DNA of 46,070 nt from an uncultured Clostridia bacterium (lineage in GTDB: Bacteria; Bacillota; Clostridia; Lutisporales; Lutisporaceae): positions 1 to 46,070 of the forward strand of contig CALGKJ010000134.1 of assembly GCA_937930535.1 (NCBI GenBank), in the 5' to 3' direction. The position numbers and the translations under genes are program-made. The stretch's first letter is position 1. Each line of letters starts with the position of its first letter. This document shows positions 1-46,070 of the stretch, piece after piece. The notes under the pieces are model-generated. The model had not been told where the DNA came from and searched no databases. It saw only the letters and a list, made by a program, of their open reading frames with translations.

Positions 1-309
1 GTAGATATCAAGGAATACGAGAATGAATTTATAGTACACGCAGATTTGCCGGGAGTAAACAAGGAACAGATAAACCTTGAATTCAAAAACAACCTGCTGA
101 CTATTTCCGTTGCAAGCGGTGAGGAATATAATGTGGAAAAGCAAGATTATATCAGAAAGGAAAGACGCTTAGGAGCAATATCAAGAAGCTTTTCTATTGA
201 TAATGTAAACGAAGAAGCTGTAAAAGCAAAATTTGAAAATGGAGTCCTTTCTATAGTATTGCCAAAGAAGGTTGCAGGATACAGAAGCAATAGGATTGAT
301 ATTGAGTAG
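1..309 (+). CDS. Hsp20/alpha-crystallin small heat shock protein (C-terminal part)
   Basis: The frame is open from the first base, so the gene begins outside the window; 102 codons are visible, ending in TAG. The visible part reads as an alpha-crystallin domain: an early ADLPGV motif, a strand rich in hydrophobic residues (LLTIS), an arginine-rich segment (RKERRLGAISRSF) and the C-terminal signature ENGVLSIVLPKK. Members are ATP-independent cytoplasmic holdases that form oligomers and bind unfolding proteins. The TTG near position 46 is inside the conserved ADLPGV motif and is not a start. A hairpin follows the stop codon. Confidence 0.9.
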   Translation, partial: VDIKEYENEFIVHADLPGVNKEQINLEFKNNLLTISVASGEEYNVEKQDYIRKERRLGAISRSFSIDNVNEEAVKAKFENGVLSIVLPKKVAGYRSNRIDIE

Positions 310-331
310 CAGGGTTTGTTTGATATTAGCA

Positions 332-367
332 GATAAAGATGAGATGTTAAAGTATCTCATCTTTATC
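332..367 (+). terminator. Hairpin after the Hsp20 gene
   Basis: A perfect 14-bp stem (332-345 with 354-367, GATAAAGATGAGAT and its complement) lies 23 bases after the Hsp20 stop. The stem has a T-rich side, but no run of T follows, so it is a likely but imperfect rho-independent terminator. Confidence 0.6.
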
Positions 368-370
368 CAA

Positions 371-520
371 GTAATCTACAAACTACCTATACAGCTTCAT
401 AAAAACAGTGTTTAGTATCGATACGTCCATGTCGTTGAATAAAATAACCAAAACTGCGTATACTACAATACGTTTTGGTTATCCAAGACTAAAATGAAGC
501 TTATTACAATTAGGTACAGG
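371..520 (+). promoter_or_regulatory. Structured leader RNA before the 44-codon gene
   Basis: Several complementary segments are nested before a strong ribosome binding site. ACCTA at 385-389 can pair with TAGGT at 511-515, and AGCTTCAT at 393-400 with ATGAAGCT at 494-501. Inside is a strong hairpin at 444-482 (ATAACCAAAAC at its base, GTTTTGGTTAT opposite). GTAAT at 371-375 can pair with ATTAC at 503-507, which crosses the 385/511 pairing and so would be an alternative fold or pseudoknot. It ends just before GGGAGGTG. I do not recognise it as a known riboswitch class. Confidence 0.45.
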
Positions 521-532
521 GAGGTGTAGCAG

Positions 533-667
533 ATGTACTATCATATGACATACAATTTTCTGGAGACTGAGAGAAACAGCAAAATAATCTCTGGAAATCA
601 TGAACTAACAGCATATTTAAAATCTGAATACTTAAAAACAGTAATTCCAAAGCTCTATAAAAAATAG
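533..667 (+). CDS. Small hypothetical protein, 44 aa
   Basis: ATG at 533 follows a very good ribosome binding site (GGGAGGTG, about 6 bases upstream). The protein begins MYYHMTYNFLETERNSK and ends IPKLYKK. It is polar and Tyr/Lys-rich, with no signal peptide or membrane segment. Its last codons lie inside the left arm of the terminator at 634-690, so the stop codon sits in the terminator loop. Together with the structured leader this makes a compact, self-contained transcription unit. I do not recognise a family. The ribosome binding site and terminator support it as real, but coding is not proven. Confidence 0.5.
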   Translation: MYYHMTYNFLETERNSKIISGNHELTAYLKSEYLKTVIPKLYKK

Positions 668-690
668 AGATTTGGAATTACTGTTTTTAT
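634..690. terminator. Bidirectional terminator between convergent small genes
   Basis: A long stem (AAAAACAGTAATTCCAAA pairing with its complement, plus an inner CTCTAT/ATAGAG) with A-runs on the left and T-runs on the right, so it should work on both strands. It overlaps the end of the 44-codon gene and lies just beyond the end of the minus-strand 97-codon gene. Confidence 0.85.
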
Positions 691-696
691 TAAAAC

Positions 697-990
697 CTAT
701 ACACATTCCAAAAGCTGTTCCAGCTCACTTCGATACTTGTCATCATCACTTAAACGCAAAAGACTTTCCAGAAAATATCGGCTGCGGCTTTTTGGCACTT
801 TTTTGCTTATAAGCAGCTTTATCATTATCATACATGTATCATATTTTTGTACATGAGTGTGTCCCTCCTCGAAGCCTTTGCATACATTATGGACTATAAA
901 GCCATCACTTACTTTATATACTTTGTAGTTGGTGTTTTGATATATTTGACAGCTCACATAATCACCACCAAAGCACGTTTTGCTGACCAC
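697..990 (-). CDS. Hypothetical protein, 97 aa
   Basis: The start is a GTG at 990; the frame stays open upstream to about 1055 but has no better start codon, and AGGAAA lies upstream at long spacing. The sequence is Cys-rich near its N-terminus (KTCFGGDYVSCQIYQ) and ends in a charged helical segment (SLLRLSDDDKYRSELEQLLE). There is no signal peptide or transmembrane segment. It ends next to a shared bidirectional terminator, consistent with a real convergent gene. I do not recognise the family. The open frame upstream of the GTG suggests the start may be wrong or the N-terminus eroded. Confidence 0.55.
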   Translation of the reverse strand: MVSKTCFGGDYVSCQIYQNTNYKVYKVSDGFIVHNVCKGFEEGHTHVQKYDTCMIMIKLLISKKVPKSRSRYFLESLLRLSDDDKYRSELEQLLECV

Positions 991-1225
991 AAGTATTTTA
1001 ATGCTTTTCCTAATACCATAGTATGATGCTAAGGCAATATTTGTACAAAATAAATAATCAAACTACCACGATGGGGACATACTGTACAGCTTTCCATTTT
1101 TTAATGTGGTTGTAAAAGATATGTAACAATATTGAAACACATATTTCGGTAATATGTAGTATATTATAAATAGCGGTGTGGTTAAATTTACAAATAAATT
1201 ATATAGAATTTCAGGGGTGGTAATA

Positions 1226-1294
1226 ATGGGGATTTTGCTAATGTCAATAATAGTACTCATAATGCTGGATTTAAAATCATATGCAAAGGATTGA
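1226..1294 (+). CDS. Hydrophobic micropeptide, 22 aa
   Basis: ATG at 1226 is preceded by GGGGTGG at good spacing and followed by a rho-independent terminator at 1299-1334. The product is one hydrophobic helix (MGILLMSIIVLIMLD) with a short charged tail (LKSYAKD), so it would insert in the membrane. Ribosome binding site, short ORF and terminator form a complete small transcription unit. Possible roles are a membrane-active toxin of a type I system or a regulatory micropeptide. I see no clear antisense RNA gene. Coding is inferred from layout only. Confidence 0.4.
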   Translation: MGILLMSIIVLIMLDLKSYAKD

Positions 1295-1298
1295 AAGA

Positions 1299-1334
1299 AT
1301 AAGTTGTCAGGCGGTGGATGACTTATTTTTTTTA
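1299..1334 (+). terminator. Terminator of the micropeptide unit
   Basis: ATAAGT plus GTCA pairs with TGACTTAT across a GGCGG-containing loop, directly followed by a run of T. It begins 5 bases after the micropeptide stop codon. Confidence 0.75.
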
Positions 1335-1345
1335 TGTTTTTGAGC

Positions 1346-1374
1346 AAAATTAAAAGTGCGAGGTTATCGCACTC
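1346..1374 (-). terminator. Terminator of the cell-wall hydrolase gene
   Basis: AGTGCG (1355-1360) pairs with CGCACT (1368-1373). On the minus strand the stem is followed by a T-rich stretch, and it lies 11 bases beyond the stop codon of the minus-strand hydrolase. Confidence 0.7.
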
Positions 1375-1384
1375 TTAATTACTC

Positions 1385-2095
1385 CTATCTGTAAAACGCA
1401 TGATCGCCTATTCGTACTACAAAGGTCTTATTATTTACAATCCATGTGCCTGCTGACTTGTCAGGATTAAAAAAGTATGTTGAAGTGCCTACGTAGTTAA
1501 CCTGATTCAGAGCATCCTTTGCAGCATTAATGCTGTCCTGAGAAGGGTTATTGTATATTGTGCCGTCAGCAACAGGGCTGAACTGTGGTATAGTACCGAA
1601 ATACTCAAATATTACACCCTTGACAGTGGAGGGAAATAAGCTGGAGCTGACTCTGTTTAGTACCACATTTCCTACTGCTACCTTACCCTTGTATGGCTCA
1701 GCTTCTGCCTCCGCATGGATTATTCGTGACAGCCAGTACAAATCCGTATCATAGGAGCTTGACCTGCTTGCAGTGATAGTAGTGCTTGTCCCAGTACTTT
1801 GCTGGCTGAATAGAGCTGTCTGAGTCTGTCTGCCTGCAATACCATCAATAATAAGCTTTTTTTCAATCTGAAACTTTATAACAGCACCTTCGGTCATTTT
1901 ACCAAAAATTCCATCAGCGGCTCCAGTTAAGTAGCCTTGTCCAATCAATGCTTTTTGTAGGTTAACGACCTCAGTACCTCTGCTTCCGAATTTCAATGTT
2001 ACATAAATAGTATCAGCAAATAAATTAGCTGCCTGCATCATGAGCAATACAAGGATTAAGCCTGCCAATACCGCCTTTTTTGTGTGTTTTTTCAT
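1385..2095 (-). CDS. sleB: Secreted SleB-type cell wall hydrolase
   Basis: This 236-aa protein has a signal peptide (residues 1 to about 27, LVLLMMQAANLFA), a peptidoglycan-binding domain (about 33-96, with DGIFGKMTEGAVIKFQ and DGIAGRQTQTAL) and a SleB/CwlJ hydrolase domain from about 117 to the end. That domain carries the IIHAEAEAEP motif; the acidic catalytic residue is probably Glu129. In spore formers such enzymes are cortex-lytic transglycosylases acting during germination, but some act in vegetative walls. The start fits AAGGAG with a 7-base gap. A long c-di-AMP riboswitch leader precedes it, which links the gene to cell-envelope and osmotic control rather than strictly to sporulation, so the sleB symbol is by domain and not by proven role. 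Confidence 0.9.
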   Translation of the reverse strand: MKKHTKKAVLAGLILVLLMMQAANLFADTIYVTLKFGSRGTEVVNLQKALIGQGYLTGAADGIFGKMTEGAVIKFQIEKKLIIDGIAGRQTQTALFSQQSTGTSTTITASRSSSYDTDLYWLSRIIHAEAEAEPYKGKVAVGNVVLNRVSSSLFPSTVKGVIFEYFGTIPQFSPVADGTIYNNPSQDSINAAKDALNQVNYVGTSTYFFNPDKSAGTWIVNNKTFVVRIGDHAFYR

Positions 2096-2113
2096 AAAAA
2101 CACTCCTTCCTAA

Positions 2114-2260
2114 AACTTGCTTCCGAAGTTAGCTGACGGGTTCGGGATAGAAGGTTCCCTACCATAAAAGCTTACTCTGCATATCAACCATGCAGCAGCA
2201 GCTTTATGGACTAACCCCTTGATTGGTTCCTCCGTACCTAGATAAATCTAGGATTCAGCA
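2114..2260 (-). promoter_or_regulatory. c-di-AMP riboswitch (ydaO/yuaA type)
   Basis: Read on the minus strand, the leader has the conserved ydaO blocks: AATCCTAG near the 5' end, CCAATCAAGGGGTTAGTCC in the middle, and CCCGAACCCGTCAGCTAAC then TTCGGAAGC before the ribosome binding site. These conserved segments and their order mark the class well. In most members c-di-AMP binding turns expression off, and cell-wall hydrolases are among its commonest targets. No clear separate terminator is visible between it and the gene, so control may be at translation or by a terminator overlapping its 3' end. Confidence 0.9.
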
Positions 2261-2315
2261 GTTGTTTTTTTATTTTTGCAGAACAAGTTTTTCAAGCTTG
2301 TTTACATAATGCATG

Positions 2316-2337
2316 ATAACACAGTATTTTGTGTTAT
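2316..2337. other. Palindrome upstream of the riboswitch
   Basis: ATAACACA (2316-2323) is perfectly repeated in inverse at 2330-2337 across six bases. It lies upstream of the minus-strand leader, where a promoter would be expected, so it could be an operator. The surrounding 2263-2474 otherwise holds only weak overlapping ORFs without ribosome binding sites. Confidence 0.35.
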
Positions 2338-2474
2338 GTCAACCGAGTTTCAGAAATTGGCAATTAAATGGGCAACATTGCAAAAAACAAAAAAGCTGGA
2401 TAAGAACACCAAATTGCATATTGTATCAAGAGAAATTTTTACTGAATGCTTGCAGTAAGGATGTGAAAACATAT

Positions 2475-2635
2475 AAAGAGATTAGCAAGTCTTAACGAAA
2501 AATAATTTGAGTTTTAGAGTTGCTTATCTATATAGAGAAACAACTTCCAAATTAAATTTATCCAGTTGTTTCTCACAAAGAGATTAGCAAGTCTTAACGA
2601 AAAAATAATTTGAGTTTTAGAGTTGCTTATCTATA
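2475..2635. repeat. Two-hairpin dispersed repeat, with a duplicated second hairpin
   Basis: A unit of about 58 bases (AAAGAGATTAGCAAGTCTTA at its start, AGAGTTGCTTATCTATA at its end) occurs at 2475-2533 and again at 2577-2635, almost unchanged. Between the two is a separate hairpin: GAGAAACAACT (2535-2545) inverted at 2564-2574. The same two parts occur together near 17.8, 20.0, 35.5 and 37.1 kb. It carries no ORF. Confidence 0.8.
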
Positions 2636-2729
2636 GGATAAAGCAGGAAATCATACATATATATAGAATAAAAAATAAGAAAAATAATATTTATTGTAAA
2701 GTACAATTTAGCGTGAGAGGATGTTTAGC

Positions 2730-4187
2730 ATGAGTGGAGTATTAAAAAACCTTAAACCCGAACCAGTGTTTAGATATTTTGAGGAAATCAGCCAAATACC
2801 AAGAGGCTCAGGAAATGAAAAGGCAATAAGTGACTATCTGGTGGATTTTGCCAAAAAACATAACTTGGAGGTAGTACAGGATGCTGTCCTTAATGTGACT
2901 ATAAAGAAAAATGCAACACCCGGCTATGAAGCAGCTCCTACAGTTATACTACAAGGTCATATGGATATGGTTAACGAAAAAAATAAGGAAACAAAGCACG
3001 ATTTTGATAAAGATCCCTTAAAGCTTAGAATAATAGACGATATGCTGTATGCTACAGATACAACGCTGGGAGCAGATAATGGAATAGCTGTAGCTTATGC
3101 CCTTGCTATACTAGAAGCGGATGATATTCCTCATCCTGCCTTGGAGGTACTGTTTACAGCAGACGAGGAAAGCACAATGGGAGGCGCAATAAACCTTGAT
3201 GCCAGCCATTTAAAGGGAAGAATGTTGGTAAACATTGACTCGGAGGAGGAAGGAAAGCTTCTGGTAAGCAGTGCAGGAGGAACAAAATCAAGAATGGTAC
3301 TGCCAATACAGTGGGAAGCAGCAAAAGCAGACAAAGCAACATACAAGCTGCTTATCGGCGGACTTCAAGGCGGTCACTCAGGCATGGAGATAAACAAGGA
3401 AAGAGGCAATGCCAACAAGCTGATAGGAAGACTATTAAAGGATGCTGTGAGTCAGACACAAATAGACATCTGCGAGGTAACAGGCGGAGTAAAATCAAAC
3501 GCAATACCAAGAGAAGCAGAAGTTATAATACAAATAAACCAACAGGACATACAAAAGCTTCAAGAAATAACATCAAAATGGGATAAGATATTTAAAAACG
3601 AGCTTAGGGCAGCGGATGTTGATGTATATGTAAAGCTAGAAAAGACTGACAGCACAGTAACAAAGATTTTTTCAGCGGATACAGCAGCAAAGCTTATATC
3701 TACACTTGTAATAATCCCCAACGGAATACAAAGCATGAGCATGGAAATACCCGGACTTGTAGAAAGCTCCACCAATATTGGAGTAATGCAGACGGTGGGA
3801 GACGAAATATATCTGGTAAATGAGGTAAGAAGCTCCATAAGAAGCCTTAAGTATAAGATCAGAGAACAGATAAAGACAATTGCCGAAACCTTTGGCGGAA
3901 CAATGGAAATAGACTCAGACTATCCAGAATGGGAATATAATCCCAACTCAAAGCTCAGACAGACATTTATGGAGGTATACAAGCAAAAATACAACAAGGA
4001 TGCTGAAATAATAGCCATACATGCAGGCTTGGAATGCGGAGTGCTGATAGAAAAGATGGAGGGACTTGATGCAATATCCTTGGGACCAAATTTGTATGAT
4101 GTTCATACACCAAAGGAGCATTTGAGTATTTCTTCAACTCTAAATGTATGGGAATACCTGCTTGAAGTACTTAAAAATATGAAATAA
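2730..4187 (+). CDS. pepD: Aminoacyl-histidine dipeptidase (PepD), M20 family
   Basis: The 485-aa product is a cytoplasmic zinc dipeptidase that cleaves Xaa-His and other dipeptides. Visible M20 landmarks are LQGHMDMV (His77 metal ligand, Asp79), LGADNGIAVA (Asp116, bridging), the DEES pair at Glu146/Glu147 with the general base, and a late HAGLECGV motif and LGPNLYDVHTP near the C-terminus. A lid domain lies between, with GGHSG. I choose ATG 2730 over ATG 2721 because GAGAGG sits directly against 2721 but at proper distance from 2730. It is a single gene followed by a strong terminator. Confidence 0.95.
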   Translation: MSGVLKNLKPEPVFRYFEEISQIPRGSGNEKAISDYLVDFAKKHNLEVVQDAVLNVTIKKNATPGYEAAPTVILQGHMDMVNEKNKETKHDFDKDPLKLRIIDDMLYATDTTLGADNGIAVAYALAILEADDIPHPALEVLFTADEESTMGGAINLDASHLKGRMLVNIDSEEEGKLLVSSAGGTKSRMVLPIQWEAAKADKATYKLLIGGLQGGHSGMEINKERGNANKLIGRLLKDAVSQTQIDICEVTGGVKSNAIPREAEVIIQINQQDIQKLQEITSKWDKIFKNELRAADVDVYVKLEKTDSTVTKIFSADTAAKLISTLVIIPNGIQSMSMEIPGLVESSTNIGVMQTVGDEIYLVNEVRSSIRSLKYKIREQIKTIAETFGGTMEIDSDYPEWEYNPNSKLRQTFMEVYKQKYNKDAEIIAIHAGLECGVLIEKMEGLDAISLGPNLYDVHTPKEHLSISSTLNVWEYLLEVLKNMK

Positions 4188-4198
4188 CCTGTAATATG

Positions 4199-4236
4199 AA
4201 AGACTCTCCAGATAGCAGAGAGTCTTTTGTTTTTTA
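4199..4236 (+). terminator. pepD terminator
   Basis: AAGACTCTC (4200-4208) pairs with GAGAGTCTT (4218-4226) and a T-rich tract follows. Confidence 0.9.
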
Positions 4237-4255
4237 TTAAAATTGCTTGCATATA

Positions 4256-4284
4256 TTGTAACACTTTACATCAAATGCTATAAT
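4256..4284 (+). promoter_or_regulatory. Promoter of the TPR regulator gene
   Basis: TTGTAA at 4256-4261 and a perfect TATAAT at 4279-4284 are separated by 17 bases, with the regulator start 34 bases beyond. A housekeeping sigma-factor promoter. Confidence 0.8.
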
Positions 4285-4317
4285 ATACCTATCATTTTAT
4301 GCAAGGGGTAGTAACAT

Positions 4318-5589
4318 ATGAGCAAGCTTACATTAAGGGATGTTAAAATACTAGGGGAAGGCCCGCAGATGAAAAAGCATATCAAGGAAAAATACAAGAC
4401 TATACAAGCATTTTATGAGCAAATTAATGCAAAAATGGCCTATGACACCTTTCGTTCATACATGCATAGAGAGACTATCAACTCTGACCCCTTTAAGTGT
4501 CTGGTAACAAAGGCATTGAATATGAGCTATACCGATATAGTTTTAAGTAAGCCGGAGCAGATAAGAAAGCATGTTCAAAATATATATGACAATATCTGGC
4601 TATATAATGAGGAAAAGGATCAGAAAATACTGGACTATCTGCTTGAACAGTGCAAGGAGCAGAGTATGTCCATAGAAACTGCTATGATGTACAGAGCCAA
4701 GGCAAGGAATTGTTACTATACACATAAGATTAACTATTTCATAGAGTTTTACGAATATGCTATGGAGAAACTGCCTAAATTTGATACAAACAGATATATT
4801 TTTTTCTACTGCGAGCTTGCCTATGCTCTGGTAAGAGAAAATTTGCTTGATAGAGCAGACAAGAAATTCAGAGATATACAGGATCTTATAGAGAAGTATC
4901 AGGGCAGGCTGGATAATAATACTATGCACTACTACTATTACTGGCGCGGTGTAATGTACCTGAATATAGGGAAAATAACCATTGCTAGAGAGTACTTTGA
5001 AAAGGCTATGGAGTATGCCGTAAAAAACTACGAAAAAGCAAGCACCCTCTCCAATATAGGGCTTACTTATAAAAGGCATAGGAAGTATGATGATGCCCTT
5101 AAGTACTATATGGATGCTCTAGGATATCCTGATGATACAAATATATTAGCGGAGGCATCAGTCTATAACAATATAGCTATGGTTAATAGGCTTATTAAGG
5201 ATTATCCGAATGCACTTATAAACATAAAAAAGGCTATTGAGCTGTCTAAAAAGGAATATAGTCTGAGTAAGCATATAACATTTATTGCAACTGAAGCAGA
5301 AATAAAAATGGATATGGGAGAGCATGAAGCATATAAAATATTTCTTAATGCACTTTTAAAGACAAAGGGCAAGCAAATGTTCAGTCCAGATGTTTTAAAT
5401 GATATAAAGTCCTTTATTAATCGTTTGAATGATATGCGTTGCTTAGACGAGCTGGCAGATGTTATAATTGTACTCAAGGATGCCTCAAATAGTAAGGGCT
5501 ATATTAACGGCTTATTTGAGTGCTTGGGGCATATTCATGATAAAATAAAAAAACTGTCTAGGAGGGTACGCAATGAAAAAGCTAAGTAA
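4318..5589 (+). CDS. TPR-repeat transcriptional regulator, RRNPP-like
   Basis: The 423-aa product starts with a short region that looks like a degenerate helix-turn-helix (about 20-75), followed by helical tetratricopeptide-like repeats through the rest of the protein; the clearest are around 225-330 (YLNIGKITIAREYFEKAMEY, NIGLTYKRHRKYDDALKYY, NNIAMVNRLIKDYPNALINI). No membrane segment is present. This plan matches cytoplasmic peptide-sensing regulators of the RRNPP group (Rap, NprR, PlcR, PrgX, AimR, clostridial Qsr). Its end overlaps by 17 bases the start of a short gene for a signal-peptide-bearing peptide, the usual receptor-pheromone arrangement. I infer that it binds the imported processed peptide. 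Which promoters it controls is not visible. Confidence 0.75.
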   Translation: MSKLTLRDVKILGEGPQMKKHIKEKYKTIQAFYEQINAKMAYDTFRSYMHRETINSDPFKCLVTKALNMSYTDIVLSKPEQIRKHVQNIYDNIWLYNEEKDQKILDYLLEQCKEQSMSIETAMMYRAKARNCYYTHKINYFIEFYEYAMEKLPKFDTNRYIFFYCELAYALVRENLLDRADKKFRDIQDLIEKYQGRLDNNTMHYYYYWRGVMYLNIGKITIAREYFEKAMEYAVKNYEKASTLSNIGLTYKRHRKYDDALKYYMDALGYPDDTNILAEASVYNNIAMVNRLIKDYPNALINIKKAIELSKKEYSLSKHITFIATEAEIKMDMGEHEAYKIFLNALLKTKGKQMFSPDVLNDIKSFINRLNDMRCLDELADVIIVLKDASNSKGYINGLFECLGHIHDKIKKLSRRVRNEKAK

Positions 5590-5719
5590 ACCCATAATAG
5601 CCATAGTATTAGCTATTACTCTAGTGATGTCTGCTGCTGTTGTCTCATTTGCAGGGGATGTAAGTGATCCGGGAGGACGCAACTGTATATATATTCCAAT
5701 ACAAGGGGTTATACGATAG
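5573..5719 (+). CDS. Pheromone-precursor-like peptide 1, 48 aa
   Basis: Starts inside the end of the TPR regulator with its own strong ribosome binding site (GGAGGG). A basic start (MKKLSKP) leads into a hydrophobic segment ending VVSFA, a normal signal-peptidase I site. The predicted exported tail is about 21 residues, SDPGGRNCIYIPIQGVIR at its end. Size, export signal and position downstream of and overlapping an RRNPP-like gene fit a Phr/Qsp-type precursor. The active piece is most likely a short C-terminal fragment within IYIPIQGVIR, shared with peptide 2. Function is inferred from layout. Confidence 0.65.
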   Translation: MKKLSKPIIAIVLAITLVMSAAVVSFAGDVSDPGGRNCIYIPIQGVIR

Positions 5720-5730
5720 GAGGGTACGCA

Positions 5731-5877
5731 ATGAAAAAGCTAAGTAAACCCATAATAGCCATAGCTTTAGCTATTACTCTAGTGATGTCTGCTGCTGTTG
5801 TCTCATTTGCGTGGGAAGTTAGTGACCCAGGAAAGGGTAACTCTATATATATTCCAATACAAGGGGTTATTAGGTAG
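5731..5877 (+). CDS. Pheromone-precursor-like peptide 2, 48 aa
   Basis: A tandem duplicate of peptide 1, repeated together with its ribosome binding site 11 bases after the first stop. The signal peptide differs at one position (V to A) and the last ten residues, IYIPIQGVIR, are identical. Changes cluster in the linker: the exported part starts WEVSDPGKGNS instead of GDVSDPGGRNC, which removes the single Cys. Conservation of the C-terminus, with drift in the linker, points to the C-terminus as the signal and suggests either dosage or slight divergence of signals. Confidence 0.65.
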   Translation: MKKLSKPIIAIALAITLVMSAAVVSFAWEVSDPGKGNSIYIPIQGVIR

Positions 5878-5892
5878 ATTAAGGGGCATAGA

Positions 5893-6033
5893 CTGAAAAA
5901 GCTAAACAGAGCCGCTAGGGTATTAATATTAGCAAGTATGTTGCTAATTTCTGCTGTTGTTGTTTCGCTTGCAAGGGATATTAGAGAGCTAGAGAAGGAT
6001 AGCAGTATACGGATTCAGGTGTATAATACATAG
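5893..6033 (+). pseudogene. Third, diverged pheromone-precursor copy without a normal start
   Basis: The same frame layout repeats, but the expected ATG is CTG (5893) after only a weak AAGGGG. The reading KKLNRAARVLILASMLLIS, then VVVSLA and a 19-residue tail ending SSIRIQVYNT, is intact to a TAG. The signal peptide is still plausible; the tail differs from copies 1 and 2. It is either a decaying copy or a differently addressed signal read from CTG or another inefficient start. An internal ATG would lose most of the signal peptide. Confidence 0.45.
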
Positions 6034-6052
6034 TCAGGAATTTGTGATGTTT

Positions 6053-6086
6053 GAGGAAGCACTATTTTGATGGATGGTGCTTCACT
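6053..6086 (+). terminator. Terminator of the regulator/peptide operon
   Basis: GAAGCAC (6056-6062) pairs with GTGCTTC (6077-6083). The sequence closely resembles the terminator at 7311-7348, suggesting that this module was built or copied from a shared part. The T run is poor, so termination may be leaky. Confidence 0.55.
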
Positions 6087-6153
6087 TTGGATGTATGGAA
6101 ATGCAAGTTATTATTGTGAGGTATTATCTGTATTCTAATTAGGGGGTGAACAA

Positions 6154-6522
6154 ATGGCTAGATCTATACGCTCTTATAATTTATATATAATTATAGGGGC
6201 ACTTGTATGTAGCATAGGAAATATAATATCTTGGTCATCATATGATTGGGTGATATTTAATTGGATTGTCTTTATATTATGTTACTCAATAGTACTATTT
6301 GATATACTAAGTTATACATTTTTGAATCTAAGAAAAGCATTTACTATGGTTAAATTTTTTGTACTTATGCAGTTAATAACAATTTTTATATTTAAGAAGC
6401 TGCTTTTAATGCCAAAGGGGTTTTGGGAAATACCAATATACAAATACGGCATAGTTATAACTATAGTTGGAATAGTAATTTTATTTTTGGCAAGTATTAA
6501 GAATTTATTTCGGAAGGATTAA
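6154..6522 (+). CDS. Small integral membrane protein, 122 aa
   Basis: Good ribosome binding site (AGGGGGTG) before ATG 6154. Four hydrophobic segments are seen at about 9-27, 33-56, 64-83 and 96-116, with basic residues between (LRKAF, FKK) and a basic end (NLFRKD). I recognise no family. It lies 46 bases before a gene for a secreted protein and downstream of the peptide-signalling genes; the next terminator comes only after the secreted protein. The two could form a target or output operon of the upstream regulator, for example an immunity-type membrane protein with its secreted partner, but this is only inference. Confidence 0.6.
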   Translation: MARSIRSYNLYIIIGALVCSIGNIISWSSYDWVIFNWIVFILCYSIVLFDILSYTFLNLRKAFTMVKFFVLMQLITIFIFKKLLLMPKGFWEIPIYKYGIVITIVGIVILFLASIKNLFRKD

Positions 6523-6567
6523 AAGCCTCTATAAGCTAGTTAACCGATAGAAACAAGGAGGAAACTT

Positions 6568-7278
6568 ATGAAAAAAACAGTTAAAAGTCTAGTAGTATTT
6601 GTAATATTTATATGTTTTGGATTTGGTTCAAGTATAGGTAATTTTGCAGATAATTTAAAAGATTCAGACGAACCAATAATATTAGTAGAATATAAAGATA
6701 CATATGTACAACAACTAAATGATATTACAACTATGAGTATACGAGACCTTTCGGAAGAAGAAGCATATAAAACTATTTCTAAAATCAAAAACAAAAGCAT
6801 TGAAGAAGTAAAAAAAGAAGAAAAAGAAAAAAATAAGGAAATTATAAAAAAATACAAATCTAAGCAGCAAGAAGAAGTATCGACATTAACTACAGGAACT
6901 TATATATATAGACAAGTATACTGGGAAGATACTTTAGTAAACTCTGATGGAGCGAGCTGCAAAGTTACATCTGGATTCTTGGTAAAATTATACGTATATG
7001 GAAATGGTTTTTATCGTCAAATTGAAGAAGTGGTAGCTGGTACGGAGTATGTTATACCTTCTGGAAATGGAAACTTTTCATGGGTTAATGGTAACAAATA
7101 TGTTTACTACAGTAGTTCATCTGCAACAATTACTGCTGCCGGAGTTGTTGAGGGGCAAGTTGATAAGTCCCTACAGGCAGGCTTTGAGAAAGCTGGTTTT
7201 AGCATAAGCATTTCAGAAACTTCTGTATGCTATGTAAGAAAATTCTACACCTTACAGCACACTTATTTTCCCATGTGA
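6568..7278 (+). CDS. Secreted protein of unknown function, 236 aa
   Basis: ATG 6568 follows AAGGAGGAAA. A signal peptide covers about residues 1-27 (KSLVVFVIFICFGFGSS). A Lys/Glu-rich, probably coiled-coil segment (about 66-107) follows, then a Gly/Ser/Tyr-rich C-terminal domain with predicted strands (YIYRQVYWEDTLV, KYVYYSSSSATITAAGVV). Two Cys (in GASCKVTS and ETSVCYVRK) could form a disulfide in the exported protein. I recognise no family. The sequence is more AT-rich and lysine-rich than its neighbours. It shares an operon-like layout with the membrane gene upstream and has its own terminator. Confidence 0.6.
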   Translation: MKKTVKSLVVFVIFICFGFGSSIGNFADNLKDSDEPIILVEYKDTYVQQLNDITTMSIRDLSEEEAYKTISKIKNKSIEEVKKEEKEKNKEIIKKYKSKQQEEVSTLTTGTYIYRQVYWEDTLVNSDGASCKVTSGFLVKLYVYGNGFYRQIEEVVAGTEYVIPSGNGNFSWVNGNKYVYYSSSSATITAAGVVEGQVDKSLQAGFEKAGFSISISETSVCYVRKFYTLQHTYFPM

Positions 7279-7310
7279 TTGATATAAGTAAAATAGTTTT
7301 ATTGTATATT

Positions 7311-7348
7311 TGGGAAGCACTATTTTGATTGGTAGTGCTTCCTTTTTC
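7311..7348 (+). terminator. Terminator after the secreted protein gene
   Basis: GGAAGCACTA (7313-7322) pairs exactly with TAGTGCTTCC (7333-7342) and is followed by TTTTT. It is a near copy of the hairpin at 6053-6086. Confidence 0.9.
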
Positions 7349-7376
7349 GTCTGATGCTATCAGTAACATTTCTGCG

Positions 7377-7464
7377 ATTCTATGAAGTGTTATGTAAACG
7401 TATGGGAATCTATGCAATTCTATGATATAATGTTATAGGTTATAATCGTATAAATACATAGAAT
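7377..7464 (+). promoter_or_regulatory. Repeated 8-mers upstream of the hsd operon
   Basis: ATTCTATG occurs at 7377-7384 and 7417-7424, AATCTATG at 7407-7414, and the inverse CATAGAAT at 7457-7464. TATAAT at 7426-7431 lies among them. This looks like an operator/promoter for the restriction operon, but no good -35 element fits the -10. The rest of 7465-7587 holds no gene. Confidence 0.4.
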
Positions 7465-7587
7465 TTGGTACATGCTTAATGTATATATGGTAATTGATTC
7501 CATCAAAAATACAGTTATCGGGTCTATATAGGGTAGTATACGCACTAATAAATACATTTATATAATTTGATTAAAGGGGAGACTTAA

Positions 7588-10017
7588 ATGGCTGTAAGAA
7601 AAAGTGAGTTGTATAGTTCTTTATGGAATGGTTGTGATGAGCTTAGAGGTGGTATGGATGCCTCTTTATATAAGGATTACGTTTTAACACTACTATTCGT
7701 AAAATATGTTACTGATAGGTTTATGGGAGATCGCTATGCTGCAATTGAGATACCCGCCGATGGAAGCTTTAATGACATGATTAAAGCAAAGGGAAAGAGC
7801 AACATAGGCGAAAGGATGAATATAATAATCAAAAATCTTGCTGATGCCAATAGACTTACTGGAATTATTGATGTTGCCGATTTTGATGATGATAATAAAC
7901 TTGGCAGCGGGAAAGATAAAGTTGATAAGCTTACAAATCTAATTTCCATATTTCAAAATGAAAAGCTAGACTTCCGAAAAAACAAAGCTGGCGGAGATGA
8001 TATCATAGGAGATGCATATGAGTATCTAATGAAAAACTTTGCTACCCAAAGCGGTAAAAGCAAAGGTCAGTTCTATACACCGGCGGAAGTTTCAAGGATA
8101 ATGGCTAAGGTTATTGGGGTTAGTAAAGCCACGGTTGCATCTCAAACAATATATGACCCAGCGTGCGGGTCGGGTTCGTTGCTTATTAGAGCGGCAGACG
8201 AAGCACCAAATGGTATTACAATATATGGACAAGAGTTTGACCCTACTACTGCTGGTCTTGCAAAAATGAACTTGGTATTGCATAACAAGTCTACAGGGAA
8301 AATAGTTAGTGCAAATACCCTATCTACACCAAAATTTACGACTAAGGATTCCATAGACAGATTTGATTTTGCTGTTGCTAATCCGCCCTTCTCATATAAA
8401 TCATGGTCAAATGGTATTGATACCAGCAGCGATATACGTTTTGCTGGATATGGAGCTGTACCACCTGCTAAAAATGGTGATTATGCATGGTTATTGCACT
8501 TTATTTATTCTTTAAAACCACAAGTAGGTAAAGGGGCTATTATTCTACCCCATGGTGTATTATTCCGTGGAAATGCAGAAGCAATAATAAGAAAAGAGAT
8601 TATCAAAAAGAAAATTATTAAAGGCATAATAGGCTTACCTGCTAACCTTTTTTTTGGTACAGGTATTCCAGCTTGTATAATTGTAATTGATAAAGAAAAT
8701 GCAGCAGCAAGAACAGGCATATTTATGATAGATGCCAGCCGAGGCTTTATAAAGGATGGCAATAAGAATAGGCTTAGGGAACAAGACATTCATAAAATTG
8801 TTGATTGTTTTAATAATTCTATCGAAATACCTAAATATTCTCGTATGATTCCGTATTCAGAAATAGAAGCCAATGAGTACAACCTAAATATACCACGCTA
8901 TATTGATACCAGTGGAACAGAGGATTTACAAGATATATTAGCCCATCTTCTAGGAGGATTGCCAAAGCATGACATTGATGAGCTATTACCATACTGGAAA
9001 GTTTTCCCTACCTTGAAGTCACAGTTGTTTGATACCCTTGATAGAGAGGGGTACTTGAAGTTAAAGGTGAGTAAGGATGATATACGCAAAACTATTTATG
9101 GCAATAAGGAGTTCATTGACTATGCATTGAAAATAGATGAAGCTTTCAAATCATGGAAGGATAGCCAATATAAAAAATTAAACAATATTAAAGAGGGTCA
9201 AAACCCGAAAACTTTTATTATAGAGATTTCAAATGCAATTTTAGATGAATTTTCTAATCTAAAGCTTATTGATAAGTATGATGTGTACCAATGCTTAATG
9301 TCATACTGGGAAGAAACAATGCAGGATGATGTTTATGCTATAGCTTTTGACGGATGGGAAGCTGGCAATGATGTTGAGCGTGAAATGGTTAAAAGAAAAG
9401 ATGGTACAGTAACAGGGAAGATGAAATCCTTTGAAGGCAGGGTAATACCTAAAAAGCTGATTATAGAAAATTATTTCCAAGAAAAACAGAATACAATAAA
9501 CCAACTTGAAAGTGAGCGAGACGAAGTAATTAGACTTATGGATGAGCTTAGAGAAGAGCATGGAGGAGACGAAGGGCTACTTTGTGAAGTTATAAATGAC
9601 AAAGGAAATATAACCAAAGGAGACCTTCAAAATCGAATCAAACAGATTAAGAGAGATATAGCATTGACTGATGAACTTGAGGTGTTGTGCCAGTATGAAA
9701 AATTAATGCTAAACGAGGCAAATTATAATACTAAAATAAAAAATGCAGTAGAAGAACTTAATAAATGTGTCCTTGATAAATACAGTAAACTAAACATTGC
9801 TGAAATAAAAGTGCTTGTTGTAGAAAAGAAATGGTGTAGTGCTGTTTTAAATGCCGTTGATGCAATTTATTCCGAGATTTCTCATAAGCTTACTAATCGT
9901 ATTATAGAGCTTGTTGACAGATATGAGGAAACACTTCCGCATATTGAAAAGGAAGTATCGGAGTATGAAAATAAAGTGAAAGCTCATCTTGAAAGGATGG
10001 GGTTTTTATGGGAATAA
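7588..10017 (+). CDS. hsdM: Type I restriction-modification system, methyltransferase subunit
   Basis: The 809-aa product is the N6-adenine methylating subunit of a type I system. An HsdM N-terminal helical domain (about 5-130) is followed by the methyltransferase fold: GQFYTPAEVSRIM near 160, the AdoMet motif DPACGSG at about 190-196, and the catalytic NPPF at about 265. The C-terminal third (about 600-809) is highly charged and helical (QLESERDEVIRLMDELREE), making the protein longer than the usual HsdM of roughly 500 residues; this extension probably joins HsdS or HsdR. AAAGGGGAG precedes ATG. It overlaps hsdS by 10 bases, so the two are likely translationally coupled. Confidence 0.95.
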   Translation: MAVRKSELYSSLWNGCDELRGGMDASLYKDYVLTLLFVKYVTDRFMGDRYAAIEIPADGSFNDMIKAKGKSNIGERMNIIIKNLADANRLTGIIDVADFDDDNKLGSGKDKVDKLTNLISIFQNEKLDFRKNKAGGDDIIGDAYEYLMKNFATQSGKSKGQFYTPAEVSRIMAKVIGVSKATVASQTIYDPACGSGSLLIRAADEAPNGITIYGQEFDPTTAGLAKMNLVLHNKSTGKIVSANTLSTPKFTTKDSIDRFDFAVANPPFSYKSWSNGIDTSSDIRFAGYGAVPPAKNGDYAWLLHFIYSLKPQVGKGAIILPHGVLFRGNAEAIIRKEIIKKKIIKGIIGLPANLFFGTGIPACIIVIDKENAAARTGIFMIDASRGFIKDGNKNRLREQDIHKIVDCFNNSIEIPKYSRMIPYSEIEANEYNLNIPRYIDTSGTEDLQDILAHLLGGLPKHDIDELLPYWKVFPTLKSQLFDTLDREGYLKLKVSKDDIRKTIYGNKEFIDYALKIDEAFKSWKDSQYKKLNNIKEGQNPKTFIIEISNAILDEFSNLKLIDKYDVYQCLMSYWEETMQDDVYAIAFDGWEAGNDVEREMVKRKDGTVTGKMKSFEGRVIPKKLIIENYFQEKQNTINQLESERDEVIRLMDELREEHGGDEGLLCEVINDKGNITKGDLQNRIKQIKRDIALTDELEVLCQYEKLMLNEANYNTKIKNAVEELNKCVLDKYSKLNIAEIKVLVVEKKWCSAVLNAVDAIYSEISHKLTNRIIELVDRYEETLPHIEKEVSEYENKVKAHLERMGFLWE

Positions 10018-11186
10018 GGGAAGGGTATAAAAGAACAGAGGTTGGGGTTATACCCGAGGAATGGGAGTGTTTATCAATTGAAGATTGTGCGTTGATAAAG
10101 ACTGGGGGTAGAAATAATGAAGATAAGAAAAATAATGGACAGTATCCATTTTTTGTTAGGTCACAGCAAATTGAAAAAATAGATTCTTTTACATTTGATT
10201 GTGAAGCGGTTTTGACAGCAGGGGATGGTGTTGGAACGGGTAAGGTTTTTCACTATATAGATGGTAAGTTTAATGCTCATCAAAGAGTTTACATAATATT
10301 TGATTTTATAAAAATTAATGCTAAGTACTTTTATTACTATTTTAGTAGTAATTTTTATGCTGAAGTTTGTAAATATACAGCTAAATCTTCAGTTGATTCA
10401 GTTCGGAGAAATATGATTGCTAAAATGCTATTACCTATTCCCACAGTGCCTGAACAGCAAGCAATAGCTACTATGCTATCTGATATTGATCTGCTTATTA
10501 ACTCAATTATAAAATTAATTGATAAAAAGAGAAATATCAAGCAGGGCGTAATGAAAGAGTTACTTACAGGTAAGAAAAGGCTTCCTAAATTTGGCGGAGA
10601 TTGGGAGCTTGTTATTTTAAAAGAGATTATTTTAAATTTTATAGTCCCTATGAGGGATAAACCTATAGATTTAAACGGAGAGATTCCATGGTGTAGAATT
10701 GAAGATTTTGATGGGAAGTATCTGAGCCAATCCAAGTCTGCGCAAGGAGTCTCGGAAGATACCATTAAATCTATGAATCTGAAGGTGCATCCTATTGGAA
10801 CATTATTAGTATCTTGTAGTGCATATTTAGGAAGATGTGCTATTGTTAAAAGAGAATTAGTTACTAACCAGACTTTTATAGGATTAGTTCCTAGTAATCT
10901 AGTAAATGTTGAATATCTTTACTATGTAATGCAATGGGAAGAACGTAATTTGAATGAATTAGCGTCAGGTACGACCATTAGATACTTATCAAAGGAGCAG
11001 TTCGGAAATTATAAAATTTGCTTACCAAGCTACCAAGAACAAACAGCAATAGCTAATTTTCTATCTAATCTAGACAACGAAATTGATGTACTTAATCAAA
11101 AGCTAAACAAATACAGGAATATCAAACAAGGAATGATGCAGGAACTATTAACCGGACGAATCAGATTGGTGAAGGAGGGTATGTAA
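10008..11186 (+). CDS. hsdS: Type I restriction-modification system, specificity subunit
   Basis: The 392-aa protein determines the DNA target. It has two target-recognition domains (about 15-150 and 205-345), each followed by a helical spacer containing a repeated sequence: EQQAIATMLSDIDLLI with RNIKQGVMKELLTGKKRL, and EQTAIANFLSNLDNEIDV with RNIKQGMMQELLTGRIRL. This internal repeat is the hallmark of HsdS and predicts a bipartite recognition site. The two recognition domains are unlike each other, so the site should be asymmetric. No frameshift or nearby spare hsdS or invertase gene is seen, so no phase-variable shuffling is evident here. Confidence 0.95.
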   Translation: MGIREGYKRTEVGVIPEEWECLSIEDCALIKTGGRNNEDKKNNGQYPFFVRSQQIEKIDSFTFDCEAVLTAGDGVGTGKVFHYIDGKFNAHQRVYIIFDFIKINAKYFYYYFSSNFYAEVCKYTAKSSVDSVRRNMIAKMLLPIPTVPEQQAIATMLSDIDLLINSIIKLIDKKRNIKQGVMKELLTGKKRLPKFGGDWELVILKEIILNFIVPMRDKPIDLNGEIPWCRIEDFDGKYLSQSKSAQGVSEDTIKSMNLKVHPIGTLLVSCSAYLGRCAIVKRELVTNQTFIGLVPSNLVNVEYLYYVMQWEERNLNELASGTTIRYLSKEQFGNYKICLPSYQEQTAIANFLSNLDNEIDVLNQKLNKYRNIKQGMMQELLTGRIRLVKEGM

Positions 11187-14100
11187 TGAGTGGTGTAGGT
11201 GAAAGAGAACGATTTACCCAAAATAGAGTAGTAAAGCTATTTACCGAGAAACTTAAATATACATATATTGATAATCTTTGTGTCCAAGACAATTCTAATA
11301 TTGACGAGAAAAGGCTTAAAAAATATCTTCAAAAACAAGGATATTCTGGTGAGCTTATTAGACGGGCAATTAATACCCTTATAGACGCATCTAAGATTCC
11401 AGAGCTTTATTATGCCAACAAAGAAGTTTATTCCTTGCTTCGCTATGGTGCATCAGAAAAAGAAAATGTTTCATCGAAAAATGTTCCAGTAAAATTTATT
11501 AACTGGGATGAACCACACAAAAATGATTTTTATATTGCAGAGGAAGTAATTATAAGAGGTCAACATACAAAGCGACCAGATATTGTATTATACATTAATG
11601 GAATTGCTGTTTGTGTAATAGAGCTTAAGCGAAGTGTTGTATCTGTTTCAGAAGGTATAAGACAAGGTTTGGATAGTCAGACTAATGATTTTATAAGACC
11701 ATTCTTTTCGACTGTTCAGCTAGTGATGGCAGGAAACGATACTGAGGGGCTTCGCATTGGTGTTATTGACACTCCAGAAAAACACTATATTGAGTGGAAA
11801 GAAGATGAAAAGGCAGCGGACACACTATCGTTGTTCATATGTGCTCAAAGTGAAAATGAAGATTATAAAATAGACCGCCATTTGATAAGCATATGCCAAA
11901 AAGAACGGCTTATTGATATTATATATAATTTTATAGTTTTTGATAGTGGTACTAAAAAGATGTGCCGTCACAATCAATATTTTGCAGTACATGCAGCAAG
12001 ACAAAGAGTTAAAGCCAAAGAGGGTGGTATCATCTGGCATACGCAGGGCAGCGGAAAAAGCTTAACTATGGTATGGCTGTCAAGATGGATTAAAGAAAAT
12101 AACCCCGAAGCGAGGATATTGATTGTAACTGACAGGGAGGAGCTAGATGCACAAATCGAAAATAAAGTATTTGGTGCTGATGGAGTAGGAGATGAAATAT
12201 ATAGAACTAAAAGCTGTACTGATTTAATTGAAAAGCTAAATGCAACTACACCAAGGGTTATGTGTTCACTGGTTCATAAGTTTGGACAAAATAACGGCGA
12301 TGAGGAAAAGGCTTATAATACCTATATAGAAAGATTATTAGCAAGTCTGCCGTCTGATTTTAAACCTAAAGGTGAATTTTATATCTTTGTTGATGAGTGC
12401 CACAGAACACAATCGGGAAAGCTACATAAGGCAATGACTACACTATTGCCGGATGCCGCTTTTATCGGCTTTACGGGCACACCGCTTCTTAGCAAAAAAG
12501 AACTGCGAAAAAGAGGTATTAAAAGTAGTATTGAAATTTTTGGCACATACATACACACATATAAGTACCCTGAAGCTGTTGCGGACAAGGTTGTTTTAGA
12601 TTTGAGATATGAAGCTAGGGACATACCTCAAGGAATATTAGCACAGGATAAAATTGACATGTGGTTTGAAGCAAAAACAAAAGGACTTACCGAGCTTTCA
12701 AAGGCACAGCTAAAAAAACGCTGGGGCACATTAAAGGAAGTATATAGCTCGGAAGCGAGACTGTCAAAAATTGTTTCGGATATTATTTTCGATATGGAAA
12801 TCCAAGATAGGCTTAATAATGAGCGTGGAAATGCTATTTTAGTTGCAGCTAGTATATATGAAGCTTGTAAATATTATAAGTTATTTCAAGATAATGGGTT
12901 TAAAGAGTGTGCTATTATAACCTCTTATTCTGCGGATATTTCTGAAATCAAGGGGGAAGCTACAGGCGAATCAAGAGACACAGAAAATCGCTTTAAATAT
13001 GCCATATATCAAAAGATGCTAAACGGAAAAGATGTAGAAGCTTTTGAAGCAGAGGTTAAAGAGAAATTTGTTAAAGACCCGGGACAGATGAAGCTTCTTA
13101 TTGTTGTAGATAAACTGCTAACAGGATTTGATGCTCCTAGTGCTACATATCTGTATATTGATAAATCAATGCGTGACCATTCACTATTTCAAGCAATTTG
13201 CAGGGTAAACCGACTAGATGGTGATGATAAGGAGTACGGTTACATCATAGATTATATGGATTTATTTAAAAGCCTTGAAAAAGCAGTTGCAGATTATACC
13301 TCTGAAGCTTTTGACAGCTTTGAGGCTGAAGATGTTTCTAATTTGCTTAAAAATAGAGTAACAGAAGCGAAAAATAATCTTGAGGAATTACTTGAAAACT
13401 TAAGAGCATTGTGCGAACCTGTAGAGCTGCCCCGAACTACACCTGAATTTATAAAATACTTCTGCTGGGTACATGACGGCGATTTAGATGAGCTAGAGGA
13501 AAGGCAGCCAAAGAGACTAGCTTTATATAAGCTTACGGCTTCATTATTACGTGCATTTGCTAATGTTGCTGCTAATTTGGAAGAGCTTAATTATACTGCG
13601 AATCAAATTAAAGCCATCAATGACGAAGTTTTATTTTATCAGAGGGTCAGAGGAGAAATAAAGTTAGCAAGCGGTGATTATGTTGACTTAAAAAAGCATG
13701 AAGCAGATATGAGACATTTGATTGATAATTATATAAGTGCAGGGCAAAGTGAAAAATTGTCAGCATTTGATGATATGTCCCTAATAGAGTTGATTGTGGA
13801 GAGGGGAGTAGAGTTTGTAAATAGTCTGCCAGATGGAATAAGGAAAAATACTGAGGCGGCAGCAGAGGTTATCGAGAATAATGTACGCAGAAAAATTGTT
13901 GAGAAGAGTGGAACAAACCCACTTTATTATAATAAGATGTCAGAGTTACTAAAGAAAATCATCGAAGAACGAAAAAAGCAAAAGGATGAATATAAAAAGT
14001 ACTTGGAAAAAATAGTCGAATTAACACGAAAGGTTGAAAAGCCAGAGGACTATGCAGGGTATCCAGATAAAATCAAAAAGTCCGCAGCACTAAGAGCACT

Positions 14101-14296
14101 ATATGATAATATTACAAAAGATGAAGAGTTAATATTGACTATTCACAATAAGATTATAGCAATTAAGCCAGACAAATGGCTAGGTGATAAGACAAAAGAA
14201 AAAGTAATATTAAAGGGTATATATACACTAGTCAATGACCATGATAAAGTTGACGCAGTTTTTGAAATTGTAAGAGAGCAAAGGGAGTACTGGTGA
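11186..14296 (+). CDS. hsdR: Type I restriction enzyme, endonuclease/translocase subunit
   Basis: The 1036-aa subunit cuts DNA after ATP-driven translocation. An N-terminal PD-(D/E)xK nuclease is visible (RPDIVLYINGIAVCVIELKR, about 130-149). The helicase part has WHTQGSGKSLT (Walker A, about 284-294), DECHRTQ (about 404) and GFTGTP (about 428), then LLTGFDAP and ICRVNR (helicase domain 2), and a charged C-terminal HsdR helical region. The start overlaps the hsdS stop (TAATG), preceded by GGAGGG. All motifs are intact, so the system looks active. Confidence 0.95.
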   Translation: MSGVGERERFTQNRVVKLFTEKLKYTYIDNLCVQDNSNIDEKRLKKYLQKQGYSGELIRRAINTLIDASKIPELYYANKEVYSLLRYGASEKENVSSKNVPVKFINWDEPHKNDFYIAEEVIIRGQHTKRPDIVLYINGIAVCVIELKRSVVSVSEGIRQGLDSQTNDFIRPFFSTVQLVMAGNDTEGLRIGVIDTPEKHYIEWKEDEKAADTLSLFICAQSENEDYKIDRHLISICQKERLIDIIYNFIVFDSGTKKMCRHNQYFAVHAARQRVKAKEGGIIWHTQGSGKSLTMVWLSRWIKENNPEARILIVTDREELDAQIENKVFGADGVGDEIYRTKSCTDLIEKLNATTPRVMCSLVHKFGQNNGDEEKAYNTYIERLLASLPSDFKPKGEFYIFVDECHRTQSGKLHKAMTTLLPDAAFIGFTGTPLLSKKELRKRGIKSSIEIFGTYIHTYKYPEAVADKVVLDLRYEARDIPQGILAQDKIDMWFEAKTKGLTELSKAQLKKRWGTLKEVYSSEARLSKIVSDIIFDMEIQDRLNNERGNAILVAASIYEACKYYKLFQDNGFKECAIITSYSADISEIKGEATGESRDTENRFKYAIYQKMLNGKDVEAFEAEVKEKFVKDPGQMKLLIVVDKLLTGFDAPSATYLYIDKSMRDHSLFQAICRVNRLDGDDKEYGYIIDYMDLFKSLEKAVADYTSEAFDSFEAEDVSNLLKNRVTEAKNNLEELLENLRALCEPVELPRTTPEFIKYFCWVHDGDLDELEERQPKRLALYKLTASLLRAFANVAANLEELNYTANQIKAINDEVLFYQRVRGEIKLASGDYVDLKKHEADMRHLIDNYISAGQSEKLSAFDDMSLIELIVERGVEFVNSLPDGIRKNTEAAAEVIENNVRRKIVEKSGTNPLYYNKMSELLKKIIEERKKQKDEYKKYLEKIVELTRKVEKPEDYAGYPDKIKKSAALRALYDNITKDEELILTIHNKIIAIKPDKWLGDKTKEKVILKGIYTLVNDHDKVDAVFEIVREQREYW

Positions 14297-15003
14297 TAAT
14301 AATGATAGTTGCTGGAGTCGAAATAGAAGTTATTAAAAAAAATATAAAAAACATGCATCTTTATGTTATGCCTCCATATGGTAATGTTCGTATAACAGCT
14401 CCTGTAAAAGCAAATGACGAGACAATTAGTTTATTTGCTATTACAAAGATTGCCTGGATAAAAAAGCAAATTGAAAAGTACGAAAATCAACCAAGACAAT
14501 CCGAGCGTGAATATATATCAGGCGAGAGTCACTATGTATGGGGGCGAAGATACAGATTAGAAGTTAGATATACCAAGACAGCAAACAATGTAGAGATAAA
14601 AGCCAACAAATTGTTTTTGACAGTCAGAGAGAATAGCACTCAGGCTCAACGTGAGAATGTTATGAATGAATGGTATAGAGCAGAGCTTAAAGCCAAGCTA
14701 TCCCCATTAATTGAAAAATGGCAAAAAATAATCGGTGTTACAACAGATTCAGTAGGTGTAAAAAATATGCTTACTCGATGGGGAACATGTAATGTTAAAG
14801 ACAAAAGAATATGGATAAACCTTCAGCTTGCAAAGAAACCTATTAATTGTCTTGAGTATGTAGTTGTACATGAACTGGTACATTTACTTGAAAAAGATCA
14901 CACATCTATATTTATTGAATATATGGATAGGTTTTTACCTTACTGGCGAGTAACTAAGGATGAGTTAAATAGCTTTATCATGGATCGCTACCTTGAAGAA
15001 TAA
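14293..15003 (+). CDS. YgjP-like zinc metalloprotease (DUF45), linked to the hsd operon
   Basis: The 236-aa product has the YgjP/DUF45 layout: an N-terminal beta domain (VIKKNIKNMHLYVMPPYGNV), KMLTRWGTC-like segment (KNMLTRWGTC) and the zinc site VVVHELVHLL followed by DHTSIF, with HExxH near residues 195-199. Members are predicted cytoplasmic metallopeptidases and are often encoded beside type I restriction genes. Start is taken as GTG 14293 (overlapping the hsdR stop by 4 bases), since GGGAG lies at good distance from it; ATG 14302 is possible. A role in controlling HsdR, as proteolysis does in E. coli, is conceivable but not shown by the sequence. Confidence 0.85.
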   Translation: MIIMIVAGVEIEVIKKNIKNMHLYVMPPYGNVRITAPVKANDETISLFAITKIAWIKKQIEKYENQPRQSEREYISGESHYVWGRRYRLEVRYTKTANNVEIKANKLFLTVRENSTQAQRENVMNEWYRAELKAKLSPLIEKWQKIIGVTTDSVGVKNMLTRWGTCNVKDKRIWINLQLAKKPINCLEYVVVHELVHLLEKDHTSIFIEYMDRFLPYWRVTKDELNSFIMDRYLEE

Positions 15004-15157
15004 TGAAACAACACGATATTATAGGTAAATTGCAAATGCTAAAATACTACAAAATTCATATGCCTATTTAGTAAAGAAAGCATTAAGCCACAATTTCCAA
15101 CAATATTCGACAAATTTTTCATAACAAAATAAAAGGTAATACACAGCGGTATTTTAC

Positions 15158-15208
15158 ATAAGCTTGGATGAGGCAAAACAGCTATAGCCATATGCAGTCC
15201 AAGCTTAT
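15158..15208 (+). terminator. Hairpin after the hsd operon
   Basis: ATAAGCTTGGA (15158-15168) pairs perfectly with TCCAAGCTTAT (15198-15208). A TTATTTATT stretch follows rather than a pure T run. Likely the operon terminator. The stretch 15004-15157 has no convincing gene. Confidence 0.55.
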
Positions 15209-15386
15209 TTATTACAATGTACTTTTTTGATTTTCACAAAAAATCCAGATTCAAAACCTTATGAAATACTACTGATTTCAATGCTTTTATTATACAATCG
15301 TATTTTTGATAAAAAAACAGAAAAAGTAATAACCGAATAAGAGTAGTTTTGTGGAAATAAATGTATCTAAAATTGAGGCTTAGCGA

Positions 15387-15415
15387 TTGCTTTCCCTAGG
15401 AATATATATTATAAT
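15387..15415 (+). promoter_or_regulatory. Strong promoter for the folded RNA and 34-codon gene
   Basis: TTGCTT (15387-15392) and TATAAT (15410-15415) at 17-base spacing, predicting a transcript from about 15422. Region 15209-15386 shows no gene. Confidence 0.75.
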
Positions 15416-15433
15416 AGCGTCAGTGGGTGTTAC

Positions 15434-15466
15434 AGTAAATAGTATACAGGAGGTGAATTTACTATT
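15434..15466 (+). promoter_or_regulatory. Ribosome-binding-site-sequestering hairpin with alternative pairings
   Basis: AGTAAAT (15434-15440) pairs with ATTTACT (15457-15463), placing a perfect AGGAGGTG (15448-15455) in the loop. AATAGTA (15438-15444) can instead pair with TACTATT (15460-15466). The two pairings are mutually exclusive. The ribosome binding site has no good start codon at normal distance except GTG 15453, which opens only a 12-codon frame. Confidence 0.35.
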
Positions 15467-15477
15467 AGATTGTTGTC

Positions 15478-15580
15478 AAAAAAAGTGATAGACTGGATTT
15501 CTCCAGCCCCCAGCATATACCATAAGGTACACCATGCAAAGTTTCCTTATGTATATATTTATAATATTATCACTTTTTTT
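15478..15580 (+). ncRNA. Three-way-junction-like RNA ending in a T run
   Basis: A 13-bp outer stem, AAAAAAAGTGATA (15478-15490) with TATCACTTTTTTT (15568-15580), encloses two hairpins: CTGGA-TTTC-TCCAG (15493-15506) and CATAAGG/CCTTATG (15521-15527 with 15545-15551). The unpaired CCCCCAGCATATAC lies at the junction. The closing arm ends in seven T, so the fold could act as a terminator. It lies between a strong promoter and the 34-codon gene. I match it to no known riboswitch. Confidence 0.45.
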
Positions 15581-15636
15581 AATAGAGTACAATATCCACT
15601 AATAAAATTTCATTTATCAGATGGAGGGATAATATT

Positions 15637-15741
15637 ATGAGAACTTTTTCAGCTTTAATCTACGCAGATATCGAGCTGCCACCAAGACCAGAGGATATCG
15701 AAATCCGCCCTATCCCCAAAGACGAGGAAGAAGCAGCATAG
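15637..15741 (+). CDS. Short Pro/Glu-rich peptide, 34 aa
   Basis: ATG 15637 follows GGAGGGAT at good spacing, and a strong terminator begins 13 bases after the stop. The sequence starts MRTFSALIYADIELPPRP and ends in an acidic run of Glu with two Ala. It has no signal peptide. Repeated I/E-x-P spacing and the acidic end look selected rather than random. It could be a regulator, a small protein partner or a RiPP-type precursor, but no modifying enzyme is next to it. Family not recognised. Confidence 0.6.
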   Translation: MRTFSALIYADIELPPRPEDIEIRPIPKDEEEAA

Positions 15742-15753
15742 TATGTCGGCTTT

Positions 15754-15794
15754 CAGCTTCCGTGATACTGAGGTATTACGGAAGCTGTTTTTAT
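15754..15794 (+). terminator. Terminator of the 34-codon gene
   Basis: CAGCTTCCGT (15754-15763) pairs with ACGGAAGCTG (15778-15787), with an inner ATAC/GTAT, then TTTTTA. Confidence 0.9.
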
Positions 15795-15873
15795 TTTTGG
15801 AATGTTACTTTAGCGTTAATTTTTAAATAAAGCTCCAAAGAGTAAAAGTAAACTCATGGGAGCTTTAAACTTG

Positions 15874-16797
15874 CTATATATGATATATTTGCTGTGATAC
15901 CCCCCATTCCATAAGCAGCTCATCTGTACCAATCCATACTATAGTACTTACAGATACCATGTCAAAAAGCTCCTCAACATCGGAATTTATCATGCGTATA
16001 CACCCATGAGAAGCATTTGTACCAATAGAATAGGGCTTGTTATTCCCATGTATTCCATAAACGCCGCCGCCTTTGGGGGACAGCCCCATCCATCTATAGC
16101 CCAAGGGATTGCTGGGCGAGCCGCCTTTTACGGGGGAAGTATATCCGCCGCCGCCCCATCCGGGGTTTTTTATCATGGTTACTATAGAAAACTTGCCCTC
16201 GGGAGTATAGGAGGGTTTTAGCCCCGGTGCTATGGGATATTTTTTTATCGTTTTGCCGCCTTCATATAAGGTAAGTATTCTGGTGGTTTTGTTTATAACA
16301 ATCCACAATTTATCTGTAGGATAAGCATTTATTTCATCGGTGGCAAGGCTGGGCAGACTATTTGAGCAGGCAAGTATACTATTGTCAATAATCTGTAAAT
16401 CAAGGTCAGAAAGCTCTCCGCTGACCGGCTCATTAATGCTGCTCTGAAATCTGATTATCGCATTTCTAAGGTTTAGCTTTTCGTCCTTGCTTTCGTTTTT
16501 GTAGAATCCAGCTTTTTTCAAAGCTTTTACAGGGTCAAAGTCATTCAGCCTCATTTTCAGTATCTTATGATTATATAAAAGCATATCGCTTCCATTTATA
16601 TTCATGGTGTTTTTAAGCTCTTTAGCAGCTTTAATACTTGTCAATATTTCACATTCTTCATCATTATTTGTATTTTTAACCACTAGCTGTTCCTCATTTT
16701 CCGCATATATGGGAATAGGAGTCTGAGGACTATATGAACATGCAGCAGTGATCATAAGCAGGGATATAATAAGTAAGAGAATCAATGGTTTATTCAC
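15874..16797 (-). CDS. L,D-transpeptidase (YkuD) lipoprotein
   Basis: The 307-aa product begins with a lipoprotein signal (hydrophobic run ending MITAAC, lipid-carrying Cys20). A helical segment at about 85-140 resembles a peptidoglycan-binding domain (FDPVKALKKAGFY, RNAIIRFQSS). A YkuD catalytic domain follows, with His250 in GIHGNN and the active-site SHGCIRM (His264, Cys266). Such enzymes make 3-3 crosslinks in peptidoglycan or attach proteins to it, outside the membrane. Start is GTG 16797 with GGGGTG upstream. It stands alone on the minus strand, convergent with the 34-codon gene. The region 16798-17022 shows no other gene. Confidence 0.9.
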   Translation of the reverse strand: MNKPLILLLIISLLMITAACSYSPQTPIPIYAENEEQLVVKNTNNDEECEILTSIKAAKELKNTMNINGSDMLLYNHKILKMRLNDFDPVKALKKAGFYKNESKDEKLNLRNAIIRFQSSINEPVSGELSDLDLQIIDNSILACSNSLPSLATDEINAYPTDKLWIVINKTTRILTLYEGGKTIKKYPIAPGLKPSYTPEGKFSIVTMIKNPGWGGGGYTSPVKGGSPSNPLGYRWMGLSPKGGGVYGIHGNNKPYSIGTNASHGCIRMINSDVEELFDMVSVSTIVWIGTDELLMEWGVSQQIYHI

Positions 16798-17022
16798 CTA
16801 TGCATCACCCCTTATTTATGCTGAAATATAATGCTTGTCAAGGGAGTATTTTGATTTATTTGTCTTAGGGTAAGATACACTGATAAATTTATGACACCTT
16901 ATTATAATATTAAGGACATTAAGGGCTTATGTATGTACACTATTGGCGGGAATATATTTTAGCTAGTACTTCTTATATGGATAAGAATTGCATATGATCG
17001 GTTTATCAGGGATTAATGATAG

Positions 17023-17748
17023 TTACTCTATCCCATGCTGACCGTGTTTTTCTTCTGATCTTTTAGAGGAGTTAGAGGATATATAAAGGTTGCCTAAAGT
17101 ATCTAAACCTGCATAAAATATGTTCTCTACCTTATGAAGATTATTTTCCTTAAGCTTGTCTAGTAACCAGTTTTTATCTAAATTTGCACCCGTAAGATTC
17201 TCTTCCATAACTCTGCCGTCTATGATGATATCCCTCGTAAGCCCGGAATATTTAGTCTGGATATTCAAATCTGATGGTGTCACTGGCTGCTTCTGTGATT
17301 TTTTCAGAACAGATAGTTTTCCATTAGTTTCAAATATTGCAAATTCTACATCTGAAATATTAAATACGCTTTGTTCACGAAGCAGCATCATTAAATTGTC
17401 CAAGGTCAATCGAACTTTTGTAAGATTTTCTACAACAATTTTCCCATTTTCAATGATTGTAACAGGCTCTGAATTGGTAAGCTTTCTAGAAAAAAAAGTT
17501 TTCATATTTAAGTAATCTATTGCTACTGTGAAAGCAGTTAGTGCTAAAAGCACAGTTATACCTGACGTCACAGCCCTTTTCTGATTTACCGATATATTAA
17601 CAACTACTGAGCCGACAGTTACGCCTACAACAAAATCGAAGAAGGTCATCTGGGATATCAGCTTTCTTCCCATAGCTCTGGTTAAAACTAGAAGCAATAA
17701 ATAAGATGCAAAGACTCTTAAAACTGAATGGGAAATTTCGTTAAGCAT
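17023..17748 (-). CDS. YetF-like membrane protein (DUF421)
   Basis: The 241-aa product has two to three N-terminal transmembrane segments (about 8-24, 34-56, 64-82) and a soluble C-terminal part with typical DUF421 features: GRKLISQMTFFDFVVGVTVG early, PVTIIENGKIV, a conserved LLREQSVFNISDVEFAIFE segment and GKLSVLKK. I start at ATG 17748 because GGAGGAAG lies 8 to 10 bases upstream; earlier in-frame starts lack a ribosome binding site. Related Bacillus YetF/YdfS proteins are spore membrane proteins linked to germination and spore stability in some species. A monocistronic gene. Confidence 0.85.
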   Translation of the reverse strand: MLNEISHSVLRVFASYLLLLVLTRAMGRKLISQMTFFDFVVGVTVGSVVVNISVNQKRAVTSGITVLLALTAFTVAIDYLNMKTFFSRKLTNSEPVTIIENGKIVVENLTKVRLTLDNLMMLLREQSVFNISDVEFAIFETNGKLSVLKKSQKQPVTPSDLNIQTKYSGLTRDIIIDGRVMEENLTGANLDKNWLLDKLKENNLHKVENIFYAGLDTLGNLYISSNSSKRSEEKHGQHGIE

Positions 17749-17825
17749 TATATATCTTCCTCCATGAAAAATTGTCATGATGCTAGTGTTTCTTAAGAGG
17801 TACATTATTATACAGCTTAATCTAT

Positions 17826-17869
17826 TTGTGAGAAACAAATGTATATATTTAATTTTGAAGCTGTTTCTC
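17826..17869 (-). repeat. Dispersed two-hairpin repeat, partial copy
   Basis: Reading on the minus strand, the first hairpin (AGAGAAACAGCTTCAAAATT, then TTGTTTCTCACAAA) is followed by AATAGATTAAGC, the start of the second hairpin. Half of the second hairpin is missing. The core stem is TGTTTCTC/GAGAAACA (17862-17869 with 17830-17837). It lies just upstream of the DUF421 gene. Confidence 0.6.
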
Positions 17870-17916
17870 TATAATGTCCTAAGTTGATTTTGAATAAATC
17901 TGAACTCTAAGAAGAT

Positions 17917-17958
17917 AAAAACCTCCTGCAATAAATTATTTTATAGCTGGAGGTTTTT
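17917..17958 (-). terminator. Terminator of the Nudix gene
   Basis: AAAAACCTCC pairs with GGAGGTTTTT (17917-17926 with 17949-17958). It lies directly beyond the stop codon of the minus-strand Nudix gene. Confidence 0.85.
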
Positions 17959-17960
17959 AT

Positions 17961-18446
17961 CTATATATTCTTGATGATACTATCTTTAATAAGCAACTGC
18001 TGTTCCTCGGGCATACCCTGAGGCCAATTGCCTATATCAAAAAATCCATAATCAGACACCTCGGCACTAGGTCTGAATGTGCCTTCAACGAAGCTTCCCT
18101 TTACAATCAAGTCAATGCGGTTCGGCTTTGAAACATATCTTGTGCTTAATATGCTATCAGCTTTAATAGTCAAACCTGTTTCCTCCAGCACTTCCCTCTC
18201 AAGTCCCGAAAAAGGCTGCTCATACTCGATCCATCCGCTGGGCACACCCCAAGGCTCATCCCTATAGGTATGTTTTACAAGCAAAAGCTGATTCTTTTCA
18301 TTCGTTATTATGCCCATCACTGCCACAAGGAAGCGGCAATTGGCACGCCATATAATAAAGTTCCTGAACCACAGAGGAAAGGGAACGTTTTTCCAGAGAT
18401 AGATTATATATTTTGTGGGGATAAGCTTAATAAGCTTGGAAAGCAT
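17961..18446 (-). CDS. Nudix hydrolase
   Basis: The 161-aa protein carries a Nudix box (VPSGWIEYEQPFSGLEREVL, continuing EETGL at about 92) within a domain at about 38-150. Such enzymes hydrolyse nucleoside diphosphates linked to another group. The box is one residue shorter than the consensus between its first Gly and the REVLEE core, but the metal-binding Glu residues are all present. An N-terminal stretch rich in Trp/Phe (YIIYLWKNVPFPLWFRNFII) may be a membrane-touching or substrate lid helix. Substrate cannot be told. GGAGTG lies upstream of ATG 18446. Confidence 0.85.
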   Translation of the reverse strand: MLSKLIKLIPTKYIIYLWKNVPFPLWFRNFIIWRANCRFLVAVMGIITNEKNQLLLVKHTYRDEPWGVPSGWIEYEQPFSGLEREVLEETGLTIKADSILSTRYVSKPNRIDLIVKGSFVEGTFRPSAEVSDYGFFDIGNWPQGMPEEQQLLIKDSIIKNI

Positions 18447-18644
18447 ATGGAATCACTCCTTTGGGAATTGGTCGGTTAATCTAATTATATGGTTTATGCT
18501 GTGTTAGTTCAATGTGATTATTACTATGCTAAGAAAAATCTTAGACAGTATACTTTGCAATTTATATTGCGGTAGAATAATTGCAAGAAGGTGTGATACG
18601 TTAAATTAAAGTTTGTAAATAGCAAACTGCTGACGAATTATACG

Positions 18645-18673
18645 TTGTATTTTACGTAAAATTAGGGTACAAT
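18645..18673 (+). promoter_or_regulatory. Toxin-antitoxin promoter and operator
   Basis: TTGTAT (18645-18650) and TACAAT (18668-18673) at 17-base spacing. A perfect 14-base palindrome, ATTTTACGTAAAAT (18649-18662), fills the spacer. Position and symmetry suit autorepression by the Phd-type antitoxin, alone or with its toxin. Confidence 0.7.
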
Positions 18674-18706
18674 AATAACAACATATGTGTGTAGGAGGTA
18701 TGGATT

Positions 18707-18955
18707 ATGCCAAATATAAAGCCGATATCGGATTTAAGAAACTATAATGAAGTTTTAAAAGATTGTGAAAACGGTGAACCAGTATTTTTGACTAAAAATG
18801 GCAGAGGGAAATATGTGCTTATAGATATAGAAGAGTATGAGCGGCAGCAAACAATTGTAAAGCTATTATCTAAGTTAAATGAAGCGGAAGAGGCAATATT
18901 GACAGGTAATGAGTGGCAGACCTTGGATGAACTTAAGCGGAGCGTAGGAGTATAG
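18707..18955 (+). CDS. Type II antitoxin, Phd/YefM family
   Basis: The 82-aa product has the Phd/YefM fold: MPNIKPISDLRNYNEVLK forms the DNA-binding strand and helix, followed by GEPVFLTKNGRGKYVLID and the EEYER helix. A C-terminal helix (from about 50) with acidic residues would wrap and block the toxin. AGGAGG precedes the ATG. It comes first in a two-gene unit, two bases before the toxin, and is expected to repress its own promoter through the palindrome upstream. Confidence 0.9.
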   Translation: MPNIKPISDLRNYNEVLKDCENGEPVFLTKNGRGKYVLIDIEEYERQQTIVKLLSKLNEAEEAILTGNEWQTLDELKRSVGV

Positions 18956-18957
18956 CA

Positions 18958-19272
18958 ATGGATGTAACAATAAAAATAAATCCTGTGGCTGTTGGTGATT
19001 TGAAAAATATCCAAAACTATATTTCGGAGGAAAGTGTAGAGTTTGCTGCGAAAACGGTTAAAGGAATTATAGAAAAAATAGAAAAGTTATCTTTATTTCC
19101 TGAAATGGGAATATTACTTAAGTATAGAATAGGTATAAAAAGTAAATATAGATACGTCATATGTGGAAGCTATATCATATTTTACATTTATCAAGATGAC
19201 ATAGTTTATGTTCAACGTATTTTACATGGTAAAAGAAACTATATGGAATTGTTGAATGAGCATTTGAGTTAG
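18958..19272 (+). CDS. Type II toxin, RelE/ParE family
   Basis: The 104-aa product matches the ParE/RelE superfamily: an N-terminal helix (AVGDLKNIQNYISEES), then KIEKLSLFPEMG, and strands with YRYVICGSYIIFYIYQ ending in the signature VQRILHGKRNYMELL. ParE-type members poison gyrase, RelE-type cleave mRNA on the ribosome; the RILHGKRNY end and the PEMG segment resemble the ParE side more. It is intact, so the pair is likely functional. Ribosome binding site GGAG overlaps the antitoxin end. The gap up to 19409 holds no gene. Confidence 0.9.
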   Translation: MDVTIKINPVAVGDLKNIQNYISEESVEFAAKTVKGIIEKIEKLSLFPEMGILLKYRIGIKSKYRYVICGSYIIFYIYQDDIVYVQRILHGKRNYMELLNEHLS

Positions 19273-19409
19273 ATAGTATACCTAAAGAATATAAACAGGA
19301 AGTTTAACTTGAGTAGAGGAAGTGTCACCCCATGCTTAAAGTAGTTTTTAGACAGCCCCCTTTTGTTATTTTGCTATTAAATACCAAAAACAATTTAAAG
19401 TAAAACCAC

Positions 19410-19439
19410 TTGACACCCCCCAACCGCTCCATATACAAT
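19410..19439 (+). promoter_or_regulatory. queT promoter
   Basis: TTGACA (19410-19415) and TACAAT (19434-19439) with an 18-base spacer, directly followed by the preQ1 riboswitch. Confidence 0.75.
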
Positions 19440-19448
19440 AATAAAGTT

Positions 19449-19484
19449 AGTCAGTTCGCAATATCCTGACTTAAAACAAAACTA
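19449..19484 (+). promoter_or_regulatory. preQ1-I riboswitch
   Basis: AGTCAG (19449-19454) pairs with CTGACT (19466-19471), enclosing the loop TTCGCAATATC. An A-rich tail TAAAACAAAACTA follows and overlaps the region just before the ribosome binding site CGGAGG. This small H-type pseudoknot plan is that of preQ1-I. Bound preQ1 should hide the ribosome binding site and lower uptake. Confidence 0.85.
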
Positions 19485-19499
19485 CGGAGGTATTAAGAA

Positions 19500-19994
19500 A
19501 TGAATAAAACAAGGTATCTAGTACAGGCAGCACTGATTGCTGCTATCTACGCAGTACTTACTATTGCATTTGCACCCCTTAGCTTTGGGTCGGCACAGTC
19601 ACCTATACAGGTAAGAATATCGGAGGCTCTTACAGTTCTGCCGGCGGTGTTTCCACCTGCTATACCGGGGCTGTATGTAGGCTGTGTGGTATCTAATATT
19701 TATGGTATGTCCATGGGCTTAGGAGCAGGTATTTTTGATGTAATATTCGGCAGTCTTGCAACCCTTATAGCTGCGTATATGAGCTATAAAATGCCCAAGA
19801 AATGGCTTGTGCCCTTTCCGCCAGTTATAGTAAATGCTGTTGTATTAGGTGTACTTTTCAAGCTGGTATACAATTTACCTCTGCTGATTACAGCAGGAAC
19901 GATTTTTGTTGGTCAATTCATCGCATGTTATGCATTAGGATATCCGCTATTATTAATATTTGATAAATATAAGGACAAAATTATCTCTAAGTAA
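19500..19994 (+). CDS. queT: QueT-family queuosine precursor transporter
   Basis: The 164-aa membrane protein has about five hydrophobic segments (about 8-26, 48-66, 76-95, 105-125, 130-155) and the family motif QVRISEALTVLPAVFPPAIPG, with GIFDVIFGSLATL. QueT proteins are substrate-binding (S) components of energy-coupling-factor transporters for the tRNA-modification precursor queuine/preQ1. The preQ1-I riboswitch directly upstream supports the ligand. The ECF energising module is not in this window. Confidence 0.95.
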   Translation: MNKTRYLVQAALIAAIYAVLTIAFAPLSFGSAQSPIQVRISEALTVLPAVFPPAIPGLYVGCVVSNIYGMSMGLGAGIFDVIFGSLATLIAAYMSYKMPKKWLVPFPPVIVNAVVLGVLFKLVYNLPLLITAGTIFVGQFIACYALGYPLLLIFDKYKDKIISK

Positions 19995-20010
19995 AGGGTA
20001 ATAAAGCTTT

Positions 20011-20058
20011 TATCCAGTTGTTTCTCACAAAGAGATTAGCAACTCTTAACGAGAAGTA
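20011..20058 (+). repeat. Dispersed repeat, partial copy
   Basis: TATCCAGTTGTTTCTCACAA followed by AGAGATTAGCAACTCTTAAC. It holds the right arm of the first hairpin and the left arm of the second, so both hairpins are cut in half. It follows queT. Confidence 0.6.
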
Positions 20059-20086
20059 TTTTTAATTTATAGATATTGCAAAAACA

Positions 20087-20117
20087 AAAGAAGCATCTCC
20101 ATAGGAAGTGCTTCTTT
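20087..20117. terminator. Bidirectional terminator between queT and degV
   Basis: AAAGAAGCA (20087-20095) pairs with TGCTTCTTT (20109-20117), with A-rich sequence on the left and T/A-rich on the right. Confidence 0.85.
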
Positions 20118-20127
20118 AAATTTATAA

Positions 20128-20976
20128 TTATTTATTAAGATATATAATTCCTATTGTTAATGGACCGCAGTGGCTTGATACAACACAACCTGTATCTGTT
20201 ATTATTACTTCCCTTACATTCAGCTTTTCTTCAAATTCCTTTTTAAGCTGAAGCACATCATCATGTGCCATGGAGTGTGTAATAAATAATCTTTCCCCAT
20301 CCATATTATCTCTATCCAGCATTACGTTATCTATCATATTAGCCAGAACCTTGTCACGTTTTCCACGTATTTTCTCCTCCAATATCATTTTACCATCCTT
20401 TATAGCTACTATAGGTCGAATCTTAAGCAGTCCGCCTACAAAGCTCTGCATTGCACTGCATCTTCCGCCCTTGTGAAGGTAATCCAAGGTGTTGATTATA
20501 AAGCGTGTTCTTATATTAGGAACGAAGGGGGACAGCTTTTCAACTATCTCGTGATTGCTTAGACCTTCCTTTACATAATCAACAGCCTTTAATACCAGAA
20601 GTCCCAAGCCTGTTGAAAGGTTTTCAGAGTCCAGTACTGCTATTCTGCCCTCGGGGAATTCCTGTGCCGCCAAAAGTGCATTTTGAACGGTCGCAGAGAT
20701 TTTTGAGGAAATACCTATGTATACTATATCATCTCCTGCATCGATTATTGGCTTAAAGGTATTTATAAAGTCGCCGGGAGCTGGTGCTGATGTCATTGGC
20801 AGATTATTGTTTTTTTCAACTATCTCGTATAATTTTTCGTTGTTGATGTCTACTCCATCCTTAAAGGATTCATCCTTAAAAACCACATACAAGGGAACTA
20901 CTGCAATATTATGCTTGTTTAGCAAATCAGGAGAAAGATCGCAGGTACTATCTGTAACAATTCTTATATTATTCAT
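20128..20976 (-). CDS. DegV family fatty-acid-binding protein
   Basis: The 282-aa protein has the DegV (EDD) layout: IVTDSTCDLS at 6-15, the lipid-head-group segment MTSAPAPGDF at 61-70, GISSKISATVQNA, and GRCSAMQSFVGGLLKIRPI. Members bind a fatty acid and, as FakB, hand it to the kinase FakA for entry to phospholipid synthesis. No fakA is nearby, as is common for the many DegV paralogs of clostridia. Start ATG 20976 has GGAGGAAT upstream. Confidence 0.9.
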   Translation of the reverse strand: MNNIRIVTDSTCDLSPDLLNKHNIAVVPLYVVFKDESFKDGVDINNEKLYEIVEKNNNLPMTSAPAPGDFINTFKPIIDAGDDIVYIGISSKISATVQNALLAAQEFPEGRIAVLDSENLSTGLGLLVLKAVDYVKEGLSNHEIVEKLSPFVPNIRTRFIINTLDYLHKGGRCSAMQSFVGGLLKIRPIVAIKDGKMILEEKIRGKRDKVLANMIDNVMLDRDNMDGERLFITHSMAHDDVLQLKKEFEEKLNVREVIITDTGCVVSSHCGPLTIGIIYLNK

Positions 20977-21159
20977 AATGATTCCTCCGTATACTATGTA
21001 TTATTATATATATAGACCAAATATAAATACTAAATTATGAAGTTGTTTCTATATATATATTAGTTCGAATTTGGTTTAATTATTGTTATTGCAGAAAATA
21101 GACCTCAAAGCTTCATATATGTTAAATATATTACCATATTACCCACCGCATAGATATAG

Positions 21160-21253
21160 GGTTTTTAGCAAAAACATAGACTATTCCGAGCTAAAAACCT
21201 AGAAGGGAAGCAATAACTAGCTATGAATAAGCTAAGTTGTATGGTTGCTTCCC
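21160..21253 (+). other. Two successive strong hairpins upstream of the PRPP-synthetase-like gene
   Basis: GGTTTTTAGC (21160-21169) pairs with GCTAAAAACC (21190-21199). Then GGGAAGCAA (21205-21213) pairs with TTGCTTCCC (21245-21253), with TAGCT/AGCTA inside. Neither is followed by a T run. Only about 110 bases separate them from the gene, so they could be its leader or a processed RNA. The 20977-21159 stretch shows a degenerate repeat fragment at about 21030 and no gene. Confidence 0.4.
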
Positions 21254-21363
21254 AATAATACTAGCTTTACTTATTGCTCTTACTATTTTATAATATGTAT
21301 ACAAATATGACAATAATGACAGATAAATTTAATTAGGATATATTTATGGGAGGCTGACAAATA

Positions 21364-22539
21364 ATGAATAGGTGGTCGAGTGATAATAGTTTTAAAATAC
21401 CTTACGGGCCTTTAGGAATCATATCTATGAACGGAACTCAAGACTTGTGCGGCTTGGTTGATAATTACATAGTAAACTGGAGAAATGAAAGCACGGAGGA
21501 CAGCATTAAGCATCAGTTTCCGGGTTACCATAAAGATTCCTTCCTGATATCTGCACAATGTCCCAGATTTAGCAGCGGAGAGGGTAAGGGTGTAATAGGT
21601 GAAACAATAAGAGGATATGACTTATATATACTGGCAGATATAGGAAACTATAGCTGTAAATACAAGATGTTCGGGAAGGAATGTAACATGAGCCCCGATG
21701 ATCATTTTCAGGACATAAAAAGAATAATTTCTGCTGCTGGAGGAAAAGCCAGAAGAATAACATTAATAATGCCTCTTTTATATCAAGGAAGACAGCATAA
21801 GAGAGTATACAGAGAATCCCTTGACTGTGCTACTTCACTTCAAGAGCTGGAGGGAATAGGCGTAGATAATATTATTACCTTTGACGCCCACGATCCTAGA
21901 GTACAAAATGCTATACCCGGTATAGGCTTTGAAAATGCATATCCTACATATCAAATTATTAAGGCACTTCTCAAGACAGAAAAGGATATAAAGGTTGACA
22001 GTAACTCAATGATGGTAATAAGCCCTGATGAGGGAGGAATAGGAAGAAATATTTATTATTCTACAATGCTGGGCTTAAACCTTGGACTTTTCTACAAGAG
22101 AAGAGATTTCAGCCAAGTAGTAAATGGAAGAAATCCTATAGTAAGCCACGAGTTTTTGGGAGAATCAGTAGAGGGAAAGGATGTACTTGTAGTAGACGAT
22201 ATGCTTTCCTCGGGAGAGTCCCTTTTGGATATTGCAGAGGAATTAAAAAAGCGTAAAGCAAGAAGGATATACATGGCAGTAAGCTTTGCTTTATTTACTG
22301 ATGGGTTTGAAAAATTTCAGGATTTCTATGAAAGAGGCTTGATTACAAGGCTGTATTCAACAAATCTTACATATCGTAAGGAGGAGCTTAAAAAAGCACC
22401 TTGGTATGTTGAGGTGGATATGTCCAAGTTTATTGCATACCTTATCAATACATTGAACCATGATGAGTCTATAAGTCAGTTCCTTGATCCTTCTGACAAG
22501 ATAAGAAATGTATTGCAAGAGCATCGTATCAGAAAATAA
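21364..22539 (+). CDS. Ribose-phosphate pyrophosphokinase-like protein
   Basis: The 391-aa protein shows the PRPP synthetase plan with an N-terminal extension. Visible are TFDAHDPRVQNAIPG (ATP/ribose-binding stretch), the KRRD loop at about 243-246 following GLNLGLFY, and the PRPP-binding motif VLVVDDMLSSGES. It is longer than classical Prs (about 310-320 residues) and lacks the classical N-terminus, matching the second, long type found in many Clostridia. It would make PRPP from ATP and ribose-5-phosphate for nucleotide synthesis. GGGAGG precedes the ATG. The gene stands alone and has its own terminator. Confidence 0.85.
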   Translation: MNRWSSDNSFKIPYGPLGIISMNGTQDLCGLVDNYIVNWRNESTEDSIKHQFPGYHKDSFLISAQCPRFSSGEGKGVIGETIRGYDLYILADIGNYSCKYKMFGKECNMSPDDHFQDIKRIISAAGGKARRITLIMPLLYQGRQHKRVYRESLDCATSLQELEGIGVDNIITFDAHDPRVQNAIPGIGFENAYPTYQIIKALLKTEKDIKVDSNSMMVISPDEGGIGRNIYYSTMLGLNLGLFYKRRDFSQVVNGRNPIVSHEFLGESVEGKDVLVVDDMLSSGESLLDIAEELKKRKARRIYMAVSFALFTDGFEKFQDFYERGLITRLYSTNLTYRKEELKKAPWYVEVDMSKFIAYLINTLNHDESISQFLDPSDKIRNVLQEHRIRK

Positions 22540-22566
22540 CTTTAAATATAATAGTGTGTTTTGATG

Positions 22567-22600
22567 TAGGGAGTCCAAATGGGCTCCCTATAATTTTTCC
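22567..22600 (+). terminator. Terminator after the PRPP-synthetase-like gene
   Basis: TAGGGAG plus CC pairs with GG plus CTCCCTA around AAAT, followed by TAATTTTT. Confidence 0.85.
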
Positions 22601-22616
22601 GCATATTTGCGTCGGT

Positions 22617-22631
22617 TGGCATATTTTTTGC
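22617..22631 (+). promoter_or_regulatory. Candidate sigma-54 (-24/-12) promoter upstream of the hydrolases
   Basis: TGGCAT-ATTTT-TTGC keeps the invariant GG and GC elements of sigma-54 promoters at the right 12-base phase (GG 22618-22619, GC 22630-22631); the -24 element has T for the usual C at its end. The hydrolase gene starts about 155 bases downstream, a long leader. No TGTACA palindromes like those at 26 kb lie nearby, so this site is less sure than 26224. Confidence 0.4.
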
Positions 22632-22785
22632 TCATATAATAGTATAAAAATATGCATAAACCAGCAGGAGGCGAAAAAATGAGGTAAGGTGTAATCAACT
22701 ATAATAATAGGGTAACAGTGCTAAGCATAGATGGTATAATCGTATTATAATACATACATTATCAATATAAATGGAGGGTGATACT

Positions 22786-23688
22786 ATGATAAAAAGCTAT
22801 GAAATAAAGCATATAGAGCTAAGTAACGGAGAAACTCTGGCATACAGAGAAGCTGGGCATGGAAGCAATGTTTTGCTTTTGATACATGGAAATATGTCCT
22901 CGGGATTGCATTATGCACCTATACTAGAGAGACTGCCGGAGGGTTTTAAGGCTTATGCAGTGGATTTAAGGGGCTTTGGGGACAGCACTTACAAAACTAG
23001 AATAAATAGTCTGGGAGATTTTGCTGAGGATATACATGAATTTGTAACCAAGCTAGGTTTAAAAGGCTTTACTATGGCTGGATGGTCAACTGGCGGCGGG
23101 ATATGTATGCAGTATACAGCAGAACATCCGGGCTATGCCGATAAGCTTGTACTGATAGAGTCAGTATCCTACTTTGGCTTCCCTATTTATAAAAAGGATG
23201 AAAAGGGTCAAATGATATTTAATGCAGCATATGCCAGCAGAGAGGAAATGGCACAAGACCCAGTACAGGTAGCACCTGCTGCGGCGGCTATGGAGATGAA
23301 GAATTTTGACTATATGAATATGCTATGGAATATGTTTATTTATTCAAACACCAAGCCCTCAGCAGAGGATAACCAGATATACATAAACGAAAGCCTGAAA
23401 CAGAGAAACCTTGTAGATGTGGACTGGGCATTGGCAACCTTTAATATGTCACATATGCACAACGGCTATACTCAAGGTACTAAGCTGATAGATAAAATTG
23501 ATATACCCGTACTCAGCTTCTGGGGCAAAAAGGATATGGTAATATTGGAGAGTATGGCAGTTGATACTGTTAAGGCTATAGGCGAAAATGCAAGGCTCAG
23601 GATTCTTGAGGATTGCAGTCATTCTCCATTGATTGACTGTCCTGACCTGCTTGTAAATGAAATCATAGACTTTGCAAAGCAGGTGTAA
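22786..23688 (+). CDS. Alpha/beta hydrolase 1
   Basis: The 300-aa cytoplasmic protein has the alpha/beta hydrolase fold: LLLIHGNMSSG (oxyanion region, about 31-40), VDLRGFGDS (about 59-67), the nucleophile elbow GWSTGG with Ser101, an acid probably in WGKKDMV, and the catalytic His in CSHSPL (about 282). Substrate is unknown: esterase, lactonase or hydrolase of C-C bonds are all possible. ATG 22786 is chosen because GGAGGGTG precedes it; an ATG at 22771 has no ribosome binding site. It sits one base before hydrolase 2 and upstream of a catabolic sigma-54 regulon, suggesting the two break down a related ester or ring product. Confidence 0.85.
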   Translation: MIKSYEIKHIELSNGETLAYREAGHGSNVLLLIHGNMSSGLHYAPILERLPEGFKAYAVDLRGFGDSTYKTRINSLGDFAEDIHEFVTKLGLKGFTMAGWSTGGGICMQYTAEHPGYADKLVLIESVSYFGFPIYKKDEKGQMIFNAAYASREEMAQDPVQVAPAAAAMEMKNFDYMNMLWNMFIYSNTKPSAEDNQIYINESLKQRNLVDVDWALATFNMSHMHNGYTQGTKLIDKIDIPVLSFWGKKDMVILESMAVDTVKAIGENARLRILEDCSHSPLIDCPDLLVNEIIDFAKQV

Positions 23689-23689
23689 C

Positions 23690-24496
23690 ATGCCCAAGGC
23701 ATTAATAAACGGAGCAGAAATATTTTATCAGCTTGATGGTACTGGAGACGAAGTACTGGTTATCCTTAATGGAATAATGATGAGTACTGCAAGCTGGAAC
23801 GAACTTGTACACGTATATGATAAGGACTACAGAGTGTTAAGAGTTGATTTTAAAAATCAGGGGCAGTCTCAATATATAGATGAAAAATTTAGTATTGAAA
23901 TGCATGTTGATGATTTAAAATGCCTATTTGATCTTTTGAAAATAGAAAAGGCTCATATGCTGGGTATTTCCTACGGTGCAGAGGTTGCCATGCTGTTTGC
24001 CTTAAAGTATCAGCATATGCTCATAAGCCTTGTTTTGAGCAATACCACCTCAAGGGTGACTAATCATCTTAGAGCTATAGGCGACTCATGGGATGTAGCT
24101 GCAAAGCTGTATGATGGTGAAAGCTTTTTTAAGCTGGTGATGCCTTTTATATATTCATCCGCCTTCTATGAAAACAATATTCAATGGCTTAAGGACAGAG
24201 AAAAGCTGTTCGGGAAAATACTAACCAGAGAATGGTTTGATGCATATACAAGGCTGTCCGCAAGTACAGAGGGCTATGACATAACAGACAGGCTTTGCGA
24301 AATAAGAATTCCTACCCTTTGTATAGCCTCTGATCTGGATGTTATTACACCTGTATCCGAGGTTCGTATGATACACGAAAGAATAGAAGGCTCAAGATTT
24401 GTAATCATTCCTGATGCTGGTCATGCCTCTTGCTATGAAAAGAAGGACGAATTTAATACGGCAGTATATGGGTTTTTAGGAACACTAAAGAGATAA
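23690..24496 (+). CDS. Alpha/beta hydrolase 2
   Basis: The 268-aa product is another alpha/beta hydrolase: VLVILNGIMMSTASW, VDFKNQGQS, nucleophile elbow GISYGAEVA with Ser94, and PDAGHASCYE carrying the catalytic His. The LNG in place of the usual HG at the oxyanion turn is notable; the Asn replaces a normally conserved His. ATG 23690 follows AGGTG and the stop of hydrolase 1 by one base, so the pair is co-translated. Sequence similarity between the two is low, so this is not a fresh duplication. Substrate unknown. Confidence 0.85.
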   Translation: MPKALINGAEIFYQLDGTGDEVLVILNGIMMSTASWNELVHVYDKDYRVLRVDFKNQGQSQYIDEKFSIEMHVDDLKCLFDLLKIEKAHMLGISYGAEVAMLFALKYQHMLISLVLSNTTSRVTNHLRAIGDSWDVAAKLYDGESFFKLVMPFIYSSAFYENNIQWLKDREKLFGKILTREWFDAYTRLSASTEGYDITDRLCEIRIPTLCIASDLDVITPVSEVRMIHERIEGSRFVIIPDAGHASCYEKKDEFNTAVYGFLGTLKR

Positions 24497-24501
24497 CAGA
24501 G

Positions 24502-24537
24502 CTAAGGCATGTACAATATACATGTCTTAGTTTTTTT
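24502..24537 (+). terminator. Terminator of the hydrolase operon
   Basis: CTAAGGCATGTA pairs with TACATGTCTTAG with a central loop, followed by TTTTTTT. The stem contains TGTACA, the motif also found in palindromes at 26053 and 26129. Confidence 0.9.
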
Positions 24538-24631
24538 ATAAAGAAACAAACAGTGTACTTTTTATGGACATACTGCTTTTGGTTGAGTACTATATATATG
24601 TACATAAGTCTTGTATGCTAGGGGGTAAATT

Positions 24632-26053
24632 ATGGACTATCAATATATGCTTAGGGATATGAAAAAGGAAGACATCATACTGAATCAATATTTTATCTCA
24701 ATGATAAGTAAAATATTTGATCCAATACCAGTATCCATAATACTTATTGACAAGGACACCAGAATACTGATGCTGAATAAGGAATTTGCCAGCTTTTTAG
24801 GGGTAAAAAGCGAAGAAGTAATAGGCAAAAAAGTTATTGAGGTAGACCCAAACACCAGATTTCCTTATGTATTTAAAACCAAGAAGGCAGAGCTTTCCTG
24901 GAAGCATAGCTTTAATAACGGACATACTGCAATAGTACACAGGATACCTATTCTGGACGAAAAGGGCGAGGTGCTTTATGGCTTTGGACTAGTTTTGTTT
25001 GGAGATGTAAATGATTTCAGGGATATAGTAAATAAAAACAAGCTTCTGGAGGATGAGATATCTCACTATAAGGCTCAGCTAAAGATGGTATATGGAGCTG
25101 CATATTCATGGGAAAACATAACAGGGGAAAGCGAAAAAATAACTCAGGCTAAATATTTTGGGAAAAAGGCGGCAAACACTGATTCAACAGTACTGCTTAT
25201 TGGTGAGAGCGGCACTGGAAAGGAGCTGTTTGCACATGCCATACATAATGGAAGCAAAAGAAGTACATATCCCTTTGTAAAGCTGAACTGTGCGGCAATA
25301 CCAAACGAGCTGCTGGAGTCAGAGCTTTTCGGCTACGAGGAAGGAGCTTTTACAGGGGCGAAAAAAGGCGGCAAGACAGGTAAGTTTGAGCTTGCCAACA
25401 AGGGTACAATATTTCTGGACGAAATAGGGGATATGCCTATGAATATGCAGGTTAAGCTTTTAAGAGTATTGCAGGAAAAGGAAATAGAAAAGGTAGGAAG
25501 CTCTCAGTCCAGAAAAATTGATGTAAGGGTCATAGCTGCAACCAACAAGGATTTGAAAAAGCTGATACAACAGGGAAAATTCCGAGAAGATTTATTCTAC
25601 AGGCTCAACGTAGTAATGATAGAAATACCGTCTCTTAGAGAAAGACTCTACGATATAGAAGCTTTATGCTCAACACTTTTAAGCAAGATTACCAACAGAC
25701 TGGGCAAGTATGTAACAGGGATATCTGAAAGTGCAATGAACTATCTAAAGACCTATAAATGGCCCGGCAATGTAAGAGAGCTGGAAAATGTACTGGAAAG
25801 GGCAGTTAATCTTTTGGAGGGCGAAACAATAATGCCAATGCACCTGCCCGTAAATATTGTAAAGAACAAGGTCAGGGAAGAAACAGGGCAGATTCGAGAG
25901 CTTCGAGAGATAATAGAGGAAGTGGAGAAGGAAGCCATATTACAATGCCTTGAATATACCAAGGGCAATAAGCAGTCAGCCGCAAAGCTGCTTAACATAT
26001 CCAGAACCAGCTTATATGAAAAAATGGAGCGGTATCTAATCTTGTCCCAGTAA
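24632..26053 (+). CDS. Sigma-54-dependent transcriptional activator with PAS domain
   Basis: The 473-aa protein activates RNA polymerase carrying sigma-54 from distant sites. A PAS sensor covers about 28-130 (ILIDKDTRILMLNKEFASFL). The AAA+ domain follows: Walker A GESGTGKE at 191-198, the sigma-54 contact GAFTGA at 238-243, and FLDEIGD at 261-267. A Fis-type helix-turn-helix ends the protein (KQSAAKLLNISRTSLYEKM). No response-regulator phosphorylation site is present, so the PAS domain probably senses a ligand or redox state. It is upstream of a palindrome pair and a -24/-12 promoter in front of livH, which makes it the likely activator of that operon. Confidence 0.95.
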   Translation: MDYQYMLRDMKKEDIILNQYFISMISKIFDPIPVSIILIDKDTRILMLNKEFASFLGVKSEEVIGKKVIEVDPNTRFPYVFKTKKAELSWKHSFNNGHTAIVHRIPILDEKGEVLYGFGLVLFGDVNDFRDIVNKNKLLEDEISHYKAQLKMVYGAAYSWENITGESEKITQAKYFGKKAANTDSTVLLIGESGTGKELFAHAIHNGSKRSTYPFVKLNCAAIPNELLESELFGYEEGAFTGAKKGGKTGKFELANKGTIFLDEIGDMPMNMQVKLLRVLQEKEIEKVGSSQSRKIDVRVIAATNKDLKKLIQQGKFREDLFYRLNVVMIEIPSLRERLYDIEALCSTLLSKITNRLGKYVTGISESAMNYLKTYKWPGNVRELENVLERAVNLLEGETIMPMHLPVNIVKNKVREETGQIRELREIIEEVEKEAILQCLEYTKGNKQSAAKLLNISRTSLYEKMERYLILSQ

Positions 26054-26088
26054 TGTACAAAAAAACTACATGTAGTTTTTTTGTACAT
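26053..26088. promoter_or_regulatory. 36-base perfect palindrome, candidate activator-binding site/terminator
   Basis: A perfect palindrome with ATGTACA at the left end, CTACATGTAG in the middle and TTGTACAT at the right end. It begins at the last base of the activator stop codon and includes a seven-base T run, so it may also terminate the activator transcript. It lies about 136-171 bases before the sigma-54 promoter, a usual distance for an enhancer. Confidence 0.75.
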
Positions 26089-26128
26089 AAAAAGGGATAT
26101 AATGTAATTGCAAGGGTTAAGGATAATA

Positions 26129-26175
26129 ACAGAGAAAGGTATGTGTACAAAAAATGTACACATACCTTTCTCTGT
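26129..26175. promoter_or_regulatory. Second palindrome, 21-bp stem, candidate activator-binding site
   Basis: A perfect 21-bp inverted repeat (26129-26149 with 26155-26175) with a loop of five A. TGTGTACA and TGTACACA flank the loop. TTGTTTTTAT follows, so it could terminate as well. It lies about 50-95 bases upstream of the -24/-12 promoter and shares TGTACA next to an A run with the first palindrome. Confidence 0.75.
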
Positions 26176-26223
26176 TTGTTTTTATAGCTGTATAAAACAA
26201 TGGTTTTTACTTATTTAAGGTAT

Positions 26224-26238
26224 TGGCACGAATCTTGC
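26224..26238 (+). promoter_or_regulatory. Sigma-54 promoter of the liv operon
   Basis: TGGCAC-GAATC-TTGC is an exact match to the -24/-12 consensus. It lies about 45-60 bases before the first transporter gene and downstream of the activator gene. Confidence 0.92.
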
Positions 26239-26286
26239 GATATAGTAGATTTGATAATTTCTACAATATGGTAAGGAGGTATGTTT

Positions 26287-27159
26287 TTGGATATATTTTT
26301 TCAAAACGTAGTTGCTGGTTTTGAGACTGGAAGCTTGTATGCCCTTGCTGCCCTAGGCTTGGTGCTTATATTCAGGACTTCTGATGTAGTTAACTTTGCA
26401 CAGGGTGAAATGGCTATGTTCTCAAGCTTTGTAGCTTTAAAGGTACTACAGCAGAATGTACCCTATTATGCCGCATTTTTAGGAGCAGTACTATTTGCTG
26501 TGTTCTTTGGGTTTATTATTGAAAGACTCTTTATGAGGCCTGCTATGAAAGCATCTCAGGTAAGCAAAATGATAATAACTCTTGGATTAATTATGATTAT
26601 AGGCGGAGTTGCTTCATCGGTATTTGGTATAGATACCTACAGCTTTCCAAAGGCGGTAACAGCTTCAAATATAAATATAAGGGGAGTAATAATACAGCCC
26701 AACGCAATATTTATAATATCGTTAACCTTGCTGATTATGGCAGTGCTTTTTTACATAATGCAAAAGACTATGCTGGGAATATCCATAAGAGCCACAGCAC
26801 AAAACGAAAATACTGCAAGGCTTATGGGTATTCCAGTAAAGAAGGTTTATTCTCTTTCTTGGATACTGGCAGCGGTATTAGGTGCAATAGCTGGTGTGCT
26901 TATAGCACCCACTACGGATATATCGACAACCATGATGATGGAGGTACATCTCAAATCCTTTATAGCTGCTGTGCTTGGGGGCTTTGGCTCTTTTGTAGGG
27001 CCTGTTGTGGGAGGCTTTATGATAGGCGTACTTGACAATCTGGTTGGCTACTATATATCACTTACTTGGAAGACGGTTATAGTTTATATACTGCTGATAA
27101 TCATACTCATAGTAAAGCCCACAGGATTATTTGGGAAAGTCTATAGAAAGAAGGTGTAG
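26287..27159 (+). CDS. livH: Branched-chain amino acid ABC transporter permease LivH
   Basis: The 291-codon membrane protein has about eight hydrophobic segments and the family markers FRTSDVVNFAQGEMAMF near the start and AVLGGFGSFVGPVVGGF near the end. It forms the channel with LivM. AAGGAGGT directly touches the ATG at 26281, leaving no spacer, whereas TTG 26287 sits six bases away and gives the family-like start MDIFFQNVVAGF, so I prefer TTG. First gene of a sigma-54 operon. The ligand may be a branched-chain amino acid or another small carboxylate, since this transporter family is broad. Confidence 0.93.
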   Translation: MDIFFQNVVAGFETGSLYALAALGLVLIFRTSDVVNFAQGEMAMFSSFVALKVLQQNVPYYAAFLGAVLFAVFFGFIIERLFMRPAMKASQVSKMIITLGLIMIIGGVASSVFGIDTYSFPKAVTASNINIRGVIIQPNAIFIISLTLLIMAVLFYIMQKTMLGISIRATAQNENTARLMGIPVKKVYSLSWILAAVLGAIAGVLIAPTTDISTTMMMEVHLKSFIAAVLGGFGSFVGPVVGGFMIGVLDNLVGYYISLTWKTVIVYILLIIILIVKPTGLFGKVYRKKV

Positions 27160-27161
27160 CA

Positions 27162-28175
27162 GTGAAAAAAGTACCAAAAGCTATTATATATTCGATACTA
27201 ACTTTGATTATAGCACTGTTTCCCTTTGTGCTTGGACTGCCAAAGCCCCTAATGACACTTTTAAATACAGTCATAATATACGGTATAGCAGCTCTGGGCT
27301 TTAATATATTGCTGGGCTATGCAGGTCAAATATCCTTGGGTCATGCGGTATTTATGGGGCTGGGAGCATATCTTTCGGTATATATTACCTCCAAGCTTCA
27401 GCTTCCTTTTCTGCTGTCTATACTGATTTCGGGACTTGTGCCAATGCTTATTGGTGCGCTTTTAGGCTTGGCGGCACTGAGACTGGAGGGGCATTATCTG
27501 GCTATAGCAACCTTGGGCTTCGGCGTTGCAGTACAGCAGGTATTTAAGGAATGGATAGCATTTACAAACGGATATTCTGGAGTGAGAGCACCATATCCCA
27601 ATATATTCGGCTTGGTGATAAAAACAAGAGAGCAGTATTTTCTTATGGCTGTGATAGTACTTATAATACTCTCACTGTTTGCATACAACATGCTCAGAAG
27701 CAAAACCGGCAGGGCACTTATTGCCATGAGAGACAGCGAGCATGCGGCGCAAGCCATGGGTATAAGCTTGTTTAAATATAAGCTTATTGCTTTTTCTGTA
27801 AGTGCCTTTTATGCAGGAGTTGCCGGCTGTTTGTATGCCCATTTGATTAGGTTTGTTGAGCCTAACATGTGGGGCATAGAGCTGTCCTTGAATCTGCTGG
27901 CTATGGTAGTAATAGGGGGGCTTGCCTCCATATCTGGAGCCATAGTCGGTGCGGCATTTATTACCCTAATACCTGAGATAATAAAAAATGTTCCGGTGCT
28001 GGAGCATTTCAAAAACATATCCGCAGTATTTACGGGCATTTGTCTTGTACTGGTAATTATGTTTCTGCCCCTTGGCTTAGCCAGACTTGCGGCACAGCTT
28101 AAATATAAATATGCGAAGCTGTTTTCCATTGGAAGGAAAATTTCCGACAAATTTGGAGGGGGGAAGGCGCAATGA
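27162..28175 (+). CDS. livM: Branched-chain amino acid ABC transporter permease LivM
   Basis: The 337-aa permease has around nine hydrophobic segments. Family motifs are LGYAGQISLGHAVFMGLGAY (about 51-70), LRLEGHYLAIATLGFG and the NLLAMVVIGGLASISGAIVG segment. It starts at GTG 27162, two bases after livH, and ends four bases into livG, so all are co-translated. The C-terminal tail (YKYAKLFSIGRKISDKFGGG) is basic and cytoplasmic. Pairs with LivH in the transporter. Confidence 0.95.
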   Translation: MKKVPKAIIYSILTLIIALFPFVLGLPKPLMTLLNTVIIYGIAALGFNILLGYAGQISLGHAVFMGLGAYLSVYITSKLQLPFLLSILISGLVPMLIGALLGLAALRLEGHYLAIATLGFGVAVQQVFKEWIAFTNGYSGVRAPYPNIFGLVIKTREQYFLMAVIVLIILSLFAYNMLRSKTGRALIAMRDSEHAAQAMGISLFKYKLIAFSVSAFYAGVAGCLYAHLIRFVEPNMWGIELSLNLLAMVVIGGLASISGAIVGAAFITLIPEIIKNVPVLEHFKNISAVFTGICLVLVIMFLPLGLARLAAQLKYKYAKLFSIGRKISDKFGGGKAQ

Positions 28176-28972
28176 ACATTCTTAGAGTAGAAAACCTCTC
28201 TATAAGCTTCGGAGGTCTTAAGGCAGTGGATGATCTAAGCTTTACAGTAAAGGAAAACTCTATTTACGGTCTCATAGGTCCTAATGGAGCAGGTAAAACT
28301 ACAGTTTTCAATTGTATAAGCAGATTCTACACACCTGACAAGGGCAAAATAGTATTCGTACAAAGTACTGAAAATGGACTTAGGCTTGAGCATCAGCTTA
28401 CTAAATACAAGGTACATGAGGTTATTTCAAAGGGACTGACAAGAACCTTCCAAAATGTTGAGCTGTTTAAGCATATGACGGTGGAGGAAAATTTGATAAC
28501 AGGGCTTCATTCAAAGCTTAAGGCAGGCTTTGTAAGAAGCGGATTTTTTACCTCCAGTGTAAAAAAAGAGGAAGACACGGCAAGAGAAAAGGCTAGAGAT
28601 ATATTGGCGTTTCTGGGCTTGAAGGGTATTGAAAAGCAATATGCAGCTTCACAGCCCTATGGAATACAAAAGCTAATTGAGCTGGGAAGAGCGCTTATAT
28701 CCAAGCCAAAGCTTATTATACTGGATGAGCCTGCGGCAGGAATGAACCCAAAGGAGACTGCCAGCCTTGGGGCATTAATCAGAAGCATAAGAGATACCTA
28801 TGGTGTTACTATTCTGCTGGTAGAGCATGATATGAGTCTGGTAATGGATATCTGCGAAAAAATATGTGTTATAAACTTCGGCAAAAAAATTGCGGAGGGC
28901 ACACCTGTAGAAATCCAAAGAAATACTGCCGTTCAAGAGGCATATCTGGGGAAGGAGGAGCAAAATGCTTAA
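28172..28972 (+). CDS. livG: Branched-chain amino acid ABC transporter ATPase LivG
   Basis: The 266-aa ATPase has GPNGAGKTT (Walker A, about 36-44), SQPYGIQKLIELGRAL as the signature region, LIILDEPAAGMNP (Walker B) and the EHDMSLVMDI switch. LivG family members have the long insert between Walker A and the signature that is also seen here. The signature is YGIQK rather than LSGGQ, as usual for LivG. It starts in the last four bases of livM, preceded by GGAGGGGGG, and overlaps livF by eight bases. Confidence 0.95.
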   Translation: MNILRVENLSISFGGLKAVDDLSFTVKENSIYGLIGPNGAGKTTVFNCISRFYTPDKGKIVFVQSTENGLRLEHQLTKYKVHEVISKGLTRTFQNVELFKHMTVEENLITGLHSKLKAGFVRSGFFTSSVKKEEDTAREKARDILAFLGLKGIEKQYAASQPYGIQKLIELGRALISKPKLIILDEPAAGMNPKETASLGALIRSIRDTYGVTILLVEHDMSLVMDICEKICVINFGKKIAEGTPVEIQRNTAVQEAYLGKEEQNA

Positions 28973-29672
28973 GCTAGAAAGCGTAAATGCCTATTATGGC
29001 TACATACATGCACTTAAGGATTTTTCCATAGAGATTCCTCAGGGAAGCATAGTAAGTCTTTTAGGGGCTAACGGAGCAGGAAAAACCACTGCCCTAAAGG
29101 TAATCTCCGGGCTTTTAAAGCCCAAGACAGGCAAGGTATTGTTTGAAGATAAGTATATTACCTCATATGCAGTGGAAGAAATTGTTGCAAGAGGTATAGT
29201 TCAAGCCCCAGAGGGCAGGCAGATATTTCCTGAATTTACGGTGTATGAAAACCTAAAGGCAGGTGCTTACAGCAGAAAAGATAAGAAGAATATAAGCAGT
29301 GATTTTGATATGGTATATGAGTATTTTCCAGTGCTGTCACAGCGTAAGGAGCAGATTGCCGGTACGCTTTCCGGCGGTGAACAGCAGATGCTTGCAATAG
29401 CAAGGGCTTTAATGGCAAAACCCAAGCTGCTGCTGCTGGATGAACCATCACTGGGGCTTGCTCCCCTTATAGTCAAGGAGATATTTGAGATAGTCAAAAC
29501 TATTAACAAAGTGGGAATCACAATCCTTTTGGTGGAGCAAAATGCATATCAGGCACTTTCAGTTGCCGACTATGCATATGTGCTTGAAACAGGCAGAGTA
29601 ACACTGGAAGGTGAGGCAAAAACTATTCGAGATGATGAAAGGGTTAAAATGGCTTACTTAGGAGGTCATTAA
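28965..29672 (+). CDS. livF: Branched-chain amino acid ABC transporter ATPase LivF
   Basis: The 235-aa ATPase has GANGAGKTT (Walker A, about 33-41), PEGRQIFPEFTVYENL, the signature LSGGEQQM, LLLDEPSLGLAP (Walker B) and VEQNAYQAL. It forms a heterodimer with LivG. Ribosome binding site GGAGGAG lies inside the end of livG, whose reading frame it overlaps. Confidence 0.95.
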   Translation: MLKLESVNAYYGYIHALKDFSIEIPQGSIVSLLGANGAGKTTALKVISGLLKPKTGKVLFEDKYITSYAVEEIVARGIVQAPEGRQIFPEFTVYENLKAGAYSRKDKKNISSDFDMVYEYFPVLSQRKEQIAGTLSGGEQQMLAIARALMAKPKLLLLDEPSLGLAPLIVKEIFEIVKTINKVGITILLVEQNAYQALSVADYAYVLETGRVTLEGEAKTIRDDERVKMAYLGGH

Positions 29673-29693
29673 AATAAAGAAGGGGGAAATTCA

Positions 29694-30911
29694 ATGAAAA
29701 AAAGTATAAAAAAAATTGCAGTGGTATTTTTAAGTCTTATTCTGGTTTTATCAATGGCGGCGTGTGCGGCTAAGAAACCTGTTGAGGTGGCTCAGGGGGT
29801 GACTGATACCGAAGTAAAGGTTGGAACAGTTGCGGTGCAGTCTGGAGTATTGTCCTTTATTGGGCAGCCTTATGTAGCGGGGATGAAAGCGTATTTTGAT
29901 ATGATAAACGAGCAGGGGGGAATAAATGGCAGAAAAATAACACTTATTGCAGATGATGATGAATTTAAGGCTGATAAGGCTATAGCATCAGTAGAAAAGC
30001 TGATAGAGCAGGACAAGGTATTTGCAATAGTAGGTCAGCTTGGAACTCCAGGCGTGCTTGCAGCAGCAGAAACAGTAAAGGAAGCAGGGATACCATCCGT
30101 ATACTTCGGCTCAGGGGCGGTTGCACTTACAGAGCTTGGAGAAAACTTCTTCCCTGTACAGCCAAACTATGAATACGAAGGAAAGCTGATGGCTCAGTAT
30201 GTGGCTAATACTGTTAAGGCAAATAAGCTGGTAGTCATATATCAAAATGATGATGTAGGCAGAGAAGGCTTAACAGGCATAAAGGAAGGATTAAAGGCTT
30301 TAGGCAAGGATGCAATATTAGGAGCAAATGCTGAAATAGCTTTTGGAGCGGCAGACAAGGACTTTACTGCACAGGTTCAAAAGGCTAAAGCAGAAAACCC
30401 TGATTTTGTAATAATATACGGTTTGTCCGGCGGTACAGCAGGTCTTTTAAAGGAATTTGAAAAGGTTGAGTTTAATGTACCGGTGCTTACAACATATTCA
30501 AACGCTGATGCCTCCTTCCTAGCTATTGCAGCGGCAGGTGCGCCTAAAATGACTGCTAATTTGCAGGTAATGGGCTGGCTGGAAGTAAATCAGGAAAAGC
30601 TTAAACCTCTTATGGAGGCTATGGCTAAATACTATAAGGATATACCAGTAAACGCATACACAATGGCTGGCTGGGTGGCTGCCGAAACCTTTACAGCAGG
30701 GCTTAAAAAAGCAGGAAACAATCTGGATTGGAAGGGCTATATAGAGGCTATGAACAAGCTTGACTTTAAAGAAGGTCTGGCTCCGCAAATAAAGTATGAA
30801 CAAAATGTTCGTGAGGGTGTAAAGAAAATGGCAGTAAGCAAGGTTGTTGCAAAGGATGGAACATATGTATTTCAGCAGCTAACAGAGTTTATCGAATTCC
30901 AAGGCAAGTAA
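29694..30911 (+). CDS. Branched-chain amino acid-type ABC transporter substrate-binding lipoprotein
   Basis: The 405-aa protein carries a lipoprotein signal (VFLSLILVLSMAAC, lipid-bearing Cys24) and a two-lobed type I periplasmic-binding fold (GTVAVQSGVLSFIG, LAAAETVKEAGIPSVYFGSG, VVIYQNDDVGREGLTGIKEG). It captures the ligand outside the membrane and hands it to LivHM. The family binds Leu/Ile/Val but also aromatic acids, amides and urea, so the ligand stays open. It follows livF by 21 bases with AGGGGG upstream. A strong hairpin after it separates it from the next gene. Confidence 0.93.
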   Translation: MKKSIKKIAVVFLSLILVLSMAACAAKKPVEVAQGVTDTEVKVGTVAVQSGVLSFIGQPYVAGMKAYFDMINEQGGINGRKITLIADDDEFKADKAIASVEKLIEQDKVFAIVGQLGTPGVLAAAETVKEAGIPSVYFGSGAVALTELGENFFPVQPNYEYEGKLMAQYVANTVKANKLVVIYQNDDVGREGLTGIKEGLKALGKDAILGANAEIAFGAADKDFTAQVQKAKAENPDFVIIYGLSGGTAGLLKEFEKVEFNVPVLTTYSNADASFLAIAAAGAPKMTANLQVMGWLEVNQEKLKPLMEAMAKYYKDIPVNAYTMAGWVAAETFTAGLKKAGNNLDWKGYIEAMNKLDFKEGLAPQIKYEQNVREGVKKMAVSKVVAKDGTYVFQQLTEFIEFQGK

Positions 30912-30925
30912 TATTAACATATTTT

Positions 30926-30963
30926 ATAACAACGAGTCTTGTAAACACAAGACTCGTTGTTAT
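30926..30963. terminator. 17-bp perfect hairpin between the transporter and the KAS-III-like gene
   Basis: ATAACAACGAGTCTTGT and its exact complement around AAAC (30926-30942 with 30947-30963). The stem ends in GTTGTTAT rather than a T run. It can weaken read-through or protect the transporter mRNA, giving more SBP than enzyme. Confidence 0.75.
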
Positions 30964-30980
30964 AGGAAGGGGGCTGAAAA

Positions 30981-32009
30981 ATGCATAAAGCGAATGTAGG
31001 AATAGTTGGTACAGGAATATATATTCCTGACACCTTTATATCAGCCGGAGAAATAAGCGAAGCCACAAAGGGCAGGTGGACTGAGGAAGCCATAATAAAC
31101 AAGCTTGGGTTTACAAAAAAGCCTGTTCCAAGCAGTGCTGACGGCACACAGGAAATGGGAGTCAAGGCGGCACTTGATTGTCTGGCAAGAACCAACACAG
31201 ATCCTAAAACAATAGATCTTATACTATGTATCGGCGAGGAATGGAAGGAGTACCCCCTTACTACCTCGGGAATATATATACAGGAAAAAATAGGAGCATA
31301 TAACGCATGGGCAATAGATGTACAGCAGCGATGCTGTAGCTGCGTAGCAGCAATGAAGCTGGCAAAGGATGTAATGCTTTCAGATGAAAATATCAATACA
31401 GTAATGATAGCAGGAGGCTATAGAAACGGTGATCTTGTAGATTATGAAGATTCCTCTATGTCAATGATGTATAACCTTGGAGCTGGAGGAGGTGCTTTAC
31501 TTCTTAAAAAGAACTACAACAAAAATCTGCTTTTGGGTACACACATAATGACAGATGGCTCATTGGCAAGAGATGTAGGAGTAAAATACGGAGGAACGGC
31601 AGAGCCTATAAACAGTAATAATCTTCATAAGGCATATAAATCCTTGCAGATTTTTGATGAAGCGCATATGAAGGATAGATTAAATGCAGTATCCATGAAT
31701 AACTGGTTTTACTGCATAGACAAAGCCTTTGAAAAATCACACATAGAAAAAAGCAGTCTGGATTATCTTGCTGTACTGCATTTCAAACGTTCTATGCATA
31801 TGAATATGCTTAAAGCCTTGGGTCTAAGAGAGGAGCAGTCCATATATCTTGAGCAGTACGGACATATAGGTCAGATTGATCAGATACTATCAGTTCAGCT
31901 AGGCTTGGAGCAGGGCAAAATCAAGGATGGAAGCGTAATATCAATGCTTGCTGCCGGTATCGGCTATGCATGGGCGGCTAATGTTATTAAATGGGGATCG
32001 GCAGAATAG
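30981..32009 (+). CDS. 3-oxoacyl-ACP synthase III-like condensing enzyme
   Basis: The 342-aa protein has the thiolase-fold KAS-III layout: VGIVGTGIYIPDTFIS start, the nucleophile region DVQQRCCSCVAAMKLA with Cys118 aligning to the catalytic Cys, ALLLKK in the middle, and a C-terminal LHFKRSMHM (His267). The position of the third catalytic residue of FabH, normally Asn in GNTS, is YGHIGQ here with His295, giving a Cys-His-His set instead of Cys-His-Asn. It is not beside fatty acid genes but with a transporter and a CoA-transferase, so it probably works in a catabolic or acyl-exchange step. GGAAGGGGG precedes ATG. Confidence 0.85.
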   Translation: MHKANVGIVGTGIYIPDTFISAGEISEATKGRWTEEAIINKLGFTKKPVPSSADGTQEMGVKAALDCLARTNTDPKTIDLILCIGEEWKEYPLTTSGIYIQEKIGAYNAWAIDVQQRCCSCVAAMKLAKDVMLSDENINTVMIAGGYRNGDLVDYEDSSMSMMYNLGAGGGALLLKKNYNKNLLLGTHIMTDGSLARDVGVKYGGTAEPINSNNLHKAYKSLQIFDEAHMKDRLNAVSMNNWFYCIDKAFEKSHIEKSSLDYLAVLHFKRSMHMNMLKALGLREEQSIYLEQYGHIGQIDQILSVQLGLEQGKIKDGSVISMLAAGIGYAWAANVIKWGSAE

Positions 32010-32019
32010 GAGGGGTATT

Positions 32020-33339
32020 ATGAATTGGCAGCAAGTATATAATAGCAAGCTTATTACGAGGCAGGAGGCACTTTCATATATAAAAAGCGGAGATCAAGTT
32101 ATCTCTGCGTTAGCAGCAGCAGAGCCTAGGGGGATACTTACAGAGCTTCATACAATAGCTGACAGGGTAAAGGACGTTACTGTGGTTACATGTCTGCCTA
32201 TGGACAGCTATGAGTACTATATAAATCCCAAGCATAAGGAGAGCTTTACCATGGAAGGCTGGTTTTATTCGCCAGCTATAAGAAATGCCCATGAAAATGG
32301 CAATATATCCTTTATACCCAATCATCTGCACCTAGCTGCAACTAAAAGACTGGCACACAGAAAGCCCAATATCTTTATAGGTACAGCCTCAAGAATGGAT
32401 AAGCATGGATATCTGTCCTTATCCCTAAGTGCCACCTATGAAAGAGACATGGTGGAGCATGCAGATTTGGTAATACTGGAGGTTAATGAAAAAATGCCCC
32501 GTACCTTTGGCGATACCATAGTTCATATAAATGACATAGACTATGTTATTAATGAAAGCTATGATATTCCTCAGCTTGGTATTTCGGAGCCTTCCGAAAA
32601 GGATAAAATAATAGGCAGATATATAGCGGATCTTATAGAGGATGGATCTACACTGCAATTAGGCATAGGAGGTATACCCAATGCTGTAGCCTCAGAGCTT
32701 ATGAGTAAAAAGGATTTGGGTATACACACAGAAATGTTTACCGATGGTATGGTGGATTTGTATAATGCTGGAGTCGTAACAGGCATAAAAAAAACTCTGA
32801 TGAACGGAAAAATGGTTGCAACCTTTGCTCTTGGCAGTAAGAAGCTGTATGATTTTATAGACGACAATCCGGCAGTGGTTATAGCAAAAGGCAGTTGGAC
32901 TAACAATCCTTATGTTATAGGACAAAACTATAAAATGGTGTCCATAAATACTACACTGGAAATAGACCTTACAGGACAATGCTGTTCAGAATCAATAGGA
33001 CACAGGCAGTTCAGCGGTACGGGGGGGCAGTGTGATACTGCTGTAGGAGCACAGATATCCCAAGGAGGAAAGTCCATAATAGCTTTATATTCCACTGCAC
33101 AAATAAAGGTACAGGGACAGACGGACAGAAAGCTTATATCAAAGATATCCTCCAGATTAACCTATGGTGCGGCTGTATCTCTTTCCAGAAATGATGTTGA
33201 TTTTGTAGTTACTGAATTCGGTATAGCAGAGCTTAGAGGTACATCTGTAAGAGAAAGAGTAAAAAGACTTATAAATATAGCCCATCCAGACTTTAGAGAA
33301 CAGCTTAAGTATGAAGCAAGAGAGCTAATGATTTGGTAA
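32020..33339 (+). CDS. Acetyl-CoA hydrolase/CoA-transferase family protein
   Basis: The 439-aa product belongs to the family with 4-hydroxybutyrate, butyrate and propionate CoA-transferases. Landmarks are GIGGIPNAVA, the thioester-forming Glu238 in GIHTEMFTDGMVDL, SGTGGQCDT-like (FSGTGGQCDTAVG) and EFGIAELRGTSVRERV at the end. Start is ATG 32020, with AGGAGGGG 7 bases before; earlier in-frame starts lie within the upstream gene. It is 10 bases after the KAS-III-like gene, so both are one unit. It would move CoA from an acyl-CoA (such as acetyl-CoA) to an organic acid, giving energy-saving activation of the imported substrate. Confidence 0.92.
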   Translation: MNWQQVYNSKLITRQEALSYIKSGDQVISALAAAEPRGILTELHTIADRVKDVTVVTCLPMDSYEYYINPKHKESFTMEGWFYSPAIRNAHENGNISFIPNHLHLAATKRLAHRKPNIFIGTASRMDKHGYLSLSLSATYERDMVEHADLVILEVNEKMPRTFGDTIVHINDIDYVINESYDIPQLGISEPSEKDKIIGRYIADLIEDGSTLQLGIGGIPNAVASELMSKKDLGIHTEMFTDGMVDLYNAGVVTGIKKTLMNGKMVATFALGSKKLYDFIDDNPAVVIAKGSWTNNPYVIGQNYKMVSINTTLEIDLTGQCCSESIGHRQFSGTGGQCDTAVGAQISQGGKSIIALYSTAQIKVQGQTDRKLISKISSRLTYGAAVSLSRNDVDFVVTEFGIAELRGTSVRERVKRLINIAHPDFREQLKYEARELMIW

Positions 33340-33342
33340 CAC

Positions 33343-33402
33343 AAAAACCCCAGCGAAAATTCCATTTTGGACACTTAAATGGGTCTGGGATGGGATTTTT
33401 TT
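33343..33402 (+). terminator. Probable terminator of the sigma-54 operon
   Basis: An AAAAACCCCAG segment faces CTGGGATGGGATTTTTTT across a loop of about 35 bases. The CCCAG/CTGGG stem is modest but a clear T run follows. Confidence 0.5.
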
Positions 33403-33465
33403 AGTATATACAATATACTAAGTGGCATTAATATAGTAAAATAGAACTATAAATTATACGGAGGG

Positions 33466-33513
33466 ATGCTTATGTTATGTGATAAACAAAGCAGAGACAT
33501 TCTAACGATATAA
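33466..33513 (+). CDS. Possible leader ORF before the DUF1385 gene, 13-15 codons
   Basis: TACGGAGGGATG starts a frame MLMLCDKQSRDILTI (ATG 33466, or ATG 33472 with better spacing) that ends 23 bases before the DUF1385 gene. It has a good ribosome binding site, but the peptide has no known features. It may be a regulatory upstream frame or chance. Confidence 0.25.
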   Translation: MLMLCDKQSRDILTI

Positions 33514-33536
33514 AATCCCCGGAAAGGAGTGCTGCT

Positions 33537-34277
33537 ATGGGCGTGTTTGGTGGTAATGCATTAAGAAAAGGTGTTGCTTTTCACAGCATGGACAGAAGTA
33601 CTGTAGCTTACAGAGATAATCAAGGAAATATCAGCATTAAAACAACAAAGGTTATTTTGTCTTATCAGATGAAAGCACTTAAAAAAATACCATTTATTCG
33701 GGGTATAGCAGTTTTAGTTGAAACCTTTCTAAGAACATGGAAGATTAATCTTATGTTTCTGGCAGTAACTACAGCAATACTGCTTATATTGGAAAACAGC
33801 AGTCAGAGCCTATTTGACTTTGACAGCGCAGCTATTACTTTGGAAGCGGCAGTTGAAAAGTATTTTGTACTTATAGTGTTGGCTATAGGCTTTATATTTA
33901 CAAAGCTTTCGGGTGTATCCAGATATCATGGTGCTGAACACAAGGTATTTAACACCCTGAAAACAAATCTCCCTCTTACAATTGAAAGTGTAAAGCAGCA
34001 AAAAAGGTATGCTGACGAATGTGGAACAAACCTTCTTGTATTTATATTTATAATTTTTTCTTTACTTCGTTTGACAGGTATGATGTTTTACATAAGCTTT
34101 ATTATTGGAGCTTCTGTGGGCTATGAAATATTTATCGCAAATAATAAAAAGGTTAAGAGACTATTGATACCCTTTTATTTTATCGGATATATAATACAAT
34201 ACTTTGTTTTTACCTCTGAGCCTACAGACAGACAGCTTGAGGTAGCTCTTGCGGCAGTCAGGGCGTTAGAAGGATAA
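33537..34277 (+). CDS. DUF1385 family membrane protein
   Basis: The 246-aa protein has three to four transmembrane segments (about 70-86, 110-126, 160-185, 200-222) and the DUF1385 signatures GGNALRKGVAFHS at the start, FTKLSGVSRYHGAEHKVFN (about 120-139) and ADECGTNLLVFIF. The conserved His/Glu pair in HGAEHK suggests an active or metal-binding centre. Function of the family is unknown; in Clostridia it often lies near prmC/prfA-type genes, which are not seen here. AAAGGAG precedes ATG 33537. The stop overlaps the next start (ATGA). Confidence 0.88.
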   Translation: MGVFGGNALRKGVAFHSMDRSTVAYRDNQGNISIKTTKVILSYQMKALKKIPFIRGIAVLVETFLRTWKINLMFLAVTTAILLILENSSQSLFDFDSAAITLEAAVEKYFVLIVLAIGFIFTKLSGVSRYHGAEHKVFNTLKTNLPLTIESVKQQKRYADECGTNLLVFIFIIFSLLRLTGMMFYISFIIGASVGYEIFIANNKKVKRLLIPFYFIGYIIQYFVFTSEPTDRQLEVALAAVRALEG

Positions 34278-34546
34278 TGACTATAGGAAGTGATTTTTTG
34301 AATAATTTATCTCCCCATGAAAAGAGGCTTATAAAGCCCGGCAGCAGATACAGGCATTTTAAGGGCAATGAATATCTGGTGCTGCATTTGGCAAGACACT
34401 CCGAAAGCATGGAGGAACTGGTGGTTTATCAAGCATTGTACGGAGAAATGGGTGTATGGGTAAGACCTCTGAGTATGTTTTTAGAGAAGGTTGATGTAAA
34501 CGGAAAGCTTGTTAACCGCTTTGAAGAAATCTATATTGGTAAGTGA
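34277..34546 (+). CDS. DUF1653 family protein, 89 aa
   Basis: Small cytoplasmic protein with the DUF1653 motifs GSRYRHFKGNEYLVL, ARHSESMEELVVYQALYG, and GVWVRPLSMFLEKV. The family's role is unknown; several members lie in nucleotide- or DNA-related operons. It starts in the stop codon of the DUF1385 gene. The family's minimum would start near residue 19, so residues 1-18 (MTIGSDFLNNLSPHEKRL) may be an extension. Confidence 0.88.
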   Translation: MTIGSDFLNNLSPHEKRLIKPGSRYRHFKGNEYLVLHLARHSESMEELVVYQALYGEMGVWVRPLSMFLEKVDVNGKLVNRFEEIYIGK

Positions 34547-34549
34547 TAA

Positions 34550-34611
34550 GGATTATTACATAAGCAAAAAGCCATCAGTAATATGATGGCTTTTTGCTTA
34601 TGTAATAATCC
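34550..34611. terminator. 28-bp perfect bidirectional hairpin terminator
   Basis: 34550-34577 is exactly complementary to 34584-34611, with a loop of six bases. The stem contains AAAAAGCC / GGCTTTTT, so both directions have T runs within the stem. It separates convergent DUF1653 and DUF4097 genes. Confidence 0.9.
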
Positions 34612-34628
34612 TATTTTAGCTTAAAGAA

Positions 34629-35414
34629 CTAGTTTGGGGATTTACCATCTATACGCACTTTCCCCAAACCGGCTGTAACCTTAATGGTGGTATTATCATT
34701 AATAATATCCAGTGATTTAGTAGTAAATTGTGCTTCGTTGCTGCTGGTTCTATATACAAAGCTTTTAGGAAGCTTTATATCAATAGAACCTATATCGGTA
34801 CTTAAATCAATTTTTTGAGCATTTATTATATTACTTAAGTTGATGTCCAAGCTGCCATTGCCGGTGACAATGCTGGAATCACCTTCAATAGCAACATTTG
34901 ACAGCTTTATTTTGCCTATATCAGTTTTCAGGTATAATACAGCCTGTGCACCGCTAATATCTATGCCTCCTATTTCACTATTTACGTTATACAGCTTGAT
35001 GTTTTTCGGTACATGCACTATGTAGCTTACGGAGATATTTGTATCCTGCAAATTCCCGTCCTTCCAATCCCACAAATCTACAGTTTCATCTGAGGCTGTT
35101 ACTGCTTTTAACATTGCTTTGCTGCCTTCCTTGTATACTCTGATTTTTATATTTTCCATAATAGAATTTTCTAAGCTTTTATCCTTGCATTTGACTTTCT
35201 TGACAGCTTCGATGCTTAAAATATCATTGGAAGCTTGCTTTATTTCGATGCTTCCAACCCTGTTCATGATTTGAAGCTCTATACAACCGGACGAATTTAG
35301 TGTCAGCTTTTCTTTTTTAGTATATTCTCCTGAAAACACACTGCAACCCCCCAAGCTTACTATCAAAGTAATTATAATGCATATTAACGATACGGCTTTT
35401 AGTTTCCTCATCAT
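34629..35414 (-). CDS. DUF4097-type lipoprotein
   Basis: The 261-aa protein begins with a lipoprotein signal (ICIIITLIVSLGGC, Cys24). The rest is made of repeating beta-strands typical of DUF4097, with short segments such as SSGCIELQIMNRVGSIEI, NVNSEIGGIDISGAQAVLYL and TDIGKIKLSNVAIEG; a right-handed beta-helix is expected. Such proteins are anchored outside the membrane, and many are near envelope-stress regulators. GGAGGAG precedes ATG 35414; ATG 35411 directly follows and is as good. Ligand or partner unknown. Confidence 0.88.
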   Translation of the reverse strand: MMRKLKAVSLICIIITLIVSLGGCSVFSGEYTKKEKLTLNSSGCIELQIMNRVGSIEIKQASNDILSIEAVKKVKCKDKSLENSIMENIKIRVYKEGSKAMLKAVTASDETVDLWDWKDGNLQDTNISVSYIVHVPKNIKLYNVNSEIGGIDISGAQAVLYLKTDIGKIKLSNVAIEGDSSIVTGNGSLDINLSNIINAQKIDLSTDIGSIDIKLPKSFVYRTSSNEAQFTTKSLDIINDNTTIKVTAGLGKVRIDGKSPN

Positions 35415-35481
35415 AACTCCTCCAATTTAGTTTGTAACTATATGGTATCATACATAAAATAAAAAATATACCTGTTTTATG

Positions 35482-35534
35482 GAGAAACAACTTCAAAATT
35501 GAATTTTTTCAGTTGTTTCTCACAAATAGATCAG
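35482..35534 (+). repeat. Dispersed two-hairpin repeat, copy with broken second hairpin
   Basis: First hairpin intact: GAGAAACAACT (35482-35492) and its complement at 35511-35521. The following ACAAATAGATCAGCA is the start of the second hairpin, which then breaks off. The 35415-35848 stretch otherwise holds only this, a promoter and AT-rich sequence. Confidence 0.75.
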
Positions 35535-35762
35535 CAAAATATAAACAATGTCTGCATATTTATACTCGCTCACATAATATATATATAAATTTACATTGTG
35601 AAAAATTACTAAAAATTTATTCTTTAGATATGCAATAATGGTAATTTAATAATACGCAAGTTTCATCATTGCCCCTTGAAATTGCTGATTTCAGAGGGTT
35701 TAATTAATGCTAAGTGTATATAAATATTTAACATTGTTTCAAATATTCTGAAAATATCTATA

Positions 35763-35792
35763 TTGACAAACCATGCATATTTGTGGTATTTA
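35763..35792 (+). promoter_or_regulatory. Probable promoter of the Cys-rich peptide array
   Basis: TTGACA (35763-35768) with an 18-base spacer and TATTTA (35787-35792), 57 bases before the first peptide start. The -10 element is imperfect. Confidence 0.5.
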
Positions 35793-35848
35793 TTAATTAC
35801 ATATATTAATAGAGAAGTTGAAATATAAACAAGAAAGAAGGGATATGG

Positions 35849-35980
35849 ATGAAGTTTATTGTTAAGCCTGCGTTAAACCTTACAACTGGTTACTGCTTCG
35901 GCTGCGGCGAAAGATATTGCGAAGTAGTATGCACTAACAATTGCACTATCGTATGCACAATAGATTGTATGATGAATTAA
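35849..35980 (+). CDS. Cys-rich peptide precursor 1, 43 aa
   Basis: Starts MKFIVKPALNLTTGYC with ribosome binding site AGAAGGG upstream. The leader-like first 15 residues precede seven Cys at 16, 19, 24, 28, 32, 36 and 40. From Cys24 on, every fourth residue is Cys over five positions, the most regular of the array. This is the longest member and ends CMMN. Likely substrate of the radical SAM maturase downstream; the pattern resembles the Clo7bot family of clostridial Cys-rich peptides. Confidence 0.8.
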   Translation: MKFIVKPALNLTTGYCFGCGERYCEVVCTNNCTIVCTIDCMMN

Positions 35981-36018
35981 AAGCGCGGGTTATTATTTAT
36001 GTAAAGAGGTGAGTACAA

Positions 36019-36132
36019 GTGCTTTATATTATGAAACCACAGAATAAGTTTATTACTGGTTACTGTGTTGCATGCAAACATTGTGAGGACTGCGGAAATA
36101 ACTGTAACGTACAATGCTGGACGAAAATTTAA
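36019..36132 (+). CDS. Cys-rich peptide precursor 2, 37 aa, GTG start
   Basis: Starts at GTG 36019, which lines up exactly with the ATG of the other copies (read MLYIMKP), after AGAGGTG. Cys at 16, 19, 22, 25, 29 and 33, a mix of three- and four-residue spacing. A later ATG would cut the leader, so GTG is the start. Confidence 0.78.
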   Translation: MLYIMKPQNKFITGYCVACKHCEDCGNNCNVQCWTKI

Positions 36133-36159
36133 TAAAAAATTGTTGGGAGGATGCTAACA

Positions 36160-36273
36160 ATGAAGTATATTGTTAAGCCTACAGCAGTATTTAACTATGG
36201 ATATTGCTATTGCAGCCATTGTGATAATTGCACAACCAAGTGCAATGACAAGTGCAATCCATATTACACATAA
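36160..36273 (+). CDS. Cys-rich peptide precursor 3, 37 aa
   Basis: MKYIVKPTAVFNYGYC, after TGGGAGG. Cys at 16, 18, 21, 24, 28 and 32. The first spacing is CxC instead of CxxC. The tail ends NPYYT. Confidence 0.8.
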   Translation: MKYIVKPTAVFNYGYCYCSHCDNCTTKCNDKCNPYYT

Positions 36274-36301
36274 TTTAAAGTTGCTGATAGGAGGTTAGAT
36301 T

Positions 36302-36412
36302 ATGAAATACATTGTCAAACCTTTAGACCGTATGAACAAAGGATACTGCTATTGCAGTCAATGTGATAAATGCGATTTATGCAATCTATGCAGTCCTAAG
36401 ATTAATGTCTAA
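36302..36412 (+). CDS. Cys-rich peptide precursor 4, 36 aa
   Basis: MKYIVKPLDRMNKGYC, after AGGAGG. Cys at 16, 18, 21, 24, 27 and 30, so every third residue from Cys18 on. Ends CSPKINV. Closely related to precursor 5. Confidence 0.8.
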   Translation: MKYIVKPLDRMNKGYCYCSQCDKCDLCNLCSPKINV

Positions 36413-36435
36413 TAGTGGACAAAGGAGTAGATAGT

Positions 36436-36543
36436 ATGAAATATATAGTAGAGCCAACAAGTAAAACTCTAAGCGGATATTGTTATTGCAGTGACTGTAA
36501 TTACTGCGATAAGTGTAATGTGTGCAGCCCTAAATATGTCTAA
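36436..36543 (+). CDS. Cys-rich peptide precursor 5, 35 aa
   Basis: MKYIVEPTSKTLSGYC, after AAAGGAG. Cys at 16, 18, 21, 24, 27 and 30, same every-third-residue frame as precursor 4; ends CSPKYV. Glu replaces Lys at leader position 6. Confidence 0.8.
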   Translation: MKYIVEPTSKTLSGYCYCSDCNYCDKCNVCSPKYV

Positions 36544-36576
36544 ATTACAGACATAATTTAAGGAGGAGGTGAAAAT

Positions 36577-36702
36577 ATGAAATTTGTAGTAAAGCCAGCA
36601 AGCAAATTTGAACTAGGTTGGTGCAACGCATGTACAAATAACTGCCATAACGACTGCGGAAAGCAAAGTGGTTGCGGTTACTGTTCAGCGTATACTAATT
36701 AG
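36577..36702 (+). CDS. Cys-rich peptide precursor 6, 41 aa
   Basis: MKFVVKPASKFELGWC, after AGGAGGAGGTG. Cys at 16, 19, 23, 27, 33 and 36, with a Gly-rich KQSGCGYC segment unlike the others. Trp replaces Tyr before the first Cys. Nearly identical to precursor 7, with which it forms a recent duplicate. Confidence 0.82.
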   Translation: MKFVVKPASKFELGWCNACTNNCHNDCGKQSGCGYCSAYTN

Positions 36703-36741
36703 TTATTACTAACTAAAGACTAATCAAAAGGAGGTGAAAAT

Positions 36742-36867
36742 ATGAAATTTGTAGTAAAGCCAGCAAGCAAATTTGAACTAGGTTGGTGTAACGTATGTAC
36801 AACAAACTGCCATAACGATTGCGGCAAGCAAAGCGGTTGCGGTTACTGTGCATCATACCAATACTAA
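36742..36867 (+). CDS. Cys-rich peptide precursor 7, 41 aa
   Basis: Duplicate of precursor 6 including its ribosome binding site region. Differences are few: A18V, N21T, and the tail (SAYTN becomes ASYQY). Same six Cys positions. Confidence 0.82.
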   Translation: MKFVVKPASKFELGWCNVCTTNCHNDCGKQSGCGYCASYQY

Positions 36868-36921
36868 TTAGCGTTTTTAGCTGATTAGCAAAAAAATTTT
36901 TAAATGAAAGGGGAAAGAAAT

Positions 36922-37032
36922 ATGAAATATATCGTAAATCCAAAAGATATGTTCGTTATAGGCTACTGTGTTGCATGCGGTGGAAACTGCGACAACAGAT
37001 GCCAGGATCAATGCCTTATAGTTTCAGCGTAA
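36922..37032 (+). CDS. Cys-rich peptide precursor 8, 36 aa
   Basis: MKYIVNPKDMFVIGYC, after AAAGGGG. Cys at 16, 19, 23, 27 and 31, the four-residue class. Ends CLIVSA. Nearly identical to precursor 9, from which a repeat element and a hairpin separate it. Confidence 0.82.
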   Translation: MKYIVNPKDMFVIGYCVACGGNCDNRCQDQCLIVSA

Positions 37033-37085
37033 TTGGAGCACTGCTTAATACATAGTATATGAGCGAGTTTTAAATATCTTTTAAA

Positions 37086-37183
37086 GAGAAACAACTTCAA
37101 AATTAAATTATTCCAGTTGTTTCTCACAAATAGATTAACAACTCTTAACGAAAAGTAATTTGAGTTTTAGAGTTGGTTATCTA
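37086..37183 (+). repeat. Dispersed two-hairpin repeat, complete copy inside the array
   Basis: Hairpin 1: GAGAAACAACT (37086-37096) with its complement at 37115-37125. Hairpin 2: TAGATTAACAACTCT (37131-37145) with AGAGTTGGTTATCTA (37169-37183), one mismatch region. This is the fullest copy and the reference for the family. Confidence 0.82.
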
Positions 37184-37192
37184 CAATCAGAA

Positions 37193-37218
37193 GGCATGCA
37201 GTTAACTAACTGCATGCC
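37193..37218 (+). other. Hairpin next to the repeat in the peptide array
   Basis: GGCATGCAGTTA (37193-37204) pairs with TAACTGCATGCC (37207-37218). No T run follows. It stands between precursors 8 and 9, after the repeat. Could stop or process the transcript. Confidence 0.45.
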
Positions 37219-37299
37219 ATCCACTACTAATGTATGGCTATATAATAATATAGTGTATGTACATATAAAGTACTAAAAGTACTAAAAGGAGTGAAAGAA

Positions 37300-37410
37300 A
37301 TGAAATATATCGTAAATCCAAAGGATATGTTTGTTATAGGCTACTGTGTAGCATGTGGTGGAAACTGCGACAACAGATGCTCAGATCAATGCCTTATAGT
37401 TAGCCCGTAG
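37300..37410 (+). CDS. Cys-rich peptide precursor 9, 36 aa
   Basis: Same as precursor 8 apart from Q28S and A36P, with Cys at 16, 19, 23, 27 and 31. Ribosome binding site AAAGGAGTG. A duplicate of precursor 8 on the other side of the repeat element. Confidence 0.82.
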   Translation: MKYIVNPKDMFVIGYCVACGGNCDNRCSDQCLIVSP

Positions 37411-37423
37411 TAGGGGTGATGTT

Positions 37424-37543
37424 ATGAAATATATAATTAAGGCTCAAAGTAAGTTTTCAAAGGGTTATTGCTTAGTTTGCGTTGACAATTGTCGTAATGA
37501 CTGTATAACCCAATGCGTATATTATGGTCAAACAACTAAGTAA
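37424..37543 (+). CDS. Cys-rich peptide precursor 10, 39 aa
   Basis: MKYIIKAQSKFSKGYC, after AGGGGTG. Cys at 16, 19, 23, 27 and 31, then a polar tail VYYGQTTK. Pro7 of the leader is Ala here. Fourteen bases after precursor 9. Confidence 0.8.
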   Translation: MKYIIKAQSKFSKGYCLVCVDNCRNDCITQCVYYGQTTK

Positions 37544-37563
37544 ATATTTAAATGTTTTTTAGG

Positions 37564-37612
37564 TTTACAGTAATTGAGCTGGTAGTACTCCTAGCAGCTC
37601 AATTACTGTAAA
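37564..37612 (+). other. Long hairpin between the peptide array and the maturase gene
   Basis: TTTACAGTAATTGAGCT (37564-37580) is exactly complementary to 37596-37612, 17 bp, loop of 15 with extra pairing. It is followed by AAGG, not T, so it is more likely an mRNA-stabilising or partly attenuating element than a strong terminator. It would keep peptides abundant and the maturase low. Confidence 0.7.
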
Positions 37613-37685
37613 GGTATAAGGATGAAAAAACTATAGCTATACAAAAGTAATACTAAATAATATGCAAATGAAAGGGGTACACAAT

Positions 37686-39041
37686 ATGAAGGCTTCAAAG
37701 TATAACATGTTTTGGACACTTGAAGACGGAACTAAAATAGCATTTAACAGCATGACCTGTGCTCTGGCAGAGATAGATGACAACTTTATGGAAGTACTTG
37801 ACAATATAGAAAATATTAATATGGACGAGCTTAATGATGAAAAGAAAAAATTAGTTGAAGATATGCTAATGGGTAACTTTATAATAAAAGACAGCTTTGA
37901 CGAACTGAAGGTTATAAAGTACAGACATTTTGCAGGCAAGTTTAACAGCGATGCCCTAGGCTTGACAATAGCTCCAACTTTGGCTTGCAACTTTGCATGT
38001 CCATACTGCTATGAAAATCCTAAAAAGGGTATGATGAGCCAAGAGGTTCAGGATGCAATATTAGAGTTTGTGACTGAAGCCGCAAAAAGAAGAAAAGATA
38101 TAAGCATAACATGGTACGGAGGAGAACCGCTCCTTGCAAAGGATATAATATTTGATTTATCAGAAAAGATGATTAAGGTATGTGAAGAAAACGGTGCCAA
38201 ATATGGATCTTACATAGTAACTAACGGTTATTTGATAACTGATGAAATTATAGAAAAAATGAAAGCTGCTAAAATAGGCGGTGCACAAATAACTATAGAC
38301 GGACCGCCGCATATTCATAATAAGAGAAGAATATTAAAGGGCAGTGATGAGCCTACCTTTGATATCATAATGAATAATGTTAAGAAGCTAATGGATAATG
38401 GTATTAGAAACATAGGTATCAGAATAAATGTAGATAAAACCAATATCGAATACCTGGAAGAGCTTTTAGACTTATTAGTAGCCAATGGCTTAAAGGACAC
38501 AAGCATTGGTCTAGGACATGTAAATGCATACACAGAAGCTTGCACCTCCATTGCAGAAGCCTGCATGAATACAGAAGAGTATGCTATGAAGAATGTAAAA
38601 TACCAAGAAATATTACATAATAAGGGCTTCCATGCACAAGGATATCCTTACTATCCCGGCATAAAAGCTAACTACTGCTGTGCAGATTCAACCAGTGCAT
38701 TTGTATTAGATCACGAAGGATATATGTATAAGTGCTGGAACGACGTTGGAACTGTAGATAAAGCAGTAGGACAAGTAACAAAGATCAAGGAAGCTCCAGA
38801 AGAAGATATGTACATGAGAAATGTAAACTATATATTCTGGTCACCATTTGATCATCAAGAATGTATAGATTGTAACCTGCTTCCAGTATGTATGGGAGGA
38901 TGTCCATTTAACGGAAGTAGAAATGGTCTCAAGCCAGAGTGCGAAAAGTGGAAATACAATTTAGAGGATGTATTGAAGCTTACTTATTTACAAAAGAAGG
39001 ATTGCCCAGAAGAAGCATGTTCAACATGCGGCTGCCAATAG
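37686..39041 (+). CDS. ccpM: Radical SAM/SPASM peptide maturase (CcpM type)
   Basis: The 451-aa product is a radical SAM enzyme likely to modify the ten Cys-rich peptides. An N-terminal leader-binding-like part (1-90) precedes the radical SAM core with the cluster motif CNFACPYC (Cys101, 105, 108), WYGGEPLL (about 143-150) and TNGYLITDE. The SPASM region has Cys331/332, 350, 393, 396, 402, 406 and 419 for auxiliary iron-sulfur clusters. The tail ends in CPEEACSTCGCQ, four extra Cys. Start ATG 37686 follows AAAGGGG; ATG 37662 has no ribosome binding site. Its length, SPASM plan and position behind a Clo7bot-like array match the Cys-rich peptide maturase CcpM. The bond it makes is unknown; thioether crosslinks are the usual outcome of this group. 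Confidence 0.9.
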   Translation: MKASKYNMFWTLEDGTKIAFNSMTCALAEIDDNFMEVLDNIENINMDELNDEKKKLVEDMLMGNFIIKDSFDELKVIKYRHFAGKFNSDALGLTIAPTLACNFACPYCYENPKKGMMSQEVQDAILEFVTEAAKRRKDISITWYGGEPLLAKDIIFDLSEKMIKVCEENGAKYGSYIVTNGYLITDEIIEKMKAAKIGGAQITIDGPPHIHNKRRILKGSDEPTFDIIMNNVKKLMDNGIRNIGIRINVDKTNIEYLEELLDLLVANGLKDTSIGLGHVNAYTEACTSIAEACMNTEEYAMKNVKYQEILHNKGFHAQGYPYYPGIKANYCCADSTSAFVLDHEGYMYKCWNDVGTVDKAVGQVTKIKEAPEEDMYMRNVNYIFWSPFDHQECIDCNLLPVCMGGCPFNGSRNGLKPECEKWKYNLEDVLKLTYLQKKDCPEEACSTCGCQ

Positions 39042-39079
39042 GTTAGGTATAGTTATACTATGAAGCTTATTTGATTTTT

Positions 39080-39135
39080 TATAGAAAGCACTAATGAATA
39101 CAGATTATTTGTCTTATTCTTATGTGCTTTCTATA
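39080..39135 (+). terminator. Hairpin after the maturase gene
   Basis: TATAGAAAGCAC (39080-39091) pairs with GTGCTTTCTATA (39124-39135). The loop is long (32 bases) and no T run follows, so termination is likely partial. Confidence 0.5.
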
Positions 39136-39189
39136 CATATTCAAACAGTGATACAATTAATTATATAATAATAATTAAGCTAGGGTGTT

Positions 39190-39825
39190 ATGATGAAGGA
39201 TTTTAGAAAATTCAAAGATATAGGTATTAATTTTAGTGAGCCAGAGGTTTTGCCATGTTTATATAAAGAGGATTATTGGTTGGAAAAAATCAGAACCATA
39301 CGAGAAGTGTTTGGTTTCAAAAGCAGAGTAAATATTAAAGCTGTTGACAGTGTGGAAGAATTATCAGACTGCCTTGGTGTAAAAGCTCCTTCATGGGTTA
39401 TTGGAGCATACTGCGGTAATTATATTTTTATGTTAAAATATGAGCTGTGGCAGTCAAGGAATCTGGGCACATTTGCTCAGGTAATGACTCATGAATTTAC
39501 CCATATTGCAATCAACAGCAAACTAAAGCAGAGATGTCCTGTATGGCTTAATGAGGGACTAGCCCTCTATTTTGCTGAGCAGTATAAGACGATACGACTA
39601 AAGAGAGAGAATATATCAAAAGAAGATATATATGAAATAGATTACTTGGACAATTGTTTGTACGATATAAGCGCAAAGGCTGTGGAAAAATTAGCAGATA
39701 CCTATGGTATTACTGCAATAGTTAAAAGCCTAGGCATATCCACTGACTTTGCAGAAGATAAGATTCTCGGTGTAGAGAACATGAAAAGAATTTTAAGTGA
39801 AATGAAAAATTCCAGCACACAGTAA
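39190..39825 (+). CDS. Gluzincin-type metallopeptidase (peptidase MA-like)
   Basis: The 211-aa cytoplasmic protein has MTHEFTHIAI with zinc ligands His101 and His105 and catalytic Glu102, then PVWLNEGLALYFAEQ giving the third ligand Glu122. This is the HExxH-(about 16)-E plan of the M1-like peptidase MA group. No signal peptide. It directly follows the maturase and the exporter downstream has no C39 peptidase domain, so it is a good candidate to remove the 15-residue leaders. This is inference from context. Start ATG 39190 or the next ATG, after AGGGTG. Confidence 0.8.
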   Translation: MMKDFRKFKDIGINFSEPEVLPCLYKEDYWLEKIRTIREVFGFKSRVNIKAVDSVEELSDCLGVKAPSWVIGAYCGNYIFMLKYELWQSRNLGTFAQVMTHEFTHIAINSKLKQRCPVWLNEGLALYFAEQYKTIRLKRENISKEDIYEIDYLDNCLYDISAKAVEKLADTYGITAIVKSLGISTDFAEDKILGVENMKRILSEMKNSSTQ

Positions 39826-39852
39826 CACGTAAAGACTATTCTTTACGTGTTA
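39823..39852 (+). terminator. Hairpin overlapping the peptidase stop
   Basis: TAACACGTAAAG (39823-39834) pairs with CTTTACGTGTTA (39841-39852). The stop codon is part of the stem. No T run follows, so read-through to the acetyltransferase is possible. Confidence 0.55.
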
Positions 39853-39882
39853 TAGTACTTATATAGAAAGAGAGTGAAAGCT

Positions 39883-40386
39883 ATGGATTTTATAATAAGA
39901 GAAGCTGTATTAGATGATTTGGATGCCATAATCAAGCTTTGGTATGAGCTTATGAAGGATCAAATGGGGAAGGATCCATACTATGAGGGACCATTAGAGT
40001 TTACTGGCGGACAGCAGCAATTTACAAATGCATTACAAAATCCAAACTGCGGTATTTTCGTGGCAGAAGCAGATAATAAAATAGTGGGCTTTATTGAGAT
40101 ATGGCTGAAAAACAAGGATTTTTACTTCTTTGTTGATGATTATGCATACATACTCCATTTTATGATTACTGAGGAGATTAGAAGGGACAGAAGAATATAC
40201 GCCGTAAATCATCAGCTTTATAAAGCGGCTGAAGCCTGGGCTGAGTCTAAAGGCAGCAAATATCTTGCCGCTGATGTTTTTGCCCATAACGAAGTAGTTC
40301 AAAAGCTGCTGATGAATCGTGCAAACATGGATTTATATAGAATGAGGCTGGTAAAAAAACTTGATAATGAGAATGGTGATGAATAA
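39883..40386 (+). CDS. GNAT family N-acetyltransferase
   Basis: The 167-aa product has the GNAT layout: DFIIREAVLDDLDAIIKLW start, GIFVAEADNKIVGFIEIW (strands 2-4), an acetyl-CoA region around ITEEIRRDRRIYAVN that lacks a clear Q/RxxGxG/A loop, and a C-terminal SKYLAADVFAHN. GTG 39874 is possible, but ATG 39883 has better family alignment. Overlaps the ABC gene by one base. In this locus it could acetylate peptide, leader or a partner, which is speculative. Confidence 0.82.
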   Translation: MDFIIREAVLDDLDAIIKLWYELMKDQMGKDPYYEGPLEFTGGQQQFTNALQNPNCGIFVAEADNKIVGFIEIWLKNKDFYFFVDDYAYILHFMITEEIRRDRRIYAVNHQLYKAAEAWAESKGSKYLAADVFAHNEVVQKLLMNRANMDLYRMRLVKKLDNENGDE

Positions 40387-42131
40387 TGAAGGAATTTATT
40401 AATAAAATACACAAACTTATAAAGCAATATATGACCTTGGAAGTAATAGGACTAATGTTAACAGCCTTGTATACACTGGCTATTTTTGGCTCACCCCTTG
40501 TATCCAAGTACCTTATAGATGAGGTTATACCCGGGAACTCCTTTACCAAGCTTTATATAGGCTTGGGGATATTCTTTGCTGTATGTGCAGCACAGCCAAT
40601 AGTAGGATATTTTAAGGATATTCTCTTTATGAATATAACGGAGAATGTAACTCGAGATATTAGAAAATCTTTATTTTCAAAGGTTATCGGCGCACCCTTA
40701 AAATTCTTTGATAGTACAAAAAAAGGTGAAATCGTATCAAGAATAGTAAACGATGGACGGGCAGCCAGTGAATTTATAACAAATTTCTTTGTAATCTTTG
40801 TCAAAAATGTTATATTAATAATAATGATAATTATAGGGATGCTTTTAATGTCTGTAAAATTGACCAGTATAGTTCTGTGTTTATTTGTGATATTTTTCGT
40901 CATAAATTTTACCCTCAGCAAGAAGTTCAGCAAAATGTCAATGGAGCAGCAAAAAAACTATGATGCCATATGTATATCCATAAGTCAAATGGCAGAATCC
41001 ATAGTTACAATAAAGGCTTTCTTGTCAGAGGAAGAAATAAAAAACAAATACCATGAGCTTTTATCAAAAATCTATAAAGACAATAAGAAAATCAGGTCAC
41101 TGCATATTCTTCTGAATAATTTGACTAATGTATTGGTAGTGCTTTCTCTAAGTGTCATATATGGTATAGGAACATTATCCATAATGAAGGAAGAAGTAAC
41201 CCTAGGAACAGTAATATCAATGGGCTTATATTTCCAACTATTGGTTCAGCCTGTTTATGAGCTGCTAAACAATAACATTGAGCTGAGAAAAACCATGCCG
41301 ATATTTGATAGAATATATGAATATTTTGATATGGAAAATGAGACATATTCTTATGACTCCAGCGTAAAATTAGAAGGAGAAATAAAGGTAGACAATCTGA
41401 GCTTTGCTTATAAGGATGACAGCGTACAATCACTCAATAATATCAATATGAAAATTCCCAGCAAAGGACTTTTTGCATTTGTAGGTCATTCAGGTGCAGG
41501 AAAAAGTACCTTGGTAAAGCTGTTAATGAGATTGTATGAACCGACTCAGGGAACTATAAAAATTGGAAGTACCAATATAAGTAATCTTGAAGTTAACAAG
41601 CTGAGAGAAAATATCAGCTTTGTGCCCCAAGAGGTTAACCTTTTTAATGCAAGCGTTAAGGATAACATCAGGTGCGGCAACAAAGAGGTAACAAATGAGG
41701 ACATAACAAGAGTATGCAAAAAGCTTAAGCTGCATGACAAGATACTCAGTCTGCCAGAAGGCTATGACAGTATTATTACAGAGCGTGTCAACCTTTCCGG
41801 CGGAGAAAAACAGAGGGTATCCATTGCCAGAGCACTGGTCAGAAGACCTGGGATTTTTATTTTGGACGAACCAACAGCGGCACTTGATCCGGAAAATGAA
41901 TTGATAATCAGGGATACTATAGAGACCTTGGCAAAGGATAGCATAGTTATAGTTATAGCCCATAGAATTTCTACTATAATAAACGCAGACAAGATATTTG
42001 TATTTGAAAACGGCAGTATAGCAGAAAGCGGAGACCATAACGCACTAATAGCCAAGAAGGGTATATATGCTGACTTTGTACTGAATAATGATAAGTCAGA
42101 TGAAGATAAAGCTAGTAAAAAGACAACATAA
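40386..42131 (+). CDS. ABC exporter, fused membrane and ATPase domains
   Basis: The 581-aa half-transporter has a six-segment membrane domain (about 15-310) and an ATPase domain with GHSGAGKST (about 364-372), LSGGEKQRV (about 470) and FILDEPTAALD (about 488). This is the MsbA/LmrA plan, without an N-terminal C39 peptidase. In the RiPP locus it most likely exports the modified peptide. The start overlaps the acetyltransferase stop (AATAATG). It forms a homodimer or pairs with an unseen partner. Confidence 0.9.
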   Translation: MKEFINKIHKLIKQYMTLEVIGLMLTALYTLAIFGSPLVSKYLIDEVIPGNSFTKLYIGLGIFFAVCAAQPIVGYFKDILFMNITENVTRDIRKSLFSKVIGAPLKFFDSTKKGEIVSRIVNDGRAASEFITNFFVIFVKNVILIIMIIIGMLLMSVKLTSIVLCLFVIFFVINFTLSKKFSKMSMEQQKNYDAICISISQMAESIVTIKAFLSEEEIKNKYHELLSKIYKDNKKIRSLHILLNNLTNVLVVLSLSVIYGIGTLSIMKEEVTLGTVISMGLYFQLLVQPVYELLNNNIELRKTMPIFDRIYEYFDMENETYSYDSSVKLEGEIKVDNLSFAYKDDSVQSLNNINMKIPSKGLFAFVGHSGAGKSTLVKLLMRLYEPTQGTIKIGSTNISNLEVNKLRENISFVPQEVNLFNASVKDNIRCGNKEVTNEDITRVCKKLKLHDKILSLPEGYDSIITERVNLSGGEKQRVSIARALVRRPGIFILDEPTAALDPENELIIRDTIETLAKDSIVIVIAHRISTIINADKIFVFENGSIAESGDHNALIAKKGIYADFVLNNDKSDEDKASKKTT

Positions 42132-42168
42132 ATGCTAATACAGACATTATATTTTTAGGGAGGGCAAG

Positions 42169-44640
42169 ATGAGAATATATATAAAATTAGCAATGAGAAA
42201 TCTAATGAGAAAAAAGCTCAGATATTTACTATTATTTTTAACCTTTATATTATCGTCACTGACATTAATGACCTCTCTATTCTTTAAGGATGCAGCCATT
42301 ATGTCCAGAGAAGACAAGCTTAGGACTGAGACCTTAAACAGTCAGATACTAATTAGATCAGCTAATATGGAAGCTCCATATTTTGATAAGACTGAAACCA
42401 TGGATAAGCTTGTCGGTGTCAGTGGTATAGCCTATGCTGTGCCGAGAATGAGTATAGGAGCTAATTTTGATTCAAAGGATGGAGAGCTGGTAACCTTGAT
42501 AGGAACTGATTACAGCCTGCAATCCAAGATTTTCAGCTTCGACATAATTGAGGGCAGTAATTTTGAACCCTTTGAAGATAAGGTCATAATCGGTGAAGGC
42601 TTTGCAAAGGCGAATGGACTGGTATTAAATGATACAATCAGCTTTTACTATGATAATAGAGTAGAGGATTTTAAAATAGCCGGCATAGCAAAGGATGAGG
42701 GGATATTTACCTATAATGGCATGATAGTCGCCCCCTTTAAGGAAGTGCAGCAGCTATACAGACAGGGAAACAAAGCTTCAACAATAGGAATAACCTTGGA
42801 AAAACTAGACGAAATAGCAATCGTAAAGGACAGCTTAAAGCGAGCACTGGGGAGAAGCTTTATCGTCGAAGAACGGTATGATCTTGAGTTTTACAAGACC
42901 TTTGTTGGAACTATAGAAATGGCAGTCAACATATTTGCATGCTTTGCCATATTTATAACCTTGTTTTTAACTTATTCAACCTTTAAAACCATTATATTCG
43001 AGAGAATTAATGAGATAGGTACATTAAGAAGCATAGGTACAACCAAGAAAGAAATTTTCATAAGCATATATACCGAAAACTTTCTTCTGGTGCTTGTATC
43101 TTCCATTGCAGGGATACTTGTCAGCATACCCTTTATTAAGCACCTATTAAGAATGTTTATACAAAAAGAAATTATCATGGAGCTGGATGTAATAAAGATT
43201 TCCTATATATTCGTTGGTATGCTGGTGGTAGGACTTCTTAGTATTATTACATCTATGCTTAAGGTAATGAACATACCTGTGGTAGATATCATTAAGGGAA
43301 ATATAAAGAAGGAGCTGAAAGCCTCAAAGCATTTAAGATCAATATTAGGTATAGCATTGATGGGGGCTTCCATTTACGCTTTATATTTTTACGAAAAATC
43401 AGAAAGCGGGCTTATATATCTGCTTACAGGCTTAACCGCCTTTGTATTGGCATTTATACTGCTTATTGAGCTTTTACATAGACTTCTGAATGCAACCTTG
43501 TTCAGGCTGTTCAGCTTCATAGGACCTGAGGTGAGGCTGGTGCTAAAGGAATTCAGAAGGGACTTTGCAAAGTCAACCCAGTCCATCGTATTAGTAACAA
43601 TAGTTATTGCAATAGCATACCTAAGCTTTGTATCCTCCTATCTGGTTGGGGAGGCTGTAAATAAGGTGTATGGCGATATAGACATATATCTGAAAGGAAT
43701 TAACTCTGAGGAAGCAATTGACGGCAGGTTAAGCAGTATTTCTGGTGTAGACAGCATTGTATCACAGCTTAGAACAAATAGAAAAATCAATAATATTGAT
43801 GTAGAAATTTCCGGCATAGAGCCTGATAAATACAGTGAGGTTTCCTTTGAAGTATTTAAAAGCAGCAGTAAGGAAGAGGCTCTAAGCAAGCTTAAAGAGG
43901 GCAGAAGCGTAATAGTAACAACAACCTTCTTGAAAAACAGTAAAAAGAAGGTTGGAGATTATATAGCAATAAGAACAGGTGAGGAATACGTTGACTACAA
44001 GATAGTTGATGTATGCAGCAGCTTTGAAAATATGGGAAAGGTATTATTTATATCCAAGGATAACTTTATAAAGGATATTATACATAATAACCATATACTT
44101 TATCTTGTGAAAACAAAGGAAGGCTATGATCCTGAACAAGTATTAGCCAGCATAGAGGATGAACTGAGGGACGATGAATATGAAAGTATTATTACTCTAA
44201 AGCAAATGTTCAGGGAAAACCAAAAGGAAAATGACAAGCTGTTTTTACTTATAAATGCACTGTTCTTTATTTCTGCATTTGTTAGTATTATATGTCTTAA
44301 CAATAACTTGATTATAAACATACTTACAAGAGCAAGAGTGTATGCCATTGAAAGAACTATCGGAATGTCGAAAGCACAGCTTCGCAAGGTAATCACCTTT
44401 GAAGGAATGATGCTTTGTATAGAGGGCGGAATCCTAGGGCTTATACTAGGATGCTTTATGAATATTTATCTGGTAAGAATTTTGTCCTTTTACATAGGAG
44501 ATTTGGCGATTACCATTAACTATATGATAATAGCTGTGCTTATTGGAGTATCTGTATTAATCGGACTGATAAGCGGAATATATCCGTATAATAAGATGTG
44601 CAAAATGAACATAGTTCAAGCTATCAAAGGATTCGAATAG
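42169..44640 (+). CDS. FtsX/MacB-type ABC transporter permease, 823 aa
   Basis: Large permease with two FtsX-like halves. An N-terminal segment (residues 17-38) and a long extracytoplasmic domain (about 45-245) precede three to four membrane segments; the second half has another extracytoplasmic domain (about 500-680) and ends in membrane segments and IVQAIKGFE. The IMSREDKLRTE to YDLEFYK part is typical of bacteriocin-immunity and MacB-like transporters. It works with the ATPase encoded next, whose coding start follows 11 bases later. It may give self-immunity to the Cys-rich product or act as a stress sensor. AGGGAGGG precedes ATG. Confidence 0.88.
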   Translation: MRIYIKLAMRNLMRKKLRYLLLFLTFILSSLTLMTSLFFKDAAIMSREDKLRTETLNSQILIRSANMEAPYFDKTETMDKLVGVSGIAYAVPRMSIGANFDSKDGELVTLIGTDYSLQSKIFSFDIIEGSNFEPFEDKVIIGEGFAKANGLVLNDTISFYYDNRVEDFKIAGIAKDEGIFTYNGMIVAPFKEVQQLYRQGNKASTIGITLEKLDEIAIVKDSLKRALGRSFIVEERYDLEFYKTFVGTIEMAVNIFACFAIFITLFLTYSTFKTIIFERINEIGTLRSIGTTKKEIFISIYTENFLLVLVSSIAGILVSIPFIKHLLRMFIQKEIIMELDVIKISYIFVGMLVVGLLSIITSMLKVMNIPVVDIIKGNIKKELKASKHLRSILGIALMGASIYALYFYEKSESGLIYLLTGLTAFVLAFILLIELLHRLLNATLFRLFSFIGPEVRLVLKEFRRDFAKSTQSIVLVTIVIAIAYLSFVSSYLVGEAVNKVYGDIDIYLKGINSEEAIDGRLSSISGVDSIVSQLRTNRKINNIDVEISGIEPDKYSEVSFEVFKSSSKEEALSKLKEGRSVIVTTTFLKNSKKKVGDYIAIRTGEEYVDYKIVDVCSSFENMGKVLFISKDNFIKDIIHNNHILYLVKTKEGYDPEQVLASIEDELRDDEYESIITLKQMFRENQKENDKLFLLINALFFISAFVSIICLNNNLIINILTRARVYAIERTIGMSKAQLRKVITFEGMMLCIEGGILGLILGCFMNIYLVRILSFYIGDLAITINYMIIAVLIGVSVLIGLISGIYPYNKMCKMNIVQAIKGFE

Positions 44641-44651
44641 GGGGTATACAT

Positions 44652-45320
44652 GTGACAATACTGCGAGCTGTAGATTTATATAAGGATTTTAATAGTGAAG
44701 GCAATATAACCAAGGTACTTAACAATATAAAGCTTGAAATAGAAGAGGGTAAGTTTATATCCATAATGGGACAGTCCGGCTCAGGCAAAAGTACACTGCT
44801 GTATGTACTCAGCGGCTTGGAAAAACCAACAACAGGCAATGTCTTTTTTGAGGATAAGGATTTGTCCATGCTAAGTGATAATAAGCTGAGCTTGATAAGG
44901 AGAAAGAGCTTTGGCTTTGTATTTCAATTTTACAATCTTATTCCTACGCTGACTGTTGAGGAAAACATTACTCTTCCACTAGAGCTGGATGGGGTCAAAA
45001 AGAAGCAATATAAGGAGAGTCTGGATAATGTACTAAGTACTATAGGCTTATCTGATAAGAGAAAAAGCTTCCCCTATCAGCTATCAGGAGGACAGCAGCA
45101 AAGAGTTGCAATCGGTAGAGCATTAATAACTGACCCGAAGATTATTTTTGCCGATGAACCAACAGGAAACCTAGACTCCAAAACAGGTGAAGAGGTGCTG
45201 CAACTGCTTAAAAAGTTAAGTGCTGAAAAAGGCAAGACTGTACTTATGGTAACACATGATAATTATGCAGCTTCCTTTACAGATACAACAATATATATCA
45301 AGGATGGAAAAATAGTATAA
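44652..45320 (+). CDS. ABC transporter ATPase (LolD/MacB-type)
   Basis: The 222-aa ATPase has MGQSGSGKSTLLYVLSGL (Walker A), the Q-loop region GFVFQFYNL, LSGGQQQRVAIGRAL (signature) and IFADEPTGNLDSKTG (Walker B with the LolD-like PTGNLD). VTHDNY closes the site. GTG 44652 has GGGG 10 bases before, and earlier in-frame starts lie within the permease gene. It pairs with the FtsX-type permease. Confidence 0.92.
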   Translation: MTILRAVDLYKDFNSEGNITKVLNNIKLEIEEGKFISIMGQSGSGKSTLLYVLSGLEKPTTGNVFFEDKDLSMLSDNKLSLIRRKSFGFVFQFYNLIPTLTVEENITLPLELDGVKKKQYKESLDNVLSTIGLSDKRKSFPYQLSGGQQQRVAIGRALITDPKIIFADEPTGNLDSKTGEEVLQLLKKLSAEKGKTVLMVTHDNYAASFTDTTIYIKDGKIV

Positions 45321-45335
45321 TTGGAGATTAAACAT

Positions 45336-46025
45336 ATGGATGAGATTAGAAATATACTATTGCAAAACATAGATAGCTTTAACAACAGCAATGAGAGCAT
45401 TTATATGAAATTGCAGGATAATAATTTGATAGAGCAAGAGTATATTGACTTTGGAATTGATTATAGATTGAATGATGTGCGTTATAAAGACTCTGTGCTG
45501 CTGTTTTATTACATAGATAAACATACCAATGATATATTGGCAGCACTAAACATAGTAGCTTTCAATAGAAAGCAGTTTGCAGATATTTGCTTCTGGAATT
45601 TTAAGCCCGAGGAAAAGCTGTTAAAAAAGGTCAGTTTAGATGATTTTAAAGGCTATACTGGTGATTATGCAATAACCTTAGGATTTGCCAAAAGCTCGGA
45701 GCGGCTTAGAAAAAACTATAAGATTAAGTACTTAAGCACAATCTCCTATATACAAATAATTAACGATATACAGAGCAAAACAAATACCCTCATATTTGCT
45801 GAAACTACGGGTATTGAGATCTTAAAGGCTGATAAGGTTATCAGCAGCTCAGTAATATATGAAGGTGAAAATACCTTTAACAGCCAAAGTCTTGGAGTTA
45901 CTAGAAAAGAAAGCAGACCTGCTGATAAAATGGCAAGAGTATTGAATTTTAGAAAAGCAGATAATGTCTACAATCTATGGACCTTAGGAAAGGTATATTT
46001 TAGTAAGGATTTATACTTGGATTAG
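45336..46025 (+). CDS. Hypothetical protein, 229 aa
   Basis: ATG 45336 follows TTGGAG at normal distance; an in-frame TTG at 45321 is less likely. The cytoplasmic protein has no signal or membrane segment. It looks alpha/beta, with YIDKHTNDILAALNIVAF and NTLIFAETTGIEILKADK as likely strand-helix elements, which vaguely suggests a GNAT-like or acyl-transfer fold, but I cannot assign it. It follows the ATPase gene by 15 bases, so it is probably the last gene of the peptide locus. The final bases 46026-46070 show no further gene start. Confidence 0.7.
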   Translation: MDEIRNILLQNIDSFNNSNESIYMKLQDNNLIEQEYIDFGIDYRLNDVRYKDSVLLFYYIDKHTNDILAALNIVAFNRKQFADICFWNFKPEEKLLKKVSLDDFKGYTGDYAITLGFAKSSERLRKNYKIKYLSTISYIQIINDIQSKTNTLIFAETTGIEILKADKVISSSVIYEGENTFNSQSLGVTRKESRPADKMARVLNFRKADNVYNLWTLGKVYFSKDLYLD

Positions 46026-46070
46026 TATTCTGTATACAGTATAAAGACCCAATATATTACTATTGCTTTG

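Follow-up and report, generated by a model that had tools for sequence, protein, structure and literature searches.

What a tandem array of ten short Cys-rich genes in front of a single radical SAM enzyme produces, and by which chemistry, is the question raised by the window analysed here, a whole contig of 46070 bases (G000:C134). The reading that we favour, and hold to be rather likely, is a Clo7bot-type RiPP cluster with cross-linking by the maturase CtpM, a peptidase and export. The product would very probably be a RiPP with thioethers made by the radical SAM enzyme. New here are a predicted cross-link register, evidence for a conserved product of several peptides and a conserved peptidase partner.

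The Clo7bot locus and its maturase

The ten short ORFs form a tandem array on the plus strand (35849–37543), with a purine-rich ribosome-binding site before each and start codons that are ATG in nine and GTG in one. The exception is precursor 2, for which the GTG at 36019 (MLYIMKPQNKF...) was taken as the start instead of the internal ATG at 36031; this choice gives the precursor back the shared MxYIxKP leader (MLYIMKPQNKFITGYC). The leader common to all ten comprises ca. 15 residues, MKYIVKP...GYC. The array is followed, after a gap of 142 nt and on the same strand, by genes for the maturase, a peptidase-like protein, a GNAT enzyme, an exporter, an FtsX-type permease, an ATPase and an orphan. 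The initial annotation had named the ten precursors, maturase, peptidase, GNAT enzyme, exporter and FtsX-type ABC pair, and all of them were found where it had placed them; its point that many precursors belong to a single maturase is likewise borne out, the ten lying in tandem directly upstream of ctpM. Since the contig ends at 46070, the 3′ part of the cluster may be absent from the window. The features are listed below; core Z values refer to comparisons with the related C. senegalense locus, in which the core was defined as the sequence from the first Cys onward and cores were compared between loci against shuffles holding the Cys positions.

34629–35414, minus strand: DUF4097-like (beta-strand repeat) lipoprotein with a lipobox-like N-terminus, transcribed away from the array; may belong to the cluster or serve in immunity
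35849–35980, plus strand: Clo7bot precursor 1; CX3C type with 7 Cys; C. senegalense precursor 5 is its orthologue (core Z 6.2, reciprocal best)
36019–36132, plus strand: Clo7bot precursor 2; 6 Cys; GTG start; TIGR04333 37.3 bits
36160–36273, plus strand: Clo7bot precursor 3; 6 Cys; TIGR04333; weak orthology to C. senegalense 6
36302–36412, plus strand: Clo7bot precursor 4; CX2C array; TIGR04333
36436–36543, plus strand: Clo7bot precursor 5; CX2C array; TIGR04333; core Z 3.0 to C. senegalense 8
36577–36702, plus strand: Clo7bot precursor 6; TIGR04333 50.9 bits; orthologue of C. senegalense 2 (core Z 7.2); recent duplicate of 7
36742–36867, plus strand: Clo7bot precursor 7; TIGR04333; core Z 8.8 to C. 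senegalense 2
36922–37032, plus strand: Clo7bot precursor 8; TIGR04333; orthologue of C. senegalense 1 (core Z 6.2)
37300–37410, plus strand: Clo7bot precursor 9; TIGR04333; near-copy of 8; core Z 7.1 to C. senegalense 1
37424–37543, plus strand: Clo7bot precursor 10; TIGR04333; C. senegalense 4 is its orthologue (core Z 3.8, reciprocal best)
37557–37619, plus strand: long stem-loop in the gap between array and ctpM; 29-nt arms, 86% complementary
37686–39041, plus strand: CtpM, Clo7bot radical SAM/SPASM maturase; TIGR04334 775 bits, cut-off 600
39190–39825, plus strand: gluzincin-type zinc-peptidase-like protein, cytosolic, candidate leader peptidase; HEFTH...WLNEG; fold match
39883–40386, plus strand: GNAT acetyltransferase; PF00583 37 bits
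40386–42131, plus strand: ABC exporter (permease-ATPase) without a peptidase domain; PF00664 and PF00005
42169–44640, plus strand: FtsX/MacB-type permease; PF02687, PF12704; 34% identical in C. senegalense
44652–45320, plus strand: ATPase of the FtsX-type transporter, GTG start; PF00005
45321–46025, plus strand: orphan protein of 234 aa, final gene ahead of the contig end, membership uncertain

In a search of the whole 4.69-Mb genome, each of the ten precursors scored above the cut-off of the Clo7bot precursor model TIGR04333 (36.2–50.9 bits; cut-off 31 bits) and nothing else in that genome did; none of 14 control genomes contained a sequence over the cut-off. As the genome-wide search gives these ten alone, the array lies far past chance. 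CtpM matches the Clo7bot maturase model TIGR04334 with 775.4 bits over positions 1–438 of 440 (cut-off 600), in agreement with the Clo7bot-kind RiPP locus that had been proposed. A resemblance to CcpM had also been suggested, and this did not hold: membership of that family (TIGR04068) is ruled out by a score of 83.6 bits against a cut-off of 500, TIGR04334 being the correct model. The next-best models, both named for Cys-rich substrates, are TIGR04463 (331.4 bits, cut-off 525) and CefB (Cys-every-fifth; 272.9 bits, cut-off 600); CtpM falls below the cut-offs of both, as it does for the PapB ranthipeptide model NF047865 (139.2 bits, cut-off 340), the QhpD-type model (96 bits, cut-off 453) and the SCIFF model TIGR03974 (86.6 bits, cut-off 425). 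We conclude that the locus is a genuine, complete-looking and large member of the known Clo7bot RiPP family and no new kind of system. In the literature searched, no publication names Clo7bot or CtpM, and none on Paraclostridium and ranthipeptides deals with such a system, which agrees with the earlier statement that the chemistry is uncharacterised; as far as this search shows, Clo7bot is a curated database family of models without a published product or chemistry.

CtpM carries the radical SAM motif CX3CX2C as CNFACPYC (PF04055, 79 bits) and a canonical seven-Cys SPASM pattern (C332...GX4C350...CX2CX5CX3C...C419), both of which are kept in six relatives. The nearest solved structure by sequence is CteB, the ranthipeptide maturase of the SCIFF (thermocellin) system (5wgg; profile E 9.4e-23). 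The alignment begins at residue 15 and takes in the N-terminal region, which suggests that this region of CtpM is a leader-recognition domain, as in CteB. An AlphaFold model of CtpM built from six sequences was of low confidence (pLDDT 55) and was left out of the fold search, so the case for this domain is the similarity to CteB. CtpM would probably read the ca. 15-residue leader through its N-terminal region and then, probably, make several S–C cross-links per peptide.

The Clo7bot family is rare. A maturase over the TIGR04334 cut-off was found in one of 391 genomes of the class and in one of 398 of the phylum, both times the genome of the window itself, and in one of 207 genomes in the family of C. 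senegalense; the other 21 same-family genomes contained none, and no Clo7bot relative was found in viral contigs. Related loci lie on Paraclostridium bifermentans plasmids (e.g., NZ_CP079738, NZ_CP094934; L025 is a P. bifermentans locus), and a scan of species genomes gave a Clostridia MAG (L028) with the closest maturase (66% identical to CtpM), C. senegalense JC122 (L029, 62%), P. benzoelyticum (L030) and P. ghonii (L031). Since that scan was built on two peptide patterns, the locus count is a lower bound. A divergent locus in a Coriobacteriia MAG (L032) has a maturase of 51% identity that is below the cut-off. Clo7bot loci, rare and with their precursors in tandem, differ in this from the SCIFF systems, which are widespread in clostridia.

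There are nine precursors in L028 and in P. bifermentans, eight in C. senegalense and, in loci cut by contig ends, at least seven in P. benzoelyticum and at least five in P. ghonii; with 8–9 in related loci, the ten of the window are not exceptional for Clo7bot. The P. bifermentans locus shares with the window leader-sharing tandem Cys-rich precursors before ctpM (60%), the peptidase (34%) and the exporter (48%). It differs in having nine precursors instead of ten, while GNAT and separate FtsX and ATPase genes lie downstream in the window, and the window cores are mostly non-orthologous to Paraclostridium cores. The resemblance to C. senegalense extends over the maturase (62%), peptidase (40%), exporter (49%), GNAT (47%), FtsX permease (34%) and ATPase (58%), together with at least three clearly orthologous core types; here the differences are eight precursors in another order and a second GNAT.

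Several further observations concern the maturase genes. The C-terminal tail of CtpM (window positions 39000–39038), where the family model ends or has already ended, is rich in Cys; such tails (e.g., CSTCGCQ, CEKGCCSCG) also occur in L025 and L028–L031 and are absent from the Coriobacteriia relative L032. In one P. bifermentans plasmid (L026, CP124691.1), ctpM is annotated as two overlapping frames (8983–10351), so the gene is broken or misread in that record. Two further proteins are encoded in the genome of the window, a maturase that is probably of the SCIFF type and a radical SAM protein distantly similar to CtpM, with 162 bits to TIGR04334 (G000:C36:24584-25660, G000:C166:20560-21849).

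The stem-loop region at 37557–37619 folds with −38.1 kcal/mol (z −4.9) and is without a T-run. A comparable stem between array and maturase is present in L028 at 9835–9984 (z −3.7), and the other loci have none. It is possibly a transcript end or a processing or stability element. A separate hairpin repeat (AGAAACAACT, 16–19 bases, AGTTGTTTCTCACAAA) occurs at 2536–2579, 35483–35526 and 37087–37130, the last copy lying between precursors 8 and 9. Genome-wide there are 94 copies with exact arms, some of them paired 102 bases apart, against none for a reversed control pattern; being dispersed over the genome, the repeats near the array were rejected as part of the system.

Cysteine spacing and the predicted cross-links

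A Cys–Cys spacing of four residues was counted 126 times against 30 expected. The residues following Cys were analysed in 32 non-redundant cores with 164 Cys+3 positions. Gly, Ser, Thr and Pro are depleted at Cys+3 (17 of 164 versus 49.8 expected, Z −6.6) and Asn, Asp, Tyr, Lys, Arg, Gln, His and Glu are enriched there (115 versus 74 expected, Z 7.4), with Asn, Tyr, Asp and Lys as the usual occupants; the second strongest offset, +7, is an echo of the four-residue period. At Cys+4 the latter group is seen 55 times against 58 expected, i.e., a pattern of the freyrasin type, whose register is CX3D/E (PMC9413430), is not found. The residue ahead of Cys at other spacings is often Gly, and depletion at +3 is similarly strong where the next Cys is at +4 (Z −4.5) and where it is not (Z −4.0), so the +3 rule is more than an effect of the residue before the next Cys. 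It extends to the last Cys of 48 precursors: none of these ends before +3, four end exactly at +3, and Gly, Ser, Thr or Pro occupies this position in 1 of 48 against 12.4 expected. By lineage, the depletion has p 0.017 in the window, 0.0025 in the MAG and 0.0002 in Paraclostridium, and is weak in C. senegalense (p 0.07). The offset and the residue class were chosen post hoc, in a test without a known-link positive control; with a dozen offsets tried, the pooled effect is still strong enough to withstand correction. A search for the PapB family gave matches below the cut-off alone, probably SCIFF maturases.

The simplest reading of the +3 rule is that Cys i would be linked to residue i+3 as acceptor, and we put the chance that this CX2X* register is the true one at about even. 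The links would most likely be thioethers from Cys i to residue i+3, not in the CX3D register of freyrasin, with Asn, Tyr, Asp, Lys, Arg, Gln, Val and Phe as X* acceptors. Freyrasin and its enzyme PapB are alike in that a SPASM radical SAM enzyme acts on repeated Cys motifs of a short peptide; they differ in that freyrasin uses CX3D/E, whereas the spacing conserved in Clo7bot is CX2X* with varied residues, a register predicted from sequence. Among other known peptides, the joined residues of thermocellin lie five positions apart, and in NxxC peptides the link runs three positions backwards (PMC8326336). The avoidance of Gly and Pro together with varied accepted side chains would fit attack at C-beta, and C-alpha would be compatible as well.

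We regard it as rather unlikely that the links made by CtpM in the CX2X* spacing are of the sactipeptide type (S to C-alpha) instead of the C-beta or C-gamma links of ranthipeptides. Sactipeptide synthases tolerate varied acceptors, those predicted here are chemically diverse, and the PDB matches of CtpM include the sactipeptide maturase SkfB; however, the relatives of known chemistry that stand nearer are two non-alpha enzymes, PapB (139 bits) and QhpD (96 bits), the best PDB match is CteB, and Gly is avoided at +3.

CX2C arrays, which make up precursors 4 and 5 and stretches of the other precursors, put Cys at +3, so that many Cys would be without an acceptor under the +3 rule. Across the window precursors 21 of 58 Cys have Cys at +3, and precursors 4 and 5 have an eligible +3 residue for one of six Cys each. 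Cysteines with Cys at +3 may be free, disulfide-forming or metal-binding. The two CX2C-array precursors, along with conserved cores that would fit a structural role, are what speaks for metal-binding or Fe–S/thiolate peptides in which CtpM modifies few positions and most Cys stay free for metal. We find this quite improbable as an account of the product, because ordinary metal sites do not explain the CX3C period of most cores or a +3 rule that holds even at the last Cys. The thioether register at i+3 turns a linkage without known chemistry into a specific prediction, Cys i to i+3 with countable 2-Da losses per peptide. If it is true, an enzyme able to couple Cys to many different side chains would be of use as a tool for cyclising peptides.

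Conservation of the precursor cores

Orthology to C. senegalense precursors is clear for 6/7, 8/9 and 1 (core Z 6–9); it is weaker for precursors 10 (Z 3.8) and 5 (Z 3.0) and weakest for 3 (Z 2.2). At least three core types are common to the two loci, with 54–73% identity and saturated synonymous sites. For precursor 6 the core is 69% and the leader 53% identical (core dN 0.23, synonymous sites saturated), and for precursor 8 the values are 62% and 47%. Cores that are better kept than their leaders at saturated synonymous sites indicate purifying selection, not recent transfer. Core dN is below dS in the within-locus duplicates as well, where the sequences are very short and single values rough. 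Precursors 6 and 8, with the most conserved cores, stand out as first candidates for study.

Ten cores per enzyme, with 6/7 and 8/9 as recent duplicates, recall a natural combinatorial library in which one maturase serves freely diversifying cores, as with prochlorosins. L028 would fit such a library: its CtpM is nearest (66%), yet few of its cores match and they are largely non-orthologous, which means that the set of precursors changes independently of the maturase. We nevertheless think a library improbable, since core dN lies well below dS in duplicates and orthologues alike and the cores of precursors 6 and 8 are more conserved than their leaders against C. senegalense; free diversification of the cores is disfavoured by these ratios. 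The product thus appears to be a set of distinct peptides that has been conserved, and no random library.

In recent duplicates (window 36564–36867; L025, L030), pooled synonymous differences amount to 5 of 41 sites in the leader and 31 of 101 in the core (Fisher p 0.03). The lower leader divergence would reflect leader homogenisation or an RNA constraint at the start of the gene.

Partner genes and the proposed fate of the peptides

All five Clostridia loci examined have the peptidase-like gene after ctpM (34–40% identical), with HEFxH and WLNEG invariant across the five. Its predicted structure (AlphaFold pLDDT 82) matches collagenase (M9) peptidase units with Z 12.6 over 199 of 211 residues (VIA-align), then M30 and M1; Pfam MA_2 scores 20 bits, below its cut-off of 32. 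No signal sequence is evident in the protein, and the exporter lacks a C39 domain, so the simplest reading is a cytosolic leader peptidase. M1-type zinc proteases cut the leaders of class III lanthipeptides (PMC10885120). Like these AplP-type enzymes, which are zinc-dependent leader peptidases, the window protein has the gluzincin HExxH...NE pattern and an M1/M9/M30-like fold; unlike them, it is only 211 aa long, has no M1 family match over the cut-off and always adjoins ctpM. We hold it probable that this gluzincin-type enzyme (39190–39825) takes the leader off in the cytosol, and count against it that the fold is common to enzymes of many functions.

The peptides would then be carried out by the exporter, which is present in the four loci long enough to show it (L025, L028, L029 and L031; 48–53% identical). 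As had been noted before, it is without C39: the only transporter domains in the search were PF00664 (from residue 21) and PF00005. GNAT homologues adjoin ctpM in L028, L029 and L030 (39–47% identical); a GNAT downstream of the P. bifermentans cluster proved to be a different one. Close counterparts of the FtsX permease (34%) and its ATPase (58%) occur in C. senegalense only, and P. bifermentans (L025) has an ATPase-permease fusion with 38% identity to the window ATPase. This ATPase scores 215 bits against the bacteriocin exporter model TIGR03608, under the cut-off of 255. Of the pathway of synthesis, trimming, export and immunity outlined in the initial annotation, the peptidase and the exporter stand as conserved partners and the GNAT enzyme in three loci, whereas the FtsX transporter has a close counterpart in C. 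senegalense only. The GNAT enzyme and the FtsX transporter might serve product tailoring or protection of the producer.

The DUF4097-like lipoprotein matches no Pfam or NCBIfam model. It aligns with DUF4097-type proteins beside ctpM in P. bifermentans (L025), P. ghonii (L031) and C. senegalense (hhalign E 9e-7, 27%, 169 columns). In C. senegalense the gene is within the operon, whereas in the window it is divergent and stands outside it, which makes its membership of the cluster uncertain. The orphan at 45321–46025 has no Pfam or NCBIfam match and no homologue in the related loci.

As to the role of the exported peptides, we see an even balance between a secreted antagonist on one side and a signal or metal binder on the other. 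A self-signal would resemble the SCIFF-derived ranthipeptides of solventogenic clostridia, which have been tied to quorum sensing (Chen et al. 2020, as cited in PMC8326336), and cross-genus conservation of the cores would fit a signal that is shared. This reading is not a likely one: Clo7bot maturases are patchy and rare among the class and phylum genomes, unlike SCIFF, each strain has eight to ten different cores, again unlike SCIFF, and next to the window cluster neither a regulator nor a sensor pair was seen. The boldest picture we can offer is a tentative one, on which we would not insist: four-residue CX2X* thioether rings made by CtpM on diverse acceptors, up to six in series in a single peptide, in about six conserved, exported polycyclic peptides that would act together.

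Elsewhere in the window, a c-di-AMP riboswitch (RF00379, 82.7 bits) lies at 2101–2270 on the minus strand.
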